Source: Carboxylicivirga linearis (GTDB lineage Bacteria > Bacteroidota > Bacteroidia > Bacteroidales > Marinilabiliaceae). From it: a DNA stretch of 64,000 nt. The translations under genes and the position numbers were made by a program. This document shows, one piece after another, positions 1-64,000 of the stretch. The stretch lies in assembly GCF_018271995.1 (NCBI RefSeq), contig NZ_JAGUCO010000002.1:186001-250000 (forward strand), given 5' to 3'. Within the stretch, counting starts at the first letter, position 1; every line of letters begins with the position of its first letter. The notes under the pieces were generated by a model. That model searched no databases. It was not told where the DNA came from and saw only the letters and a program-made list of their open reading frames with translations.

Positions 1-2
1 AT

Positions 3-605
3 CCATTGGTTAAAGGTTTAGTTTTAGGCACTCGGCCCGACTGTATTTCGGATGATTTATTGGAACATTTGGCTGAATGGCAAAAAGAGTATTATATAGC
101 CATTGAACTAGGGGCAGAGTCTACTTTGGAGAGTACTTTGGTTGATATTAATCGCGGTCATACCTACGCCGAAACAGTTGAAACTACCAAACGAATAGTG
201 GCTCATAATATTCCGGTTGGAATACATTTAATTCTTGGGTTACCCGGTGAATTGAAAGAGGATATGTTACTTCATGCAACAGAAATCTCTAAATTACCCA
301 TTAACTTTTTAAAGTTACATCAACTGCAAATTGTTAAGGGAAGTGCATTTGCAAAACAGTTCAAGAATAATCCTGAAAGCTTCAATTTATACTCAGCTGA
401 AAATTATATTGAGCTGGTAGTTGATTTTATCGAGCGTTTGAATCCCGAAATTGTATTGGAACGTTTTATCAGTCAGGCACCGCATGAATTATTAATTGCA
501 CCCCGTTGGGGCTTGAAAAACTTTGAATTTGTAGCCAAAGTTGAAAAACGACTAAAGGAACGTGATACCTGGCAGGGGAAATTGTTTGGGAAACCTTCAG
601 AATAA
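3..605 (+). CDS. yhcC: YhcC-like radical SAM protein, C-terminal part (gene cut by window start)
   Basis: The reading frame is already open at the first base, so the N-terminal part with the radical SAM cysteine motif lies outside the window. About 200 residues are visible. They hold the family's GTRPDC motif near the start, then an ELGAES strand, HLILGLPGE and LKLHQLQIVKG, an order typical of the YhcC/TIGR01212 family (about 300 residues in full). The tail ends in APRWGLKNFEFVAKVEK and a basic stretch, as in full-length relatives. The family consists of [4Fe-4S]/SAM enzymes of uncertain cellular function. No downstream operon partner is evident, since the next gene is convergent. Confidence 0.85.
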   Translation, partial: PLVKGLVLGTRPDCISDDLLEHLAEWQKEYYIAIELGAESTLESTLVDINRGHTYAETVETTKRIVAHNIPVGIHLILGLPGELKEDMLLHATEISKLPINFLKLHQLQIVKGSAFAKQFKNNPESFNLYSAENYIELVVDFIERLNPEIVLERFISQAPHELLIAPRWGLKNFEFVAKVEKRLKERDTWQGKLFGKPSE

Positions 606-669
606 TTTCTTCCTATATAAGTTAGGAGAGGATTAAGCAAGTTTTTTTGAAGTCCCGAAGCGACGTCTG

Positions 670-701
670 TAATAGCATAGTACGAAAGTGCTATGCTATT
701 A
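670..701. repeat. Perfect hairpin with GAAA tetraloop
   Basis: A stem of 11 Watson-Crick pairs (670-680 with 691-701) continues inward through a U-G, an A-U and a C-G pair to a GAAA tetraloop. It sits between two convergent genes but has no T tract on either side, so it is not a classic intrinsic terminator. It could be a REP-like repeat or an RNA 3'-end stabiliser. Confidence 0.6.
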
Positions 702-727
702 GAAAGAGAATAGTACATGAAATATTC

Positions 728-1072
728 TTACAGATTAATCACCTTATCAGCATTTGTTTGCAGGGTAATAATATCCATCATGGTACCTTTGATTCCAACC
801 TGTATATTATCAGCAATACTATAGTAGTTAAGGCAGGTACCACAGGCAATGATTTTAACGCCTCGCTCTTCCAGCTTTTTCATTTGCTCAATAACAGGAC
901 TATTTTGTGCTAATAATTTTACTCCGCCGTTATATAGCGCAATAAATGAGGGCAAGCGGCTATCTTCATCTAAAAGTCGCAAATAATTAGCTATTAATTT
1001 AATTCCCAGTTCTTCATCTCCATCACCCATTCCATACCGGGTAATTTGAAGTAATTCGCATAGTGGTTTCAT
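728..1072 (-). CDS. yedF: YedF-like DsrE-family protein (stand-alone C-terminal domain)
   Basis: This is a 114-residue DsrE/DsrF-fold protein. It contains NGGVKLL near residue 50 and the CGTC pair at Cys77/Cys80 in an IIACGTCLNYY context, which is the signature of the C-terminal domain of the selenium-metabolism-associated YedF family. Classical YedF proteins carry an N-terminal TusA/SirA domain; here there is none, and the protein starts directly with the DsrE fold. A sulfur or selenium relay role through the cysteine pair is inferred. It lies downstream of the DUF4197 lipoprotein gene on the same strand, separated by a long hairpin, so co-transcription is uncertain. A complete TusA-DsrE arrangement occurs elsewhere in the window inside the CoA-disulfide reductase fusion. 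Confidence 0.75.
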   Translation of the reverse strand: MKPLCELLQITRYGMGDGDEELGIKLIANYLRLLDEDSRLPSFIALYNGGVKLLAQNSPVIEQMKKLEERGVKIIACGTCLNYYSIADNIQVGIKGTMMDIITLQTNADKVINL

Positions 1073-1077
1073 ATTCC

Positions 1078-1105
1078 AAGTTAAAAGGTTAAAGTGAAAA
1101 GTAGA
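1078..1105. repeat. Heptad repeat tract
   Basis: Four consecutive 7-nt units each begin with AAG (AAGTTAA, AAGGTTA, AAGTGAA, AAGTAGA). The tract abuts and slightly overlaps the long hairpin at 1103-1153. It belongs to the same style of 7-nt-phased intergenic DNA found around kdsA, rarA and msrA. Confidence 0.55.
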
Positions 1106-1153
1106 ATATTAAAGGCAAAAAGTTATACTTTAACTTTTTGCCTTTAATATTCT
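1103..1153 (-). terminator. 23-bp perfect hairpin, probable terminator of the DUF4197 gene
   Basis: Two perfectly complementary 23-nt arms enclose a 5-nt loop, starting 9 nt after the DUF4197 stop codon. On the minus strand the stem is followed by a T-rich run (ACTTTTCACTTTAACC). The stem is much longer and more perfect than an ordinary terminator and also sits about 30 nt upstream of the yedF-like start, so a leader role is possible. Confidence 0.6.
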
Positions 1154-1162
1154 GAATTGTTT

Positions 1163-1897
1163 TTATTTAAATACTCTTTCTAGTACATCATTTACGCGAG
1201 CAGCCGGATCTTGACGGATGTTTTTTTCTTCATCAGCAATTTTAACGAAAAGGCCGTTTAAGGCTTGTTCTGTAAGATATCGATCTAAATCAACATCTAC
1301 CGTTTTTAATCCAGCCATTTGTCCTAGAGGATTATCGGCAATTTTATTCCATCTGCCGGTTAATGATTCCCACGATTCATTGGTTGAAACGCCTGCCGCA
1401 ATTTCTTTATCCAGTGATTTTTGAATTTTAGGATTGTATAAATTAAATAGTTCTTTGTACGTGTTATTCTTCAAATATTGTGTGGCAGCATCTGTTTCGC
1501 CGTTTAAAATGGTGAATGCATCTTGTATCGTCATTTTTTTAACTGCTGTCCAAAAAACGGGCCCTGCTTCTTTGGCGGCATCTTCTGCTGCTCGATTAAT
1601 ACTCTTAATAACATCTTCAACCAGCTTGTCGCCACCCGGTATTTTAGATGCATTATCAACAATAATATCAGCTTCTTTAGGTAGGAGAATCTTTACCAAA
1701 TCATCGCCATAATAGCCATTTGTTACACCCAACCTTGCTGAAGCCGAATCTGTTCCAACACGAAGGGCTTCCTTTAATCCATTGGCTACTTCATCTTCTG
1801 TTAAGGGTATATCAATTGGCAGGGTTTCTGCTATTTTTGTTAATTCTGCACAAGCTGTCAGGCTAACTAAGAGCAGAAGAGTGTAAATTTTTTTCAT
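1163..1897 (-). CDS. DUF4197 domain-containing lipoprotein
   Basis: A 244-residue predicted lipoprotein: a short basic N terminus, a hydrophobic stretch and a lipobox ending in Cys16 (SLTAC). The mature part matches the DUF4197 pattern seen across Proteobacteria and Bacteroidota: a GLKEALRVGTDSA motif near residue 40, KILLPKE near residue 70, a long helical middle with NRAAEDAAKEA, and DAFTILNGETDAATQYLK. Family function is unknown. The sequence is mostly helical and polar, consistent with a periplasm-facing, membrane-tethered protein. It is monocistronic or leads into the yedF-like gene, with a strong hairpin right after the stop codon. Confidence 0.85.
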   Translation of the reverse strand: MKKIYTLLLLVSLTACAELTKIAETLPIDIPLTEDEVANGLKEALRVGTDSASARLGVTNGYYGDDLVKILLPKEADIIVDNASKIPGGDKLVEDVIKSINRAAEDAAKEAGPVFWTAVKKMTIQDAFTILNGETDAATQYLKNNTYKELFNLYNPKIQKSLDKEIAAGVSTNESWESLTGRWNKIADNPLGQMAGLKTVDVDLDRYLTEQALNGLFVKIADEEKNIRQDPAARVNDVLERVFK

Positions 1898-1984
1898 CAG
1901 GTTGTTTGTTTATTTGTTCAATTTGTCGGTTGTTAATCATGCTGATGTTATGTTTCTTGTATATCAATCAAACATCAGTTTAGT

Positions 1985-3916
1985 CTATGATCTCTTTTTT
2001 CTGAATTTTTGACTTTTTGCACCTTTAAACTTAGTATGTTTTTTAGAAATATGTCCTTTAACCTGATGTTTTTCTTTATCGGGGAAGAGTTTCTTAATCA
2101 TATCAAAACGATTCAGTTTTTTCAATCGGTCTTTAATTTGTTGCTGATATTCTTTTTTATACCAGAATAAAAACATCCGTTGATTTAACTTATCTTTTTT
2201 AGAAACAGGAGTATACATTTTCTCCAGTGTATATGGATGGTAGCCCGAATGATAAATTACAGTCGCTACCGTCATGGGTGTTGGAGTAAAATCCTGCACC
2301 TGTTCTAATTTGAAATCCAGATCGTGTGTTTCGCACGCCAAATTAGCCATATCTAACTCTTCACTTCCTGGGTGACTGGAAATAAAGTAAGGTATAATTT
2401 GTTGGTTTAGCTTTTTCTTTTGATTGATACGGTCAAAATCGGCCTTGAACTTGTAAAAAAGCTTGAAGCTTGGTTTTCGCATCACATTCAGCACCTGGTC
2501 TGAAGTATGTTCAGGAGCCACTTTTAATCGACCGGAAACATGATTGGTAATAAGCTCTTCCATATACTCTTTATGACTTTCTTTCTCTTGAGAAGTTGCC
2601 ATATTGTTATAAAGCATATCGTAGCGAACACCACTTCCCACAAAAGCTTTTTTAATTCCATTCATTTTACTGACTGAGCGATAAATGTCAGTCATAGCCG
2701 TATGGTCGGTATTTAGGTTAGTACAAATATTTGGATGAATACAGGACGGACGAGTACAACGTTGACAAATGCGCAGATTTTTACCTTCCATTTTATACAT
2801 ATTGGCACTTGGACCGCCTAAATCAGACAAATAACCTTTGAAATCAGGCATTTTAGTGATTTTATCTACCTCATTTAGAATGCTTTCCTTAGAACGAGAT
2901 GCAATAAATTTTCCCTGATGTGCCGATATTGTACAGAAACTACATCCACCAAAACATCCGCGGTGCATGTTGACCGAGAACTTAATCATTTCAAAAGCAG
3001 GAATTGGACCTTTAGCAATATATCTCGGATGTGGCAATCGGGTATAAGGTAAATCAAATGAAGCATCCAGTTCACCTGTTGACATAGGAGGGTAAGGAGG
3101 GTTAATCACAATTTGCTGATCACCCACTTTTTGTACCAAACGGGCTGCATTCCATCTATTGGATTCCTCTTCAACGTATCTGAAATTACGGGCATACTTC
3201 AATTTATCTTCAAGGCATTCATCATGCGAAGCCAATTCAATATCTTTCCAGTTCTTATTTTTAGGAAGTTCTTGATTTATATCCTGTAAAAAAGCTGTTT
3301 GAGGAATGGTTTTCAGAGATTCTAAAGGAACGCCTCGTTCAATCAATCGAATAATCTCCAATAGGGGCTGTTCGCCCATTCCATATACCATTAAATCGGC
3401 TTTGGCGTTGGCTAAAATACCTGGCTTCAGTTTATCCGACCAATAATCGTAATGTGTTACTCTTCGTAACGAAGCTTCAATTCCTCCCAATAAAACAGGT
3501 ACATCCGGAAAGAGATCTTTAAGGATATTGCAATATACAACAGAGGCATAATCGGGACGCTGGCCTGAACGGCCATCAGGAGTGTAGGCGTCGTTAGAGC
3601 GTAATCGTCGATTAGCGGTATAATGATTTACCATGGAGTCCATAGCACCGGCCGTCACACCAAAAAAGTAATTGGGGCGTCCCAATTTTTTAAAATCACG
3701 AAGATCATCCCTCCAGTTGGGTTGAGGCACAATGGCTACTTTTAAACCATGTGATTCCAGCATACGGCCTATCACAGCTGCTCCAAAAGCAGGGTGATCT
3801 ATATAGGCATCCCCTGTAAATAAGATTACATCAACACTGTCCCAACCTCTCTTTTCCACCTCTTTGGCCGACGTAGGCAGCCAATCTTCCATTTTATATC
3901 TCTTATCCAATTTCAT
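1985..3916 (-). CDS. ygiQ: YgiQ family radical SAM protein
   Basis: A 643-residue protein with the full YgiQ architecture. The N-terminal domain has WLPTSAKEVEKRGWDSVDVILFTGDAYIDHP. The central radical SAM core carries the CX3CX2C cluster motif (CFGGCSFC, near residues 318-325). The C-terminal domain (DUF3362 type) ends in a lysine/arginine-rich tail. An additional cysteine group (CQRCTRPSCIHPNIC) follows the core and may bind a second cluster. Family members are cytosolic and their reaction is not established. The ATG is supported by a TACTTTTG element only a few bases upstream on the minus strand, which would give an almost leaderless mRNA. It is divergent from the zapA operon. Confidence 0.93.
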   Translation of the reverse strand: MKLDKRYKMEDWLPTSAKEVEKRGWDSVDVILFTGDAYIDHPAFGAAVIGRMLESHGLKVAIVPQPNWRDDLRDFKKLGRPNYFFGVTAGAMDSMVNHYTANRRLRSNDAYTPDGRSGQRPDYASVVYCNILKDLFPDVPVLLGGIEASLRRVTHYDYWSDKLKPGILANAKADLMVYGMGEQPLLEIIRLIERGVPLESLKTIPQTAFLQDINQELPKNKNWKDIELASHDECLEDKLKYARNFRYVEEESNRWNAARLVQKVGDQQIVINPPYPPMSTGELDASFDLPYTRLPHPRYIAKGPIPAFEMIKFSVNMHRGCFGGCSFCTISAHQGKFIASRSKESILNEVDKITKMPDFKGYLSDLGGPSANMYKMEGKNLRICQRCTRPSCIHPNICTNLNTDHTAMTDIYRSVSKMNGIKKAFVGSGVRYDMLYNNMATSQEKESHKEYMEELITNHVSGRLKVAPEHTSDQVLNVMRKPSFKLFYKFKADFDRINQKKKLNQQIIPYFISSHPGSEELDMANLACETHDLDFKLEQVQDFTPTPMTVATVIYHSGYHPYTLEKMYTPVSKKDKLNQRMFLFWYKKEYQQQIKDRLKKLNRFDMIKKLFPDKEKHQVKGHISKKHTKFKGAKSQKFRKKRS

Positions 3917-3921
3917 CGTTG

Positions 3922-3929
3922 CAAAAGTA
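3922..3929 (-). promoter_or_regulatory. Bacteroidota -7 element for ygiQ
   Basis: The minus-strand sequence TACTTTTG fits the TAnnTTTG consensus and lies 5 bp upstream of the ygiQ start codon. If used, transcription would begin at or very near the A of the ATG. No clear -33 TTTG was identified, so this is tentative. Confidence 0.4.
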
Positions 3930-4061
3930 CCTAAAATCTGATTATTTCAATTAAAACTTAATGTATCACTTCCGAAATGTGCAATTTTCAGAATATTACG
4001 GTTTTAACAATATAACCACAAAAAGAGTTAAAGGTTTTTTTTTATATTTTAAAACCAATGT

Positions 4062-4069
4062 TAACTTTG
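4062..4069 (+). promoter_or_regulatory. Bacteroidota -7 element for the coiled-coil/zapA operon
   Basis: TAACTTTG matches TAnnTTTG, 18 nt upstream of the ATG at 4088, giving a short leader. The preceding 30 bases are very T/A rich and have no exact TTTG at the expected spacing. Confidence 0.5.
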
Positions 4070-4087
4070 TAAGGAAAAATTTGGTTT

Positions 4088-4381
4088 ATGACAGATCCAA
4101 ATAGCGAATTGATTGTTGATTTAAAGAACAAAATAAATAAACTGGTTGCCCGGTACAAAGGTCTGGAAGCAGAGGTGAAGTTATTAGAGGAGGAGAAAGG
4201 ACGCTTAACCGAACAATTGGAGTTGGTTAATAAAGATTATACCAACCTGGAGCAACGTTTCAACAATTTAAAATTAACGAAAGACTTGGTTACAGGTACC
4301 TCAGAGGCAACTGATACCAAGAAAAGGATCAACCAAATTGTGCGGGAAATTGATAAGTGTATTGCACTGTTAAACCGTTAA
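4088..4381 (+). CDS. Small coiled-coil protein upstream of ZapA
   Basis: A 97-residue protein, almost wholly heptad-patterned coiled coil from about residue 8 to 65 (ELIVDLKNKINKLVARYKG and LLEEEKGRLTEQLELV). It ends in a conserved-looking tail, RINQIVREIDKCIALLNR. No enzymatic motif or signal peptide is visible. It is 9 nt upstream of zapA and surely co-transcribed. Short coiled-coil proteins in this position are common in Bacteroidota. By position and shape a divisome role like that of ZapB is an attractive inference, but homology to ZapB cannot be claimed from the sequence alone. Confidence 0.8.
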   Translation: MTDPNSELIVDLKNKINKLVARYKGLEAEVKLLEEEKGRLTEQLELVNKDYTNLEQRFNNLKLTKDLVTGTSEATDTKKRINQIVREIDKCIALLNR

Positions 4382-4390
4382 GCTGAAACA

Positions 4391-4696
4391 ATGGACGATA
4401 AACTCTCAATACGAGTAAATGTAGCAGACCGTTTTTATCCTTTACGAATTGATCGTAAGGATGAAGAGCGCATTCGTCTGGCAGCTAAATTGATTAACGA
4501 TAAGGTTTTACAATATAAACAACGCTACTCTGATAAAGATGTACAGGATTTCTTGGCAATGGCCTCGCTTCAGTACGTAATCAAATTATTAGAGTTAGAA
4601 AACCGACATGATGTAGACCCAATGATTGAGGCTGTTCGTGAATTGAACGATCAATTAGAGGACATCTTGTCTGACAAATCAGATCAGGTTTTTTAA
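4391..4696 (+). CDS. zapA: Cell division protein ZapA
   Basis: At 101 residues it is the usual ZapA length. The N-terminal strand region (SIRVNVADRFYPLRI) is followed by the ERIRLAAKLINDKVLQYKQRY helix and the DFLAMASLQYVIKLLELE helix, then a C-terminal coiled coil. ZapA binds FtsZ in the cytoplasm and crosslinks filaments at the Z ring. It follows the coiled-coil gene by 9 nt and precedes a structured RNA element and the RNase Y gene, so cell-division and RNA-decay genes share a transcription neighbourhood. Confidence 0.9.
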   Translation: MDDKLSIRVNVADRFYPLRIDRKDEERIRLAAKLINDKVLQYKQRYSDKDVQDFLAMASLQYVIKLLELENRHDVDPMIEAVRELNDQLEDILSDKSDQVF

Positions 4697-4702
4697 TTAG
4701 TT

Positions 4703-4782
4703 TATTGTAGCTTACAATATACCCGCATTATATGTGCTTCTCTGAATGTTTTCAGACTAGGACATTATGATGCGGTTTTTTT
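4703..4782 (+). ncRNA. Structured RNA/terminator between zapA and rny
   Basis: Two stacked structures are visible. The first is a perfect 7-bp hairpin (4703-4719, TATTGTA arm, 3-nt loop). The second is a long stem (4723-4735 with 4762-4775, about 13 pairs including one G-U and one bulge) enclosing a small inner hairpin (CTGA/TCAG, 4742-4755), with a run of seven T at 4776-4782. It could be an elaborate terminator of the zapA operon or the 3' part of a small RNA. In many bacteria the 6S RNA gene lies next to zapA; this element is shorter than typical 6S RNA, so that identity is not claimed. Confidence 0.5.
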
Positions 4783-4802
4783 ATATATATAAATCGATAA
4801 AG

Positions 4803-6338
4803 ATGGGAATTGAAATAACAATTGGTATTGTTTCATTTCTGTTTGGAGGCCTTATAACATGGCTGTTAATAACAAAGGCTCTTAAATCCAGAAGTGAAAA
4901 GATCATAAAAGAAGCGGAGGCGGAAGCCGAGGTGATCAAGAAGGATAAGATCCTTCAGGCCAAAGAGAAATTTTTACAGTTACGTTCGGAGCATGAAAAA
5001 GAGATTAACAACAGAAACTCAAAAATTGTCTCTGCCGAAAACAGAATTAAACAAAAAGAAAGCTCTTTAGCACAGAAACTTGAGGAACAAGCACGTAAGC
5101 GTAAGGAAGTTGATGCAATTCGTGATAATCTTACTGCTCAATTAGAATTGGTTGAGAAGCGTGAATCAGATGTTCAGCATATGCATAAGCAACAAGTTGA
5201 GCAGTTGGAAGCTATTTCAGGCATGTCAGGTGAGGAAGCTAAAGAAATGTTGATTGAAAGTATGAAAGCAGAGGCAAAAACCGAAGCAATGTCATACATC
5301 AATGACATTATGGATGAAGCTAAGATCAATGCCAGTAAGGAAGCTAAACGTATTGTTCTGCAAACTGTACAACGTGTATCTACTGAAACTGCTATTGAAA
5401 ATTCAGTAACTGTTTTCCACATTGATTCCGATGAGATGAAAGGTCGTATCATTGGACGTGAAGGACGTAACATTCGTGCTCTCGAGGCTGCTACAGGGGT
5501 TGAAATTATTGTGGACGATACACCGGAAGCAATTGTACTTTCAGCTTTTGATCCTATGCGTCGCGAGATTGCCCGTTTGGCTTTACATCAATTGGTAACA
5601 GACGGTCGTATTCACCCTGCTCGTATCGAAGAGGTAGTGAATAAAGTTCGCAAGCAGGTTGAAGAAGAAATTATTGAAACAGGTAAACGAACTGCCATTG
5701 ATTTAGGAATTCACGGGTTACACTCTGAGTTGATTAAATTGGTTGGTAAGATGAAGTATCGTTCGTCATACGGACAGAACTTGTTACAACACTCGCGTGA
5801 AACAGCTAATCTTTGTGCTATCATGGCATCGGAATTAGGCTTGAATCCTAAACGTGCTAAACGTGCCGGTTTATTGCATGATATTGGTAAGGTGTCGGAT
5901 GAAGATCCGGAATTACCACACGCAATATTAGGTATGAAGTTGGCTGAGAAATATAAAGAAAAAGCAGATATCTGCAATGCCATTGGAGCTCACCACGATG
6001 AAGTGGAAATGACAACTATGATTGCTCCAATTATTCAGGTTTGTGATGCTATTTCCGGTGCTCGTCCAGGTGCTCGTCGCGAGATTGTAGAAGCTTATAT
6101 TAAGCGTTTGAAAGATCTTGAGTCAATGGCTTTAGCCTATCCGGGAGTAATGAAAACATACGCTATTCAAGCCGGTCGTGAGTTACGTGTTATTGTTGGC
6201 GCTGAAAAAACTTCAGATAAAGAAGCCGAAGAGTTATCATACGATATTGCGCGAAAAATTCAAACTGAAATGACGTATCCTGGTCAGGTTAAAATTACTG
6301 TAATCAGAGAAACACGTGCGATCAGTTATGCGAAATAG
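4803..6338 (+). CDS. rny: Ribonuclease Y
   Basis: A 511-residue endoribonuclease with the full domain order. An N-terminal membrane anchor ([19 protein letters not shown]) is followed by a long charged coiled coil to about residue 190. Next is a KH domain near residues 205-270 with the GREGRNIR loop, then an HD domain with the LLHDIGK motif near residue 357 and [12 protein letters not shown]. RNase Y starts mRNA turnover at the membrane. I chose the ATG at 4803. An in-frame start 36 nt upstream would add [12 protein letters not shown], would lie inside the hairpin of the preceding structured element, and would not match the family. A strong terminator follows. Confidence 0.95.
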
Positions 6339-6360
6339 TAAATAGAATTAAGATATTTTA

Positions 6361-6386
6361 AAAGCGGCAATTATGCCGCTTTTTTT
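6361..6386 (+). terminator. Intrinsic terminator after rny
   Basis: A 7-bp GC-rich stem (AGCGGCA/TGCCGCT, 4-nt loop) is followed by seven T residues. Confidence 0.85.
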
Positions 6387-6489
6387 ACGTTCGTCATTAA
6401 AAAACTGTTTTTTATAAAACTTATTGATTCAGAATAGGAAAGCAAAATATTAGCTTCTTATTTTTACAGGTATTAAAACCAAATACGAC

Positions 6490-7473
6490 GTGAGAAAACT
6501 TGAAAATAAGGCAGTTTTAGTAACTGGAGGAGCTGGTTTTATTGGCTCCAATTTAGTAGAGACTTTATTAAATCAGAATAATAAAGTGGTTTGTTTGGAC
6601 AACTTTGCCACAGGCAAACGAATTAATATTGAACCTTTTTTATCAAACTCCAACTTTACTCTTATTGAAGGAGATATTCGGAATCTGGAGGATTGTCAAA
6701 ATGCTGTAGAAGGAATGGATGTTGTTCTCCATCAGGCTGCATTAGGTTCTGTGCCACGTTCAATCAAAGATCCTATTACTTCCAATGATGTGAACGTGGG
6801 AGGTTTTGTAAATATGTTAGTAGCAGCACGAGATGCAGGGGTGAAGCGTTTTGTTTACGCAGCCAGTTCATCAACTTATGGGGATAGTAAGAATATGCCT
6901 AAAGTTGAACATATTATTGGTAAGCCATTGTCGCCTTATGCTATCACAAAATATGTAAACGAATTATATGCTGATGTTTTTGCGCGTCTTTATGATATGC
7001 AAATCATTGGATTAAGGTACTTCAATGTATTTGGTCGTCGACAAGATCCGGATGGAGCTTATGCGGCAGTTATACCAAAATTTGTTAAATTGCTGGTCGA
7101 AAAACAATCCCCCGTTATCAACGGAGACGGTACTTTTTCGCGTGATTTTACTTATATTGAGAATGTTATTCAGGCCAATCAACTGGCAGCAACTGTTGAA
7201 AGCGACGAAGCTGTTAACACAGTTTATAATGTTGCCTATGGTGAGCGAACTACATTAAACGAGTTGGTAAGCTGGCTAAAAGAATTTCTATCTGATTTTG
7301 ATAAAGAAATAGCGGAGGTAGAAATTGTTTATGGTCCTGAGCGAACAGGAGATATACCTCATAGCTTGGCATCCATTGAAAAAGGACGCTCATTATTAGG
7401 ATATAACCCTCAGTATAGTATTAAGGAAGGATTAAAAGAAGCCATAAGTTGGTACTGGAATAATTTAAAATAA
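6490..7473 (+). CDS. wbpP: UDP-N-acetylglucosamine 4-epimerase (WbpP/TviC type)
   Basis: A 327-residue extended short-chain dehydrogenase/reductase. It has the NAD-binding TGGAGFIG loop at residues 12-19, the DNFATG motif after strand 2, AASSSTYG with the catalytic Ser/Thr, and YAITK (about residue 150) as the catalytic pair. [15 protein letters not shown] and RDFTYIENV are hallmarks of the WbpP/TviC branch, which interconverts UDP-GlcNAc and UDP-GalNAc (or the uronic acids) for surface polysaccharide. The start codon is GTG. It begins a three-gene nucleotide-sugar operon, 16 nt before gmd. Exact substrate preference cannot be read from the sequence. Confidence 0.85.
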
Positions 7474-7489
7474 TCGAGAAAAAAACATT

Positions 7490-8605
7490 ATGCCAAAGGT
7501 TGCATTAATTACAGGTGTAACAGGTCAGGATGGAGCCTACCTGTCTGAGTTTTTATTGAAAAAAGGATACATTGTTCACGGCCTAAAACGTCGTTCAAGT
7601 TTATTTAACACCGATCGTATTGATCATTTGTATCAGGATCCACATGTTGAAAATCGTAATTTCACCTTGCATTATGGTGATTTAACAGATTCAACCAACC
7701 TGATACGTATTATTCAGGAAGTTCAACCAGATGAGATATATAATCTGGCTGCAATGAGTCATGTGAAGGTAAGTTTTGATACGCCTGAATATACTGCAAA
7801 TGCTGATGGTATTGGAACTTTACGAATATTAGAAGCTATTCGCTTATTAGGATTAACTGAGAAAACAAGAGTTTACCAGGCTTCAACATCAGAACTATAT
7901 GGATTGGTGCAGGAAGTGCCTCAATCAGAAAGAACTCCATTTTATCCTCGTAGTCCATATGCTGTGGCCAAAATGTATGCCTATTGGATTACAGTAAATT
8001 ACCGTGAAGCTTACAATATGTATGCATGTAATGGTATTTTATTTAATCATGAGAGCCCATTACGTGGTGAAACATTTGTAACACGTAAAATTACGCGAGC
8101 AGTCGCCAAAATTGGTTTGGGCATGCAAGACTGCTTGTATTTAGGTAATATGGATTCGAAACGTGATTGGGGACATGCAAAAGACTATATCAAAGCAATG
8201 TGGTTAATACTTCAACAAGATAAACCAGAGGATTATGTGATTGCTACCGGTGTAACAACTACGGTACGCGATTTTGTTAGTATGGCATTCTCTGAAGTAG
8301 GCATTGAAATAGAATTTAAAGGAGAAGCTGAAAATGAGGTGGGATATGTCAAAGCATGTAATAATCCTGAATTTCAAGTTGAAGTAGGTACCGAAGTCGT
8401 AAAAGTAGATCCTCGTTATTATCGTCCAACAGAGGTTGATTTGTTGATTGGTGACCCAACCAAATCAAATGAAAAATTAGGCTGGAAACCAGAATATGAT
8501 TTAGCAGGTTTAGTTAAAGATATGATGGAGTCAGATGTGAAATTGATGCAAAAGGATAAGTATCTTCGCGAAGGAGGATATGAAACATTGAACTATTTCG
8601 AGTAA
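7490..8605 (+). CDS. gmd: GDP-mannose 4,6-dehydratase
   Basis: A 371-residue SDR enzyme that converts GDP-mannose to GDP-4-keto-6-deoxymannose using tightly bound NADP. Visible are the [12 protein letters not shown] dinucleotide loop at the N terminus, GLKRRSS, the catalytic STSELYG and [12 protein letters not shown] (Tyr-x3-Lys near residue 157), and [16 protein letters not shown], all diagnostic for Gmd. The length is typical. Its stop codon shares a base with the start codon of the next gene (TAATG), implying translational coupling. Together the two enzymes make GDP-L-fucose for glycans or O-antigen. Confidence 0.96.
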
Positions 8606-9684
8606 TGGATAAGAATGCAAAGATATATATAGCCGGCCATAGAGGATTGGTCGGCTCTGCTATTTTAAGAGAACTACAAAAAGAAGGTTATACCAACTTT
8701 GTCACAAAAACTCGTGCTGAGCTGGATTTGTTAGATCAAAAGGCTGTTTCTGAATTTTTCAAACAAGAGAAACCTGATTATGTATTTTTAGCAGCAGCTA
8801 AGGTTGGCGGTATCATGGCTAATAATACCTACCGTGGAGCGTTTATATATGAAAATCTTCAAATTCAGAATAATATTATCCACTCAGCATATGAATCAGG
8901 AGTAAAGAAGCTACTCTTTTTGGGGAGTTCTTGTATCTATCCTAAAAATGCTCCTCAACCTTTAAAAGAAGATTATCTTTTAAGTGAGGAGTTGGAATAT
9001 ACCAACGAACCTTATGCTATTGCAAAGATTGCCGGGATAAAAATGTGCGAATCATACAATTTACAGTATGGTACCGATTATATTTCAGTAATGCCAACCA
9101 ATCTTTATGGTCCAAATGATAATTACAATCTGGAAACCAGTCATGTTTTACCAGCATTAATACGTAAAATGCATTTGGGTAAACTTTTAAAAGCTAATGA
9201 TTGGAGTAGTATTGATATTGATTTGAACAACCGACCTATTGAGGGAGTATCGGGTACATCAAGCCAGGAAGAAAAACTGGCAATTTTGGAAAAATACGGA
9301 ATTTATCTGAAGGATAATTCTGTGGTGATTACTTTATGGGGTAGTGGTAAGCCAATGCGTGAGTTTCTTCACTCTGATGATATGGCAGCTGCTTGTATTT
9401 ATGTGATGAATAACATTTCGTTTGATGATGTTGCTGAAGGAAAAACAGAAGTAAGAAACACACATGTTAATATTGGCTGTGGTGAAGATTTAACCATTAA
9501 AGATTTAGCTTTAACCATTAAAGAAGTAGTTGATTATGATGGCGAATTAGTTTGGGATGCTGATAAACCTGATGGTACAATGCGTAAGCTAATGGACGTT
9601 TCTAAATTAGAAAAATTGGGATGGAAAGCAACTATATCATTAAAAGACGGTATCGCAAACGTTTACGGAAAATATTGTGAATAA
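8605..9684 (+). CDS. fcl: GDP-L-fucose synthase
   Basis: A 359-residue 3,5-epimerase/4-reductase completing GDP-L-fucose synthesis from the Gmd product. It shows [10 protein letters not shown] for NADP binding, [15 protein letters not shown], the [14 protein letters not shown] segment with catalytic Ser/Cys, and [15 protein letters not shown] with the Tyr-x3-Lys pair. It is about 35-40 residues longer than the E. coli enzyme because of an extra segment around residues 195-235 ([11 protein letters not shown] and following), a variation seen in some Bacteroidota. The start overlaps the gmd stop by one base. A DUF4625 lipoprotein gene follows after 53 nt. Confidence 0.95.
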
Positions 9685-9737
9685 TAAGTTGAAAATTACT
9701 CGGTGAAAAAAGTATATTTGGAAAAAATACCAATCTA

Positions 9738-10202
9738 ATGAAGAAATTATTAAATATTTTAACCGTTGGACTTTTAGCTTTATCAGTCACCAGTAGTTGT
9801 AAAAAAAGTGATGATCCTGGACCAGATGAGCAAGCTCCCACTATAGAGTTTACTAAACCCAGTGCTGATGGTTCAACAGTTTACTATAGAGGAATGTCAA
9901 TGGATTTTTCTGCAACATTTCGTGATGATAGAGCATTGAAACAATGCCAGGTTAACATTAGTTATAATAGTGTAACACCTTCATCAATACTAAAAGGAAT
10001 AGGTTCACCTTGGGGACCTGCTGAAAATGGAGATAGTGATGTTTTTCTCTTTGACGGAGAAAAAGAAGAGACCATTTCAACCAATTTATTCGATGAGGAT
10101 ATAGAAATAGCTTGTTTAGCTGGTGAATATACACTTACATTTGTTGTGATGGATGAGTCGGAAAATACATTCACTACCACTGTAGATGTTACTATAGAAT
10201 AG
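9738..10202 (+). CDS. DUF4625 domain lipoprotein
   Basis: A 154-residue predicted lipoprotein with lipobox Cys21 (VTSSC), a short acidic linker, then one beta-sandwich domain. Motifs are APTIEFTKPSADG, MDFSATFRDDRALKQCQVNI and a C-terminal AGEYTLTFVVMDESENTFTTTVDVTIE, which fit the DUF4625 pattern. It is probably exposed at the outer membrane. A second DUF4625 lipoprotein lies next to the ZnuD-like receptor; this copy lacks the histidine-rich segments of that one, so a metal role is not suggested here. It has a clean terminator downstream and no recognisable functional partner. Confidence 0.75.
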   Translation: MKKLLNILTVGLLALSVTSSCKKSDDPGPDEQAPTIEFTKPSADGSTVYYRGMSMDFSATFRDDRALKQCQVNISYNSVTPSSILKGIGSPWGPAENGDSDVFLFDGEKEETISTNLFDEDIEIACLAGEYTLTFVVMDESENTFTTTVDVTIE

Positions 10203-10223
10203 ATTATCAGAAATTACCAATAC

Positions 10224-10247
10224 AAAAGGGCTTGTTGCCCTTTTTTT
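10224..10247 (+). terminator. Intrinsic terminator after DUF4625 gene
   Basis: An 8-bp stem AAAAGGGC/GCCCTTTT with a 5-nt loop runs into a T tract. Confidence 0.85.
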
Positions 10248-10272
10248 ATTCTGTAAAAAATAAAAGACAAAT

Positions 10273-11442
10273 ATGTACGATTTTGATAGAATAATTGATA
10301 GATCAGAAACAAACACATACAAGTTTGATTTAAGAAAAAGTTATTTTGGAGAGGAAGATGTAATTCCATTGTGGGTAGCAGATATGGATTTTGCCGCAGC
10401 ACCTGAAATACATGCAGAAATTCAAAAACGTGCAGCTCACGAGATATTCGGATACACAATCCGTAAAGATGATTTTAACGAAGCGATTAAGGATTGGTGT
10501 GAGTATAAACATGCCTGGAAGATTCAAACAGATTGTATTGAGTATTCACCGGGTGTAGTGCCGGCTTTAGCATTTTCTATTTTAGGCCTAACAGAACCCG
10601 GAGATGGAGTCATTATCAATACACCTGTTTATCCACCATTTCATTCAGTGGTGACGAGTAATGGCAGAGAATTAATAAAAAACTCATTAATTCAAGAAAA
10701 CGGAAAATATGTTTTCGACTTTGATAGTTTTGAACAAGAAGCAGCCAAACCGTCAACCAAACTGTTTATACTTTGTAATCCGCATAATCCAGTAGGAAGA
10801 GCATGGACAAAAGAAGAACTTCTAAAAATTCATGAAATTTGTATAAAACATAACGTAGTGGTTTTGGCTGATGAAATTCACTCAGATTTGGTGTGGTGGG
10901 GGAAGCAGCACAATGCTTTTGCCTTATTAAACGATGAAGCTGCAGCTAATAGTCTCACTTTCATGGCTCCATCTAAAACATTTAACATTGCCGGTTTTAA
11001 TACCTCATATGTTATTTCATCTAACCCTAAGTTGTTAGCAGCTTATAGAAATACACAAAACAGGCTTCAGGTACATCTGGGACATGTATTTAGCAGTTTG
11101 GCTTTAACATCGGCATATAATTTAGGTAGACCATGGTTAAAAGAATTAACTACATATATTGAAGACAATATTCAATTTGTTGATTCATTTCTAAAAAGTA
11201 ACCTACCTGAAATCCAGATGCAAATACCGGATGCAACCTATTTACTTTGGTTGAATTTTGCTGAATGGAATATGAGTCAAAAAGAATTAAAAGACCATCT
11301 GGTTAAAAAAGCTAAAGTTGGATTAAATGATGGGATGACATTTGGAGCAGAAGGGAAAGGATACATGCGATTAAATGTTGCCAGTCCGCGTTCTATTCTT
11401 CATGAGGCATTGGAAAGAATAGTAGCTACCAAACCTGTTTAG
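10273..11442 (+). CDS. PatB/MalY-type PLP-dependent C-S lyase (cystathionine beta-lyase)
   Basis: A 389-residue fold-type I aminotransferase-like protein. Opening motifs (LRKSYFGEEDVIPLWVADMDF) and EYSPGVVPALAFSILGLTEPGDGV are typical of the PatB/MalY group. Others are NPHNPVGRAWTKEEL, ADEIHSDLVWWG and the PLP-lysine region APSKTFNIAGF. Family members cleave cystathionine or cysteine conjugates to a thiol, pyruvate and ammonia in the cytosol. It follows a terminator, so it is likely transcribed from its own promoter and leads into the glutaminyl cyclase gene 17 nt downstream. Confidence 0.9.
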   Translation: MYDFDRIIDRSETNTYKFDLRKSYFGEEDVIPLWVADMDFAAAPEIHAEIQKRAAHEIFGYTIRKDDFNEAIKDWCEYKHAWKIQTDCIEYSPGVVPALAFSILGLTEPGDGVIINTPVYPPFHSVVTSNGRELIKNSLIQENGKYVFDFDSFEQEAAKPSTKLFILCNPHNPVGRAWTKEELLKIHEICIKHNVVVLADEIHSDLVWWGKQHNAFALLNDEAAANSLTFMAPSKTFNIAGFNTSYVISSNPKLLAAYRNTQNRLQVHLGHVFSSLALTSAYNLGRPWLKELTTYIEDNIQFVDSFLKSNLPEIQMQIPDATYLLWLNFAEWNMSQKELKDHLVKKAKVGLNDGMTFGAEGKGYMRLNVASPRSILHEALERIVATKPV

Positions 11443-11459
11443 CACCAAAACTGGTAAAA

Positions 11460-12509
11460 ATGGCTTTTTTGATGAAATGGAATAAATACATTTTGCTCAT
11501 ACTAACATTTGTTATTATGGCTGGCTGTAGTGTGATGCTAAAGAATAAAAAAATAAGGACAGAATCTAACAGTTTGATTTTTACAGATTGCGATACACTT
11601 GTATTTCAGGTTTCATCAAAAAAGCACCTTATTGATTCCATCGCTTGCAATGATTCAATTCAAACGGTGGATAACAGCACTTTTAAATATGCCCTAAATC
11701 ATCTGCAAGGAGGTTTTCATTCACTTAAATTTGATTTTCATTTATCCAATGGAAAGAGCAAGTTGATTAAACAAGATGTTGTTATTTTGGCCAATACTCC
11801 TCCGGAAATAATTGAATTTGTAGATTATAAGCAAATCAACTACAATCAATCGATGTTCACGCAAGGGCTTGAACTTCATAACGGAGTGTTGTATCAGTCC
11901 GGTGGCAAATATGGAGAATCAACCATCAACAAAATCAACGTGCAAACCGGTGAAATAGAAAAGCAAGTAAACCTTGATTCCAAATTTTTTGCAGAGGGTT
12001 TAACATTTGTCAATGATACAATTTACCTTCTAACATGGAAAGAACGTACCCTTTTAAAGTACGATCAGGATTTGAATTTGATTGATCAAATGCCATATCA
12101 GTTGGAAGGTTGGGGATTTTGTTTTAATGGAACTCATTTAATTGCCTCAGATGGATCATCCACCATCTATTTTATTGATCCCATTTCGTTGCAAATAGTA
12201 AAGCAATTGAATGTATATAACCATAAACAAACGGTTAAGATGATAAATGAACTGGAGTGGGTGAATGGTTTTCTTATAGCAAACATCTGGGGGAAGGACT
12301 ATGCTGTTGTGATTGATCCTGATACTGGAAAAGTACTATTTCACATTGATTTTTCCGGGATAATCAACAAATATGATTTATGGGGTAAGGGGGTACTCAA
12401 TGGTATTGCTTACAATCATAAAAACAAAAAGCTCTATTTTACCGGCAAAAACTGGCCTTACTATTTTGCATGTGATTTACCTCAAGAACTTCAAAAAGTG
12501 AAACAATGA
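11460..12509 (+). CDS. Glutaminyl-peptide cyclotransferase, lipoprotein (bacterial/plant-type beta-propeller)
   Basis: A 349-residue protein with an N-terminal membrane segment and lipobox (IMAGC). A roughly 100-residue Ig-like lead domain comes next, then a five-bladed propeller-type glutaminyl cyclase domain. Recognisable motifs are FTQGLELHNGVLYQSGGKYGES, FAEGLTFVNDTIYLLTWKE, GWGFCFNG, INELEWVNGFLIANIW and GVLNGIAYN. The enzyme cyclises N-terminal glutamine to pyroglutamate. In Bacteroidota this protects exported proteins that begin with Gln after signal cleavage. A start at 11472 (MKWNKY) is equally plausible. Its stop overlaps the glycerate kinase ATG by 4 bp, indicating coupled translation. 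Confidence 0.88.
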   Translation: MAFLMKWNKYILLILTFVIMAGCSVMLKNKKIRTESNSLIFTDCDTLVFQVSSKKHLIDSIACNDSIQTVDNSTFKYALNHLQGGFHSLKFDFHLSNGKSKLIKQDVVILANTPPEIIEFVDYKQINYNQSMFTQGLELHNGVLYQSGGKYGESTINKINVQTGEIEKQVNLDSKFFAEGLTFVNDTIYLLTWKERTLLKYDQDLNLIDQMPYQLEGWGFCFNGTHLIASDGSSTIYFIDPISLQIVKQLNVYNHKQTVKMINELEWVNGFLIANIWGKDYAVVIDPDTGKVLFHIDFSGIINKYDLWGKGVLNGIAYNHKNKKLYFTGKNWPYYFACDLPQELQKVKQ

Positions 12510-13582
12510 AACGAATTTTAGTTTGTTGCGATTCATTTAAAGGAACACTATCATCTTTTGAAGTGAATGAAATTATTTTAAATGAATTAACAAAGGCGGG
12601 ATATCATAGCAGCACACTTCCAATGGCAGATGGAGGAGAAGGTTCGTTAGATATAATTAATTCGCATTTAGACGTTAAGTGTATTGAGGTTGATACTTAT
12701 TCTGCAGATCATTCAAAAATACGATCTCATTACTATTCTTTCAATGATAAAGCTTTTATTGACGTAACAGGGGCCAATGGCTTAACCATGATAGATCCAT
12801 TGAATAGAAAGCCATTAAAATTAAGTTCATATGGTACTGGTTTGATCTTCAAACATGCGCTTGAACAAGGGATTAAAGAGTTTGATCTTTTTCTGGGGGG
12901 AAGTGCAACTGTAGATGGAGGAATGGGACTTGTATGTGGTTTGTTAGGTGAGCCTATACCTAATGGAAATCCTTTGGTACATATAGATAGATCGTTGGTT
13001 CCATCAGCCAAAATAGCTATGGATGGGATCGCTATAAATGTAATTACGGATGTAAACAACCTAATTCTTGGACCTCAGGGAGCGGCTACTATTTTTGGTC
13101 CGCAAAAAGGAGCTTCTCCTGAAGAAGTTCAGGTGCTGGAGGATGCAATGCAGCATTGGGTTGAAATGTTGGAATCCATTTCAAATAATAACTTGCAAAC
13201 AATCCCTGGACTAGGTGCTGCCGGTGGATTGGCTTTGCCGTTTACAGCTTTTGCAAAAAGTGAGGTGATTAATGGGTATAACTATTTTAGCTCTTTACTG
13301 AATTACAATAAAGCAATTGATGAGTGTGATATAGTAATTACCGGCGAGGGGTGTATAGACTATCAGACAATGATGGGAAAAGGTCCCGGAAGATTGGCGC
13401 AAATAGCTCGAGAAAAAGGCAAAATTGTTATAGGTATAGGAGGAATGGTAAAGTCTGAACCAGATGTCTTTAATAAAGTCTTTTCTACAACAACTTCTAA
13501 TAAAAAGACAATTCTAAATGCCGCTGAGACCCGTCTAAAAACTACTATGATGAATGTCGTGGATTATCTGAAAAGTATTTAA
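12506..13582 (+). CDS. glxK: Glycerate kinase (GlxK/GarK family)
   Basis: A 358-residue kinase of the PF02595 family phosphorylating D-glycerate with ATP. It starts with the diagnostic ILVCCDSFKGTLSS, then LPMADGGEGSLD, DVTGANGL, LGGSATVDGGMG, FGPQKGAS, PGLGAAGGLA and ITGEGCIDYQTMMGKGPG. The length is slightly below the usual 370-380. It overlaps the preceding gene by 4 bp, though glutaminyl cyclase and glycerate kinase have no obvious metabolic link. Its 3' end overlaps the stop codon region of the convergent EamA gene by 4 bp. Confidence 0.93.
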   Translation: MKRILVCCDSFKGTLSSFEVNEIILNELTKAGYHSSTLPMADGGEGSLDIINSHLDVKCIEVDTYSADHSKIRSHYYSFNDKAFIDVTGANGLTMIDPLNRKPLKLSSYGTGLIFKHALEQGIKEFDLFLGGSATVDGGMGLVCGLLGEPIPNGNPLVHIDRSLVPSAKIAMDGIAINVITDVNNLILGPQGAATIFGPQKGASPEEVQVLEDAMQHWVEMLESISNNNLQTIPGLGAAGGLALPFTAFAKSEVINGYNYFSSLLNYNKAIDECDIVITGEGCIDYQTMMGKGPGRLAQIAREKGKIVIGIGGMVKSEPDVFNKVFSTTTSNKKTILNAAETRLKTTMMNVVDYLKSI

Positions 13583-14460
13583 TTCCTAATATTCATTTTT
13601 CGGGTAAGCACCGGGTGTAAAAAAACCGCTAAGAGAATAACTGCGGTACCTATATAAAAACCAGCTGACATATATTCGCTTTGACCAAATATTGCAAAAG
13701 CCAGAAGTATACCATAAACAGGCTCCATATTTATAGCTAAAACAACAGAATATGCCGATAACACCTTCATAACATCAACTGCAGCAACAAAAGCATAGGC
13801 GGTGCAAATAACTCCTAATATCAAGACAAAAACAATATCCATTGTTGATGGTGGAACCATTTTTCCATTAAAAGTTCCTGTGAAAGCCAGAAAAATAGTA
13901 ATAGCTGCAAAACCACTACCCATTTCGTAAAAGCTAATAGTTACCGGATGATGCTTATCAATAAACAATTTGTTAAGCACAGTAAATAAACCCGCCAGAA
14001 AAGCCGAAGTAAGTGCAGTTAGAATTCCTTTTAAATAGCCCAGTTCAAATTGAAATATAAGATATAAACCACTTATAATTATAATGCCTATTAATACTTC
14101 AATCCATTTAATTCTTTTTCGAAAGATGATAGGCTCTAAAAAACTGGCAAACAAGGTGGTTGAAGCCATGCATCCCAGTGTGACCGAAACATTAGATATT
14201 TTAACAGCACCAAAAAAAGTGATCCAGTGAAAAGCAACGACTAAACCAACTCCCATTATTTTAATGATGTTGTTTTTGCCTATTGCAAACGGAATACCTT
14301 TTAACCGCATAAAAATACCTAAAACAAGAGCTGCAATAAACATTCGGTACCAAACCAATTGGGGCGAAGGTAAACTAACAAGTTTGCCTAAGATGGCAGT
14401 GAACCCATAAAGTAAAACGACGAAATGGAGCTTGAAATGGCTTTTTAAAATGGTATTCAT
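13579..14460 (-). CDS. EamA/DMT-family transporter
   Basis: A 293-residue polytopic inner-membrane protein with about ten hydrophobic segments arranged as two EamA repeats. The first begins at FVVLLYGFTAILGKL with WYRMFIAALVLG; the second starts after about residue 140 and contains FTVLNKLFIDKHHPVTISFYEMG and a conserved AINMEPVYGILLA near the end. The drug/metabolite transporter superfamily exports amino acids and other small metabolites; the substrate here cannot be predicted. It is convergent with glycerate kinase. Confidence 0.88.
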   Translation of the reverse strand: MNTILKSHFKLHFVVLLYGFTAILGKLVSLPSPQLVWYRMFIAALVLGIFMRLKGIPFAIGKNNIIKIMGVGLVVAFHWITFFGAVKISNVSVTLGCMASTTLFASFLEPIIFRKRIKWIEVLIGIIIISGLYLIFQFELGYLKGILTALTSAFLAGLFTVLNKLFIDKHHPVTISFYEMGSGFAAITIFLAFTGTFNGKMVPPSTMDIVFVLILGVICTAYAFVAAVDVMKVLSAYSVVLAINMEPVYGILLAFAIFGQSEYMSAGFYIGTAVILLAVFLHPVLTRKMNIRN

Positions 14461-14481
14461 TCAAATGATTATTATAAGCCG

Positions 14482-14489
14482 CAAAAATA
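14482..14489 (-). promoter_or_regulatory. Bacteroidota -7 element for the EamA gene
   Basis: The minus-strand TATTTTTG followed by C matches TAnnTTTG, 21 bp upstream of the start codon. No exact -33 element was found. Confidence 0.4.
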
Positions 14490-14696
14490 GAAATACTTAT
14501 GCTTTTTCCTTTTGCATGTGAGTATTTATTAATGAAGAATTTTATCACTATTGTAAAGTCCAATAAATGAGAGTGCTGTAGGTATGTGTGCAAGTTTAAT
14601 TGAATAATTAACAATTTTTATAAGTATGTGGATGTATAGATATATATACTTTTAGTTATTTTGTTTTCAATAAAGAATTTTTTCAATAAAAGAATC

Positions 14697-17162
14697 ATGA
14701 AGAAAACATATGTCATTGTAGGGGGCGTTGCGGGTGGAGCAACCACAGCAGCTCGACTGCGCCGGGTTGATGAAAACGCTGAAATAATTATGCTCGAAAA
14801 AGGTCCACATATTTCGTATGCTAATTGTGGATTACCTTATTATATTGGTGGAGTTATTAAAGATCGTCAGAATTTGATGGTGCAAACACCCGAAAGTTTT
14901 AATTCATGGTTCAATATTGATATTCGTATTTATTCAGAGGTGAAGGCTGTTTTACCAGAAGAAAAAAAGGTAAGTGTACAAAACCTTCAGAGCGGAGAAG
15001 AGTATGAAATTTCGTATGATAAGTTGATACTTTCTCCAGGGGCTTCTCCAATTATTCCTCCCATAGAAGGAATTAAGCATAAAAATATATTTACTCTTCG
15101 TAATGTAGAAGATACCGATAAAATCAAAGCTTTTGTTGATGATGAAAAGCCTGCATCGGCAGTTGTTGTAGGAGCCGGTTTTATTGGTCTTGAGATGGCC
15201 GAAAATCTTCATCACAGAGGATTAAATGTAACCGTTGTAGAGGCTGCTCCTCAGGTAATGAATATGCTTGACGGTGAAATGGCAGCTGGCTTGCATCAGC
15301 ATTTTAAGGAACACAATGTTGGTTTATATCTTAACAATGCCGTTAAAGCTTTTAAAGAGAATGCTCAGGGTAGTTTGGATGTTTGCCTTGCTGATGGCGA
15401 TGTATTAAACGCTGATTTCATAATTCTTTCAATTGGTGTTCGTCCTGATAATAAGCTGGCAAAAAACGCGGGATTAAAAATTGGTGAAACTGGAGGCGTT
15501 TGGGTAAATGAATACCTTCAGACATCAGATGAAAATATATATGCTGTTGGCGATAGTATTGAATTTCCTCACCAGATCTCAAAAAAGCCAAGTTTGGCAT
15601 TTTTGGCAGGACCAGCTAATAAACAAGGTCGGATTTTGGCTGATAACCTTACCTATGGTCATACTAAAAAATACAAAGGTTCAATCGGAACGGCAATAGC
15701 CAAAGTGTTTGATTTAACAGCAGGAATCACCGGTTTAGCTGATAAGAGTTTAAAAGCAGCCGGAATTAATTATGCCTCAACTATAGTAAATAACGGCTCT
15801 CATGCAGGTTATTACCCGGGAGCCATGCAGTTGACTACAAAAATCTCGTTTTGTCCTGAAACAGGTCGTTTATATGGAGCACAGATTGTAGGCTACAAAG
15901 GCGTTGATAAGCGTTTGGATATTCTGGCTACCATCATTAAAAATGAAGGAACTATTTACGATTTGCAGGAGGTTGAACATGCTTATGCACCGCCTTTTAG
16001 TTCGGCTAAAGATCCGGTCAATCAGGCAGGTTTTAATGCAGAAAACATTATGCGTGGTCTATTTAAACCGCTTTCAGCATATGAATTAAGCGAGACTGAT
16101 TTTAGTCAAGTAACTTTGGTTGATACCCGGACAGCTGATGAATTTGCTTTGGGTGCCATTGAAGGAGCCATTAATATCCCGATTGATGCCATTCGTTCTA
16201 ACCTAGATCGTATTCCAAAGGATAAAAAGGTGGTTCTTTATTGTGGAGTAGGCATGCGTGGTTATCTGGCAGCTCAAATTTTACGCCAGAATGGATATGA
16301 AGAAGTTTACAACCTTTCGGGAGGGTTAAAGGTGTTCAATAATTTCATAAAACCTCAGGGAAATCGTATTCAATTCTCAGAGTTTGAAGAAGTAAATCCC
16401 ATTGAAATATCAAAGAATACTCCGGCCATTCAAACAGATGTATTAGAAGTAGATGCCTGTGGTTTGCAATGTCCGGGACCTATTATGAAGCTAAAATCGG
16501 AAATGGATAAGTTACCAACCGAAGGACAATTAATGATTAAAGCAAGCGATCCTGGTTTTTATAACGATGTAGCATCGTGGTGTAAGGTAACGGGTAACGA
16601 TTTGCTTACCAGAGAAAAAGCAAATGGAGAAATTACAGCTATTATACGTAAAAACGATGTGTTGAAAGAAGGTTTCTCTGTTCAGGATAAAGGTGATAAT
16701 AAAACACTGATTGTTTTTAGTGATGACATGGATCGTACACTAGCTTCTTTTGTTATTGCCAATGGTGCTGCAGCTATGGGTAAGAAAGTAACTATCTTCT
16801 TTACTTTTTGGGGACTTAATGTGATTAAGAAACCTCATAAACCCAAAGTGAAGAAAGGCGTAATGGATAAGATGTTTGACATTATGATGCCTAAACATAG
16901 CGGAGATTTGAAACTTTCGAATATGAATATGGGAGGTATGGGTGCCAAAATGATGAAAAAACGCATGAAAGATAAAAAAGTAGACTCATTGGATGTGATG
17001 ATTCAAAATGCGGTTTCTTCTGGTATTAATTTGATTGCTTGCCAGATGAGTATGGATGTGATGGGTGTAAAGCAGGAAGAATTGATTGACGGAGTGAACA
17101 TTGGAGGAGTTGCCAATTATCTGGAAGAAGCAGAAAAGTCAAATGTAAATTTATTTATCTAA
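14697..17162 (+). CDS. CoA-disulfide reductase fused to rhodanese, TusA and DsrE-like domains
   Basis: An 821-residue multidomain sulfur enzyme. Residues 1-440 are a CoADR-type FAD/NAD(P)H oxidoreductase: VIVGGVAGGATTAARLRR, the single redox Cys44 in YANCGLPYYIGG, and a second dinucleotide loop VVVGAGFIGLEMAENL. Residues about 465-560 form a rhodanese domain with the catalytic loop CGVGMRG. Residues about 580-650 form a TusA domain (CGLQCPGP). From about 665 there is a DsrE/DsrF-like domain. Such fusions are thought to reduce CoA persulfides or polysulfides and relay sulfane sulfur. I start at MKKTYV; an upstream in-frame ATG at 14661 would place MFSIKNFFNKRI before the FAD loop. It is monocistronic, with a terminator after it. 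Confidence 0.92.
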   Translation: MKKTYVIVGGVAGGATTAARLRRVDENAEIIMLEKGPHISYANCGLPYYIGGVIKDRQNLMVQTPESFNSWFNIDIRIYSEVKAVLPEEKKVSVQNLQSGEEYEISYDKLILSPGASPIIPPIEGIKHKNIFTLRNVEDTDKIKAFVDDEKPASAVVVGAGFIGLEMAENLHHRGLNVTVVEAAPQVMNMLDGEMAAGLHQHFKEHNVGLYLNNAVKAFKENAQGSLDVCLADGDVLNADFIILSIGVRPDNKLAKNAGLKIGETGGVWVNEYLQTSDENIYAVGDSIEFPHQISKKPSLAFLAGPANKQGRILADNLTYGHTKKYKGSIGTAIAKVFDLTAGITGLADKSLKAAGINYASTIVNNGSHAGYYPGAMQLTTKISFCPETGRLYGAQIVGYKGVDKRLDILATIIKNEGTIYDLQEVEHAYAPPFSSAKDPVNQAGFNAENIMRGLFKPLSAYELSETDFSQVTLVDTRTADEFALGAIEGAINIPIDAIRSNLDRIPKDKKVVLYCGVGMRGYLAAQILRQNGYEEVYNLSGGLKVFNNFIKPQGNRIQFSEFEEVNPIEISKNTPAIQTDVLEVDACGLQCPGPIMKLKSEMDKLPTEGQLMIKASDPGFYNDVASWCKVTGNDLLTREKANGEITAIIRKNDVLKEGFSVQDKGDNKTLIVFSDDMDRTLASFVIANGAAAMGKKVTIFFTFWGLNVIKKPHKPKVKKGVMDKMFDIMMPKHSGDLKLSNMNMGGMGAKMMKKRMKDKKVDSLDVMIQNAVSSGINLIACQMSMDVMGVKQEELIDGVNIGGVANYLEEAEKSNVNLFI

Positions 17163-17186
17163 CGAATAGATATTTCAGTATGATTA

Positions 17187-17226
17187 AAAGGGGTGAAGGT
17201 GAATCAAAACATCTTCACCCTTTTTT
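17187..17226 (+). terminator. Intrinsic terminator after the CoADR fusion gene
   Basis: A stem of about 11 pairs (GGGTGAAGGTG side with CATCTTCACCC side, one G-U) ends in six T residues. Confidence 0.8.
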
Positions 17227-17283
17227 CTGTTTCAAAGATTAATAAAAAGATGATGAGATGGGGTGAGATTTCAATTTCTCACT

Positions 17284-17291
17284 TAATTTTG
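17284..17291 (+). promoter_or_regulatory. Bacteroidota -7 element for the M48 gene
   Basis: TAATTTTG matches TAnnTTTG, about 40 nt upstream of the start codon. Just upstream is a GTGAGA/TCTCAC inverted repeat with an 8-nt gap, which might be a regulator site. Confidence 0.45.
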
Positions 17292-17331
17292 TATTGTCTT
17301 CTTAAGAATGATCTAACTTAAATAGAAAAAA

Positions 17332-18144
17332 ATGATAAAGCTTATGAAAAAATGGCCAGTATCATTGGGTTTAGTACTTGTTGTTGGTTTATTAATTTCT
17401 TGTGCTACAAATCCTATTACAGGTCGAAAGCAGTTGAATTTAGTCTCTGATTCAGAGGTGATGTCGATGAGTTTTTCTCAATACGAAGAGTTTTTGAAAG
17501 AAAATACTTTATCAACTGATCAGGAAAAAACAGCAACGATCAAAAAGGTAGGCAAAAAGATTGCTGCTGCTGTGGAAAAATACATGTCTGATAAAGGATA
17601 TGCAAGCCAAATTGCCGGATTTGAATGGGAATTTAACTTGGTTGAAGATGAAACACCCAATGCCTGGTGTATGCCTGGTGGTAAAGTAGTTTTTTATACC
17701 GGTATTCTTCCTTATTGTGAGGATGAAACAGGTATTGCTGTGGTGATGGGGCACGAAATTGCTCACGCTGTAGCTAAACACGGAAGTGAACGAATGAGCC
17801 AACAAATGGCTGTACAATATGGAGGAACAGCTCTATCGGTAATGTTAGACGAAAAACCTGAACAAACGCAACAATTGGCATTGGCTGCCTTTGGTTTAGG
17901 ATCGCAATATGGTATTATGTTACCTTTCTCGCGTGCACATGAAACCGAAGCCGATAAAATGGGTTTGATTTTTATGGCCATGGCGGGATACGATCCAAAC
18001 GAAGCTGTTCCTTTCTGGCAGCGTATGTCGGATATGGGAGGTCAAAAAACACCGGAGTGGATGAGTACTCACCCTGCAGATGAAACAAGAGTAAGTGATT
18101 TGAAAGCTTATATGCCTGAAGCATTAAAATATTATAAGAAATAG
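17332..18144 (+). CDS. M48 family metalloprotease, lipoprotein
   Basis: A 270-residue predicted lipoprotein with lipobox LLISC (Cys24) followed by the widely conserved ATNPITGRKQLNLV segment of BepA/LoiP-like M48 proteases. The zinc site HEIAHAVAKH is near residue 140, and the third ligand region is HETEADKMG. The C terminus (MSTHPADETRVSDLKAYMPEALKYYKK) is family-typical. These proteases act in the periplasm on misfolded outer-membrane or lipoproteins. A start at 17344 (MKKWPV) would also give a valid signal peptide. It stands alone between terminators. Confidence 0.92.
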   Translation: MIKLMKKWPVSLGLVLVVGLLISCATNPITGRKQLNLVSDSEVMSMSFSQYEEFLKENTLSTDQEKTATIKKVGKKIAAAVEKYMSDKGYASQIAGFEWEFNLVEDETPNAWCMPGGKVVFYTGILPYCEDETGIAVVMGHEIAHAVAKHGSERMSQQMAVQYGGTALSVMLDEKPEQTQQLALAAFGLGSQYGIMLPFSRAHETEADKMGLIFMAMAGYDPNEAVPFWQRMSDMGGQKTPEWMSTHPADETRVSDLKAYMPEALKYYKK

Positions 18145-18165
18145 CAGAACGGTCAATAATATGTA

Positions 18166-18192
18166 AATGCCCTTTAACGAGGGCATTTTTTT
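18166..18192 (+). terminator. Intrinsic terminator after the M48 gene
   Basis: A stem AATGCCCT/AGGGCATT with a short loop is followed by a run of seven T. Confidence 0.85.
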
Positions 18193-18220
18193 ATGCATCA
18201 TATTTTATAGTTACGCGGAA

Positions 18221-18345
18221 TCCTGTAATAGATAATGGCGTCCTGTACTAAATTCAGATCTTCCTACACTGCAGGAGTCCGTAAATATGCTGCAGGATGA
18301 TAAAAATACTTACAGGAAAGCCCAAAAGTCATGCAGGGCAGCGAA
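18221..18345. repeat. 21-nt-period intergenic array with inverted symmetry
   Basis: The motif TCCTGTA/TCCTACA starts at 18221, 18241 and 18262. Its inverse TGCAGGA/TACAGGA/TGCAGGG then starts at 18270, 18291, 18311 and 18332. Spacings are 20-21 nt, i.e. three heptads. The two halves point toward each other. No ORF is evident. It fills the space between the convergent M48 and kdsA genes, between their two terminators. Confidence 0.7.
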
Positions 18346-18374
18346 ATATCTTATAGTTAAGTGTACTTAAGTAT

Positions 18375-18401
18375 ATAAAAAAGGGACTATAAAAGTCCCT
18401 T
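18375..18401 (-). terminator. Intrinsic terminator for kdsA
   Basis: An 8-bp stem (18381-18388 with 18394-18401) with a 5-nt loop is followed on the minus strand by six T. It lies about 105 nt past the kdsA stop codon. Confidence 0.75.
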
Positions 18402-18470
18402 ATCTGTATTTTAATTAGTTGTAAATGCACTGTTTAATAAGCTTTTTTGAGAAGTTTATATAAGATTAAA

Positions 18471-18505
18471 CTTCTGCCTACTGTCTAAAAACTAATCAAC
18501 TAATA
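18471..18505. repeat. Heptad tract directly after kdsA
   Basis: Units of 7 nt beginning with CT (CTTCTGC, CTACTGT, CTAAAAA, CTAATCA, then CTAATA one base out of phase) run up to the kdsA stop codon. The last part resembles the tract at 19567-19595 on the other side of kdsA, including a shared CTAAAAACTAA. Confidence 0.55.
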
Positions 18506-19327
18506 CTAAAACTCAGTAATTGTTTTTCTAATAGCTGTTAATCTGGTCATCAAACCTTCCATCAAATCGAGGTGAAGCATATTAGCTCCGTCTGACTTTG
18601 CATTAGCCGGATCAAAGTGAGTTTCGATAAATAAACCATCAACACCAACTGCAATTCCAGCACGACCAATTGTTTCGATTAGTTGAGGCTTCCCACCTGT
18701 AACACCGCTGCTTTGGTTTGGTTGCTGTAACGAGTGGGTTATATCCAAAACCACAGGTACATCAAACTGCTGCATGGTTGGAATACCGCGGAAATCAACC
18801 ACCATATCCTGATAGCCAAACATATTACCTCTGTCTGTTAAAACAACCTGTTCATTGCCCGAGTCCTTTACTTTATTTACAGCAAATTGCATTGATTCGG
18901 CACTTAAAAACTGACCTTTTTTGATATTGACCACTTTTCCTGTTTCGGCAGCAGCCACTAATAAATCTGTTTGTCGACACAGAAAGGCAGGAATCTGCAA
19001 TACATCAACATATTCGGCTGCCATAGCTGCTTCATTAGCTGCATGAATATCGGTAACCGTTGGTATATCAAAAGTCTCGCTTACTTTTCTAAGAATCTTC
19101 AAAGCTTTTTCGTCTCCAATTCCGCTAAAAGAATCAATGCGCGAACGGTTGGCTTTGCGATACGATCCTTTAAAAATGTAAGGGATTTTTAGCTTATCGG
19201 TAATGCTTACTACTTTTTCAGCAATGCGTAAAGCCATTTCTTCGCCTTCGATGGCGCAAGGTCCGGCCAATAAAAAGAAATTACCGCTATCGGTATGTTT
19301 TATTCGAGGTATTTTATTTATATCCAT
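18506..19327 (-). CDS. kdsA: 3-deoxy-8-phosphooctulonate (KDO-8-P) synthase
   Basis: A 273-residue class I aldolase-like enzyme condensing phosphoenolpyruvate with arabinose-5-phosphate, the first committed step to KDO for lipopolysaccharide. Diagnostic motifs are FLLAGPCAIEGEEMA near the N terminus, FKGSYRKANRSR, VDVLQIPAFLCRQTDLLVAAA, VNIKKGQFLS, the NMFGYQDMVVDFRG segment and DGLFIETHFDPANAKSDGANML. Length and order match KdsA rather than the DAHP synthases. It is flanked on both sides by heptad-repeat DNA. It shows an outer membrane with KDO, consistent with a Gram-negative Bacteroidota. Confidence 0.96.
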   Translation of the reverse strand: MDINKIPRIKHTDSGNFFLLAGPCAIEGEEMALRIAEKVVSITDKLKIPYIFKGSYRKANRSRIDSFSGIGDEKALKILRKVSETFDIPTVTDIHAANEAAMAAEYVDVLQIPAFLCRQTDLLVAAAETGKVVNIKKGQFLSAESMQFAVNKVKDSGNEQVVLTDRGNMFGYQDMVVDFRGIPTMQQFDVPVVLDITHSLQQPNQSSGVTGGKPQLIETIGRAGIAVGVDGLFIETHFDPANAKSDGANMLHLDLMEGLMTRLTAIRKTITEF

Positions 19328-19398
19328 TGTTGTATTGTTGTTATTGACTCAATCTTTTTATTTCTATAAAATTACAGCTTTTTGTCTCACAAATTTTA

Positions 19399-19433
19399 GC
19401 TGTTAGCTTATGGCTAATAGCCACTAGCATGAC
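19399..19433. repeat. GC-led heptad tract between kdsA and rarA
   Basis: Five consecutive 7-nt units each begin with GC: GCTGTTA, GCTTATG, GCTAATA, GCCACTA, GCATGAC. GCTAATA recurs in the heptad hairpin after msrA (21711-21717). Confidence 0.65.
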
Positions 19434-19525
19434 CTATATTATATTTTATCTATATAACTCGTTAGTTTTTAGTGTAAATGATGGTTGGGATTATTGATGA
19501 TACCCAATTTTCAATCTGTAATTTA

Positions 19526-19588
19526 TCTTGATACTTATGTCTTGATACTCTAATCTTAATTATTCGCTACTGCCTTCTGCCTAAAAAC
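19526..19588. repeat. Heptad tract downstream of rarA
   Basis: Nine 7-nt units run in phase. TCTTGAT appears twice 14 nt apart (19526, 19540), then TCTTAAT (19554), followed by TATTCGC, TACTGCC, TTCTGCC and TAAAAAC. The tract fills most of the last 60 bases before the rarA stop codon. Confidence 0.6.
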
Positions 19589-19596
19589 TAACTATC

Positions 19597-20874
19597 TCAT
19601 TTATGATCTTTCCACAAAAACTTCATGCGTTCGTCTATTTTGACTTCCTGGGCATTGTTCTGAGGCTTGTATAAGCGTTGTTTTTTTACTTCATCGGGCA
19701 TAAAATCCTGCGCTGCAAAGTTATTAGGATAATCGTGTGAATACTTATATTGTTTGCCGTAATTTAATTCTTTCATCAATTTAGTAGGAGCATTGCGTAA
19801 ATGCAAGGGAACAGGCAGGTTACCTGTTTGCTTAACTAGTGCCTGAGCATCGTTAATTGCCATATAAGCTGAATTACTCTTAGGACTTGTTGCCAAATAA
19901 ATGGTTGTTTGCGAAAGAATAATGCGCGACTCGGGCCAGCCAACTTTATTGATTGCATCGAAACAATTAGAGGCTAATAACAATGCATTGGGGTTGGCTA
20001 AACCAATATCTTCTGATGCAGAGATGATTAATCTGCGGGCAATGAATTTAGGGTCTTCGCCACCTTCAACCATACGTGCCAACCAGTAAACGGCCGCATC
20101 AGGATCACTTCCTCTTATCGACTTGATAAAAGCAGATATAATGTCGTAATGCATCTCTCCATTTTTATCGTACTGAGCCGGATTTTGCTGAAGATTATTG
20201 GTTACCAGTTCATCGTTGATGATAATTTCATCTTTACTGATTTCGGCATTGGTAACCAGCTCCAGAATGTTCAACATTTTACGTGCATCACCACCCGAAT
20301 AGCGTAGCAAAGCATTATCCTCTTCAACGGTTACTTTCTTATCCTTTAGTAAAACATCTTTGGTTAGAACACGGTTTACTAAATCAAGTAAATCCTCTTT
20401 ATCCAATGCCTTTAATACGTATACCTGACAGCGAGATAAAAGCGGAGAAATAACTTCGAACGATGGATTTTCGGTAGTGGCACCTATTAAAGTAACAACG
20501 CCTTCTTCAACGGCTCCCAGCAAGCTATCTTGTTGTGATTTACTAAACCGATGGATCTCATCAATAAAAAGAATAGGAGAGGGTGAACTGAAAAAACGTG
20601 ATTTACGCGCCTTATCAATTGCCTCACGTACATCTTTAACACCCGAATTAATGGCAGAAAGCACATAAAATGGTCTTTCAAGCGTTTTTGATATAATACG
20701 AGCCAAAGTGGTTTTACCAACTCCCGGAGGTCCCCAAAGAATAATGGATGAAATAACCTTTCGATCAATCATTTTGCGCAGAACGGCACCTTCGCCAACC
20801 AAATGTTTTTGTCCAATGTAATCGTCAAGGTTTTGGGGCCGCATACGTTCGGCCAATGGAGGATATCCGCTCAT
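19597..20874 (-). CDS. rarA: Replication-associated recombination protein A (RarA/MgsA)
   Basis: A 425-residue AAA+ ATPase related to clamp loaders. It has LAERMRPQNLDDYIGQKHLVGEG at the start, Walker A GPPGVGKTTLA, Walker B FIDEIHRFSKSQQD, sensor 1 GATTENPSFE and the GGDARKMLNILE arginine/sensor-2 region. The RarA-specific C-terminal tetramerisation domain has IKSIRGSDPDAAVYWLARM and EGGEDPKFIARRL. It acts at stalled replication forks. The length fits the family. On the minus strand the sequence upstream has a TACTTTTG -7 element giving a short leader. Confidence 0.96.
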   Translation of the reverse strand: MSGYPPLAERMRPQNLDDYIGQKHLVGEGAVLRKMIDRKVISSIILWGPPGVGKTTLARIISKTLERPFYVLSAINSGVKDVREAIDKARKSRFFSSPSPILFIDEIHRFSKSQQDSLLGAVEEGVVTLIGATTENPSFEVISPLLSRCQVYVLKALDKEDLLDLVNRVLTKDVLLKDKKVTVEEDNALLRYSGGDARKMLNILELVTNAEISKDEIIINDELVTNNLQQNPAQYDKNGEMHYDIISAFIKSIRGSDPDAAVYWLARMVEGGEDPKFIARRLIISASEDIGLANPNALLLASNCFDAINKVGWPESRIILSQTTIYLATSPKSNSAYMAINDAQALVKQTGNLPVPLHLRNAPTKLMKELNYGKQYKYSHDYPNNFAAQDFMPDEVKKQRLYKPQNNAQEVKIDERMKFLWKDHK

Positions 20875-20896
20875 AAATTCAAAATTCTTAAGAGTT

Positions 20897-20904
20897 CAAA
20901 AGTA
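20897..20904 (-). promoter_or_regulatory. Bacteroidota -7 element for rarA
   Basis: The minus-strand TACTTTTG matches TAnnTTTG, 22 bp upstream of the rarA start codon. The same octamer lies before ygiQ. Confidence 0.45.
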
Positions 20905-20923
20905 CAAAAAGCGATTGAATGTA

Positions 20924-20951
20924 GGAAGTCAGTGGACGGAAGACAGAAGAA
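20924..20951. repeat. Heptad tract upstream of msrA
   Basis: Four 7-nt units (GGAAGTC, AGTGGAC, GGAAGAC, AGAAGAA) rich in GGAAG and GAC. The units closely resemble the tract just after the msrA stop codon. Confidence 0.6.
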
Positions 20952-21044
20952 GTTTACCAACAAGTTAATGCTTTGATTTGTCAATTAACTATGCATCAAT
21001 CGAACTATTCTATTGAAGAAGTGTTTTTCAGAAAAGCATTTGCT

Positions 21045-21626
21045 ATGAAAACAATATTAACAGCATTAACAATAATCATTACCATGACTATACAAGCTCA
21101 GGAAACAGCAACTTTTGGAGGTGGATGCTTCTGGTGTACAGAAGCTGTTTTTGATCAATTAAAAGGAGTAAGTAAGGTAGAATCGGGATATAGCGGAGGA
21201 GAAGTAAAAAATCCCTCGTATAAAGATGTATGTACCGGTTTAACAGGTCACGCCGAAGTAATTCAAATTACTTTTGATCCGGAAGTAATTGCTTTTGAAG
21301 ACTTGCTGGAAGTGTTTTTTGCAACTCACGATCCAACCACATTGAACCGTCAAGGGGCTGATGTAGGAACGCAGTACAGATCAGTGGTTTTTTATCACAA
21401 CGAAAAACAGAAGGAAATTACTGAGTTGGTAATTAAATCGCTGGATGAAGAACGTATTTTTGATAGCGCTATTGTTACCGAAGTGTCAGCATTTGATACT
21501 TTTTATAAAGCTGAAAATTATCATCAGGACTATTTTGCCAATAATGCCAGTCAACCTTATTGCAGGGCTGTAATAGTGCCTAAAATGGATAAATTCAAGA
21601 AGCTTTTTAAAGAGAAGATTAAATAA
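21045..21626 (+). CDS. msrA: Peptide-methionine (S)-S-oxide reductase, secreted
   Basis: A 193-residue MsrA with the catalytic GGGCFWCTEA motif. It also has SGYSGGEVKNPSYKDVC, GLTGHAEVIQITFDP, FFATHDPTTLNRQGADVGTQYRS and YKAENYHQDYF, all canonical. It repairs methionine S-sulfoxide in proteins. I choose the ATG at 21045 because the following MKTILTALTIIITMTIQAQE is a clear signal peptide; longer in-frame starts (TTG 20973, ATG 20991) would bury it. A periplasmic or outer-membrane repair role follows. Heptad repeat tracts sit on both sides, the downstream one beginning 1 nt after the stop codon. Confidence 0.93.
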   Translation: MKTILTALTIIITMTIQAQETATFGGGCFWCTEAVFDQLKGVSKVESGYSGGEVKNPSYKDVCTGLTGHAEVIQITFDPEVIAFEDLLEVFFATHDPTTLNRQGADVGTQYRSVVFYHNEKQKEITELVIKSLDEERIFDSAIVTEVSAFDTFYKAENYHQDYFANNASQPYCRAVIVPKMDKFKKLFKEKIK

Positions 21627-21627
21627 T

Positions 21628-21662
21628 AAGTCTGAAGACAGAGGACCGAAGACGGAAGATTA
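21628..21662. repeat. Heptad tract after msrA
   Basis: Five 7-nt units (AAGTCTG, AAGACAG, AGGACCG, AAGACGG, AAGATTA) start right after the msrA stop codon. Confidence 0.65.
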
Positions 21663-21690
21663 TCCGATGTGACAATTTTAAATAAATAGA

Positions 21691-21728
21691 AAAATAGCTA
21701 TTAGCAGGCAGCTAATAGCTATTTTTTT
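21691..21728. terminator. Bidirectional terminator made of heptads
   Basis: A perfect 15-bp stem (21691-21705 with 21711-21725) with a 5-nt loop is flanked by T residues on the plus side and A residues on the other. The stem itself is four 7-nt units led by GC (GCTATTA, GCAGGCA, GCTAATA, GCTATTT). It separates convergent msrA and the DUF4625 gene and can serve both. Confidence 0.8.
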
Positions 21729-21733
21729 TGATT

Positions 21734-22189
21734 CTAATGTTCGTGTCCTTCTTCTTCAACTTCAATGTCAATAAAAACCTGACTTTCGTTGCCGGCAGTA
21801 TCAAAGCAGTATACACCTAAATGATATTCGCCTGGTTCAGCATTTGCGGGTACTTCAATTCCTGAAATAGCGGCTCGGTCTTCTTTGGCTTCTGTTAAAT
21901 CGCCCGACCAGCTTTGTTCCCATTCAACATGATCATCCTCAGTTGTTGATTTTACAGCAGCAGTATGATCATGGCCATCGCCATTATAATGGATCTCTAC
22001 CATATACGATTTTAAGGCAACATTATCCGTAAATAGGGCTTCAAAGTCAAAGGTGTCGCCTTGATGAAAATGACGTGCATCTTCGGCTGGTTTAATAATT
22101 TCAATGGTTGGTTTTGTTGTATCCACATCATCATCATTACATGATACAAAAAATAGTACTAAAGCTGCTAAAATTAATGTATTCTTCAT
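21734..22189 (-). CDS. His-rich DUF4625 domain lipoprotein
   Basis: A 151-residue predicted lipoprotein with lipobox FVSC (Cys17), an acidic linker (NDDDVDTTKP) and a DUF4625 beta-sandwich. It shares TIEIIKPAED, FDFEALFTDNVALKSYMVEI and a C-terminal PGEYHLGVYCFDTAGNESQVFIDIEVEE with the paralogue at 9.7 kb. Unlike that copy it is rich in histidine (ARHFHQGD, GDGHDHTA, a C-terminal EEEGHEH), suggesting metal binding. It is 54 nt downstream of the TonB receptor and is probably part of the same metal-responsive transcript. A role as a surface metal-binding partner of the receptor is inference. Confidence 0.8.
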   Translation of the reverse strand: MKNTLILAALVLFFVSCNDDDVDTTKPTIEIIKPAEDARHFHQGDTFDFEALFTDNVALKSYMVEIHYNGDGHDHTAAVKSTTEDDHVEWEQSWSGDLTEAKEDRAAISGIEVPANAEPGEYHLGVYCFDTAGNESQVFIDIEVEEEGHEH

Positions 22190-22243
22190 TTGTTTATTAT
22201 TTGTTTCGATTCAATTTCTCAGGTCTCATCTGACCTTTTTTGC

Positions 22244-24631
22244 CTAAAAAGGCACTTTAAACATTATTTGAATATTTCGCCCTTGTTCTGGTATTTCTAC
22301 CTGGCGATAAAAACTCATATGGTTGTAAAATCTCTTATTTAACAGGTTAAAGCCTTGCAATACCAATTCGGAGTTTTGGCTGGGCCACGATAATTTGGTG
22401 GATAATCCAGCTCCAAAAATGATATATCCATCGGTAGATTCTTCGTTGCGGGCTACTCTGTTTTGAGATGATGCAAACCGGGTATTGACAAACACCTTTG
22501 TATTGCTTAAACCGGATAATCCTTTAAAAATGGAATAATCCAACTCTACAAAGCCATTTAAAGGAGGTGTAAAGGGGAGTGGATAGCGTTGAGAAGATTC
22601 CTCTGAGACCTGACGATTATACACATATTCTAAAGTAAAATCGGCATTCATTCTGGAGTTTAACTTCTTTCTTGCCATAAACTCAATTCCCATTAGAATT
22701 GCTTCTGATTGTGAATACTTGTAAATCTGGCCGGCATGGGGTAGTTGACTCCACTCACCACTGGGCTGCAAAAACAAGTAATTGCTGAAGTAATAGAAAT
22801 AAGGACTTAATCCAATTGCCAATCCTTCAATATTAAATTCAGCATTTGCATCCACATAATAACCTCGTTCCGAATCCAGATCCGGATCGCCCAATTCATG
22901 CCTGAATGAGCCATGATGAACTCCGTTTGAGGCCAACTCAATAGCCGTAGGCATGCGGAACGCCTTTCCAATATTAAATCGGGCAATCCAGTTTTTATTA
23001 GGTTGATAAAACAAACCCAGTAACCAACTTATATCGCCATAATTTTTATTGATTTGTGAACTTCGCTGCGCATAAAAGGTAGCTTCATCAGTACTCATAC
23101 CACTGCTAATAAAATAATCGTAAAGAATGGGATCGAAATAAGCTTCTGTATGAAGGTTGGAAGCATCGTAGCGCAAACCAGCTTCAAAAGTTAACTTATC
23201 CGATAGTTGGTATTCATCTTTTACAAATAAACCCAAAGCATAACTATTGTATTCAGGCAATAAAAAATTATAGCCGGCCGATGTGTTTGTTCTGTACTGA
23301 TTCTGAAATCCAAATTCAACTTTATGATTATTTAGGGCCGTAACACGGTATTTTGCATTCGCAATATATGTGCTTAAACGAAAGTCAAACTCCAGATTTG
23401 GATCTTTCTCGGGTGCCGGTTGATTAGCATAATGGGTATGAAACAAGCTGTGTTCTTGTCGTAAATTATACTGATAAGCCAAATCAACCAGTAAAACACC
23501 TGATGAAAGAAAGAACTTACTATTACTTAATACCTTTGAATGGTTTGCCAGCTGATGCGGATAATCAATGTTTCGATAGCTGCCATCGTGCTGAACCCTA
23601 TCTATATCGGGTACTCCATGGGCACCCGGAAAGAAGCCTGATTTTTGATAAACATTACTCAATGTAAGCGATGTTTTATAGGTCTTTCCTAAATAGCCAT
23701 ATTGAAGATAGGCATCATACTCTTTTCCGGCCGTATTTTTCAGACGTTGATTATAAACCGGAATTCGTCGGTTGAGATAAACAATTTCGTCGGTAGGTAC
23801 CCGGTAATCGCCAAAATCAAGCGCCGAAATACGTCCTTTGAAATAGTTGTTTTCACCACGTCCCTGCAGATAAGCCGAGGCACCTATTGTTCCATTAACA
23901 CTCTTGCCTAATAAACTGGCTGTTCCGCTAAATGAATGCTCCTCGGGTACCAAATCATTATTGATATTAATATAACCGCCAATGGCATCGCTACCGTATT
24001 CAATACCAGAAGCTCCTTTTACAATTTCGGCTGTTTCAATATTAAAAGGATCAATCTCCAAACCATGATCAGCACCCCATTGCTGCCCTTCCTGTTTTAT
24101 ACCATTCTCACTCACCACAACTCGGTTAAATCCCATTCCTCTAATAACAGGTTTAGAAGCATTAGCACCAATATCCATAGAGTTTACACCCGGCAAACGC
24201 TCCAGACTCTTTATAAAAGTACCATTAAGGTTTTGCATCATAAATTCGGTTGAAACCACCTCGTTTTTACGCGATTTACTGGTGTCGATGCGATTCCCTT
24301 TAATAGCAATTTCCTTCAAGTGCCGGGGCGTACATTTCAATCGGGCATGATACGTACTGTTCTTACTGATTGTTATGGTATCGGTAAGGGTATGATGACC
24401 AATGAAAGATACTTCCAGGGTGTAAGTGCCGGCTAATAGATTATCAATTTCAAAATTACCATTGTAATCACTAACGGTTCCTGCTTCAACCGGATGTATA
24501 ACAACTGCAGCACCTGTTAATACTATGTTTTTATCGTCAACAACCGATCCTGTAAGCGTATAACTTTTCTGCCCCAAAGCATTTGCAATGGAAATACTCA
24601 TGCATAGTAATAGCATGATTTTCTTGCTCAT
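22244..24631 (-). CDS. TonB-dependent receptor, ZnuD-like
   Basis: A 795-residue outer-membrane receptor. A signal peptide (MSKKIMLLLCMSISIANALG) is followed by a carboxypeptidase-regulatory-like domain at about 25-100 (LTGSVVDDKNIVLTGAAVVI), a plug at about 120-230 and a 22-strand-type barrel ending in an aromatic/Phe residue. The plug contains LPGVNSMDIGANASKPVIRGMGFNRVVV and a WGADHGLEIDPFNIE segment. The latter is reminiscent of the SPDHA region in the zinc receptor ZnuD, which is my reason for the metal assignment. The neighbours are a His-rich lipoprotein and a Cys/His-rich secreted protein. Zinc, copper or another metal complex is possible; a sugar substrate is unlikely since no SusD is present. 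Confidence 0.82.
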   Translation of the reverse strand: MSKKIMLLLCMSISIANALGQKSYTLTGSVVDDKNIVLTGAAVVIHPVEAGTVSDYNGNFEIDNLLAGTYTLEVSFIGHHTLTDTITISKNSTYHARLKCTPRHLKEIAIKGNRIDTSKSRKNEVVSTEFMMQNLNGTFIKSLERLPGVNSMDIGANASKPVIRGMGFNRVVVSENGIKQEGQQWGADHGLEIDPFNIETAEIVKGASGIEYGSDAIGGYININNDLVPEEHSFSGTASLLGKSVNGTIGASAYLQGRGENNYFKGRISALDFGDYRVPTDEIVYLNRRIPVYNQRLKNTAGKEYDAYLQYGYLGKTYKTSLTLSNVYQKSGFFPGAHGVPDIDRVQHDGSYRNIDYPHQLANHSKVLSNSKFFLSSGVLLVDLAYQYNLRQEHSLFHTHYANQPAPEKDPNLEFDFRLSTYIANAKYRVTALNNHKVEFGFQNQYRTNTSAGYNFLLPEYNSYALGLFVKDEYQLSDKLTFEAGLRYDASNLHTEAYFDPILYDYFISSGMSTDEATFYAQRSSQINKNYGDISWLLGLFYQPNKNWIARFNIGKAFRMPTAIELASNGVHHGSFRHELGDPDLDSERGYYVDANAEFNIEGLAIGLSPYFYYFSNYLFLQPSGEWSQLPHAGQIYKYSQSEAILMGIEFMARKKLNSRMNADFTLEYVYNRQVSEESSQRYPLPFTPPLNGFVELDYSIFKGLSGLSNTKVFVNTRFASSQNRVARNEESTDGYIIFGAGLSTKLSWPSQNSELVLQGFNLLNKRFYNHMSFYRQVEIPEQGRNIQIMFKVPF

Positions 24632-24993
24632 ATTATTAAATAATTGAGATTAAACCACCTGAGAATAATTGGCTTATTATTCTATTAGTTACCTAAGCCA
24701 TACTATTGACTCAAACAACTAAATCAAAATATAGTATGTTTACAGCCCTTCATTAGAATAGTAAGCTATTACCTTCTTTTAAAGACTTAACTATAACCTG
24801 GGTTCGATAAGAAATAACATGCTCAAATCGCCTATAAATACTACGTTTCAGAGAATATTTACGAATACATAGCTAAGCTATGACAAGTAGATATTATGTA
24901 GAAAAATGGTTTTATAAGTGAAAAATCATACGCTTCTTAACCAACAATCTTTTAATAAAGCTTGAGCTGTCTAATTTAAACCGAATTCAGGTA
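24632..24993. other. Gene-free 362-nt stretch between receptor and Cys/His-rich gene
   Basis: No ORF, tRNA or known RNA was recognised. The stretch contains a 15-nt near-palindrome (CATAGCTAAGCTATG, 24868-24882) in the middle of a moderately AT-rich sequence. It is unusually long for the inside of an operon and may hold a second promoter, a 5' leader or the remnant of a small mobile repeat. Confidence 0.4.
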
Positions 24994-25359
24994 TTAAGTT
25001 AAAAGAGTAGGAGGGGCTCTGGGGGATTTAACTGTTTTATCGCGAAGCGAATGTATATTATTTATAGCAATTACAAGTATGCTATAATTACAATCAACAA
25101 TTGAAAGATATGAGTTGTGTTGGGGTAAGTCTTTTACCGGAAATTCATATTCACATATTGGACACAGGCTTTTTAGTTCTGAGAAACTCTCATTGGTAGC
25201 CCCGTTATCATGCTTTTGTACTTGAACATCACAGCTTGAATCAGCACAGATATGAACATCATTAAGATGATGATGCACCACGTGCACTGATTGAAAAGCT
25301 ATAGGATACAGTAATATCCCGAGTAGCAGAATGGTAATATGTGATTTAAGTTCTTTCAA
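24994..25359 (-). CDS. Small secreted Cys/His-rich protein of the metal locus
   Basis: A 121-residue protein with an N-terminal hydrophobic segment (ITILLLGILLYPIAFQSVHVV) that is a signal peptide or membrane anchor. It continues into a cluster of potential ligands: VHHHLNDVHICADSSC, then CPICEYEFP, plus a further Cys near residue 89. The pattern resembles small metal-associated proteins encoded beside TonB receptors. I do not recognise a named family with certainty. It is the first gene after the palindromic operator and promoter at 25404-25437, so it is likely the most tightly controlled gene of the locus. Zinc or copper sensing, buffering or delivery is inferred. Confidence 0.75.
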   Translation of the reverse strand: MKELKSHITILLLGILLYPIAFQSVHVVHHHLNDVHICADSSCDVQVQKHDNGATNESFSELKSLCPICEYEFPVKDLPQHNSYLSIVDCNYSILVIAINNIHSLRDKTVKSPRAPPTLLT

Positions 25360-25403
25360 TCAGTTAATATAAATCAAGTATAAGTATTGGTAATAGGTGG
25401 ATG

Positions 25404-25435
25404 CAAATGTAATTTATTTGCAACACTGTTGCAAA
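25404..25435 (-). promoter_or_regulatory. Bacteroidota promoter of the metal-uptake locus
   Basis: On the minus strand TTTG (25435-25432) is separated by 20 nt from TACATTTG (25411-25404), an exact match to the -33 TTTG/-7 TAnnTTTG consensus with normal spacing. It predicts a leader of about 40 nt before the Cys/His-rich gene. The -33 box lies inside the palindrome described next. Confidence 0.75.
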
Positions 25436-25437
25436 TA
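25415..25437. promoter_or_regulatory. Perfect 23-bp palindrome, candidate Fur/Zur-family operator
   Basis: A 10-nt arm (TATTTGCAAC) is followed by a 3-nt centre (ACT) and the exact inverted arm. It covers the -33 element and most of the spacer of the minus-strand promoter, the ideal place for a repressor. It lies in the region shared with the divergent M23/S41 gene. Size and symmetry suit a dimeric Fur-superfamily regulator, and the genes it controls look metal-related. The regulator identity is inferred. Confidence 0.75.
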
Positions 25438-25616
25438 GGGAGCGATTTTTAATATGAAATGTTTTCGTATATCATAAACAGTACCAATTTAATTAGGACA
25501 ACCATATTGCTTAGTTTTTTCTAATTAATTATCAAATAAATAGTTAATTAATATTTATTATTATATTTTAGCGTTGCTATCCTCTAGGTGCTTACACGCA
25601 TTTTAATCTAAAATCC

Positions 25617-27716
25617 ATGAAATTATTCTTAACCTTTAGTTTCGTATTTCATTTTAGTCTATTATTAGCTCAAGACCCTAACTGGCAATGGCCAATAGTC
25701 GGACAAAAAGCAGGAGAAAATATTCTGTTTCAACCTGAAGATTATATCAGGCAAGAGAAAAACTATGAAAACATATTTATAGGTGCTCCAGAAGGTACAC
25801 CTATAATTGCTCCTGTTGATGGCACTATTATACGTTATTTTTATAGATATTCTAATTCGCTGACTAACAGTATGAGTTTTCATCATGGAGGACCTGATGG
25901 AGATAGTTTGAAGGAGTTTGATAAAAGACTACGTAAAGAATTATCTTCAAAAGGCAACTATCTGGAGCAATACATTTCTCTAACAATTGGGGTTTCCTGC
26001 GGTAAAGGCTTAAATTATTGGATAAGTGGAGTACGCCCTTATAAATGGTTAAAAACAGGCGAACTCGTTCAAAAAGGAGACACCATTGGTATGGTTGGAT
26101 ATGGATATAAAGAGATATATGAACCTCATATTTTATTTTCAGTAAGCTTAAACGGTAAAGCTGATGACCCAATGAAACCCTTTGGTATTCGATCTTCTTT
26201 TAAACCATACAAACCTGAACCATTAAAATCTGAATTATCAGTTGTGGAATTACTCGAGGATTATACTGTTTTTCAGGAATCATTGGAAGAAGGCCATCCG
26301 GGTTTATACGATTACAATTCTAAAGAGAAAATGGATTTAATTTTCGCGCAGATCCGTAAAAAGATTGACCACCCCATGTCATCCGGTGACTTTAAGGAAT
26401 TAATACAACCAGTGGTAGATTCAATACGAGATTCGCATAGTTTTTTATTCAGTAGCGAAAAAGTTAAAAAAGAACCCTTTAAAGGACGTATTGATTTGCC
26501 AATTTATTTTGGAATTTGCGAAAACAGAGCCATTGTTTACAGAGCGGCATTGGAATATAAAGATTTATTGGGTAAAGAAATTGTAATGATTAATAATGAT
26601 TCTATTTCTGAAATTCTACAAAAAGTCCCCACACCAGCAGGTTCATTCAAAATAGAAGGATATGGTCAAAGTAAATTTGATTGGATGAAATTGGTTTATT
26701 ACAGTATCAAGTATTATAATGATTATGCAAATTATCAGGAAGGTGATTCCATTACCATAAGTTTTTCGGATAGTACCAACATAAAATTAGATTGTGCATT
26801 TCGATCAAAGGAATACATCAAAACAATGGAAAATATTCTTCCCTGGACTGATAAATCTAAAATGAGGAACCTGTCGGTTTCAGAAGTGGATTCAAATACG
26901 GTGTATTTTAGAGTTAATTCGTTTGTTTTAGATCAGGTTGGTCATGATAGTCTTCGTATTAAAATGAATGAAATATGTAAAGCAAATTATAAAAACTTAA
27001 TTATTGATGTGCGTGATAATTGGGGGGGTAATAATTCTTATAATCTATTGTATTCGATGTTGGCTAACAATCCCTACAAAATTCAGTATGGTTCAATGGT
27101 CAAAAGCAATTCTGAGTTTAACTTTCTAAAACATGTACAATCTTATATGGGTATTGATACCATTCATCTATTTCCTGATTACAAAAGAATTGAAGGCAAA
27201 GAAGGTTATTACCATTTGAATAATCGGGTATCAATGCCTCACGATAGTATTCATTTTACGGGGGATGTATATGTATTAGCCAACGAAAATTCGTATTCGG
27301 CAGCCACGTTATTCCCGGCATTGGTTCATAAATATAAAAGAGGAACCATTATAGGGCGCGAAACCGGTTCATGCTATTATCAGATGAATGCGTATAAAAG
27401 TGCTACAATACGACTAAAGAATACTAGATTGGATTTGAAAATACCATTGGTAAAGATCATTTTTGATGATGAAATAAATTCAACTATTCCTTGGGGAAGT
27501 GGTGTATTGCCCGATTATCAGATTAACTGGACCTATGATGAAGCATATAATCAGTCCGATCCTATTATGGATTTTACTTTGAAACTGATCATGCAAAAAG
27601 AAGATATGAATGTTAATCATGATAATTGGAAATCGAATATAATTACAATCGCTATTATTGGTTTCATACTGATAGGTGGATTTCTATTCTATATCAAAAC
27701 TAAACTTTTTAGTTAG
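25617..27716 (+). CDS. Fusion of a degenerate M23 (LytM-like) domain with an S41 peptidase domain
   Basis: A 699-residue exported protein with a signal peptide (MKLFLTFSFVFHFSLLLAQ). Residues about 25-200 are M23-like (GAPEGTPIIAPVDGTIIRY, KKGDTIGMVGYG-like turn, EPHILFSVSLNGKADDP). The first zinc-ligand motif HxxxD is replaced by ENIFIG, and HxH is changed to HIL, so metal binding is probably lost. Residues about 215-660 are S41/C-terminal-processing-like, with GHPGLYDYNS, LIIDVRDNWGGNNSYN and the putative nucleophile in ENSYSAATLFP. A C-terminal transmembrane helix (IITIAIIGFILIGGFLFYI) follows. An envelope protease or signalling role is plausible. Confidence 0.8.
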   Translation: MKLFLTFSFVFHFSLLLAQDPNWQWPIVGQKAGENILFQPEDYIRQEKNYENIFIGAPEGTPIIAPVDGTIIRYFYRYSNSLTNSMSFHHGGPDGDSLKEFDKRLRKELSSKGNYLEQYISLTIGVSCGKGLNYWISGVRPYKWLKTGELVQKGDTIGMVGYGYKEIYEPHILFSVSLNGKADDPMKPFGIRSSFKPYKPEPLKSELSVVELLEDYTVFQESLEEGHPGLYDYNSKEKMDLIFAQIRKKIDHPMSSGDFKELIQPVVDSIRDSHSFLFSSEKVKKEPFKGRIDLPIYFGICENRAIVYRAALEYKDLLGKEIVMINNDSISEILQKVPTPAGSFKIEGYGQSKFDWMKLVYYSIKYYNDYANYQEGDSITISFSDSTNIKLDCAFRSKEYIKTMENILPWTDKSKMRNLSVSEVDSNTVYFRVNSFVLDQVGHDSLRIKMNEICKANYKNLIIDVRDNWGGNNSYNLLYSMLANNPYKIQYGSMVKSNSEFNFLKHVQSYMGIDTIHLFPDYKRIEGKEGYYHLNNRVSMPHDSIHFTGDVYVLANENSYSAATLFPALVHKYKRGTIIGRETGSCYYQMNAYKSATIRLKNTRLDLKIPLVKIIFDDEINSTIPWGSGVLPDYQINWTYDEAYNQSDPIMDFTLKLIMQKEDMNVNHDNWKSNIITIAIIGFILIGGFLFYIKTKLFS

Positions 27717-27742
27717 TTACAGTTTTTTTTATTGTGTAATAT

Positions 27743-28090
27743 GTTCAAATGACCCAAAATCACAAATTTTTCATTCGGGGCATAAACTTTTCATTTAGGG
27801 TCATCGAAAAATGGCTCAACATCATAAACTTTTCATTTCCGGTCACCAATAAATAGTTCAAAGTCATATGCTTTTTATTTCCAGAAGTAAAAAATGGTTT
27901 AAGGTCACCAACTTTTCATTCCGGATCTCAGAAAATGATTTAAAGTCACAAAATTTTGATTCAGGGTCATAAACTTTTCATTCCGGGTCACAAAAAAATG
28001 ACTCAAGGTCACCAACTTTTCATTCTGGGTCACAAATAAATGGCTCAAGGTCATGAATTTTTCATTTCCGGTCACCAACTTATCATTTAA
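27743..28090. repeat. Degenerate 21-nt tandem array (3 x 7 nt units)
   Basis: About sixteen contiguous units of 21 nt (one of 20). One type reads GGTCAYA, then AACTTTT, then CATTCCG. It alternates with a second type reading GGTCACA, then AAAAAAT, then GRCTCAA, giving a 42-nt higher-order period. There are no spacers. No ORF of useful length crosses it on either strand, although 21 nt equals seven codons. It occupies most of the 530-nt gap between the M23/S41 gene and the small barrel gene. Confidence 0.8.
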
Positions 28091-28215
28091 CGGCGCCTCC
28101 GAGCCAAAAAATTATGGAAATAAATGAAAAGCATAAGCTTCAAACAAAATATGATCAATCGGAACCAGAATATTAATTGATAACATAAACAATAATGTAA
28201 ATACAGAGAAATAGT

Positions 28216-28223
28216 TATTTTTG
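28216..28223 (+). promoter_or_regulatory. Bacteroidota -7 element for the small barrel gene
   Basis: TATTTTTG matches TAnnTTTG, 23 nt upstream of the ATG. No exact -33 element. Confidence 0.35.
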
Positions 28224-28246
28224 GATTATACACTTTAACCTGTTAT

Positions 28247-28813
28247 ATGAAACCATTAACCATCCTGACACTCCTTCTACTAATTGGTGTACATGTTAAC
28301 TCTCAAAGCCTGCAGCAGTCGAATAGAAACGATTACCTGACTATTCAAAGCGGTTTGTTAATTGATGGCTATAATTCGTTGGGTGTTCGTACCTATTTTG
28401 AGTACCAAAAACAGATTAAGAATAACTGGTATTATGGAATCTCTTACGAGCATTCGAGGCATTTAGGTTTTGCCATAACAGATCAATTGCACGAACTCAA
28501 CAGCAATAATAGCTTGTTCCATGTAAATGGCTATTACAAATTGGGTGTGGTAAACGATCGACTTTTTTGGATGGCTGGAGCCGGCATGGGGGCATTGCAT
28601 ACTAATTGGGACGATCATGATAGTTTTGGATTAAGTTTTAATGCCAGTATTACTTTAAATCTCAAACTATCAAAACAAATCTATCTCGAAACCTCTCCAT
28701 TAATTATTCTTTTACCGACAAACAGGGTTTATTATTCACCCATGAGTATCGATCATTTTAATAAATTCTATGCATTTACTTTTTTCCCGTTTGGGATAAA
28801 AGTAAAATTGTAA
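28247..28813 (+). CDS. Small outer-membrane beta-barrel-like protein
   Basis: A 188-residue protein with a signal peptide (LTILTLLLLIGVHVNS, cleaved near Gln20). The body has alternating hydrophobic/polar strands with aromatic girdles: SLGVRTYFEYQKQIKNNWYYGISYEH, HVNGYYKLGVVNDRLFWMAGAGMGA, FNASITLNLKLSKQIYLETS and a terminal FFPFGIKVKL. This is the look of an 8-strand OmpW/OmpX-type barrel. I recognise no named family. It follows the 21-nt array and is not clearly linked to the aldo/keto reductase gene downstream. Confidence 0.7.
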   Translation: MKPLTILTLLLLIGVHVNSQSLQQSNRNDYLTIQSGLLIDGYNSLGVRTYFEYQKQIKNNWYYGISYEHSRHLGFAITDQLHELNSNNSLFHVNGYYKLGVVNDRLFWMAGAGMGALHTNWDDHDSFGLSFNASITLNLKLSKQIYLETSPLIILLPTNRVYYSPMSIDHFNKFYAFTFFPFGIKVKL

Positions 28814-28897
28814 TGATGGTTAAAGAACTAATAGGGATCTATTCCTAAACAATCAATTCATTGGTTTGTAAGATTAATAATACATTGATAAAAAAAT

Positions 28898-29740
28898 ATG
28901 CAGAATTTTAAATTAAACGACGGAAACCATATTCCGGCATTGGGATTTGGAACTTATAAATCAACCGAACAAGAAGGAATTGAAGCTGTGAGTTTTGCAC
29001 TTCAAAACGGATATAAACTGATTGATACAGCAGCCTTTTATCATAACGAAGAAGCGGTAGGCAAAGGCATTGCAAAGAGCGGTATTGCACGTGAGGATGT
29101 TTTTGTAACCACCAAATTGTGGCGCGAATGTCTGGGGTATAAATCAGCCAAAGAAGAATTCGAATTATCACTTCAAAAATTAGGTTTGGATTGTATCGAT
29201 TTATATCTGATACACTGGCCAGCCAATGCTAAAAACTACAACGACTGGCAAAAGGCAAATGCTGATACCTGGCGTGCCATGGAAGAGTTGCAGCAAGAAG
29301 GCAAGATTAAATCTATTGGAGTGAGTAATTTTTTTCAGGAACACTTAGAGGCTTTATTTACAACAGCAAAAGTTAAACCTGCTGTAAATCAAATTGAGTT
29401 TCATCCGGGATATTGGCAAAAAGATTTGGTACAGTATTGTCAGCAACAGGGTATTGTTGTGGAAGCATGGTCGCCATTGGCAAGAGGAAAAGTGTTTCAG
29501 AATGAATTACTTCAATCTCTGGCTAAAAAATACAATAAAACAATTGCTCAGGTTTGTTTACGTTGGATTATTCAGCACGATGTGGTGGCCATACCCAAAT
29601 CAACAACCAATCAAAGAATAATTGATAATTTAGATTTGTTGGATTTTGAATTAACCACTGATGAAATGAATACGATAGATGGTTTACCTCAAATGGGATT
29701 CAGTGGTGAGTTGCCCAATATTTGGCCCGATAAGGTTTGA
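28898..29740 (+). CDS. Aldo/keto reductase
   Basis: A 280-residue NADPH-dependent (beta/alpha)8 reductase of the AKR superfamily. The N terminus has HIPALGFGTYKS. The catalytic tetrad can be placed as Asp and Tyr in LIDTAAFYHNEEAVGKG, Lys in VTTKLW and His in LYLIHWPA. The cofactor region is VVAIPKSTTNQRIIDNLDLLDFEL. The sequence is closest in pattern to the 2,5-diketogluconate reductase/AKR5-like group (SIGVSNFFQEHLE, NQIEFHPGYWQ). It is cytosolic; the substrate is unknown. A perfect 24-bp palindrome separates it from the amidotransferase gene. Confidence 0.92.
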   Translation: MQNFKLNDGNHIPALGFGTYKSTEQEGIEAVSFALQNGYKLIDTAAFYHNEEAVGKGIAKSGIAREDVFVTTKLWRECLGYKSAKEEFELSLQKLGLDCIDLYLIHWPANAKNYNDWQKANADTWRAMEELQQEGKIKSIGVSNFFQEHLEALFTTAKVKPAVNQIEFHPGYWQKDLVQYCQQQGIVVEAWSPLARGKVFQNELLQSLAKKYNKTIAQVCLRWIIQHDVVAIPKSTTNQRIIDNLDLLDFELTTDEMNTIDGLPQMGFSGELPNIWPDKV

Positions 29741-29775
29741 TTTTTGCTATCTTGGCATTCGTTTTTTAGTTTACA

Positions 29776-29799
29776 TTTCCCCGATAGCTATCGGGGAAA
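29776..29799. repeat. Perfect 24-bp palindrome
   Basis: Core CCCCGATAGCTATCGGGG with TTT and AAA extending the symmetry. It has no loop and lies between two same-strand genes. I recall GATAGCTATC-centred palindromes as frequent in Bacteroidota genomes, so this may be one copy of a highly iterated palindrome; no other full copy was noticed in this window. Confidence 0.65.
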
Positions 29800-29817
29800 A
29801 CTAACACACTAAATACT

Positions 29818-30525
29818 ATGAAAACCATACGCATCCATTACTTACAGCATGTTCCTTTTGAAGGATTGGGTTACATCGAAACCTGGGCTAACGAGCGGAA
29901 TTATCCTTTAACATCAACGCTTTTGTATGAGGAGGCCAAATTTCCGGCAATAGACGACTTTGATATGCTAGTGGTTATGGGTGGCCCAATGGGTATTTAC
30001 GATGAGGATGTTTATCCGTGGTTAAAAGCTGAGAAGGCATTTATTCATTCGGCCATTGAAGCGGATAAAATAGTTCTAGGTGTTTGTTTGGGGTCTCAAT
30101 TTATTGCTGATGCATTGGGCACAAAGGTATATGCCAACAAACAGAAAGAAATTGGCTGGTTTCCAATTACTAAAACGGACACTGCGAAAGGAGAGGAGTT
30201 GATAAAAGATCTCCCTGAATCAATGATTGTGATGCACTGGCATGGTGATACATTTGATTTGCCTGATAATGCGGTTCATTTAATGCAAAGTGAGGCTTGT
30301 GTTAATCAGGCTTATCTATTTAATAATAAAGTACTGGGACTGCAGTTTCATATGGAATCAACGCCTGATTCATTACTAAATTTAATAGAAAATTGCAGAG
30401 AAGAATTAGTACCGGAAGAGTATATTCAATCCGAGGAAGCTATTTTAAAGTCTCTGTCAGAATGCAATACTACTAATCAATATCTATCCTCTATTTTGGA
30501 TAGGTTAGTTGGAAAGTATACTTAA
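29818..30525 (+). CDS. Class I glutamine amidotransferase-like protein
   Basis: A 235-residue stand-alone GATase1-fold protein of the GMP-synthase-amidotransferase-like group. It has LVVMGGPMGIYDE, the nucleophile elbow GVCLGSQFIAD (Cys) and LGLQFHMEST with the catalytic His/Glu. N-terminal TIRIHYLQHVPFEGLGYIETW is typical of this subfamily, often annotated as gamma-glutamyl hydrolase or glutamine amidotransferase of unknown target. No synthase partner is adjacent. It ends at a terminator shared with the convergent sulfatase. Confidence 0.88.
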   Translation: MKTIRIHYLQHVPFEGLGYIETWANERNYPLTSTLLYEEAKFPAIDDFDMLVVMGGPMGIYDEDVYPWLKAEKAFIHSAIEADKIVLGVCLGSQFIADALGTKVYANKQKEIGWFPITKTDTAKGEELIKDLPESMIVMHWHGDTFDLPDNAVHLMQSEACVNQAYLFNNKVLGLQFHMESTPDSLLNLIENCREELVPEEYIQSEEAILKSLSECNTTNQYLSSILDRLVGKYT

Positions 30526-30561
30526 TGAAAGTGTATTAAAATAAAGCATATACTGCAGAAT

Positions 30562-30594
30562 AAAAGAGGCTGTCATAAAATGACAGCCCTTTTT
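30562..30594. terminator. Bidirectional terminator
   Basis: An 8-bp stem GGCTGTCA/TGACAGCC with a 5-nt loop has T residues after it on the plus strand. It lies between convergent genes. Confidence 0.75.
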
Positions 30595-30602
30595 CGTTTA
30601 AA

Positions 30603-32054
30603 TTATAAACTTATATCACCATAATTCTCATCATCGCTACTTATTCTTTTCATAAGTTGTGATTCAGCAGGTACAAATGAATTCAGATGATCCTCTTTTA
30701 GTTTCATAATTGCATCCAGTACTTCAGGATGTTCAGCTGCAATATTGTATTTCTCCGATGGATCAACATTTAAATTGTATAATAATGGAGGATTATACTC
30801 CTGTGGTTTTGCATCACCATATCCGGCTCGTGTTTTAAAATGCGCTTTGTAGTCTCCTAAACGAATGGCAAATATATCGTCTCCCCGGTAATAGAATATT
30901 TCATTACGTTCTGATCTTTTCTCGTTCAAAAGCACGGGCGATAAATCATATCCATCAATCTTGTCTTTGTTTTCAATCTCAACCCCAGCTAAATTACAGA
31001 TTGTAGGATATAAATCCAGGGTAGAACCAATATCCATTATCACCCCTTGATTGATTTTTGAAGGCCACCAGAAAAAGGATGGTTCGCGCATACCACCTTC
31101 ATAGGTGCTTCCTTTACCTTCTTTTAATAAGCCGGCAGAACCTCCAAGTTCATCAAATAAAAGCCATGGTCCGTTATCTGAAGTAAATATCACTAAGGTA
31201 TTTTCATCAAGCCCTCTTTCTTTCAATGCATTCATTAATTGTCCGGCACTCCAGTCAATTTCTTCAATAACATCACCATAAGTTCCTCTTGCACTTTTTC
31301 CATCAAAATCTTCAGAGGCAAACAAAGGTACATGTGGCATGGAATGAGCCAGGTAAATAAAGAAAGGATTATCTTTATTTTCATCCATAAACTGAATGGC
31401 CTCTTCAGTGTATCTTTTTGTGATATTTTTTTGATTGAAAGGTTTTTCAATCACCTCATTGTTTCGGTATAAAGGAACCTGAAAGTACTCAACTTTAGGA
31501 TCGAAACACGATTCCTGATGATCTAAGCCGGCTATACGGTCCATATCATTGCTGTATGGCACACCAAAAAAATAGTCAAATCCATGGTTTAACGGAAGGT
31601 ACTGAGGTAGGTGACCCAAATGCCATTTGCCTAAACAAGCTGTTGAATATCCTTTGGTTTTAAGGGCTCTAGCAATGGTTGTTTCGGTTTGTTGTAAACC
31701 TCCATCCGAATCCGGAAACAAAACTCTTCTGCTTTCATCACCCGACATTCCATTTCTAATTGGTAAACATCCGGTTAATAACCCGGCTCTGCTTGGGGTA
31801 CATACTGACGACGCTGCATAGAAATTAGTCCATTTCTGGCCTTCTTCAGCCATTCGATCTAAATTAGGTGTATTAATGGTAGGATGCCCAAAAGATCCGG
31901 TATCACCATAACCCATATCATCTGCAAAAATAATAATGAAATTAGGTTGTTGATGTGTTGTTTCTTTTGTTTCGGTTTCTTTAGTATTGGTATTTGTACA
32001 GGAGCTGAATATGAATATGCCTGCTAATAGCAGTAGTAAATTAAATCTTTTCAT
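30603..32054 (-). CDS. Arylsulfatase-type sulfatase lipoprotein
   Basis: A 483-residue S1-family sulfatase. Lipobox FSSC (Cys19) is followed by a Thr/Lys/Glu-rich linker, then FIIIFADDMGYGDTGSFG with the metal-binding Asp pair. The activation motif CTPSRAGLLTG follows, in which Cys85 should be converted to formylglycine, then LGKWHLGHLPQ. Later are AHSMPHVPLF, TSDNGPW and a C-terminal GDYKAHFKTRAGYGDAKPQEYNPPLLYN segment typical of arylsulfatase A-like enzymes. The lipid anchor places it at the outer membrane or periplasm. Sulfated polysaccharide or glycolipid substrates are likely; the maturation enzyme is not in this window. Confidence 0.92.
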   Translation of the reverse strand: MKRFNLLLLLAGIFIFSSCTNTNTKETETKETTHQQPNFIIIFADDMGYGDTGSFGHPTINTPNLDRMAEEGQKWTNFYAASSVCTPSRAGLLTGCLPIRNGMSGDESRRVLFPDSDGGLQQTETTIARALKTKGYSTACLGKWHLGHLPQYLPLNHGFDYFFGVPYSNDMDRIAGLDHQESCFDPKVEYFQVPLYRNNEVIEKPFNQKNITKRYTEEAIQFMDENKDNPFFIYLAHSMPHVPLFASEDFDGKSARGTYGDVIEEIDWSAGQLMNALKERGLDENTLVIFTSDNGPWLLFDELGGSAGLLKEGKGSTYEGGMREPSFFWWPSKINQGVIMDIGSTLDLYPTICNLAGVEIENKDKIDGYDLSPVLLNEKRSERNEIFYYRGDDIFAIRLGDYKAHFKTRAGYGDAKPQEYNPPLLYNLNVDPSEKYNIAAEHPEVLDAIMKLKEDHLNSFVPAESQLMKRISSDDENYGDISL

Positions 32055-32105
32055 TTTCCGTTTATTATGGAATTATTAAAAAGAAGTAAACATTACAGGC
32101 GTGGG

Positions 32106-32113
32106 CAAATGTA
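32106..32113 (-). promoter_or_regulatory. Bacteroidota -7 element for the sulfatase gene
   Basis: The minus-strand TACATTTG then C matches TAnnTTTG, 52 bp upstream of the sulfatase ATG and just past the stop codon of the AraC regulator gene. Confidence 0.45.
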
Positions 32114-32159
32114 ATAAATAATATCAGAAATTAATGATTATTTTATTCATCAAAGAGTA

Positions 32160-33314
32160 TTATTCTCCGGTATGCTTCTTTTTATATTCGGTAGGAGTCA
32201 TATTGGTATGTTTTTTAAAGAAGATATTAAAAGCTGTTTTAGAATTAAAACCACACTCAAATGCTATCGAAAGAATTGTCCAGTTTTTGTATTGTGGCAT
32301 AATCATAAGTTGTTTGGCGTACTCGGTGCGATATTCATTTACAAAAGTGTAAAAGTTTTTTTTCAACTTCTCATTTAATACCTGCGATATAAAATGCTTT
32401 GGTATATCAATGTCCTCCGATATTTTGGCAAGCGATAATTCCGGATCTTTCCATACCTTAGAATTGTTCATGTAGTCAATAAGTTTCTTCAAATGATGTT
32501 CAGCCTGATCATCCTTTAATCCCGATTTCTTGTATCGGTTTGATTTCTCCTCTTCTTCCTTCTCTGTTTTGGGAGTTATCTGTTCCGGTATCGGATCGGA
32601 AATTAACTGTTTTTGCTTTGATCCCCATAGACTAATGATGTATACAAAAATCAGGTAAGCTAAGTTTCGGAAGTTATCAAGGTTAAAGTCAATTGGTATG
32701 TGTTGGTAAAATCTGCTAATAGGTATAATAAGGTAGTGAAGAGTTATAAAAGAAAAGAGGATTACTCTGAGCCAGTTAAGGTTAATTCTATGAGATTTGA
32801 AAGAGTAAAAGTCCCGAATTTGTTTTCTGTAACGACGTATAAATATATGTGCTTTAGCAGCATAAAATAAGATGCAGGCAAACAATATAAACGCAACAAT
32901 TGCCATTGTTATCGTTTTCTGACTATAATGGTCTGAAAAACTTTGTATACTATTAATTTTCGGGTCGTAAACCAGGGCAGAAATAATCAATCCGGCAAGG
33001 GCAGGTAAAAAATGCAGATAATCGGTTTTTATAAAGCTTTGATAAACATTTGTAATGTATTTTGAATACAAATAAAGAAAAGAAGGAAAGGTAATTGAAA
33101 TTGTTACAAAAATAGGCCATACTCCTTTGTCAACAACACCGGCATCGAGTTTAACTAAATTAAAAACAAACATTATTGAAAAAGTTAAAAGCCAAATGCC
33201 TAAAATTTTATCAGCTATGTTTAAAGGCCTTTTTATAAACATTAAAACGGCAGCAAAAAGAGACTGAGAAATTCCAAAATACAAAATTGCTTCACCCATA
33301 ATTGTAGTTGACAT
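32160..33314 (-). CDS. Membrane-anchored AraC family regulator
   Basis: A 384-residue protein. About seven hydrophobic helices fill residues 1-235 (LYFGISQSLFAAVLMFI through YLIFVYIISLWG). A charged linker rich in Glu/Lys follows, then a C-terminal AraC double helix-turn-helix (about 275-384) with LSLAKISEDIDIPKHFISQVLNEKL and LSIAFECGFNSKTAFNIFFKKHTNMTPTEYKKK. This architecture senses a membrane or periplasmic signal and binds DNA directly. Its gene is divergent from the secreted protein/esterase/TonB receptor genes and upstream of the sulfatase, so either is a possible target. Confidence 0.9.
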   Translation of the reverse strand: MSTTIMGEAILYFGISQSLFAAVLMFIKRPLNIADKILGIWLLTFSIMFVFNLVKLDAGVVDKGVWPIFVTISITFPSFLYLYSKYITNVYQSFIKTDYLHFLPALAGLIISALVYDPKINSIQSFSDHYSQKTITMAIVAFILFACILFYAAKAHIFIRRYRKQIRDFYSFKSHRINLNWLRVILFSFITLHYLIIPISRFYQHIPIDFNLDNFRNLAYLIFVYIISLWGSKQKQLISDPIPEQITPKTEKEEEEKSNRYKKSGLKDDQAEHHLKKLIDYMNNSKVWKDPELSLAKISEDIDIPKHFISQVLNEKLKKNFYTFVNEYRTEYAKQLMIMPQYKNWTILSIAFECGFNSKTAFNIFFKKHTNMTPTEYKKKHTGE

Positions 33315-33783
33315 ACATCATTTACAAAACACAAAAAGTTAATTAGTGATCGAGAGAGGAAAGGTTTAATTTTTTGTAAAAATAAGTTAAAATTTTGAAT
33401 CAACAACCTGTTTCATTTCCATAAAATTCCCATTCTGAAACCTGAGATTCGCTAAAAATGTCATGTTATTGTTAAAAATAATAAATTAACTAACTAGTTT
33501 ATTAATATTTATTAATAATTGATTTAGAGCGCGCTAATAAATGCGAACGCCTGATGCTTATGCAGGAAAACGTACTTTTCAATAGGCTAATTTATCGGAA
33601 CGAATTAACTGTTGTGAATAAATAGGTTTACCCTATGGAATCAGCAAAGGAATCCAGATTATAAAAAATCATTTTAATAATTACAAACAATAAAAAAAGT
33701 GCATTTGAATGATGGTATCAACACTTAACGAAGTAAACAGCAGGCAAAAATCATTCAATTGGCTTTTAAAAAATTACTTAATT
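33315..33783. promoter_or_regulatory. 469-nt divergent intergenic region of the esterase/receptor locus
   Basis: No gene is seen. The stretch is AT-rich with a direct repeat ATTAATATTT/ATTAATAATT (33501-33520) and an AGCGCGCT palindrome at 33528-33535 that stands out as GC-rich. Its position between the AraC regulator and its probable targets makes it the likely regulatory region. Confidence 0.4.
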
Positions 33784-34173
33784 ATGAAAAAATCTATTTA
33801 TTATTTATTCGTTCTGATAGCTCTTACTTTAACATCAGGAATTAATGCAGCAGAAAGTGAAGTTTTTGTAGGAAAATGGGAGATAACCATTAAAGATACA
33901 CCTAAAGGAGATGCGATTATACATGTTACATTGGCAAATGAGCAAGGAGCATGGAGTGGAACAATGCTTGGAATTACAGAAGGTGATACAGAGCCAAGTA
34001 AATTTGACAGAGTGGAAGAGGAAGATGGCGGATTAGTAATGTATTGGGTTACACCTGATGGATATAGTGTTTATCTATTTATAGAGGAAGATGGTGACGA
34101 TCAAATTATAGGTACAATGGTAGATAGTTTTGATGTGACCGGAAAACGTTTAAAAGAAAACAAATCAGAATAA
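33784..34173 (+). CDS. Small secreted protein of the esterase/receptor locus
   Basis: A 129-residue protein with a signal peptide (MKKSIYYLFVLIALTLTSGINA). The mature part, about 107 residues, opens with FVGKWEITIKDTPKGDAIIHVTL and continues with GAWSGTMLGI, a lipocalin/calycin-like beta pattern common in Bacteroidota secreted proteins. The end is acidic (EEDGDDQ). No catalytic motif is seen. I chose the ATG at 33784; the longer frame from 33709 adds 25 polar residues before the signal peptide. Its place ahead of the esterase and the receptor suggests ligand binding, but this is inference. Confidence 0.72.
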   Translation: MKKSIYYLFVLIALTLTSGINAAESEVFVGKWEITIKDTPKGDAIIHVTLANEQGAWSGTMLGITEGDTEPSKFDRVEEEDGGLVMYWVTPDGYSVYLFIEEDGDDQIIGTMVDSFDVTGKRLKENKSE

Positions 34174-34402
34174 TCTTCTCTGATTTATAATCAACTTACT
34201 TCTGGCTGGAAAATAGCAGCATTTATGAATATGTGGGAATATTAAGGTGTTGATCTTTATCTGTTTGTTTAGATCAATTAGGCTTCTATTGTCATATTGT
34301 TAATTCAAAAATAGCTGATAATTAACCTCTCGAAAGGTATTGAATTCTAGGTAGAATTAAAGTTGATAAGATTATACATAACCTGAATGAAAAAATAAAA
34401 AG

Positions 34403-36550
34403 ATGAATAAATTCTTAATATTAGGGTTGCTGCTTTACTCGATGATCTTTTCTCATGCTGTAAATGCTGCTGAAAATAGTGATTCGAAGGAATTGCAATT
34501 AAGCATGTCAAAACTGGATTCTATTTATCACGAACCATTTATTGACGTAGACGAATGGCGCGATACACCAACTCCACACCGTTATGTTCATGGTGGATTT
34601 AAAGGAACAGGTTTACGGTTCTCATATTATATGCCACCCAAAGAGCAATATCAAGGACGGTTTTACCATTATATAACACCAGTGCCGGATAGCGAATACC
34701 TTTGTCAGGGGCATGAAGGAGAAGAGGACAAAATCTCATTCGCAATTGAGAGTGGAGCATACTTGATTGAGACTAATGGAGGTGGGGAAGATGCTACGGC
34801 ATTACCGGGTAAAAACATCGATCCGGAAATTGGAGGATATCTGGCAAATGCAGCGGCTGCAAAATATTCGCGTACGGTTGCCCTTAAAATGTATGAGGGT
34901 ACAAGACCCTATGGCTATTGTTTTGGAGGTAGCGGAGGTTCGATACGAACCATTGGAGGAATGGAAAATACTGAAGATATCTGGGATGGAGCTGTTCCGT
35001 TTGTAACAGGATCTACGATGGCTATGCCAAGTGCCTTTACAGTAAGAATTCAGGCCATGAGGGTGTTGAAGGATAAGTTTCCTCAAATATTGGATGCTGT
35101 TGAACCGGGTGGTAGTGGTGATATGTATGCCGGATTAAATGAAGAAGAGAAAATAGCTTTGGAAGAAGCTGTAAAAATGGGATTTCCGGTAAAATCATTT
35201 TACGATTACGAAACCATGGGCATTCATGCCTTTGCGGCTTTGTATGGCGGAATGGTAATTTCTGACAGAATGTACTTTAAAGACTTTTGGAAAGTGCCAG
35301 GCTATGAAGGTGCTAATCCAACGCAATCTCTTTTGGAATCTCGTATTCAGCACAAAACCTTTATTAAAAAAATAATTACAGCTAAAGAAGCCAAAGCATT
35401 GGGCTTAGATTTTGGAAGAGAACCCGGTGAAAAGAAAGGTAAAAGAGGTTCTGCCGATTTGGCCTGGAAAGCATTAGACGAGAAAGAGGCAAAAATGCCT
35501 GTTGCTTTTCAGTTAAATCAGGCTGTTCCGGTAAACTCTGACGATTATTTAGGTGGTGATATCATCATGAAATCGGGTAGCGCACGACGTAAATCTATTT
35601 TTGTAAAAAGGATTCAGGATGATATCGTGATTTTAGGAAAAGCCAATCCCGATGTTTTGAAGAAAATTCATGTAGGTGACCAAGTTTTGGTTGATAACTC
35701 AAATTTCCTGGCGGCTCAATCTTATCACAGACATTGTGTTCCTTATGATTTGGATGAATATCCTGCCTGGCGACAATTTTGTGATGAAGACGAAAATCCG
35801 CTTTATCCCCAGCGTCCAATGCTTTTAGGTCCTATGTTTAGCAGTTTTGCTTCCGGAAAATTACAAACAGGTAAGTTTAATGGTAAAATGATTATTGTAC
35901 AAAACCTGTGGGATAAAGAAGCTTATGCGTGGCAAGCCGATTGGTATTACAATAAGGCTACGAAGCATTATGAAAATATAGATGACCGACTGGTTGTTTG
36001 GTACAACGATCATACGTTACATGGTGATTTTTCAAAGCAGAAAGATCCTACCCGAACGGTTAGTTACTTAGGAATTCTACAACAAGCTTTACGGGATCTA
36101 AGTGCATGGGTTGAAAAAGGAATTCAGCCTCCGTCAACCACCAATCATAATATTGTTGATGCACAGGTTTTGGTTCCCGAAGAGGCTTCTGAAAGAATGG
36201 GTATTCAACCGGTAGTTACAGTACATGCTAACGGTGGTAAACGAGCTGATGTGAAAGTAGGCGAAAAGGTGACGTTTACGGCTACTGTAGAAGTACCAAC
36301 AGGCACAGGAAAAGTAATTGCGGCAGAATGGGATTTTGATGAAAAAGGACTTTTTCCTGTAGCAGAGAAATTGAAAAAAGGAAAGCTAAGTAAAGACGGT
36401 ACAAAACTTACTATTACACGAACATACAAGTTTGATAAACCAGGAACTTATTTCCCTGCTTTAAGAGGAGTATCACAGCGAGATGGAGATAAGGAGACAT
36501 CTTTTTGCCGCATTCAAAATCTTGGGCGGGTACGTGTTGTTGTTGAGTAA
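34403..36550 (+). CDS. Tannase/feruloyl-esterase-like alpha/beta hydrolase with C-terminal PKD-like domain
   Basis: A 715-residue exported protein with a signal peptide (LILGLLLYSMIFSHAVNA). The catalytic domain spans about residues 25-590. It contains TPHRYVHGGFKGTGLRFSYY, ESGAYLIETNGGGEDA and a nucleophile elbow YCFGGSGGSIR (Ser near residue 178), followed by TEDIWDGAVPFV, comparable to the STGGRQ...FDGIVAGAPA region of tannase-family esterases. A His candidate lies in NDHTLHGDF. Residues about 600-700 are PKD-like (VGEKVTFTATV, AAEWDFDEKG, RTYKFDKPGTYFPAL). The substrate is unknown; a phenolic or other hydrophobic ester is plausible. It lies directly upstream of a TonB receptor. Confidence 0.7.
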   Translation: MNKFLILGLLLYSMIFSHAVNAAENSDSKELQLSMSKLDSIYHEPFIDVDEWRDTPTPHRYVHGGFKGTGLRFSYYMPPKEQYQGRFYHYITPVPDSEYLCQGHEGEEDKISFAIESGAYLIETNGGGEDATALPGKNIDPEIGGYLANAAAAKYSRTVALKMYEGTRPYGYCFGGSGGSIRTIGGMENTEDIWDGAVPFVTGSTMAMPSAFTVRIQAMRVLKDKFPQILDAVEPGGSGDMYAGLNEEEKIALEEAVKMGFPVKSFYDYETMGIHAFAALYGGMVISDRMYFKDFWKVPGYEGANPTQSLLESRIQHKTFIKKIITAKEAKALGLDFGREPGEKKGKRGSADLAWKALDEKEAKMPVAFQLNQAVPVNSDDYLGGDIIMKSGSARRKSIFVKRIQDDIVILGKANPDVLKKIHVGDQVLVDNSNFLAAQSYHRHCVPYDLDEYPAWRQFCDEDENPLYPQRPMLLGPMFSSFASGKLQTGKFNGKMIIVQNLWDKEAYAWQADWYYNKATKHYENIDDRLVVWYNDHTLHGDFSKQKDPTRTVSYLGILQQALRDLSAWVEKGIQPPSTTNHNIVDAQVLVPEEASERMGIQPVVTVHANGGKRADVKVGEKVTFTATVEVPTGTGKVIAAEWDFDEKGLFPVAEKLKKGKLSKDGTKLTITRTYKFDKPGTYFPALRGVSQRDGDKETSFCRIQNLGRVRVVVE

Positions 36551-36632
36551 TGTGTTATCACAACTTAATCTTCAAGGTAAGATGAAAGCTTTATTAATGA
36601 TGCACTTTTTAATAAATCAGTAAATAAATTCA

Positions 36633-39002
36633 ATGAAAAAAAATCTATTAATTGCCTGTTTAGCTATGGCTTCTATTGCCAATGGGATTATTTCCTATGG
36701 ACAGGAAAATAAAGCTAAATCGAAGGATCAGAGTTTACAGGTTGATTCTTTGATTAACAAGAAAGAGGAGAAGAACCGGAATGTGATGCTGAATGCAGAA
36801 AACAATACAGGTCCTCGAAATGTGAATATTGGATTACCTTTTCAGGGCGATATTGTAATTCTGGAAAACGATGTTCCTGTTGTGTTTAATTTTGTACCTA
36901 CTATTCCTACTTCAGCATGGAGAATGGATAATAGTCTGCAGGGTTTAGGTCTGCTTTCTTTTTCAGAAGGAGCCTTAACCTGGGGTAAAGTGGGTTTTGC
37001 TGTTAAATCAGATTCAAGAGATGCAAGTAGAAAGTTTAAAGGTTTTGCCAATGTTTACAGCAATAGTTTTGGATCTTCAAGATATGACCTAACCGTAACC
37101 GGGCCATTTAATAAAAATGGTTGGGGTTACATGTTAAGTATGTATCAAAATTACGACAGAGGAAATGGATACAATCATATGTATACCCCCTGGAACGATC
37201 GGACTCAACAATTTAAAGCAGCTATAACCAAGCAATACAAAAAAGGTTCGGTAAGGCTTCTGTATAAGTATGTTGATAATAAAAGTTTCTTGTTTAACTA
37301 TGGCCCAATTGTATACAAGGGAGATGGAGAAACAGAAGCTATGGATGGTTTCCGACCAGGAAAAGATTCTTATTATTTAAGATCTGGTATGTATCCTCAT
37401 TATAATCCCTGGACCGGTGAAAAAGCTTTTGCTGATATGACTGATGATGAGATGTTCAGATCTCAGTCACATAATATTTATATTACAGGCGATCATAAAT
37501 TTGATAATGGATGGAAGTTAAAGTATACCACCATGTATCAGGACATGAATACACCTTTGTTTACATCTTTTCCTGTAAGTTTGATGGTTATGGATCCTGA
37601 TCAGTATCAGCAACAGGGAGCTTCGTTTACTTATTATGGTACCGATGTGCCTTATGATGGATCCATACAGTGGACCTACAATCAGTTGATTCCACAGTCG
37701 GAAAATAAATCATTGTTGTCAAGAGTTGAATTCACTAAAAAGGTTAATAATCATAGTTTACGCTTTGGATTAACCAGTCAGTATAATTCTGCTTCTATGA
37801 CAACTTATAAAGGTATGATGATTCATACAGTTGAAGCAAATCCTCAATTATTAGATTATCATCAATTGTTTCCTCCGGATTATCTGTACCCCGGATTTCC
37901 AGGTGGAAATGTTCAAATTACCGATGGTGGTTTAATGCCGGGAAGTGCATCAGGTTATGGCGACTATAACGAAACAAAGTACCTGAAAACAGCATTCTAT
38001 TTTTCAGATGATATGAGGGTTACATCATGGCTGGACTTTGGTTTAGGTGTTCGCTTAGAACATCAGAATAAACACGAAGTAAACAACCCTTACATTAATG
38101 AAATTATCGGTGATAAGCCCTTAGTTGAGAATGATTTTAATAATAAACTAAATAAGGTATTTACAGCTAATGCAGTTGTTAAACTAAGCGATAAATTTGG
38201 TTTGGTTGGTGATGCCACCTATAATTCATGGTACGATAGTTATTGGGATTTTACAGCGCGCGATGAAAATGGTAATCCTATAGCCGGAGAAGGAGAGGAT
38301 GCACCACGACGTACTGTTCCTAACGACTTTGAGACTAATGTTCAGTTATATAGTGGAGGAGTTTACTTCAACTTAGGCAAGAAACTAAGCATAGTTTCAA
38401 AGGTAACTAATATCTCAAAGAATAAAATCAAATCAGAAGGTATGAATATTACCAATCCTGATAATCCAAATGAGAGACAGGCGTTTGATCCTATTTTTTA
38501 TGATATTAATACTTTTGGATGGACAACAGATATCGTTACCAGTCCATTCAAGAATTTTAATCTTCACTTATTAGTTACTTTGCAAAAACCTGAATATCGT
38601 AACTTTAGTTATAGTGCGTTTAATGTTACATACGACTATAGTAATAACATTATTCCGGAGCTTTCTCAAACATTATTGGAAATTGACCCAAGTTATACAA
38701 TGATGAAAGGTAAACTTAAAGCATGGGTTAGTTTACGTTACTTCGGTAAACAGTACGGAAATCAAACCAACGCTTTTTCATATAATGCTTGGTGGGAAAA
38801 CTTTGGTGGATTACAGTATCGTATGAGTCGCAAGGTGAATCTTAAGTTTCAGGTTACCAACTTTTTGGATCAGGCTGGTATTAGAGGCTCTGTTCAAGGG
38901 GCTGCTCAGATTACATCTGATCAAAACTATGTAAATCGCAAGATTGTAGCGGGTGCTATTCGTCCAAGAACACTCGAAATGTCTGTAGACTTTAAATTCT
39001 AA
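36633..39002 (+). CDS. TonB-dependent receptor-like outer-membrane protein of the esterase locus
   Basis: A 789-residue outer-membrane protein. A signal peptide (NLLIACLAMASIANGIISYG) is followed by a short charged linker and then a plug-like region (NVNIGLPFQGDIVILENDVPVVFNF). Barrel strands follow, such as GFANVYSNSFGSSRYDLTVTGPF and WGYMLSMYQNYDRGNGYNHMYTPW, ending in RPRTLEMSVDFKF with a terminal Phe. The N-terminal carboxypeptidase-like domain seen in the other two receptors is absent. No SusD partner is present, so polysaccharide import in the SusCD manner is unlikely. It begins 82 nt after the esterase gene, which suggests import of the esterase product or substrate. Confidence 0.8.
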   Translation: MKKNLLIACLAMASIANGIISYGQENKAKSKDQSLQVDSLINKKEEKNRNVMLNAENNTGPRNVNIGLPFQGDIVILENDVPVVFNFVPTIPTSAWRMDNSLQGLGLLSFSEGALTWGKVGFAVKSDSRDASRKFKGFANVYSNSFGSSRYDLTVTGPFNKNGWGYMLSMYQNYDRGNGYNHMYTPWNDRTQQFKAAITKQYKKGSVRLLYKYVDNKSFLFNYGPIVYKGDGETEAMDGFRPGKDSYYLRSGMYPHYNPWTGEKAFADMTDDEMFRSQSHNIYITGDHKFDNGWKLKYTTMYQDMNTPLFTSFPVSLMVMDPDQYQQQGASFTYYGTDVPYDGSIQWTYNQLIPQSENKSLLSRVEFTKKVNNHSLRFGLTSQYNSASMTTYKGMMIHTVEANPQLLDYHQLFPPDYLYPGFPGGNVQITDGGLMPGSASGYGDYNETKYLKTAFYFSDDMRVTSWLDFGLGVRLEHQNKHEVNNPYINEIIGDKPLVENDFNNKLNKVFTANAVVKLSDKFGLVGDATYNSWYDSYWDFTARDENGNPIAGEGEDAPRRTVPNDFETNVQLYSGGVYFNLGKKLSIVSKVTNISKNKIKSEGMNITNPDNPNERQAFDPIFYDINTFGWTTDIVTSPFKNFNLHLLVTLQKPEYRNFSYSAFNVTYDYSNNIIPELSQTLLEIDPSYTMMKGKLKAWVSLRYFGKQYGNQTNAFSYNAWWENFGGLQYRMSRKVNLKFQVTNFLDQAGIRGSVQGAAQITSDQNYVNRKIVAGAIRPRTLEMSVDFKF

Positions 39003-39027
39003 CATCTAAAGAAAAATAAATAATTTA

Positions 39028-39063
39028 GAAAGATGAACATTATTGTTCATCTTTCTTTTTTTA
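39028..39063 (+). terminator. Intrinsic terminator after the receptor gene
   Basis: A stem AAAGATGAACA/TGTTCATCTTT (11 bp, 4-nt loop) is followed by a C and a run of T. Confidence 0.8.
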
Positions 39064-39157
39064 TGCTTTAGTGAGCTAATCTGCAGCTTAAATACATTTA
39101 ATGAAAATATTTTGTTTCTTATTGATTAGTATTGGTTAAACGATTTATAGGTAAAAT

Positions 39158-39958
39158 ATGAAAATCCAAAATAAAATAATAGTAGTTACCGGAGCAGGGA
39201 GCGGAATGGGGCGCGAATTAACTTTGCAATTAGTGCAAAAAGGTGCTAAGGTAGCAATGGTTGATATTAACGAAAGCGGATTAGAGGAGACAGTCAAATT
39301 AGCCGGCGAATCTAATGTTTCTGTTCATGTTACAAATATTTCCGATCGCCAAAGTGTTGAGCAATTGCCAAAAGCGGTAATCAAACAGCATGGAGCTGTG
39401 GATGGAATCATAAATAATGCAGGAATTATTCAGCCATTTATAAATGTAGCTGATTTAGATTACGACCACATTGAACGCATTATGAACGTTAATTTTTACG
39501 GCACCTTATATATGACCAAGGCTTTTATGCCTCATCTTTTAAAACGCCCCGAAGCTCACATTGCCAATGTTTCGAGTATGGGAGGTTTTATTCCTTTTCC
39601 GGGACAAACATTTTACGGAGCGTCTAAAGCTGCAGTTAAGCTGCTTACCGAAGGGTTATATGCGGAGTTGAAGGAAACCAATGTTAATGTAACTATAATT
39701 CATCCTGGAGCTGTAAATACCAATATAATGTCTAATTCGGGTGTTGAGACAAAAGAGAAGGAAGAGCAATCAAAAGAAGCATCCGGCATGACATTACCTG
39801 CCCCCAAAGCAGCTGCCATAATGATTAAAGCCATAGAAAAGAATAAATTTCGGGTAATGGTGGGTAAAGATGCCCGAATATTGGATAAGATTTATCGTTT
39901 AGCACCCCGTTTTGCTACTAATTTCATTGTAAAAATGATGAAATCTCGTATACACTAA
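39158..39958 (+). CDS. SDR family NAD(P)-dependent oxidoreductase
   Basis: A 266-residue classical short-chain dehydrogenase. It has the TGAGSGMGREL cofactor loop at residues 11-21, NNAGIIQPF, the catalytic Ser in ANVSSMGGF, and YGASKAA with the Tyr-x3-Lys pair. The C terminus has IMIKAIEKNKFRVMVGKDARILD and a hydrophobic RLAPRFATNFIVKMM end, a pattern seen in SDRs annotated as acting on lipids or steroids. The substrate is unknown. It starts after the terminator of the esterase/receptor locus but may work with it. Confidence 0.9.
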   Translation: MKIQNKIIVVTGAGSGMGRELTLQLVQKGAKVAMVDINESGLEETVKLAGESNVSVHVTNISDRQSVEQLPKAVIKQHGAVDGIINNAGIIQPFINVADLDYDHIERIMNVNFYGTLYMTKAFMPHLLKRPEAHIANVSSMGGFIPFPGQTFYGASKAAVKLLTEGLYAELKETNVNVTIIHPGAVNTNIMSNSGVETKEKEEQSKEASGMTLPAPKAAAIMIKAIEKNKFRVMVGKDARILDKIYRLAPRFATNFIVKMMKSRIH

Positions 39959-40051
39959 AACATCCAAGAGTATTAGGCAATAAATTAATGGCTTTGTTTT
40001 TGATGTGATTTATCTTTTATAATTTGCAGGCAATAAAAGTGAAAATTGATG

Positions 40052-40681
40052 ATGAAAGTAGTTGCAATCAACGGCAGTCCGAAGAAGAAAGGAAACACAG
40101 CACATGCCATTCAGCTGGTGGCTAATGAATTGGAAAAAGAAGGGATAGAAGTTGAAGTTATACAAGTGGGGTCACAGGCATACACAGGATGCACCGCTTG
40201 TGGGGCTTGTGCCAAAAACAAAGATGAGAAATGCACCATTAAAGGTGATGATTTAAATAAAGCCATTCAGAAAATAAAAGAGGCCGATGGTATTTTGTTG
40301 GGATCGCCGGTTTACTTTGCAGATATTAACGGAACCATGAAATCGTTTTTAGACAGAGCCTTTTATGTGGCCAGTGCCAACGGAAAATTGTTTCGTCATA
40401 AAGTTGGAGCATCCATCGTAACGGTAAGAAGAACAGGAGGGACACAGGCTCTTCAAACCATGAATCAGTATTTACAATTCAGCGAAATGTTTATGCCATC
40501 ATCTAACTATTGGCATATTTTACATGGTAATACACCCGGAGAAGTATTAAAAGATGAAGAAGGGGTTCAAATAGCGCGTGTTCTAGGTAAAAATATGGCT
40601 TTCTTGCTTAAAGCTGTTCATGCTAAAAAAGATGAGCTACCTGAAGGAGAACCGAAAGTGAAAATGAATTTGGTTCGTTAA
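40052..40681 (+). CDS. Flavodoxin-fold NAD(P)H/FMN oxidoreductase family protein
   Basis: A 209-residue protein of the FMN-reductase/iron-sulfur flavoprotein family. It has the FMN phosphate loop INGSPKKKGNTAHAIQ, a compact cysteine motif CTACGACAKNKDEKC that could bind a [4Fe-4S] cluster, GILLGSPVYFADINGTMKSFLDR for FMN, and VTVRRTGGTQA. Cytosolic electron transfer or quinone/nitro reduction is the usual role. Starts at 40049 and 40052 are both ATG; the latter gives the canonical MKVVAINGSP. Confidence 0.9.
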   Translation: MKVVAINGSPKKKGNTAHAIQLVANELEKEGIEVEVIQVGSQAYTGCTACGACAKNKDEKCTIKGDDLNKAIQKIKEADGILLGSPVYFADINGTMKSFLDRAFYVASANGKLFRHKVGASIVTVRRTGGTQALQTMNQYLQFSEMFMPSSNYWHILHGNTPGEVLKDEEGVQIARVLGKNMAFLLKAVHAKKDELPEGEPKVKMNLVR

Positions 40682-40723
40682 AATGAGTTTGTGTACTATC
40701 ACGCAAGCTCTTTGCGCGTCTAC

Positions 40724-41836
40724 TTAAAACGATTCCGATAAACTAAAAATAAAACTATGGCTGTTGCGACCGAATGCGATGTCGCAGGCCATATTTATTT
40801 TAAATGCAGGGAATATACGGTATCTCAATCCACCACCCACCGAAGGAAGTGATATATTATCACTGATTTGATTGGGCTGATCAAACAACCATCCATAGCC
40901 ACCAAAGCCTACGCATCCCCATCGTTTGGCAAACATCCATCTGAATTCTGATTGAAGGGTAACTATAGATGAGTTGATGTAATTTCCGGTACTATATCCT
41001 CTTAAAATTGGCGACGCTCCAGGTGAAGCCATTTCATGTATAGGAATTGTACCGTATCCAAGCTGAGTGTATACCCGATTGGCCCAAACCATATTATCAT
41101 TCAAACTATAATAATTGGATATTCCCAGATTGATTTTATCGAATTGATAATGATTTAATTTTGTGTCAAACAGTTTAGTGTAGGATAATGATCCCAACCA
41201 TCCTTTTACCGGGTAAAAAATGTCATCACGACTATCATAAGAGCATCTTACTCCCGGAGTGTTAAACCATTCATAGTCAGAAATAGTATTATTGCTCTTT
41301 ATTTCAGTTTGAATGTAATTACTACTAAAAATAGGTCCTACGTAAAAATATTTTGTCACCAGAGCCAATACCGAAATATTAGAAACAAATCCCTTAAAGC
41401 GGATATCGGTATAATCATTGTCCGGGTTGTAGTAGAAATCGTAAAAGCGATATTTCATAGAAGCATAACCTACATAAGCATCCATCCAAAAGCGATTTCG
41501 GTTTAAGTAAGTGGTTTGTTTGGCACCCGCTATGTATGAACCGGCCAAGTTGGTATATAAAATACCCTGCGATATGGAAGGATTGGTTTCAGGAGTGAAT
41601 TTCTTATGCTTATAAACGGCCATGGGCACAACTGCTATACCTGTTCCGAAGGTTGGATTAAATACTGGTGCCGGAACAACTCCAATATCTTTGCTTAGGG
41701 AGTTGTTAACCAGAGAATCAATGGTATTAATCGTTTTAGTAATGTTTTTCTGTCCTTTAACATTAATAGGGATAATACAAATTAATAGTATTCCAATGAA
41801 TAACGATTTATTTAATGTTATCAACTGCATCTTCAA
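40724..41836 (-). CDS. Omp85/BamA-type outer-membrane barrel protein without POTRA domains
   Basis: A 370-residue exported protein with a signal peptide (LFIGILLICIIPINVKG). The C-terminal part has the surface-antigen (D15) barrel look: VPAPVFNPTFGTGIAVVPM, a WFNTPGVRCSYDSRDDIFYPVKGWLGSLSYT strand pair, SPILRGYSTGNYINSSIVTLQSEFRW and a VGFGGYGWLF turn. The terminal residue is Phe. There is no room for POTRA repeats, so this is a small stand-alone barrel of unknown role. The start (41836, or 41830 for MQLITLN) overlaps the upstream gene by 23-29 nt, suggesting coupled translation. Confidence 0.8.
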   Translation of the reverse strand: MKMQLITLNKSLFIGILLICIIPINVKGQKNITKTINTIDSLVNNSLSKDIGVVPAPVFNPTFGTGIAVVPMAVYKHKKFTPETNPSISQGILYTNLAGSYIAGAKQTTYLNRNRFWMDAYVGYASMKYRFYDFYYNPDNDYTDIRFKGFVSNISVLALVTKYFYVGPIFSSNYIQTEIKSNNTISDYEWFNTPGVRCSYDSRDDIFYPVKGWLGSLSYTKLFDTKLNHYQFDKINLGISNYYSLNDNMVWANRVYTQLGYGTIPIHEMASPGASPILRGYSTGNYINSSIVTLQSEFRWMFAKRWGCVGFGGYGWLFDQPNQISDNISLPSVGGGLRYRIFPAFKINMACDIAFGRNSHSFIFSLSESF

Positions 41837-42182
41837 TGGATGGTTCTTTTTTATTTATTTGCTTTAATATAAGAATTAAAAAACCGGTAATAAAAGTAAT
41901 GGCGCTTATAACATGAAGTATGCCAAGAAGTCTTTCGATAGAAATAAAAATTTCAAAGAAGTAACTAGATTGTTGATTGTCAGGATAAATAAATATTTGA
42001 TAAACTAAGAGTAAAAGACTAATCAGTGATCCTATGGACAGTAAGAGACTGTCTAAAACACGAGATTTTATTAAATAATAAACACTGATAATAGAAATCA
42101 GAATGATAGGAAATAATAATCTGATATCCCCCAATAAATTAAGCTCCAAAGTTCCCATAACACCCCAATTCAAATCCAACAA
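41808..42182 (-). CDS. Small integral membrane protein
   Basis: A 124-residue protein with four hydrophobic segments: LLFPIILISIISVYYLI, SLLLSIGSLISLLLLVYQIFI, LLGILHVISAITFITGFLILIL and a shorter N-terminal one. It ends in a charged tail, KQINKKEPSIEDAVDNIK, that overlaps the start of the downstream barrel gene. No family is recognised. Initiation could be at residue 1 or at Met9 (MGTLELN). The overlapping arrangement with the Omp85-like gene suggests the two are made together. Confidence 0.7.
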   Translation of the reverse strand: MLDLNWGVMGTLELNLLGDIRLLFPIILISIISVYYLIKSRVLDSLLLSIGSLISLLLLVYQIFIYPDNQQSSYFFEIFISIERLLGILHVISAITFITGFLILILKQINKKEPSIEDAVDNIK

Positions 42183-42229
42183 TAACTTTTGGTTTGAGTA
42201 AGATAAGAAACAGTTGCAAGATTTTCCAG

Positions 42230-43327
42230 TTAATTGAATGAATCAATACCACCGGTAAGATTTATAAGATTTGTAAAGCCTTGCTGTTGAAGAAACTGTA
42301 TCACGTGTTTACTTCTGATGCCTAGATGACAATAAATTACAACAGGCACATTTTTAGGTATCTCATTCTGTCGATCAGGTATTTGTGCCATTGGGATATG
42401 AACACTACCTTCTATTTTACTATTCGCCACTTCCTCAGCCTCACGTACATCAATCATTACCGGGACATTATTTTGTAAGATCATCTGTTTTAATTCACTG
42501 GCACTAATTTCTTCTTCGATGAATTTAGTGCTAACATCGCAGAACTCGTTATAACTACTAAGTTTGGTAATTGTTGGATTCTTACCACAACATGGACAAT
42601 CATGGTCCTTAATAAATTTCACTTCATTAAATTGCATGTTAAGGGCATTGTAATTAAGTAAACGCCCCACCAATGGCTGTCCGATACCACAAATTTGCTT
42701 AATTACTTCTGTAGCCTGAATTGTACCAATTACACCGGGTAAAACACCCATCACTCCTGCTTCGGCGCACGAAGGTACTGTGCCGGGTGACGGAGGATCG
42801 GGGAATAAACAGCGGTAGCAAGGTCCCTGCTGGGTGCCAAAAACAGAAACCTGTCCTTCAAACTGATGTATAGATCCAAATACATTTATTTTACCCGCTA
42901 AAACGCATGCATCATTTACCAGATAACGGGTTTTAAAATTGTCGGTACCATCGCATACATAATCATATTGACTGATTATTTCAATGGCATTATCCGTAGT
43001 AAGGGCATCGTTGTAGATCTGAAAGTTTACAAAGGGATTGATTTCTTTCAGCGATTCCAGAGCCGATTCTGTTTTTAATCGTCCAACGTTAGAAGATTTA
43101 TGAACAATCTGCCTTTGTAGGTTGGAAGCATCAACTGTATCAAAATCAACTAATCCAAGGGTTCCAACACCTGAAGCAGTTAAATACATCGATAAAGGAG
43201 ATCCTAATCCACCGGTACCCACTATTAAAACCTTTGCATGTTTTAATTTTTTTTGTCCTTCAACGCCAATCATAGGTAGTATAGTGTGTCGTTTGTAGCG
43301 CTCCAGTTCTTCCTTTGTTAAATGCAT
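42230..43327 (-). CDS. moeB: ThiF/MoeB family adenylyltransferase with C-terminal rhodanese domain
   Basis: A 365-residue E1-like enzyme that adenylates the C-terminal Gly of a ThiS/MoaD-type sulfur carrier. Motifs are YKRHTILPMIGVEGQKKLKHAKVL, the ATP loop VGTGGLGSPLSMYL, DFDTVDASNLQRQI and two zinc-binding Cys pairs (CYRC, CPCC). The C-terminal rhodanese domain (about 265-365) carries the catalytic loop CHLGIRS. I start at MHLTKEELERY; a frame starting 48 nt upstream adds a non-conserved MKQQIFIFDH. No MoaD, ThiS or other cofactor gene is adjacent, so thiamine versus molybdopterin cannot be decided. Confidence 0.9.
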   Translation of the reverse strand: MHLTKEELERYKRHTILPMIGVEGQKKLKHAKVLIVGTGGLGSPLSMYLTASGVGTLGLVDFDTVDASNLQRQIVHKSSNVGRLKTESALESLKEINPFVNFQIYNDALTTDNAIEIISQYDYVCDGTDNFKTRYLVNDACVLAGKINVFGSIHQFEGQVSVFGTQQGPCYRCLFPDPPSPGTVPSCAEAGVMGVLPGVIGTIQATEVIKQICGIGQPLVGRLLNYNALNMQFNEVKFIKDHDCPCCGKNPTITKLSSYNEFCDVSTKFIEEEISASELKQMILQNNVPVMIDVREAEEVANSKIEGSVHIPMAQIPDRQNEIPKNVPVVIYCHLGIRSKHVIQFLQQQGFTNLINLTGGIDSFN

Positions 43328-43551
43328 GTTAATTTGAGAATTTAAGTGATCGAAGATAAAGATTTGTTGTTTCATTTAAAATGGACTGATGACTTTACAG
43401 GAAACTGTTTTAAAAAAATAGTAAAATAACTTATTGACATTGAATGTATCATGGGGTACTGAGAAAAATATATTGTTTTTAAGCAGGAATAACGAAGGAA
43501 AACACAATAATTCACGTCAATAAATCATACAAGATTTAAGTAAGAAAGGAA

Positions 43552-45987
43552 ATGGGAATTAAAAGAATTGGATTTTTAATAGCAATGCTTTTGCTATTTA
43601 ATATTAATTGGGTACAAGCCGAAAACCCCAATTCACCTGAAAAGGAAGGGGTTGTTAAAGGAAAGATTTACGATGGTAAATCAAAAAAACCAATAGAATA
43701 TGCCACTGTAGCAATTTATAAAAAAGAAGATGATTCGGTAGTAACCGGAACCATTACCGATGAAGATGGGCAGTTTAAGGTAAAAGGTTTGGATCCGGGG
43801 AGTTTTTATATTGTGGTTTCGTTTTTAGGATATGAAAACAAGCGATACGATGATGTTTTTGTTGAATCGGGCCGTGATGTTATTGATTTGGGAAGTATTG
43901 AATTGGGAGCATCATCAACAGCCATTGATGAAATTGAAGTAGTTTCCGAACGTCAAAGTGTAGAATATAAGATTGATAAAAAAGTTGTTTCTGTAGGTAA
44001 GCAAATGACTTCGGCCTCTCTTTCAGCAGTTGAAGTTTTGGAGAATGTGCCATCTATACGTGTTGATATTGAAGGTAATGTTTCTTTGAGGGGAAGTACC
44101 GGTTTTACGGTATTAATCGACGGTAAACCAACTGTTATGGATCCGAGTGATGTGTTACGTCAGATACCGGCTTCAACCATTGAAAATATAGAGATAATCA
44201 CCAATCCATCGGCCAAATACCAACCGGATGGAACTGGAGGTATCATTAATATTGTTACCAAGAAAAATCGGCTGCAAGGGGTGCAAGGTCTTTTTAACTT
44301 AAAAGGCGGCTCATTTGGCATGTATGGTGGTGATTTTCTTTTAAATTATCGTAAGAACAATTTTAATTTTAATCTGGGGGCTGATTATAACTATCGACCA
44401 TTTCCCGGATCGAGTTACAGCGAGCGCAGAACAACCAATAACGATACTACAACAATCATCAGAGCCAATGGAGATAGCGATCGTGAATTTAGAATGGTTG
44501 GAATAAGAGGTGGGTTTGATTGGGATATCACCGAAAAAGACGTATTTACATTAGGCGTTAGAATTGGTGATTTTAGAATGGAAAATAGTTCATTGCTTGA
44601 TTACAGAACCATTCAGTTAGCTGATGGATACGAAAGCGATGAAGTTCAGGAATTGAGCCTTAATAATGGTCAGCGAGGTGGAAATTGGTATTCTTTTACA
44701 ACTAACTATACTCACACCTTCGAAGAAAAAGGACATGAATTAAGTGCTCAGTTGAATTATCGTTACAGAGATGGAGATGATACTTCGGAAAACATTTTGA
44801 AGGATGGTGCTAATAATGTAACCGATGGAACTAAAACAACCGAATTTGGCCCTTCAGGACGCTGGGAGTTGCGTTTGGATTATACTAAACCTATAGGTGA
44901 AGATAAACGTTTTGAAGCCGGTTTTCAGGGGAGAAAAAGTGTGAGCCAGGATGAAACGGAACTATATATATGGGAAGATGGTGGTTTTGTTGAACAAACC
45001 GATAAGGGAAATACAACCGATTACGACCGTAATATCATGGCATTGTATTCAACCTTTAATGGCAAATACGGCAATTTTGGTTATCAACTGGGTTTGCGTG
45101 GAGAATACACTTTCCGCGATATAACAACACAACGCGATAATCAAACCTATGAAATTGATCGTTTAGATTATTTTCCAACGGTACATCTCTCATATCAGTT
45201 ACCTTCAGAAAATCAGGTTATGGGTAGTTATTCGCGTAGAATTGATCGCCCCAGAGGTTGGTATCTTGAGCCTTTTATAACCTGGGAAGATATGTTTAAT
45301 GTACGAATGGGTAACCCCGATTTATTACCTGAGTATATCGATGCTTTTGAGATGGGATACCTGAAGAGTTGGGATAAATCACAACTATCTGTTGAAGGTT
45401 ACTACCGAATTAAACACAATAAAGTAGAAAGAATACAAAGTGTTTATGAAGAGGGTATTTTGTTGACCACCTTTTCAAATGTGGGTACCGATTACTCTTT
45501 GGGAGCTGAAGCAATGTATAACACGCCACTATTTAAATGGTGGGAAATTAATATAATGGGCGATTTATATAATTACCGAATTGATGGTGTAATTAATGAT
45601 GTCCCATTTGAAAGAACATCATTTAACTGGAGCAGTAGAATAAGTAATACCTTTAAATTACGCAAAAATATGCAGTTGCAGTTAGATGGAAATTATAACA
45701 GTGCAACAGTTACATCACAAGGTAGAACCGAAGACTTTTACATGATAAATGCAGCTTACCGATTAGATATGTTTGATCGTAAGCTATCGGCTGTATTACA
45801 AATCAGGGATGTGTTTAATACGGGTAATCGCATTAGCATTACAGAAGATCCTGATTTTTACAACTACAGTAAGCGAACACGAAATGCACCAATGTATTCA
45901 TTTACTTTATCATATCGTTTAAACAACTTCATGCAAAAAAGAGGAAAACGAGGAGATAATGGAGGTGGAATGGATGAAGAATTTTAA
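43552..45987 (+). CDS. TonB-receptor-like outer-membrane beta-barrel protein (OMP_b-brl type)
   Basis: An 811-residue outer-membrane protein. It has a signal peptide (MGIKRIGFLIAMLLLFNINWVQA), then a carboxypeptidase-regulatory-like beta domain (about 35-120: VKGKIYDGKSKKPIEYATVA, GFQ-type VSFLGYEN). The plug (about 140-245) has VEVLENVPSIRVDIEGNVSLRG, VLIDGKPTVMDPSDVLRQIP and PDGTGGIINIVTKKN. The barrel ends with a basic Gly/Arg tail (MQKRGKRGDNGGGMDEEF). Such receptors often import peptides or unknown ligands and act without SusD. It is a single gene ending at a strong terminator. Confidence 0.88.
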   Translation: MGIKRIGFLIAMLLLFNINWVQAENPNSPEKEGVVKGKIYDGKSKKPIEYATVAIYKKEDDSVVTGTITDEDGQFKVKGLDPGSFYIVVSFLGYENKRYDDVFVESGRDVIDLGSIELGASSTAIDEIEVVSERQSVEYKIDKKVVSVGKQMTSASLSAVEVLENVPSIRVDIEGNVSLRGSTGFTVLIDGKPTVMDPSDVLRQIPASTIENIEIITNPSAKYQPDGTGGIINIVTKKNRLQGVQGLFNLKGGSFGMYGGDFLLNYRKNNFNFNLGADYNYRPFPGSSYSERRTTNNDTTTIIRANGDSDREFRMVGIRGGFDWDITEKDVFTLGVRIGDFRMENSSLLDYRTIQLADGYESDEVQELSLNNGQRGGNWYSFTTNYTHTFEEKGHELSAQLNYRYRDGDDTSENILKDGANNVTDGTKTTEFGPSGRWELRLDYTKPIGEDKRFEAGFQGRKSVSQDETELYIWEDGGFVEQTDKGNTTDYDRNIMALYSTFNGKYGNFGYQLGLRGEYTFRDITTQRDNQTYEIDRLDYFPTVHLSYQLPSENQVMGSYSRRIDRPRGWYLEPFITWEDMFNVRMGNPDLLPEYIDAFEMGYLKSWDKSQLSVEGYYRIKHNKVERIQSVYEEGILLTTFSNVGTDYSLGAEAMYNTPLFKWWEINIMGDLYNYRIDGVINDVPFERTSFNWSSRISNTFKLRKNMQLQLDGNYNSATVTSQGRTEDFYMINAAYRLDMFDRKLSAVLQIRDVFNTGNRISITEDPDFYNYSKRTRNAPMYSFTLSYRLNNFMQKRGKRGDNGGGMDEEF

Positions 45988-46007
45988 ATCAATTCATTAA
46001 TATTGAT

Positions 46008-46034
46008 AAGCCCGGTTTTAACCGGGCTTTTTTA
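46008..46034 (+). terminator. Intrinsic terminator
   Basis: A 10-bp GC-rich stem (AAGCCCGGTT/AACCGGGCTT) with a very short loop is followed by a T run. Confidence 0.88.
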
Positions 46035-46220
46035 TGCAGTTAAGTTTTTAATCAATCAATTTATTTTGACTTTTATTCCAGAAAGAGATGAAATTTCAAT
46101 AGTTTTATACAATCACAAAGTCAGTAAGATTACCAGTAGATTATTTTAATTCTATAATTGATAATGTGTTGTGATGTAGCTATGTATGCGGTTTGCTTAA
46201 ATATAAACTAAAACTTAATT

Positions 46221-47036
46221 ATGAAATACCTGATTATAGCCTTTACCATTTTATTGAGTACTTCCATTGTAAGCCAAACAAAGTACAAAACAGAAACTAA
46301 TAAGCATTATTATTCCGATGCTGAAAACCAGCAGGATGCTTATAAAAAGGAACGCTGTGTTTTAGATATTTATTATCCTGAAAATGTTGATGGTTATGCA
46401 ACAATAGTTTGGTTTCATGGCGGTGGATTAACCGGTGGTCAGAAAGAGATTCCCGAGGCATTAAAAAACAAAGGGGTAGCTGTTGTGGGAGTGAACTACC
46501 GATTATATCCTAAGGTTAAAGCTCCTGAATACATTAACGATGCTGCTGCTGCAGTAGCCTGGGTGATGAAAAATATAGCAAATTATGGAGGTGATTCTAC
46601 GCTGGTTTTTGTATCAGGGCATTCAGCCGGTGGATATTTAACAAGTATGGTTGGTTTGGATAAATCCTATTTGGCTAAACATGATGTAGATGCCAATAAT
46701 ATTGCCGGTCTTATACCATTTAGTGGGCATACTATCACGCACTTTACGGTACGAAAAGAAAGAGGCATACCTGGTGAACAACCTATAATTGATAGTTTGG
46801 CTCCGTTGTATCATGTTAGAGCTGATGCACCTCCAATGTTATTAATTACTGGCGATAGAGAATTAGAGATGTTGGGACGCTACGAAGAAAACGCATATAT
46901 GTTCCGTATGATGAAAGTGGCTGGGCATAAAGATATCCGCTTGTTTGAATTAGATGGATATAACCATGGAATGACAGAACCGGCTTTTCCTTTATTAATA
47001 AATGAGGTAAACAGAATTGTTAGATTACACAAATAA
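46221..47036 (+). CDS. Alpha/beta hydrolase (carboxylesterase, BD-FAE/HSL-like)
   Basis: A 271-residue exported hydrolase with a signal peptide (YLIIAFTILLSTSIVS). It has the oxyanion motif HGGGLTGG near residue 70, the elbow SGHSAGGYL with the catalytic Ser, and a catalytic Asp candidate in LLITGDRELEML. The catalytic His is in GYNHGMTEPA near the C terminus. The LDIYYPENVDGYATIVWF lead-in is typical of bacterial esterases acting on acylated glycans or lipids. Substrate is not predictable. It is flanked by unrelated genes. Confidence 0.9.
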   Translation: MKYLIIAFTILLSTSIVSQTKYKTETNKHYYSDAENQQDAYKKERCVLDIYYPENVDGYATIVWFHGGGLTGGQKEIPEALKNKGVAVVGVNYRLYPKVKAPEYINDAAAAVAWVMKNIANYGGDSTLVFVSGHSAGGYLTSMVGLDKSYLAKHDVDANNIAGLIPFSGHTITHFTVRKERGIPGEQPIIDSLAPLYHVRADAPPMLLITGDRELEMLGRYEENAYMFRMMKVAGHKDIRLFELDGYNHGMTEPAFPLLINEVNRIVRLHK

Positions 47037-47100
47037 AATAATTACCTTCTGAATTATAGGTGTTTATTGTTGGTTTATTGAAGTGTGTAATTAGTGTTAT

Positions 47101-47790
47101 ATGGGAAAAGAAATAACAGCTTTAAAAGAAGTATTAAAGAGAAATAAAGCAAGCTTTACTAATGTGGTTCCTACAGAATTAACAGATGAAAATGTATTGA
47201 AACTTGATTTATCATTTGATAATAAGGAGTTGATCCAGCTTAAATCATTATCAATGCAGGAGTTAAATCAATATATTCAGCAACAGCTTTCTCTTTCAAA
47301 TAAAAAGGTGGCTATTGGTGGCTATGCCGAAAATAGGGTGGTTTATCAAATGAGTGAGCACTTTGGAAGTGGAGAAGAGGCACGTTCGGTTCATTTGGGT
47401 ATTGATATTTGGTGTGATGCCGAAACTCCGGTTTTTTCACCTTTAGATGGTATCATTCATAGTTTTAATAATAATGATAATTTTGGTGATTACGGTCCAA
47501 CCATTATCCTTGAACACCAATTAGAAAACAATTCATTTTATACATTGTACGGCCATTTATCGACTTCATCTTTAAATGGTATAGATATTCACCAAAAAGT
47601 AAAGAAAGGTCAAAAAATTGCTTCTATAGGCAATGATAATGAAAATGGTAACTGGCCACCTCACTTGCATTTTCAGGTGATGAGCGATTTGATGGGTAAA
47701 AGAGGTGATTTTCCGGGAGTATGTGCTATAAAAGAAATGGATCAATGGTTGAATATATGCCTTGATCCGGGTTTGATTTTAAGGATGTAA
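47101..47790 (+). CDS. Cytosolic-looking M23-family metallopeptidase-fold protein
   Basis: A 229-residue protein with intact M23 zinc motifs: HLGIDIWC (His-x3-Asp) and PPHLHFQV. It also has TPVFSPLDGIIHSF and LYGHLSTSSL. It has no signal peptide, beginning MGKEITALKEVLKR. The VHLGIDIW, DYGPTIILEH and YTLYGHLS sequence closely resembles, from memory, the internal M23-like module of large cytosolic proteins that join an APH kinase, this domain and a class III aminotransferase. Here the module stands alone. A cell-wall role is therefore doubtful; a small-molecule or amidase role in the cytosol is possible. Confidence 0.78.
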   Translation: MGKEITALKEVLKRNKASFTNVVPTELTDENVLKLDLSFDNKELIQLKSLSMQELNQYIQQQLSLSNKKVAIGGYAENRVVYQMSEHFGSGEEARSVHLGIDIWCDAETPVFSPLDGIIHSFNNNDNFGDYGPTIILEHQLENNSFYTLYGHLSTSSLNGIDIHQKVKKGQKIASIGNDNENGNWPPHLHFQVMSDLMGKRGDFPGVCAIKEMDQWLNICLDPGLILRM

Positions 47791-47843
47791 TGATTGTTTC
47801 TCTTTAAATAGTTCTTGTAACATACTATAATTTAATAAAATAT

Positions 47844-47885
47844 AAAAAAAGGAAGGAGCCCATTGAGCTCCTTCCTTTTTTTTTA
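47844..47885. terminator. Strong bidirectional terminator
   Basis: A 16-bp stem, 9 bp of it GC-mixed (GGAAGGAGC/GCTCCTTCC), is extended by A/T pairs and has a 7-nt loop. T tracts lie on both strands between convergent M23 and M16 genes. Confidence 0.9.
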
Positions 47886-47897
47886 ATATATTGAATT

Positions 47898-50882
47898 TTA
47901 TTCAGTTATTGAGATTACATTACCAAACAAATCAGCATTTTCCTGTACTTTGTTTTCATTTCCATAAACAAAAATGGCATCCTGATCCAGTATATCTTCC
48001 ACCATTTTTTTCATTTCCTTAATATCTTCTTTGGTAGTTGATAAAACAGCTGTTCTTTCAGCTTTTAATTCTTCGGGTGTATTCTTCTCAAAGTAATTTC
48101 TAATGGCTTCGTTTCCTTTTTGCGAAGGAGTCATTGGTTCATCCATATTAGCTATAGTACCAATAATAAATCGAGTCATGGCCGTTGAATCTGCATCGAA
48201 CGTTTCAATGAAACCTGGAGTTTTATCGTAATTCTCAATGGTTTCTTTAAGGTTAGGATCGCGATATGATGCAAAATAAACATTTCCACTATTTGAGAAA
48301 CCACAGAATCCGCCATAAGCACCGCCAATAACACGAACCTGGTTCTGCAACCAATCTCTGGAAAGTATTTGATTTAAAACTTTTAATTTTCCATCGTACT
48401 CGTATCCTAATTTTTTGAAATTGTATCCTTTAACTACATACTGCACTTTAGAGGCCGTTTTTAATCCTTCATTCTTCTTATCAAAATCAAACGCCCACTG
48501 GTTTAAAGGAGTTTCATTAGATGGTAATTCAGATGACAAAAGGGCTAATCCTTCAGAGTATGAACTAAAATCTTTATCATCACAGGTAATTGCTGCAATT
48601 AAATTATCTTTTGAGAAGATGAAAGAAGCTGTTTTCTCAAGGTTAGCAATAATTTCATCACTCTTGTCATCAAAATTATCAGATAAGTCGGTGATGAAGT
48701 CGTAGTATTCAATACCACCTGTTAACTCGCTAAACATTCCACTGTTTGAATAATATGAACGAAGACGTGTAAGAGCGTAATTAATACCATTGTTTTTAAT
48801 TCTGGAATCAACGCGCGATTGATGACGAGTAATCAGTTCTTTCAATCTTTCTTTGTCATCAAATTTACTATGCTGAAGCACTTCATTGGTTAAAGCGTAT
48901 AGCTTACCGGCTTTTTCAGCAGTAGACTTTCCATATACAGCAAACTTTGGCAATAGCTGATCATCGTTATGGCTTTCTAGATACGATGTTGTATACGTAT
49001 TAAAACCACCCGTATGTATGTTCATTTCTGTATCTAAATCACCATAGCTATAGTTTTCAGTATTTAATTTACCCAATAGGTTAGTAAGTAATTCAGAATA
49101 AGGAATTAACTCTTGTGGTAGTGTGCGTAAATCAAAATATAAGTAACTGTATAGTATGTTGTTAGTAAATGTATTGTGATGTATTACATTAATATCAGAA
49201 ACTTTTTTCTCATCCACCTCATACCATTGAATATCAGGACTAATATCAGAAAGTTCTAGCATTGGAATGGTAGCCAGTGCTTCCGGTGAATCTTCTCTTT
49301 TCTGATACTCAATTAATTCTTTTGTTTCAGCTACTAGTTGTTCTTTTTCTTCCTCACTTAATTGTTTTTTGTATTCTTCCAGTTCCTTTTTAGTGGCTTC
49401 ATCCAGTTTAGCTTGCAAACCTTCCTCAGGTTTAAGTACCAATAGTGCTGAATGATTATTATTCATTATATGAGTACTGATAGCATCTTCCAACAAATTA
49501 GTGGTCAGTGCTTTTTTAACATCTGAAAGCGGTTTATTAAATTCAAGACCTAAGAATGGATCGTTGGCAAAAAACCAGGGCTGATAGCTTTGCATCAAAT
49601 ACATCAAGCCTTTTTGCGGGGTATTACCTTCTTTTAGGCTAAACTCAGTACGATTGATAATTCCTTCTACCATACTTTTGTCAAAACCACTATCAACAAC
49701 TGCTTGTAACGTTTTAAATACAATATCTTTAAAGGTATCTTTGTCTTCCGGATTTGCATTTTGAACAGTTATCTGGAAAGAGCATTGTTTATCTTCGCCA
49801 AAATAAGCACTCACATCTTTACCTATGCCGGCCTCCTGAAGAGCTAAACGTAGGGGTGCAGATTCATTATTGACCAATGCTTCAGAGATAATATCGAAAG
49901 TCATGGCTAAAGTACGATCTGTACTCTGTCCAACTACAAATGCCAGGTTAAGAAATGTTTGATCTTCTGTTGGAGCGCCATCCGGAACAGGATAGCTTTT
50001 TTCAGCTTCCTTCATAGCATCAAATGGCTTCTGAAGTGGAATCTCGATTTTTTCTTTTGGCAAATCGTAATTAGCTAAATATTCAGCATCAATAAATTCC
50101 AATTCTTTATCCAAATCGGCATCGCCATACAACAAAATATAACTGTTACCCGGATGATAGAATTTTTTATGGAAGTTGATGAAATATTCATTGGTTAGTT
50201 TGGGTATTTCGCTAGGATAACCACCAGACGATACTCCATAGGTGTTATCAGGGAATAATAACTTACTCATTTGATAACCTAATTCGCGACGAGGGCTTGA
50301 AAAAGAACCTTTCATTTCATTATAAACAACCCCTTTATAAATCACATCACCATCTACACTTTCCATTTCATGATGCCAACCTTCCTGCTTTAAAATGCGT
50401 GGATCTTCATAAATAAGTGGATTTAATACAGCATCAAGATACACATGCATCAAATTGAAATAGTCTTTTTCATTCATACTAGCTACAGGGTAGGTAGTTA
50501 TGTCTGAACCGGTCATTGCATTTAAAAAAGTATTAAGCGAACCTTTCATCAGCACATCAAACGGACTTTTAACCGGGAAATTTTTAGATCCGTTTAAAAC
50601 TGAGTGCTCCATTATATGAGGAGTTCCGTAGTCGGTTTGGGGTGCTGTTTTAAAGGCGATGTTAAAGAGCTTGTTAGGATCGTCAGCTGCAATTTTTAGC
50701 AGTTGGGCTCCACTTTTATCATGCTTAAAAAGGTAACATTCAGCATTAACTTCTTCAACAAATCTCTTTTCAACCAAGGTAAAACCATGGTATTGTTCAC
50801 CACTGACATATTTATCCTGTGGTCCACATGAACTTATTGTTGCCAATAAGGCAAGCAATAAGAAAAAAACATTTTTTCTCAT
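47898..50882 (-). CDS. M16C insulinase-family metallopeptidase, lipoprotein
   Basis: A 994-residue protease of the presequence-protease type. Lipobox ISSC (Cys19) comes first. The inverted zinc motif HIMEH is at residues 89-93 in a TPHIMEHSVLNGS context, and the distal Glu region follows in GVVYNEMKGSFSSP. It has the four-domain M16C layout: two catalytic-like N-terminal domains, a coiled-coil hinge (EEYKKQLSEEEKEQLVAETKEL near residues 500-520) and two C-terminal domains ending with AYGGFCGFSNSGNVYFASYRDPN. Family members degrade peptides inside a closing chamber. The lipid anchor places it in the periplasm or at the outer membrane. Confidence 0.93.
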   Translation of the reverse strand: MRKNVFFLLLALLATISSCGPQDKYVSGEQYHGFTLVEKRFVEEVNAECYLFKHDKSGAQLLKIAADDPNKLFNIAFKTAPQTDYGTPHIMEHSVLNGSKNFPVKSPFDVLMKGSLNTFLNAMTGSDITTYPVASMNEKDYFNLMHVYLDAVLNPLIYEDPRILKQEGWHHEMESVDGDVIYKGVVYNEMKGSFSSPRRELGYQMSKLLFPDNTYGVSSGGYPSEIPKLTNEYFINFHKKFYHPGNSYILLYGDADLDKELEFIDAEYLANYDLPKEKIEIPLQKPFDAMKEAEKSYPVPDGAPTEDQTFLNLAFVVGQSTDRTLAMTFDIISEALVNNESAPLRLALQEAGIGKDVSAYFGEDKQCSFQITVQNANPEDKDTFKDIVFKTLQAVVDSGFDKSMVEGIINRTEFSLKEGNTPQKGLMYLMQSYQPWFFANDPFLGLEFNKPLSDVKKALTTNLLEDAISTHIMNNNHSALLVLKPEEGLQAKLDEATKKELEEYKKQLSEEEKEQLVAETKELIEYQKREDSPEALATIPMLELSDISPDIQWYEVDEKKVSDINVIHHNTFTNNILYSYLYFDLRTLPQELIPYSELLTNLLGKLNTENYSYGDLDTEMNIHTGGFNTYTTSYLESHNDDQLLPKFAVYGKSTAEKAGKLYALTNEVLQHSKFDDKERLKELITRHQSRVDSRIKNNGINYALTRLRSYYSNSGMFSELTGGIEYYDFITDLSDNFDDKSDEIIANLEKTASFIFSKDNLIAAITCDDKDFSSYSEGLALLSSELPSNETPLNQWAFDFDKKNEGLKTASKVQYVVKGYNFKKLGYEYDGKLKVLNQILSRDWLQNQVRVIGGAYGGFCGFSNSGNVYFASYRDPNLKETIENYDKTPGFIETFDADSTAMTRFIIGTIANMDEPMTPSQKGNEAIRNYFEKNTPEELKAERTAVLSTTKEDIKEMKKMVEDILDQDAIFVYGNENKVQENADLFGNVISITE

Positions 50883-51174
50883 AGATTTTAGTATTTAGAT
50901 GTTCTAAAAAATGATAGGCTTGTAACTTGAGGTTAAAGCGACGATAAGATAAGAATTTTTTGCTTATCATAAGTTGTGAAGCTTTGAAATTTTTACAAGT
51001 ATGTCTGATATAGCAGTAATAATTCATAAATGAGGTTTTAGTTTAATTATTTTCAGCTTTTAAAATTGATCAATATCGAGTTATTACCATACTTATTCAA
51101 AATCTTTGCAGAAATTTGGTTTCATTCAATGTATTATTGTAATTCTTAAATGAGTTAACTAAAAGAAAGCTAAG

Positions 51175-53907
51175 ATGTTTTATATGAGAAGAATTCTATT
51201 TGCTATTTGGATTACAGTGCCCTTGAGCTTATTCGCGCAGATTTCTATCCAAACCGATTTGAGTGAACAAGGAACTGAAATTAGTCAGGAAATGATTGGT
51301 GTTTTTTTCGAAGATATTAATTATGCAGCTGATGGAGGATTGTATGCTGAGTTAATACAAAATCGATCGTTTGAATATTACTCTGTTGCAGGATATGTTG
51401 ATTTGGATCCTTTGCATGCCTGGTCATTAGTCCAGGAAGGTGGCGCTACAGCCGGTATGTCGATACAAAATACTGAACCGTTAAATGAAAATAATACCCG
51501 CTATTTAAATCTTGAGATATCAGCTCAAGGAACTTCTGCAGGCATAAGTAATAGTGGCTATAGTGGTATCCCTATAGAAGCATCCGAATCGTATAACTAT
51601 TCTGTTTATATTAAAAGTATAGGTGATTTTACAGAACCAGTTATAGTAAAAATCAAGAATGCAAGTGGAGGTATATTAGCTTCCGATACCATTCATAATA
51701 TAAGCACCTCGTGGACAAAGTATTCAGGTGTTTTAACAAGTGCGAGCACTACTCTGGCAGGTACTTTTCAGTTAGATACCAAAGGCTTAGGTATTTTAAA
51801 TATTGATATGGTCTCATTATTTCCTGAAAATACCTTTAAAAACCGGAAAAATGGTTTGCGAAAAGACATTGCAGAAGTAATAGAAGAGCTTCAGCCAAAA
51901 TTTTTACGTTTTCCGGGTGGATGTATCTCGCATGGTAGAGGGATTGAAAATACCTATTTATGGAAAGAAACCATAGGAGATGTTGCAGAAAGAGCTCCTA
52001 ACTGGAACTTATGGGGATATCATCAAACTTATGGTCTTGGATTCTTCGAATATTTTCAGTTTTGTGAAGATATCAATGCTATTCCATTACCAGTATTACC
52101 TGTTGGGGTTACCTGTCAATTTCGTGATAGAGAAATAGTTCCTTTGGAAGATATGGAACCCTATATTAATGATGCATTGGATTTGGTTGAGTTTGCCAAT
52201 GGTGATGTTTCAACAATATGGGGCGCTAAACGTGCTGAAATGGGACATCCGGAACCTTTTAATATGGAATATGTTTGTTTGGGTAATGAAGAGGATGATA
52301 TACCCGAATTCAGAGTTCGTTTTAAAATGATAGCTGATTCATTAAAAAAATATCATCCCGAAATAAAAGTGATTGGCACATCAGGTACCTCACATTCGGG
52401 ATCGCACTACGATGGTCTGTGGGAATTTAGCAGAGAAGAGGACGTAGCAGCAGTGGATGAGCATTACTATGTTGAGCCTTCGTGGTTAATTAATAACAAC
52501 CATCGTTACGATCAATTTCCAAGAACCGGCCCCAAAGTATTTATTGGCGAATATGCATCAAGAGATGATAGGATGGTAAATGCGATTGCTGAGGCATCTT
52601 ATTTAACCGGTGTAGAACGAAATGGTGATGTAATACAATTTACATGTTATGCTCCATTGCTTTGTCGTGAAGGCAATCAACAATGGCACCCCGATTTAAT
52701 TCGTTTTGATAATACCCGTGTTATGAAAACAGCTAATTACTATGTGCAGCAGTTGTATAGCTTGTATTCTGGAGAAACAACCTATGGTGTTAATTATACC
52801 TATCAAGACGGTATAAATCCAAATGAAAATATATATCAGGGGCAAATAGGTGTTGGAAGTTGGAATACAACAGCTGAATTTGATGATGTTAAAGTAACGA
52901 GTGGAGATAAGGTATGGATTGATGAAGATTTTTCTGCAGGCTCGGCTAAATGGCAGGTTTTGGGTGGTACATTTAATGTTTCAAACGGTATTTATGTACA
53001 AAGTTCATATGATACTCCAGCCTGGAGTATATATACCAGTGCTGTTGATACCTCGGTATACACTTATACGTTAAAAGTTCGTAAAACCAGTGGAGCTGAA
53101 GGCTTTTTGATTCCTTTTGGATTAGAAGATTCAAATAATTTTTATTGGTTAAACCTGGGGGGATGGAATAACTCAACTCATGCTATTGAACAAGCCGTTA
53201 ATGGTGGTAAATCTACCTTGGTATCTAAAGGTGGAACAATCCAGAATAATGTTTGGTATGATGTTAAAATTGAAGTTAATGGGAGTAGTGCTGTAGTTTA
53301 TTTAAACAATGAAGTGCTATTTACTATACCTGCACCTGAAGGTCCGATTACCGCATCGGTTGTTAAAAATGAAGCCAACAAAGAAGTGATTGTTAAAGTG
53401 GCTAACACCGAGCAGGAATCATATGATCTTGAACTTGATATAAGTGGGGTAAATATATTGTCTGATGCTAAAGTAATTACCTTAGAAGGCGATCCCTCAC
53501 TTCGTAATTCAATTAATAATCCAGAAGTTGTTAAACCTGTTGAAAGCTCAATAACAGGTTCTAATAAGTTGTCTTATTTAATTCCGGCTCATTCATTTAG
53601 TGTGTTTATATTTAACTATGATAATGCAACGGGGCTGGATCAAATAGATAATTCAGAAAAAGAAAAAAATGAACTTTCTATTTCGCCTAATCCATCAACA
53701 AATAAAGTGATGATTTATTTAGACGATAATGATTCTGAAGGTACGCTATCGGTTTGTGATTTAAACGGGAAATTGGTTTGGCAAAAACAAATTATCAATA
53801 AGGATAAAATACAATTATCCCGCGCTAACATGAAGTCAGGAACTTATTTGGTTCAATATGCATCGGTTAGTGGAAAGAAAACAGCTAAATTAGTTTGGCA
53901 AGACTAA
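51175..53907 (+). CDS. GH51 alpha-L-arabinofuranosidase with inserted lectin-like domain and T9SS sorting signal
   Basis: A 910-residue secreted enzyme. After a signal peptide (LFAIWITVPLSLFAQ) comes a GH51 catalytic region with GVFFEDINYAADGGLYAELIQNRSFE, FPGGCISHG, the acid/base Glu in VCLGNEED (near residue 370) and the nucleophile in VFIGEYAS (near 458). Residues about 550-720 are a concanavalin-like domain (FDDVKVTSG, WIDEDFSAGSAKWQVLGGTF). It interrupts the GH51 C-terminal domain, which resumes at SVVKNEANKEVIVKVAN. The last 75 residues are a T9SS type A sorting domain (LSISPNPSTNKVMIYL, MKSGTYLVQY). It releases arabinose from arabinan or arabinoxylan outside the cell. A start at 51184 is also possible. 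Confidence 0.93.
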   Translation: MFYMRRILFAIWITVPLSLFAQISIQTDLSEQGTEISQEMIGVFFEDINYAADGGLYAELIQNRSFEYYSVAGYVDLDPLHAWSLVQEGGATAGMSIQNTEPLNENNTRYLNLEISAQGTSAGISNSGYSGIPIEASESYNYSVYIKSIGDFTEPVIVKIKNASGGILASDTIHNISTSWTKYSGVLTSASTTLAGTFQLDTKGLGILNIDMVSLFPENTFKNRKNGLRKDIAEVIEELQPKFLRFPGGCISHGRGIENTYLWKETIGDVAERAPNWNLWGYHQTYGLGFFEYFQFCEDINAIPLPVLPVGVTCQFRDREIVPLEDMEPYINDALDLVEFANGDVSTIWGAKRAEMGHPEPFNMEYVCLGNEEDDIPEFRVRFKMIADSLKKYHPEIKVIGTSGTSHSGSHYDGLWEFSREEDVAAVDEHYYVEPSWLINNNHRYDQFPRTGPKVFIGEYASRDDRMVNAIAEASYLTGVERNGDVIQFTCYAPLLCREGNQQWHPDLIRFDNTRVMKTANYYVQQLYSLYSGETTYGVNYTYQDGINPNENIYQGQIGVGSWNTTAEFDDVKVTSGDKVWIDEDFSAGSAKWQVLGGTFNVSNGIYVQSSYDTPAWSIYTSAVDTSVYTYTLKVRKTSGAEGFLIPFGLEDSNNFYWLNLGGWNNSTHAIEQAVNGGKSTLVSKGGTIQNNVWYDVKIEVNGSSAVVYLNNEVLFTIPAPEGPITASVVKNEANKEVIVKVANTEQESYDLELDISGVNILSDAKVITLEGDPSLRNSINNPEVVKPVESSITGSNKLSYLIPAHSFSVFIFNYDNATGLDQIDNSEKEKNELSISPNPSTNKVMIYLDDNDSEGTLSVCDLNGKLVWQKQIINKDKIQLSRANMKSGTYLVQYASVSGKKTAKLVWQD

Positions 53908-53930
53908 TATTTATTCAATTTACACTGGAA

Positions 53931-53963
53931 AAGGCTGTCATTTATGGCAGTCTTTCCTTTTTT
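53931..53963 (+). terminator. Intrinsic terminator after the GH51 gene
   Basis: An 8-bp stem GGCTGTCA/TGGCAGTC (two G-U pairs), loop TTTA, is followed by a pyrimidine/T run. Confidence 0.75.
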
Positions 53964-54022
53964 AATAAGGTAAATAAAATTATTGTTGAAAAATGTTGCT
54001 AGGAGATTATTCGGCAGATTAA

Positions 54023-54030
54023 TATATTTG
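54023..54030 (+). promoter_or_regulatory. Bacteroidota -7 element for the DUF5362 gene
   Basis: TATATTTG matches TAnnTTTG, giving a leader of roughly 90 nt before the ATG at 54126. The leader contains no structure I recognise. Confidence 0.4.
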
Positions 54031-54125
54031 AAGTTTAATAAAAGTGAAGACCATACTCACATACAAAAAAAGGGGACGAATCCGAAAAGCCGTACGAGTA
54101 GGAAAATTCTTAAACCGAATCTAAA

Positions 54126-54587
54126 ATGGAAAACAATGACACTAACGAACAAACAGACATCTCATTAGTTTTAAACAGCGATGAAATTAAATCACATTTA
54201 TTAGAAGCTGCCAAATGGGGTAAGTTTCTGTCAATCATGGGTTATATTGGAATTGGATTTATTGTGCTTGCAGGTATAGTTGGTACAATTGGATTGTCAA
54301 TTGCAGGCGGTGCTGCAATGGGCGCAACCGGTGTTCCAATGGGGTTTTTAGGTGTTATTTATTTAGTAATTGCTTTAATTTATTATTTTCCTGTAAGTTA
54401 TTTATACAAGTTTTCAACTCAAATGAAACAGGCCATACTTACTGGTAACACATTTACTTTAACATCAGGTTTTGGTAATCTTAAATCGCTGTTTAAGTTT
54501 ATGGGCGTTTTTACCATTGTAATGTTATCGCTTTATGCTTTAATAATTGTTATTGCTGTTCCTATAGCTATGATGGCGGGATTTTAA
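54126..54587 (+). CDS. DUF5362 family membrane protein
   Basis: A 153-residue protein. A polar N terminus (MENNDTNEQTDISLVLN) is followed by EIKSHLLEAAKWGKFLSIMGYIGIGFIV. There are three to four membrane helices (about 42-66, 78-98, 128-150), a Gly/Ala-rich loop and a conserved-looking FTLTSGFGNLKSLFKFMG. This is the DUF5362 pattern of Bacteroidota; function unknown. A different-frame ORF that overlaps its start has no protein-like features. It ends at an intrinsic terminator. Confidence 0.82.
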   Translation: MENNDTNEQTDISLVLNSDEIKSHLLEAAKWGKFLSIMGYIGIGFIVLAGIVGTIGLSIAGGAAMGATGVPMGFLGVIYLVIALIYYFPVSYLYKFSTQMKQAILTGNTFTLTSGFGNLKSLFKFMGVFTIVMLSLYALIIVIAVPIAMMAGF

Positions 54588-54605
54588 TAGTACAAAAAAA
54601 CAATT

Positions 54606-54644
54606 AGCAGGTATGGAGGATAAAATAATCATACCTGCTTTTTT
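54606..54644 (+). terminator. Intrinsic terminator after the DUF5362 gene
   Basis: A 10-bp stem AGCAGGTATG/CATACCTGCT with a 14-nt loop is followed by five or more T. Confidence 0.8.
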
Positions 54645-54751
54645 GTATCTAAATTTCAGGTAATAATTGCCGCAATATTATAATAATAAGACCTTTGCTG
54701 TAATATTTAAGATGATTATTTGTATATTTTCAATTCACAATTAATACTAAA

Positions 54752-55954
54752 ATGAGGTATTTTCTAACGTATATATTATCATCGATACTATTTCTGACTC
54801 TTTGTTCTGCTCAAAAAAAGTTCACATTTAATCAGGGCAGTATTTCAACGGATCAATTCTATGAGGTGCTTCCTTTTGAATATCTTATGGATAAAATTAT
54901 TATTGAGGCGGAAGTAAACGGTGTTAGAGGAAGGTATATTGTTGATACTGGAGCTATGTGTATTGTATTTAAAGATACTGCCAATAATCACAACTACAAT
55001 GTTATACGACGAATAAATATAGAAGATGCCAATGATCGAAAAAAAGAAACTGAAATAGTACAGGTGAATAAAATTCGCATTGGAGAATTGGAATATTATA
55101 ACATTCCGGCATTGTATATTGAGCCTTTTGTGGGCTTACTAAAATGCTTTGATGTGGATGGAATGATAGGTAGTAATTTATTGCGGTTTGGAGCTTTTAA
55201 AATAGATGTAAAGAACGAGAAACTATATCTGGCTGATTCATATAAAGACTTTAACCTTCAGAAAAAGCAAGGAGGGAAGTTGTATGTGAATAAGGTTCAA
55301 AGTTCTCCATTTATATCGCTTAAAATGAATGGAAAAAAGCAGAACGGTGTTTTAATCGATACAGGAAGTGGAGGTATTTATTCGTTTAACGAAAATGTTG
55401 CCAAACAAATGCAGCAAAAAGGGCTTTTTAATCAACCGGCATATGAATCCAACGGTACTAACTCACAAGGAGCATGGGGATTAGATAGTACAGATATTCA
55501 AACGCAACTATGGAGAGTTAATAATTTGCAAGTAGCTAATGCTGACTTTACTAATTTGTTGCTCCGTAGTGATCATGCATCATCAAGAATTGGTATGGAA
55601 TTGTTGGAAAATGGTGAATTGGTAGTAGATTATCCGAAGAAAAGGTTCTTTTTTAAACCATACAAATCTGTTACGGAAGGATTGTCGGTTGCAGGATTTG
55701 GAATCGATTTCGCATCCATTAATGATAGCATTAGAGTAAATGGTTTATGGTCGGGTACAATAGCTGAACAGCAAGGTATATCAAAGGGAGATGTATTAGT
55801 AGATATCAAAGGCTTCGATCTTAGGGATGCTGATTTGTGCCAGAAGTTCTTCCTATTAAAGGATTTGGCTTTTAATAAAAATGAACTCGACTTTATTTTC
55901 CGTCGAAAAGGTTCTGATGATGAATATTCAGTTGTCTTACAGCGGTTGAAATAA
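54752..55954 (+). CDS. Two-lobed retropepsin-like aspartyl protease with C-terminal PDZ domain
   Basis: A 400-residue exported protein with a signal peptide (YFLTYILSSILFLTLCSA). It contains two separate aspartyl-protease lobes: YIVDTGAMC near residue 64 and VLIDTGSGGIYSF near residue 201. Each follows a strand pair as in the Asp_protease_2 family, with the DGMIGSNLLR and RIGMELLENGELVVDYPKKRFFF closing strands. The C-terminal 80 residues form a PDZ domain (GLWSGTIAEQQGISKGDVLVDIKGFDL). It is probably periplasmic and processes or senses unfolded proteins. It is monocistronic and convergent with the M13 gene. Confidence 0.87.
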   Translation: MRYFLTYILSSILFLTLCSAQKKFTFNQGSISTDQFYEVLPFEYLMDKIIIEAEVNGVRGRYIVDTGAMCIVFKDTANNHNYNVIRRINIEDANDRKKETEIVQVNKIRIGELEYYNIPALYIEPFVGLLKCFDVDGMIGSNLLRFGAFKIDVKNEKLYLADSYKDFNLQKKQGGKLYVNKVQSSPFISLKMNGKKQNGVLIDTGSGGIYSFNENVAKQMQQKGLFNQPAYESNGTNSQGAWGLDSTDIQTQLWRVNNLQVANADFTNLLLRSDHASSRIGMELLENGELVVDYPKKRFFFKPYKSVTEGLSVAGFGIDFASINDSIRVNGLWSGTIAEQQGISKGDVLVDIKGFDLRDADLCQKFFLLKDLAFNKNELDFIFRRKGSDDEYSVVLQRLK

Positions 55955-55984
55955 AAAATCCCCCGGATGACCGAGGGATTATAT
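55955..55984 (-). terminator. Terminator for the M13 gene
   Basis: The stem AATCCC...GGGATT has an inner CGG/CCG pair and an ATGA loop. On the minus strand it is followed by a run of T, and it sits between convergent genes. Confidence 0.75.
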
Positions 55985-56002
55985 ATTTAGTCAATTAATT
56001 GT

Positions 56003-58051
56003 TTACCAGATTGAAGCTCTTTCTTCAGGAGTAATAAATAATGGACTCTTGGCATCTAAACCAAAAGCATCGTACCATTCCTGAACATTCGGAAGCGGAC
56101 CATTTACACGGTTGCTACCCAATGAGTGAACGTCAACTTTTGTTAGACGAGCAATTTCAGCATCGCGAATATTTTGAGCCCATACACGAGAATAAGCCAG
56201 GTAAAAACGCTGTTTATCAGTAAATCCATCAATTTTTTCAGTGTTTTCTTTTCCGTTTAACGAATTCAAATATGCCTGGTAAGAAATCAATAAACCTCCT
56301 AAATCAGCAATGTTTTCACCCAATGATAATTCACCATTAGCAAATACACCCGGTAAAACTTCAAACTGATTAAACTGATCAACCAATACTTTGGTGCGAG
56401 CATTAAATTTTTCCGAATCTTCAGCAGTCCACCATTCTTCCATATTACCATCTTTGGCAAATAAACGTCCCTGATCATCAAATCCATGTGTCATTTCGTG
56501 CCCAATAACAACTCCGATGGCTCCATAGTTAACAGCATCATCTCCATCTAAATAAAAGAATGGAGGCTGTAAGATAGCAGCAGGAAATACAATTTCGTTG
56601 GCTAAAGGATTGTAGTAAGCATTCACCGTTTGAGGTGTCATAAACCACTCATCCTGATCAACCGGTTTTCCAATTTTAGCTAAATCGAAATCTAACTCAA
56701 AACGATTACTGGCTAAGATATTTTCTACATATGACGTTTTTACAACTTTTAAATCTGAATAATCGCGCCATTTGTTTGGATAGCCGATTTTTACGCGGAT
56801 GGCATCTAGTTTCTCTTGAGCAGCTTGCTTGGTTTCATCGCTCATCCATTCTAGCTGACTAATGCGCTGACCAAATGCAATGCGTAGGTTTTCAACCAAT
56901 TTATCCATACGTTTTTTAGCTGCCGGAGGGAAGTATTCAGCAACGAATAATTGCCCTACTGCTTCACCCAAAGCTCCGTTGGTGGTGTTTACCACTTTTT
57001 TCCAACGTGGTTCCTGCTCTTTCTGACCAGACATAGCCTGACCATAAAAGGCAAAGTTGGCATTTACAAAGTCTTGAGTTAAATAGGCCGCTGTATTTCT
57101 TAATACTACCGACGTAAGGAAAGTTTTCCAAGTTGAAAGCTTTTCCTTTTTGTATAGTTTACCAACTTCAGCAAGGAATTCAGGCTGACTAACATTAATT
57201 TCAGCAGGTACACTGTAACCCATACCTTTAATAAATGAGGCAAAAGGGAATGGTTTTACCATTTCTTCCACACCATTAATATCTACTTTGTTGTAGGTTT
57301 TATGCGGGTCGCGATTTTCTAATCGTGAATTAGATGCTTTGGCCAGACTTGTTTCAAAATCGAAAACTAACTCTGCTTTTTTCGCAGCTTCAGTCTCTGC
57401 ATGCCCCGATAATGTATATAAGGTAGTTAAGTAATTCTGATAAGCATCGCGCAATTTTTTAGCATCATCAGTTTTTTCAAGGTAGTAGTCTCGATCAGGC
57501 ATTCCTAAACCACTTTGATATACTCCAGCAATATTCATTTTGCTGTTTTTCTGATCGGCTGTTGCGTGATAATAAAATAAAGGATTGATTCCTTGTTGTT
57601 GAAGAAAGCTGATAACCTTGACTATATCATCTTGTTTTTCAATGCTGTTAATTTTTGAAAGCAGCGGTTGAATTGGTTTTATACCAGCTTTATTAATCGC
57701 ATCCATATCCATTCCACTGGCATAAAAATCACCAATTTTTTGGCTAACAGTTCCATCTTCTGCATTTTGAGCTGCAGCATTTTCAATAATTAACTTTACC
57801 TTTTCTTTGTTTTCTTCAGCTAGTAGATCGAAGCTGCCATAGCGACTTTTGTCATCTGGCAGAGGATGTTGTTTTCTCCATCCACCATTGGCATATTCAA
57901 AGAAATTGGTTCCCGGATCTACCGATAAATCCATATCTTCAGCTGAAAACACTGGTTTTGTTCCTGTATTTTGTTCTTTACCACCGGTAGCACATGAGCT
58001 TACACCAATAGAAACAACAAGCATAGAACCAAATAAAAGATTTGCGTTCAT
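56003..58051 (-). CDS. pepO: M13 family metallopeptidase (PepO/neprilysin-like), lipoprotein
   Basis: A 682-residue zinc endopeptidase. The signal peptide ends in a lipobox (GVSSC). The N-terminal M13 domain follows with DPGTNFFEYANGGWRKQHPLPDD, NSRLENRDPHKTYNKV and LPDRDYYL-type motifs. The catalytic domain has VNAYYNPLANEIVFPAAILQPPFF, VIGHEMTHGFDDQG (HExxH) and LGENIADLGGL (third ligand Glu). The C terminus is RVNGPLPNVQEWYDAFG..., as in the family, but lacks a final Cys-Trp. I chose MNANLLFGSM as start; a frame beginning 30 nt earlier adds MQHCCDKQLR. It degrades small peptides in the periplasm or at the outer membrane. Confidence 0.94.
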   Translation of the reverse strand: MNANLLFGSMLVVSIGVSSCATGGKEQNTGTKPVFSAEDMDLSVDPGTNFFEYANGGWRKQHPLPDDKSRYGSFDLLAEENKEKVKLIIENAAAQNAEDGTVSQKIGDFYASGMDMDAINKAGIKPIQPLLSKINSIEKQDDIVKVISFLQQQGINPLFYYHATADQKNSKMNIAGVYQSGLGMPDRDYYLEKTDDAKKLRDAYQNYLTTLYTLSGHAETEAAKKAELVFDFETSLAKASNSRLENRDPHKTYNKVDINGVEEMVKPFPFASFIKGMGYSVPAEINVSQPEFLAEVGKLYKKEKLSTWKTFLTSVVLRNTAAYLTQDFVNANFAFYGQAMSGQKEQEPRWKKVVNTTNGALGEAVGQLFVAEYFPPAAKKRMDKLVENLRIAFGQRISQLEWMSDETKQAAQEKLDAIRVKIGYPNKWRDYSDLKVVKTSYVENILASNRFELDFDLAKIGKPVDQDEWFMTPQTVNAYYNPLANEIVFPAAILQPPFFYLDGDDAVNYGAIGVVIGHEMTHGFDDQGRLFAKDGNMEEWWTAEDSEKFNARTKVLVDQFNQFEVLPGVFANGELSLGENIADLGGLLISYQAYLNSLNGKENTEKIDGFTDKQRFYLAYSRVWAQNIRDAEIARLTKVDVHSLGSNRVNGPLPNVQEWYDAFGLDAKSPLFITPEERASIW

Positions 58052-58360
58052 TCTTAATTGTTTATCACAGCAATGCTGCATAGTTTAAATTTTTAGTATT
58101 CTTTTTAGGAGGCATAAAATAAACTAATTTCCAAGTATCCGCCAAAACAGTTAGGTGTACGCAGTATAGATTTTTACTAGATGATGTTCTTTTCTGAATA
58201 AAAATTTACTGAAAGGGATAAACAGCCTTGTAAGTCTGAAAATCATGCTCTTTAGTTTTACATATTAAATCAGATTCGCAGGAAACAAACCTTATTTAGA
58301 ACCTTTATAAAGTTTGATTGTTAGAAATGCGAGAGCATGCGATAAGAGTCTTATTTAGAT

Positions 58361-58391
58361 TTTGTATAAATAAACTCGAAGATTATCTTTG
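58361..58391 (+). promoter_or_regulatory. Bacteroidota promoter for the 2-oxoacid dehydrogenase operon
   Basis: TTTG (58361-58364), a 19-nt spacer, and TATCTTTG (58384-58391) followed by C match the -33/-7 consensus very well. The predicted leader to the ATG at 58427 is about 30 nt. The remaining 58052-58360 stretch shows nothing recognisable. Confidence 0.75.
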
Positions 58392-58426
58392 CGCAGTTTT
58401 TATTTAGACTATATAAACTTTATAAT

Positions 58427-59743
58427 ATGTCAACATTTGAAATTCTGATGCCTAAAATGGGCGAAAGTGTTGAAGAAGCAACCATAACAAAATGGTTTGT
58501 TTCCGAAGGTGATACCATTCAGGAAGATGATGTCCTGTTGGAAATTGCTACTGATAAGGTAGATTCAGAGATTCCGTCTCCGGTAGCTGGTACTATTAAA
58601 TCAATTAAGTACCAGGTTGATGATGTTGTTGCGGTTGGAGAACCTGTAGCAGTCATCCTTTTAGAAGGAGCGGAAGATACTGATGATGGATCAGATGCCG
58701 TTGAGGAAAAACAAGAAAGTACTCCGGCTGAAAGCAAATCTGCAGAATCACCTAAAAGCACTGATACTTCAGATATAAATAAATCTTCAGATCGATTCTA
58801 CTCGCCATTGGTAAGAAGCATGGCTAGTGCGGAAGGTATTGGTTTGGATGAATTGGAAAAAATAACCGGTACAGGTAAAGATGGACGTGTAACCAAAAGC
58901 GATATGGCTGACTATATTGCCAATAGAGGCAAGTCGGCTCCATCGACTCAATCAGAACCATCTAAACCAGCAGCAGCACCAAGTGCTCCGGCCGCTCCAA
59001 AAGAGCAACCTAAAGTTCAGGTTTCGGTATCTGCCAACGACGAAATTGTTGAGATGGACCGTATGCGCAAGCTAATTGCCGATCATATGGTAATGTCGAA
59101 ACAGGTTTCTCCGCACGTAACAAGTGTTGTTGAGGCAGATGTGACCAATGTAGTTTTGTGGCGTAACAAAGTAAAAGATCAGTTCCAGAAGAAATATGGG
59201 CAGAAAATCACATTCATGCCAATCTTCACTGAAGCTGTTGCTAAAGCTTTACGCGATTTCCCTGGAGTAAATGCTTCTGTGGATGGTGATAAAATCATCA
59301 TGCGCAAGAATGTTAATATTGGTATGGCAGTGGCTCTTCCATCAGGCAATCTTATTGTTCCTGTTATCAAGCAGGCCGATCAAAAGAACTTGGTTGGTTT
59401 AACGGGTGATATTAATCGCTTAGCAGGCTTAGCTCGCGAAAATAAATTAGGAGCGGATGATATTCAAGGAGGTACATTTACCATTACTAATTTTGGATCG
59501 TTTAAAAATATTATTGGAACACCAATCATTAACCAACCACAGGTTGCTATTTTAGCCATTGGTTCAATTGAAAAGAAACCGGCGGTTATCGAAACACCAA
59601 CTGGTGATGTTATTGGTATTCGTCATAAAATGTTCTTGTCGTTGTCATACGATCACAGAATTGTAGACGGAATGTTGGGAGGTAATTTCCTTCGCCGCAT
59701 TGCCGATTATATTGAGGCATTTGATATTAACGCAGAAATTTAA
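58427..59743 (+). CDS. 2-oxoacid dehydrogenase E2 (dihydrolipoamide acyltransferase)
   Basis: A 438-residue E2 core protein. The N-terminal lipoyl domain (1-80) carries the lipoylated Lys in EIATDKVDSEIPSP. A flexible acidic linker follows, then a peripheral-subunit-binding domain (about 125-165: YSPLVRSMASAEGIGLDELEKITGTGKDGRVTKSDM). An Ala/Pro-rich linker leads to the catalytic acyltransferase domain (about 205-438) with SYDHRIVDGMLGG (His and Asp). It transfers acyl groups to CoA. It is followed after 21 nt by a fused E1 gene, so the two form a pyruvate- or branched-chain 2-oxoacid dehydrogenase complex lacking a local E3. Confidence 0.94.
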   Translation: MSTFEILMPKMGESVEEATITKWFVSEGDTIQEDDVLLEIATDKVDSEIPSPVAGTIKSIKYQVDDVVAVGEPVAVILLEGAEDTDDGSDAVEEKQESTPAESKSAESPKSTDTSDINKSSDRFYSPLVRSMASAEGIGLDELEKITGTGKDGRVTKSDMADYIANRGKSAPSTQSEPSKPAAAPSAPAAPKEQPKVQVSVSANDEIVEMDRMRKLIADHMVMSKQVSPHVTSVVEADVTNVVLWRNKVKDQFQKKYGQKITFMPIFTEAVAKALRDFPGVNASVDGDKIIMRKNVNIGMAVALPSGNLIVPVIKQADQKNLVGLTGDINRLAGLARENKLGADDIQGGTFTITNFGSFKNIIGTPIINQPQVAILAIGSIEKKPAVIETPTGDVIGIRHKMFLSLSYDHRIVDGMLGGNFLRRIADYIEAFDINAEI

Positions 59744-59764
59744 ACACTGAATAAAGTATTAAAG

Positions 59765-61810
59765 ATGAGTGATATTCCAAAAATACATTCTATCAATAAA
59801 ACAGATAAGGAAACTTTATTGAAGTGGTATCGTCTATTGTTTTTAGGCCGTACTCTTGATGAAAAAGCTCCTAATTATCTGAAGCAGGCAATAGGCTGGT
59901 CGTATCATGCGCCAGCTGCCGGTCATGATGGAATACAATTAGCTATCGGACAGGTGTTTGATCGCAGTAAAGACCACTTGTTTCCGTATTACCGCGATTT
60001 AGTTACCAATGTTGCAGCTGGTTTAACTGCTGAAGAAATCATTTATAACGGTATTTCAAAAGATGCCGATGTAGCAGGTGGCGGACGTCATATGTCCAAC
60101 CATTTTGCCAAACCTGAGTGGAACATTCATAATGTTTCATCTTGCACAGGTAACCATACCTTGCATGCAGTAGGCGTAGCACGAGCTATTAAAACCTACG
60201 AAGCTAAAGGTGTTGCCATTAGCTCGCAGGGAGAATCGTCGGTTTCGGAAGGGTATGTTTATGAGGCTATTAACGGCGCATCTAAAGAAGAATTACCGGT
60301 AATATTTGTTTTCCAGGATAATGGATATGGTATTTCTGTTCCTAAAAAGGATCAAACCGCTAACCGTAAGGTAGCTCGTAACTTCGAAGGTTTCAAGCAT
60401 CTACGCATTATGTATTGTAATGGTAAAGATGTATTTGATTCGATGAACACCATGGCGGAAGCCAGCAAGTGGGCCGAAGAAAATCAGAAACCTGTAATTG
60501 TACATGCTAATTGTGTGCGTATTCATTCACATAGTAATTCCGATCGTCATGAATTATATCGCGATGATAACGAATTGGGTTATGTAAAGGAATACGATCC
60601 AATTGCAAAATACAAGAGATTATTAATACGCTATAACAGAGCAACAGAAGAGGAACTTTCAGCTATTGAAAAGGAAGTGGCTGATGAAGTTAAAGTGGCT
60701 CATCGTAAGGGGATGGCTGCACCGCATCCAACACCTGAGTCAGCAAATGACTTTGTGATTCCGGAACCTTATGTTTCTAGCAAATATCCGGATGGTACAC
60801 ATAATCAGGATGGTGAACCCATGAAATTGATTCAGGGTTTGAATGAAACATTGAAGGCTGAATTCAGAAAAAATCCGGATACTTACCTGTGGGGACAAGA
60901 TATTGCCAACAAAGATAAAGGCGGAATCTTTAATGTTTCTAAAGGTATGCAGCAGGAGTTTGGTAAGAAACGTGTATTTAATGCTCCTATTGCTGAGGAC
61001 TTTATTATGGGTACGGCCAATGGAATGGTTCGCTATAATAAAAATATTAGAGTAGTTGTTGAAGGTGCTGAGTTTGCCGATTATTTCTGGCCGGCAATGG
61101 AGCAGTTTGTTGAAACAACTCATGAATATTGGAGAACTAAAGGACAGTTTTCACCAAATATTACAGTTCGTCTGGCTTCTGGAGGTTACATTGGTGGAGG
61201 ATTATATCACTCTCAGAACATTGAGGGTGCTTTAACAACCTTCCCGGGTGTACGCGTGGTTTATCCTTCATTTGCTGATGATGCAGCTGGATTGTTGCGA
61301 ACTTCAATGCGATCGGAAGGCATGACTATGTTTATGGAGCCTAAGGCTTTATATAATGCTCCTAAAGCCGCAACTCCAATTCCTGATGATTTTGAAGTTC
61401 CATTCGGAAAAGCACGTGTTCGTCGTGAAGGTACTGATTTAAGTATTTTTACATACGGTAATACTACACATATGTGTCTGGAGGCTGCCGAAAAATTAGA
61501 GAAAGAAGGATTTGGCAGTGTTGAAGTTGTTGACTTAAGATCATTATCACCGTTGGATAATGAAACCATTCTAGAATCAGTAAAGAAAACTTCAAGAGCC
61601 CTGGTTGTTCACGAGGATAAAGTATTTGCCGGTTTTGGTGGTGAAGTTGCATCACTCATTAACACCGATGGTTTTGAATATTTAGATGCACCGGTTCGTC
61701 GGGTTGGTTCAAGCTTTACTCCGGTTGGTTTTAACCGTACATTGGAAGCTGCTATTTTGCCCAACACTGATAAAATATTTGATGCAGCTAAAGATTTGTT
61801 AGCATATTAA
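59765..61810 (+). CDS. 2-oxoacid dehydrogenase E1, fused alpha and beta subunits
   Basis: A 681-residue thiamine-diphosphate enzyme joining E1-alpha and E1-beta in one chain. The alpha half (1-330) has YRLLFLGRTLDEKAPNYLKQ, GWSYHAPAAGHDGIQLAIG and a TPP/Mg region with SSQGESSVSEGYVYEAING and VFQDNGYGIS. The beta half (about 350-681) has LKLIQGLNETLK-like start, WGQDIANKDKGGIFNVSKG, PIAEDFIMGTANGM and VVDLRSLSPLDNETI. The fusion resembles Bacteroidota E1 proteins annotated as branched-chain or pyruvate type; substrate preference is undecided. It follows the E2 gene by 21 nt and precedes flavodoxin by 18 nt, suggesting one operon. Confidence 0.93.
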   Translation: MSDIPKIHSINKTDKETLLKWYRLLFLGRTLDEKAPNYLKQAIGWSYHAPAAGHDGIQLAIGQVFDRSKDHLFPYYRDLVTNVAAGLTAEEIIYNGISKDADVAGGGRHMSNHFAKPEWNIHNVSSCTGNHTLHAVGVARAIKTYEAKGVAISSQGESSVSEGYVYEAINGASKEELPVIFVFQDNGYGISVPKKDQTANRKVARNFEGFKHLRIMYCNGKDVFDSMNTMAEASKWAEENQKPVIVHANCVRIHSHSNSDRHELYRDDNELGYVKEYDPIAKYKRLLIRYNRATEEELSAIEKEVADEVKVAHRKGMAAPHPTPESANDFVIPEPYVSSKYPDGTHNQDGEPMKLIQGLNETLKAEFRKNPDTYLWGQDIANKDKGGIFNVSKGMQQEFGKKRVFNAPIAEDFIMGTANGMVRYNKNIRVVVEGAEFADYFWPAMEQFVETTHEYWRTKGQFSPNITVRLASGGYIGGGLYHSQNIEGALTTFPGVRVVYPSFADDAAGLLRTSMRSEGMTMFMEPKALYNAPKAATPIPDDFEVPFGKARVRREGTDLSIFTYGNTTHMCLEAAEKLEKEGFGSVEVVDLRSLSPLDNETILESVKKTSRALVVHEDKVFAGFGGEVASLINTDGFEYLDAPVRRVGSSFTPVGFNRTLEAAILPNTDKIFDAAKDLLAY

Positions 61811-61828
61811 TATCTAAGCAACTTAATT

Positions 61829-62335
61829 ATGAAAAATACTGGAATATTTTATAGTTTTCGTTCGGTAAAGACCGGACAACAAGTAAAGAAAATTCTCAAG
61901 TTGTTAGGTACAGATAATGTTACAGCTGTAGATGTTGATGTAGCTACAGGCGAGGATTTTATGAAATATACCAATTATATATTGGCAGTGCCAACCTGGT
62001 TTGATGGCGAATTGCCAACTTATTGGGATGAATTTTTACCTTCAATAGAAGATGAAAGTTTGAAAGGAAAACGATTTGCAATTTTCGGAGGTGGTGATCA
62101 GAAGGGATACACTGAGAATTTCGTTGATGGCATTGGTCTAATGGCTGAATTCCTGGAAGAACGAACAGGAAAAATTGTTGGATTTACATCCACTGAAGGA
62201 TACGAATTTGAAGGCAGTAAAGCTCAACGTGGAGATCAATTTGTTGGCCTAGCTTTGGACATTGAAAACCAAGCGGCTTTAAGTAATGAACGAATTGAAG
62301 CCTGGGTTGAGACTTTAAAGAAAGAATTTGCCTAA
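61829..62335 (+). CDS. Flavodoxin
   Basis: A 168-residue flavodoxin. The core pattern is complete: AVPTWFDGELPTYWDEFLPSIED (FMN-binding W loop), GKRFAIFGGGDQKGYTENFVDGIG (second FMN loop) and FTSTEGYEFEGSKA with QFVGLALDIENQA. The phosphate-binding loop at the N terminus, usually TGNTE-like, is FYSFRSVKTGQQ, so the loop is altered. It carries electrons between cytosolic enzymes. Its location right behind the 2-oxoacid dehydrogenase genes suggests it may accept or deliver electrons in pyruvate metabolism, but this is inference. Confidence 0.9.
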   Translation: MKNTGIFYSFRSVKTGQQVKKILKLLGTDNVTAVDVDVATGEDFMKYTNYILAVPTWFDGELPTYWDEFLPSIEDESLKGKRFAIFGGGDQKGYTENFVDGIGLMAEFLEERTGKIVGFTSTEGYEFEGSKAQRGDQFVGLALDIENQAALSNERIEAWVETLKKEFA

Positions 62336-62363
62336 CTGGAATAGTTTTAGATTAATTATACTT

Positions 62364-62393
62364 AAGGGATGGACAATTGTTCATCCCTTTTTT
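62364..62393. terminator. Bidirectional terminator overlapping the mntP 3' end
   Basis: A stem AAGGGATG/CATCCCTT, extended by two inner pairs, is followed by T on the plus strand. It ends inside the stop codon of convergent mntP. Confidence 0.8.
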
Positions 62394-62952
62394 ATTGAAG
62401 TAAATGCTCAATAAGTATTTTAATACCTATTCCTATTAAAAGAATACCTCCAATAATTTCCATCTTATTTCTGAAGATACTACCTAATTTCCAGCCGATT
62501 GCAATTCCTAAATGCGAGAATATAAAGGTGACTATACCAATAACAATAGCTGGCATCACAATATCCACATTTAATAAAGAGAAACTAATTCCAACCGCCA
62601 GTGCATCTATACTGGTTGCAATAGCAAGCATGGTAATTGTTTTGTTATTATAGGCATTTACAAATGGAGCTGATTCGTTATATTGAAAAGCTTCGTACAA
62701 CATCTTGCCGCCAATAAATAGAAGTAAGGCAAAAACCACCCAATGATCATAGGCACTAATAGCATCTGCAAATGATTGGCCAAGAGCCCAACCAATAACT
62801 GGCATTATTCCCTGAAAGAATGCAAACAATAAGCAAACCTTGCCAACAGGATTAAATTTTATTTTTTTAATAGATAAACCTACAGTTATTGAAACCGCAA
62901 ATGAATCCATTGCTAAAGCAACTGCTAAAAGCAATAACGACAAAAACTCCAT
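62392..62952 (-). CDS. mntP: Manganese efflux pump MntP
   Basis: A 186-residue inner-membrane protein with six hydrophobic helices in two inverted repeats. Each repeat carries the family Asp motif: LAMDSFAVSITVGLS in helix 1 and ATSIDALAVGISFSL in helix 4. FAFFQGIMPVIGWALGQ and a C-terminal GGILLIGIGIKILIEHL also match. It exports Mn2+. I start at MEFLSLLLLA; an upstream frame adds MYFCDQIVF. In other bacteria mntP is often controlled by a Mn riboswitch or MntR; no yybP-ykoY-type structure could be recognised in the short 5' region. Confidence 0.92.
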   Translation of the reverse strand: MEFLSLLLLAVALAMDSFAVSITVGLSIKKIKFNPVGKVCLLFAFFQGIMPVIGWALGQSFADAISAYDHWVVFALLLFIGGKMLYEAFQYNESAPFVNAYNNKTITMLAIATSIDALAVGISFSLLNVDIVMPAIVIGIVTFIFSHLGIAIGWKLGSIFRNKMEIIGGILLIGIGIKILIEHLLQ

Positions 62953-62968
62953 AAAAACAATTTGGTCG

Positions 62969-62976
62969 CAAAAATA
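62969..62976 (-). promoter_or_regulatory. Bacteroidota -7 element for mntP
   Basis: The minus-strand TATTTTTG then C matches TAnnTTTG, 16 bp upstream of the chosen start, which also supports starting at 62952 rather than 62979. Confidence 0.45.
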
Positions 62977-63770
62977 CACTTTTTGAATTAAGATGAAAAA
63001 AGGAACAAATGGCCATTTTTAATTAACAATAATTAATGTGATTTCCTTATCATATATACACAAACATTTATTGTCATCAAGTAATTTTAAAAAGTTGATT
63101 TTCCTCTAATTCCATACATCTTACCAATCTATATAGTCATTATTGAAAAATATTGGACTAATTTATTACAAATGTCATTAGTAAACAGAGTAGGAGATGT
63201 TACATATATAATTACAAATGTGATACATTAAAAAAACACTACTTAGGAAATAGTTACAAATATAAATTACAAGTGTAACTAATTACAATCAATCAGTACT
63301 CCTTCATGAAAGTTAAAAATAGTTCTATACTAAACATTAAATCAGGTATTTATATGGTTCATTTGTATTAATAAGTTAATAAATATGAATACACCTGTAA
63401 TAACCACTCAAAACAGGGCTTAAATACTTTATAATATTCATCTTAAATGATTGATAACCAAATATTTTACATGTTTACTTGAAGTAATTATTAATATTAA
63501 CCATAAGCTACTGAATATCAAAGTATAGCTAACCAATCAATTGTGAATCATTTAAATATATAGGCTAAGATATAGTTTTTGAAACGAATTATTAAAATGC
63601 ATTAATACAGTAATTTAACAATTATTAATGAAAGTAATTTATGAAGAAGCTAAAGTGTATTAATTTATTATATTGAAATTGAAGAGTAGTATAGATACAT
63701 TTGTTAATAACGCCAACAGTTAATATACAACTGTAATCATCTTTTTATTTGGAAATTTGAGACTGATAGG

Positions 63771-63829
63771 TTACATTTGTATTTTACTTGTGTAATCAAA
63801 TAAATAATACACTTGTAACTTACATATGT
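63771..63829. promoter_or_regulatory. Operator-like cluster before the XRE gene
   Basis: Four related sites lie within 59 nt: TTACATTTGTA (63771), TTACTTGTGTAA (63784), TACACTTGTAA (63808) and TTACATATGT (63820). The first begins 84 bp and the last ends 26 bp upstream of the XRE start codon. The third is the reverse complement of the first 11 bases of the perfect site at 63267-63278 (TTACAAGTGTAA). This suggests cooperative binding by a dimeric regulator, possibly the adjacent gene's own product. Confidence 0.55.
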
Positions 63830-63854
63830 TCCTTATTTACATCACTAAATATTA

Positions 63855-64000
63855 ATGAAAGAACGATTAGAAGCAATCCTTAAGCATGAGAAGTTAACTC
63901 CATCCAGGTTAGCTGATATTATTGGAGTTCAACGCTCAGGTATTTCGCATATCATGTCAGGTAGAAATAAACCGGGATTAGACTTTCTTTCAAAGCTAAT
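63855..64000 (+). CDS. XRE-type helix-turn-helix regulator (truncated by window end)
   Basis: The first 48 residues are visible before the window ends. MKERLEAILKHEKLTPSRLA and DIIGVQRSGISHIMSGRNKP are a clear XRE/Cro-CI helix-turn-helix, with helices about 17-24 and 28-36. This start resembles a widespread Bacteroidota regulator group of roughly 120-200 residues, but the effector region is not visible. It lies behind the TTACA/TGTAA cluster, consistent with autoregulation. Start at ATG 63855; no other candidate fits. Confidence 0.8.
   Translation, partial: MKERLEAILKHEKLTPSRLADIIGVQRSGISHIMSGRNKPGLDFLSKL

Follow-up and report, generated by a model that had tools for sequence, protein, structure and literature searches.

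Three genes lie in series on the minus strand of the window, the 64,000-nucleotide stretch of Carboxylicivirga linearis DNA analyzed here. The first is a 121-codon ORF with a TTG start (positions 24,994–25,359), proposed below to be a CruR/CutF-like arrest leader; a 362-nt intergenic region (24,632–24,993) separates it from a gene for a ZnuD-like TonB-dependent receptor of 795 residues (22,244–24,631), identified by sequence and by a search of solved relatives, and this is followed by a gene for a His-rich lipoprotein of 151 residues (21,734–22,189) that matches DUF4625 (PF15418, 2.7e-30). The Bacteroidota promoter consensus consists of a TTTG −33 box and a −7 box, and an exact TTTG-N20-TACATTTG promoter is directed leftward into these genes, with its −33 box at 25,432–25,435 and its −7 box, TACATTTG, 20 bases away at 25,404–25,411 (both on the minus strand). 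The minus-strand reading of the whole element (25,404–25,437) is TATTTGCAACAGTGTTGCAAATAAATTACATTTG. The −33 box lies within a perfect 10-3-10 palindrome of 23 bp, TATTTGCAACACTGTTGCAAATA (25,415–25,437, no strand), proposed here as a Zur operator from its sequence and its recurrence. An earlier note on this DNA had described such a palindrome overlapping a TTTG-N20 promoter, followed by a Cys/His-rich ORF, a TonB receptor with the segment WGADHGLEID, and a DUF4625 lipoprotein; the overlap is exact by sequence, and all three genes are present as described. On the other side of the palindrome, at a distance of 180 bp, a divergent gene (25,617–27,716) combines M23-like and S41 peptidase domains, and the intergenic DNA at 27,740–28,100 contains degenerate repeats of the ggtcaccaacttttcattccgggtcac type.

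As a bare inverted repeat, the palindrome is just mildly unusual. Perfect 10-3-10 repeats occurred once in the window versus a mean of 0.1 per shuffle (5 of 60 shuffles had one), perfect 10-bp inverted repeats with gaps of 0–8 numbered 15 versus 1.3 in shuffles when nested ones were counted, and the 23-mer pattern at ≤3 mismatches was found once versus 0.02 expected from shuffles. What distinguishes the palindrome is its recurrence at other loci, and the case for an operator rests on that recurrence. Across 6.05 Mb of genome, TTGCAACNNNGTTGCAA, the exact core, is present twice: in the window and before a fur-znuA-znuC-znuB-like operon, where a one-mismatch copy lies 39 bp from the exact core. 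These paired sites precede a Fur-family gene (132 residues), at −20 and −59 relative to its start codon. Its neighbors encode a protein with a ZnuA domain, an ATPase of the ABC type, and an ABC-3 permease. NCBIfam zinc-transporter models (AztA, AztB, and AdcA/ZnuA) were matched by the ATPase, the permease, and the binding protein, below their cut-offs. One further one-mismatch site in this genome (C159), inside a cysN-like gene, was taken as chance.

Among 71 genomes of the family, the exact 19-mer was found in 17, versus none for a reversed control pattern. At 12 of the 16 family loci inspected besides the window, the site lies ahead of a Fur-family gene or across its start codon, and znuA follows that gene. 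Pfam confirmed the FUR domain at 11 of these 12 loci (L015 left out of the scan) and the ZnuA domain at 11 of 12 (L027, cut by the locus end, left out). The remaining four sites comprise two at ArsP-type permeases with HMA domains, one at a TonB gene, and one inside a coding frame; a Pfam scan of the L029 gene detected no Fur domain. Exact palindromes upstream of ArsP-type permeases were seen in L029, L031, and L251, with an HMA domain in two of the three and a divergent Fur gene in L251. Within the genus, genomes were assigned the same module when a relative of the TonB receptor matched over its length at E ≤1e-60, which yielded six besides the window genome at 39–44% identity. All six carry the palindrome at ≤2 mismatches, 534–976 bp upstream of the TonB relative, and share the gene order palindrome, leader ORF, TonB gene, with DUF4625-like His-rich ORFs downstream. 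The distance of the palindrome varies among all seven module loci, window included, and none of 2997 shuffled-arm control palindromes matched more than one of the seven module regions. At two mismatches, the palindrome also lies directly upstream of CobW/COG0523 genes in four genomes (G009, G014, G016, and G017), COG0523 genes being described as Zur targets in the available text of a review (PMC6103462), and upstream of ZnuA genes with no adjoining fur gene in two (G012 and G013). Inspection by eye alone placed the site, at the loci examined, over one of the two boxes (−33 or −7) of a TTTG/TANNTTTG-type promoter.

The earlier note had assigned the palindrome to a repressor of the Fur/Zur superfamily; its recurrence at zur-znu-like operons and at the orthologous module of the genus, judged from sequence, supports that assignment. 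The conservation anticipated there was borne out before zur-znu-like operons, in this genome and in relatives, and at the six other genus modules, but not at distant orthologues. An inverted repeat that arose by chance and does not act in regulation would be compatible with that near-complete absence at distant orthologues and with the one in 12 or so window shuffles that contain a perfect 10-3-10 repeat, but it would leave unexplained the same site at zur-znu-like genes and at seven of seven genus module loci at varying distances, and is therefore considered highly improbable. Some matches were set aside as chance, namely those inside a peptidase-like ORF (L028), inside an outer-membrane-protein-like ORF (L208), and in GC-rich DNA (L252). 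Zur-like palindromes were also observed at both ends of two efflux-type islands (L190 and L192; RND-like and His-rich proteins and a Fur gene, by eye), where a zinc repressor shutting off efflux would act in the wrong direction.

The genome that contains the window has three Fur-family genes. The candidate Zur (C93) has a Fur domain, two CxxC pairs (by eye), and znu linkage, and reached the cut-off of no NCBIfam model. Fur-family proteins of 14 genus genomes, 43 in all, formed a tree that split, with 100/99 support, into a side containing Fur and PerR-like proteins (20 rows) and a Zur side (23 rows), in agreement with clades drawn by eye. Palindromes at ≤2 mismatches adjoin 10 of the 43 genes, all 10 on the Zur side: they are upstream of five of five genes in the znu-linked clade and of a module-borne gene in G009, and downstream of four of nine C131-type genes. 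At the same threshold, no palindrome adjoins any of 14 Fur, 6 PerR-like, or 8 xerD-linked genes. The iron Fur and the PerR-like paralogue were rejected as the regulator, since none of their 20 genes has a palindrome. An alternative in which the site is recognized by a different member of the Fur family (the iron Fur, the PerR-like protein, or the C131 type, which is mobile), or by a regulator outside that family, would draw on the presence of three such genes in the genome and on the palindromes just behind C131-type genes, but it runs against the contrast between the Fur and PerR-like genes and the znu-linked Zur clade. It also runs against the G009 gene, the single regulator that a genus member was found to carry within the module, which groups with the znu-linked clade (96/87 support, on a long branch). 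We regard this alternative as very unlikely and, from sequence, the palindrome as very probably a Zur operator.

The znu-linked and xerD-linked types are mutually exclusive by genome (5 versus 8; G010 has neither). In eight genus genomes, the sole non-Fur, non-PerR paralogue common to all is on the Zur side and lacks a palindrome of its own; because palindromes remain at zinc genes there, we suppose that the xerD-linked type reads the same palindrome in those genomes. Other arrangements of Fur-family genes were observed. In L144 (∼753–920), an internally deleted fur-like gene, with its start and zinc-binding C-terminal part kept and its DNA-binding part lost, lies between the palindrome and the leader, where G009 (L142) has a whole gene; this remnant suggests that the module formerly had its own regulator. 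L137 (G000:C131, 369–3829), a short contig of mobile appearance, contains a Zur-side Fur gene, TonB-like and CDF-efflux-like genes, and an integrase-like ORF (by eye), with a three-mismatch palindrome between fur and TonB. In L181, L184, L195, and L196, an xerD-linked Fur-family gene directly follows a long gene, which is TonB-like in L195 and L196; these two are possible TonB-zur pairs.

The metal carried by the receptor was considered from its relatives and aligned ligands. Among the 14 solved relatives listed at E 0.001, ZnuD ranked first (1.5e-10), followed by heme receptors (2e-6), and none is a copper receptor. NCBIfam gave a different order, with heme-receptor models (1e-41) ahead of ZnuD (1.7e-29) and TonB-copper (6.9e-13), all below cut-off and ZnuD far below (103 versus 950 bits); heme thus stays compatible with the family models. 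The neisserial zinc ligands of ZnuD are D99, H100, E340, and H499 (PMC4557270). Asp-99 and His-100 align with D188 and H189 (codons at 24,065–24,070) in WGADHGLEID, which starts at receptor residue 185, and His-499 aligns with H572 (codon at 22,916–22,918), so that three of four ligands are covered and Glu-340 falls outside the alignment (ZnuD chain numbering offset of 14, counted by hand). Of 86 relatives, 80 have His at the position of H572; the invariance of D188-H189 is a selection effect, since that motif was used to pick the sequences, and it is present at all 80 named loci. In G019, a relative of the window receptor (E 1.3e-61) directly follows znuB, as does a TonB-like gene in G018. 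Zinc is the likelier metal because ZnuD is the nearest solved structure and three of its four zinc ligands align, and on this sequence evidence there is a good likelihood that the cargo is zinc. Of the zinc or copper import module suggested in the earlier note, zinc is thus favored by ZnuD similarity and by the operator common to znuA and COG0523 genes, and copper has become less likely.

For copper import, the leader would be a copper-sensing CruR and the palindrome the site of a copper- or multi-metal-responsive Fur-family regulator. Such an operon would have precedents in CruR, which governs a copper TonB transporter, and CutF, which governs a multicopper oxidase, according to the available text of the respective papers (PMC9426467 and PMC9973294), and palindromes are also found next to ArsP-type permeases that have an HMA domain, as well as in an efflux-type island. 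Against this stand the sharing of the operator with znuA and CobW/COG0523 genes, the stronger NCBIfam match to ZnuD than to TonB-copper (neither reaches its cut-off, and heme-receptor models outrank the two), and the list of 14 solved relatives, none of them a copper receptor, which make copper import quite unlikely. In the DUF4625 lipoprotein, the lipobox cysteine, H67, H73, H75, and H123 are invariant across 53 relatives, and the predicted structure (pLDDT 84) is an Ig/PKD-like β sandwich in which residues 73–81 are disordered. We infer a role for it in metal capture.

The Cys/His-rich ORF shows features of CruR/CutF-type arrest leaders, which the earlier note missed. It encodes a predicted N-terminal helix, a His-rich stretch, a CxxC motif (CPIC, residues 66–69; codons at 25,153–25,164) proposed from alignment to sense metal, and RAPP (residues 114–117; codons at 25,009–25,020), a proposed ribosome-arrest motif (available text of PMC10951233 and PMC10987492) four residues before the C terminus. 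A survey covered 87 TonB loci (80 named and 7 of the genus, window included), and in 72 a leader lies directly upstream of the TonB gene, ending in RAPP (43) or RGPP (29) 1–17 residues from the C terminus. The spacing from CxxC to R[AG]PP is 43–46 residues in 72 of 72 (43, n = 24; 44, n = 27, the window leader among them; 45, n = 2; 46, n = 19; in leaders with two CxxC motifs, the spacing nearest 45 was taken). R[AGSC]PP tails are otherwise rare in small ORFs at these loci (13 of 1914); two of the 13 belong to leaders that overlap the TonB gene, and the other 11 to ORFs immediately downstream of it. These last correspond to a second short ORF, ending in RGPP and without CxxC, between the TonB and DUF4625 genes of 11 named loci (e.g., L036, L039, L041, and L045), which is possibly a second arrest leader. 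In an alignment of 50 leaders, H26, both CxxC cysteines, and the R, P, and P of RxPP are invariant at a mean column identity of 22%; RxPP was a selection criterion, and H26 and CxxC were not. The window leader is predicted to form an N-terminal helix (residues 2–37) and little else, the rest being unstructured (pTM 0.33). Its match to Pfam DUF2946 was below cut-off (14.0 versus 23.7 bits, E 0.088), and 19 of the 50 family members matched at E ≤0.1 (best 1.7e-6).

Simple cargo was rejected as a reading of the leader on account of the fixed CxxC–RxPP spacing, and by its sequence the Cys/His-rich protein is probably not cargo. A related alternative keeps the Zur operator and zinc receptor and takes this protein as an ordinary periplasmic or membrane-anchored zinc chaperone. 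Its His-rich stretch and CxxC could bind metal, a length of 121 codons with a predicted N-terminal helix would suit such a role, and no Bacteroidota leader shown to stall was found in the literature searched. Several features speak against a chaperone: few residues (H26, CxxC, and RxPP) are invariant, the remainder is predicted to be unstructured, and, as in CruR, the CxxC–RxPP distance is fixed with RxPP near the C terminus in every one of the 72 leaders. The chaperone reading is accordingly judged unlikely, and the sequence makes a CruR/CutF-type leader likely. A CutF-like mechanism might need structured intergenic RNA; the leader-TonB gaps were not enriched for structure over control gaps (mean z −1.78, n = 70, versus −1.55, n = 109), a scoring that left out the window's own region as too long. 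With regard to the sign of the metal effect, import logic, by analogy, favors that of CruR. The leaders of this type known so far respond to copper, so the leader may sense one metal and the operator another.

The module extends beyond the reach of the palindrome. Within 1.5 kb upstream of the 80 named TonB relatives (8 of which had <1 kb of upstream DNA), the palindrome was found once at ≤2 mismatches and once at 3, and it is absent at the closest named orthologue, that of Labilibacter sediminis (70% identity). This scarcity indicates that the leader-TonB-DUF4625 module is the more widespread unit and that the Zur box was added to it locally. Related arrangements do occur elsewhere: in L249, from another family of the order, the palindrome is followed by a Fur-family gene, then a RAPP ORF, then a TonB gene, L241 has a two-mismatch core palindrome immediately before the leader, and L099 has the variant TAATGCAACACGGTTGCATTA before a Fur-family gene. 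A leader profile matched in 35 of 148 phylum genomes, and DUF2946 exceeded its cut-off in 2 of the 148, at places also found by the profile. In 30 profile loci inspected, the next genes include those for TonB-like proteins and lipoproteins, and for COG0523-type GTPases (by eye) in L236 and L240.

Taken as a whole, a Zur operator, a zinc receptor, and a metal-sensing arrest leader acting as two layers of control is the reading we favor from sequence, with reasonable though not strong confidence. When zinc is sufficient, a Zur dimer on the −33 box would turn off the leader-TonB-DUF4625 operon, and the zur-znu-like operon with the same sites would be repressed together with it. When zinc is short, Zur would leave and the operon would be transcribed. 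The first product would be the leader peptide, whose RAPP end would stall the ribosome and whose CxxC/His part would sense metal during export of the chain, the stall deciding whether the ZnuD-like receptor is made. The receptor would then import zinc through the outer membrane, capture or onward transfer may be aided by the His-rich DUF4625 lipoprotein, and ZnuABC would carry the zinc inward. A more specific proposal, that the leader is a ribosome-arrest peptide that senses zinc while being exported and so gates outer-membrane zinc import in many Bacteroidota, stacked here on a Zur that reads cytoplasmic zinc, is tentative and has somewhat less than an even chance of being right. The locus offers a concrete candidate for the operator through which a Bacteroidota lineage controls its response to zinc and recasts a cargo-looking gene as a probable regulatory leader. 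The CruR authors point out that neither copper nor zinc has a known riboswitch (available text of PMC9426467), a gap that a zinc-sensing arrest peptide, if real, would fill. A single operon would then gauge the metal on either side of the inner membrane, and Zur together with an arrest leader would show how metal sensing at the levels of transcription and translation is layered.

Zur, ZnuD, and CruR/CutF are already known separately, as are CutF-like leaders in Bacteroidota (available text of PMC9973294); the pairing of a CruR/CutF-like leader with a Zur box was not found in the literature searched. The locus resembles Zur regulons, as treated in the available text of PMC6103462, in the Fur-family gene within a znu operon, in palindromic operators that overlap promoters, and in targets that include TonB receptors, ZnuABC, and COG0523 proteins, but the proposed window operator TTTGCAACNNNGTTGCAAA differs from the Escherichia coli motif quoted there. 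The text of that review does not mention Bacteroidetes, Bacteroides, or Flavobacteria, and no characterized Zur box for Bacteroidota was found in the Zur literature searched. ZnuD, the neisserial zinc receptor (PMC4557270; PDB 4rdr), is the best solved relative of the window receptor and shares three of four zinc ligands by alignment, but overall similarity is low, Glu-340 is uncovered, and the match is far under the NCBIfam ZnuD cut-off. With ApdA, ApdP, and RAPP-like leaders, the window leader shares a C-terminal RAPP/RGPP in a short upstream ORF, exported in those leaders and probably so here; those leaders monitor protein export, and no metal-binding motif is described for them in the available text (PMC10951233 and PMC10987492). 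CutF and CutF-like leaders, in the portions of PMC9973294 available, resemble the proposed leader as nascent exported metal sensors before metal genes and have TonB-like neighbors; Bacteroidota are among the main phyla of that survey, and nickel or cobalt binding is suggested for some. CutF differs in that the characterized member is copper-responsive and activates, copper prolonging the stall, and the word zinc is absent from the available main text. The pattern also recalls CruR of Bordetella, a copper-responsive DUF2946 protein that, by the available text of PMC9426467, is the first gene product of a TonB operon, exported and poorly structured, with a CxxC and a C-terminal RAPP 45 residues apart, a spacing conserved within one or two residues, and with a long gap before the TonB gene. 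CruR, in that text, responds to copper, which relieves the stall, with Rho ending transcription, occurs mostly in Proteobacteria, and has no Zur box described, whereas the window leader has a His-rich stretch and its module a putative zinc-type regulator.
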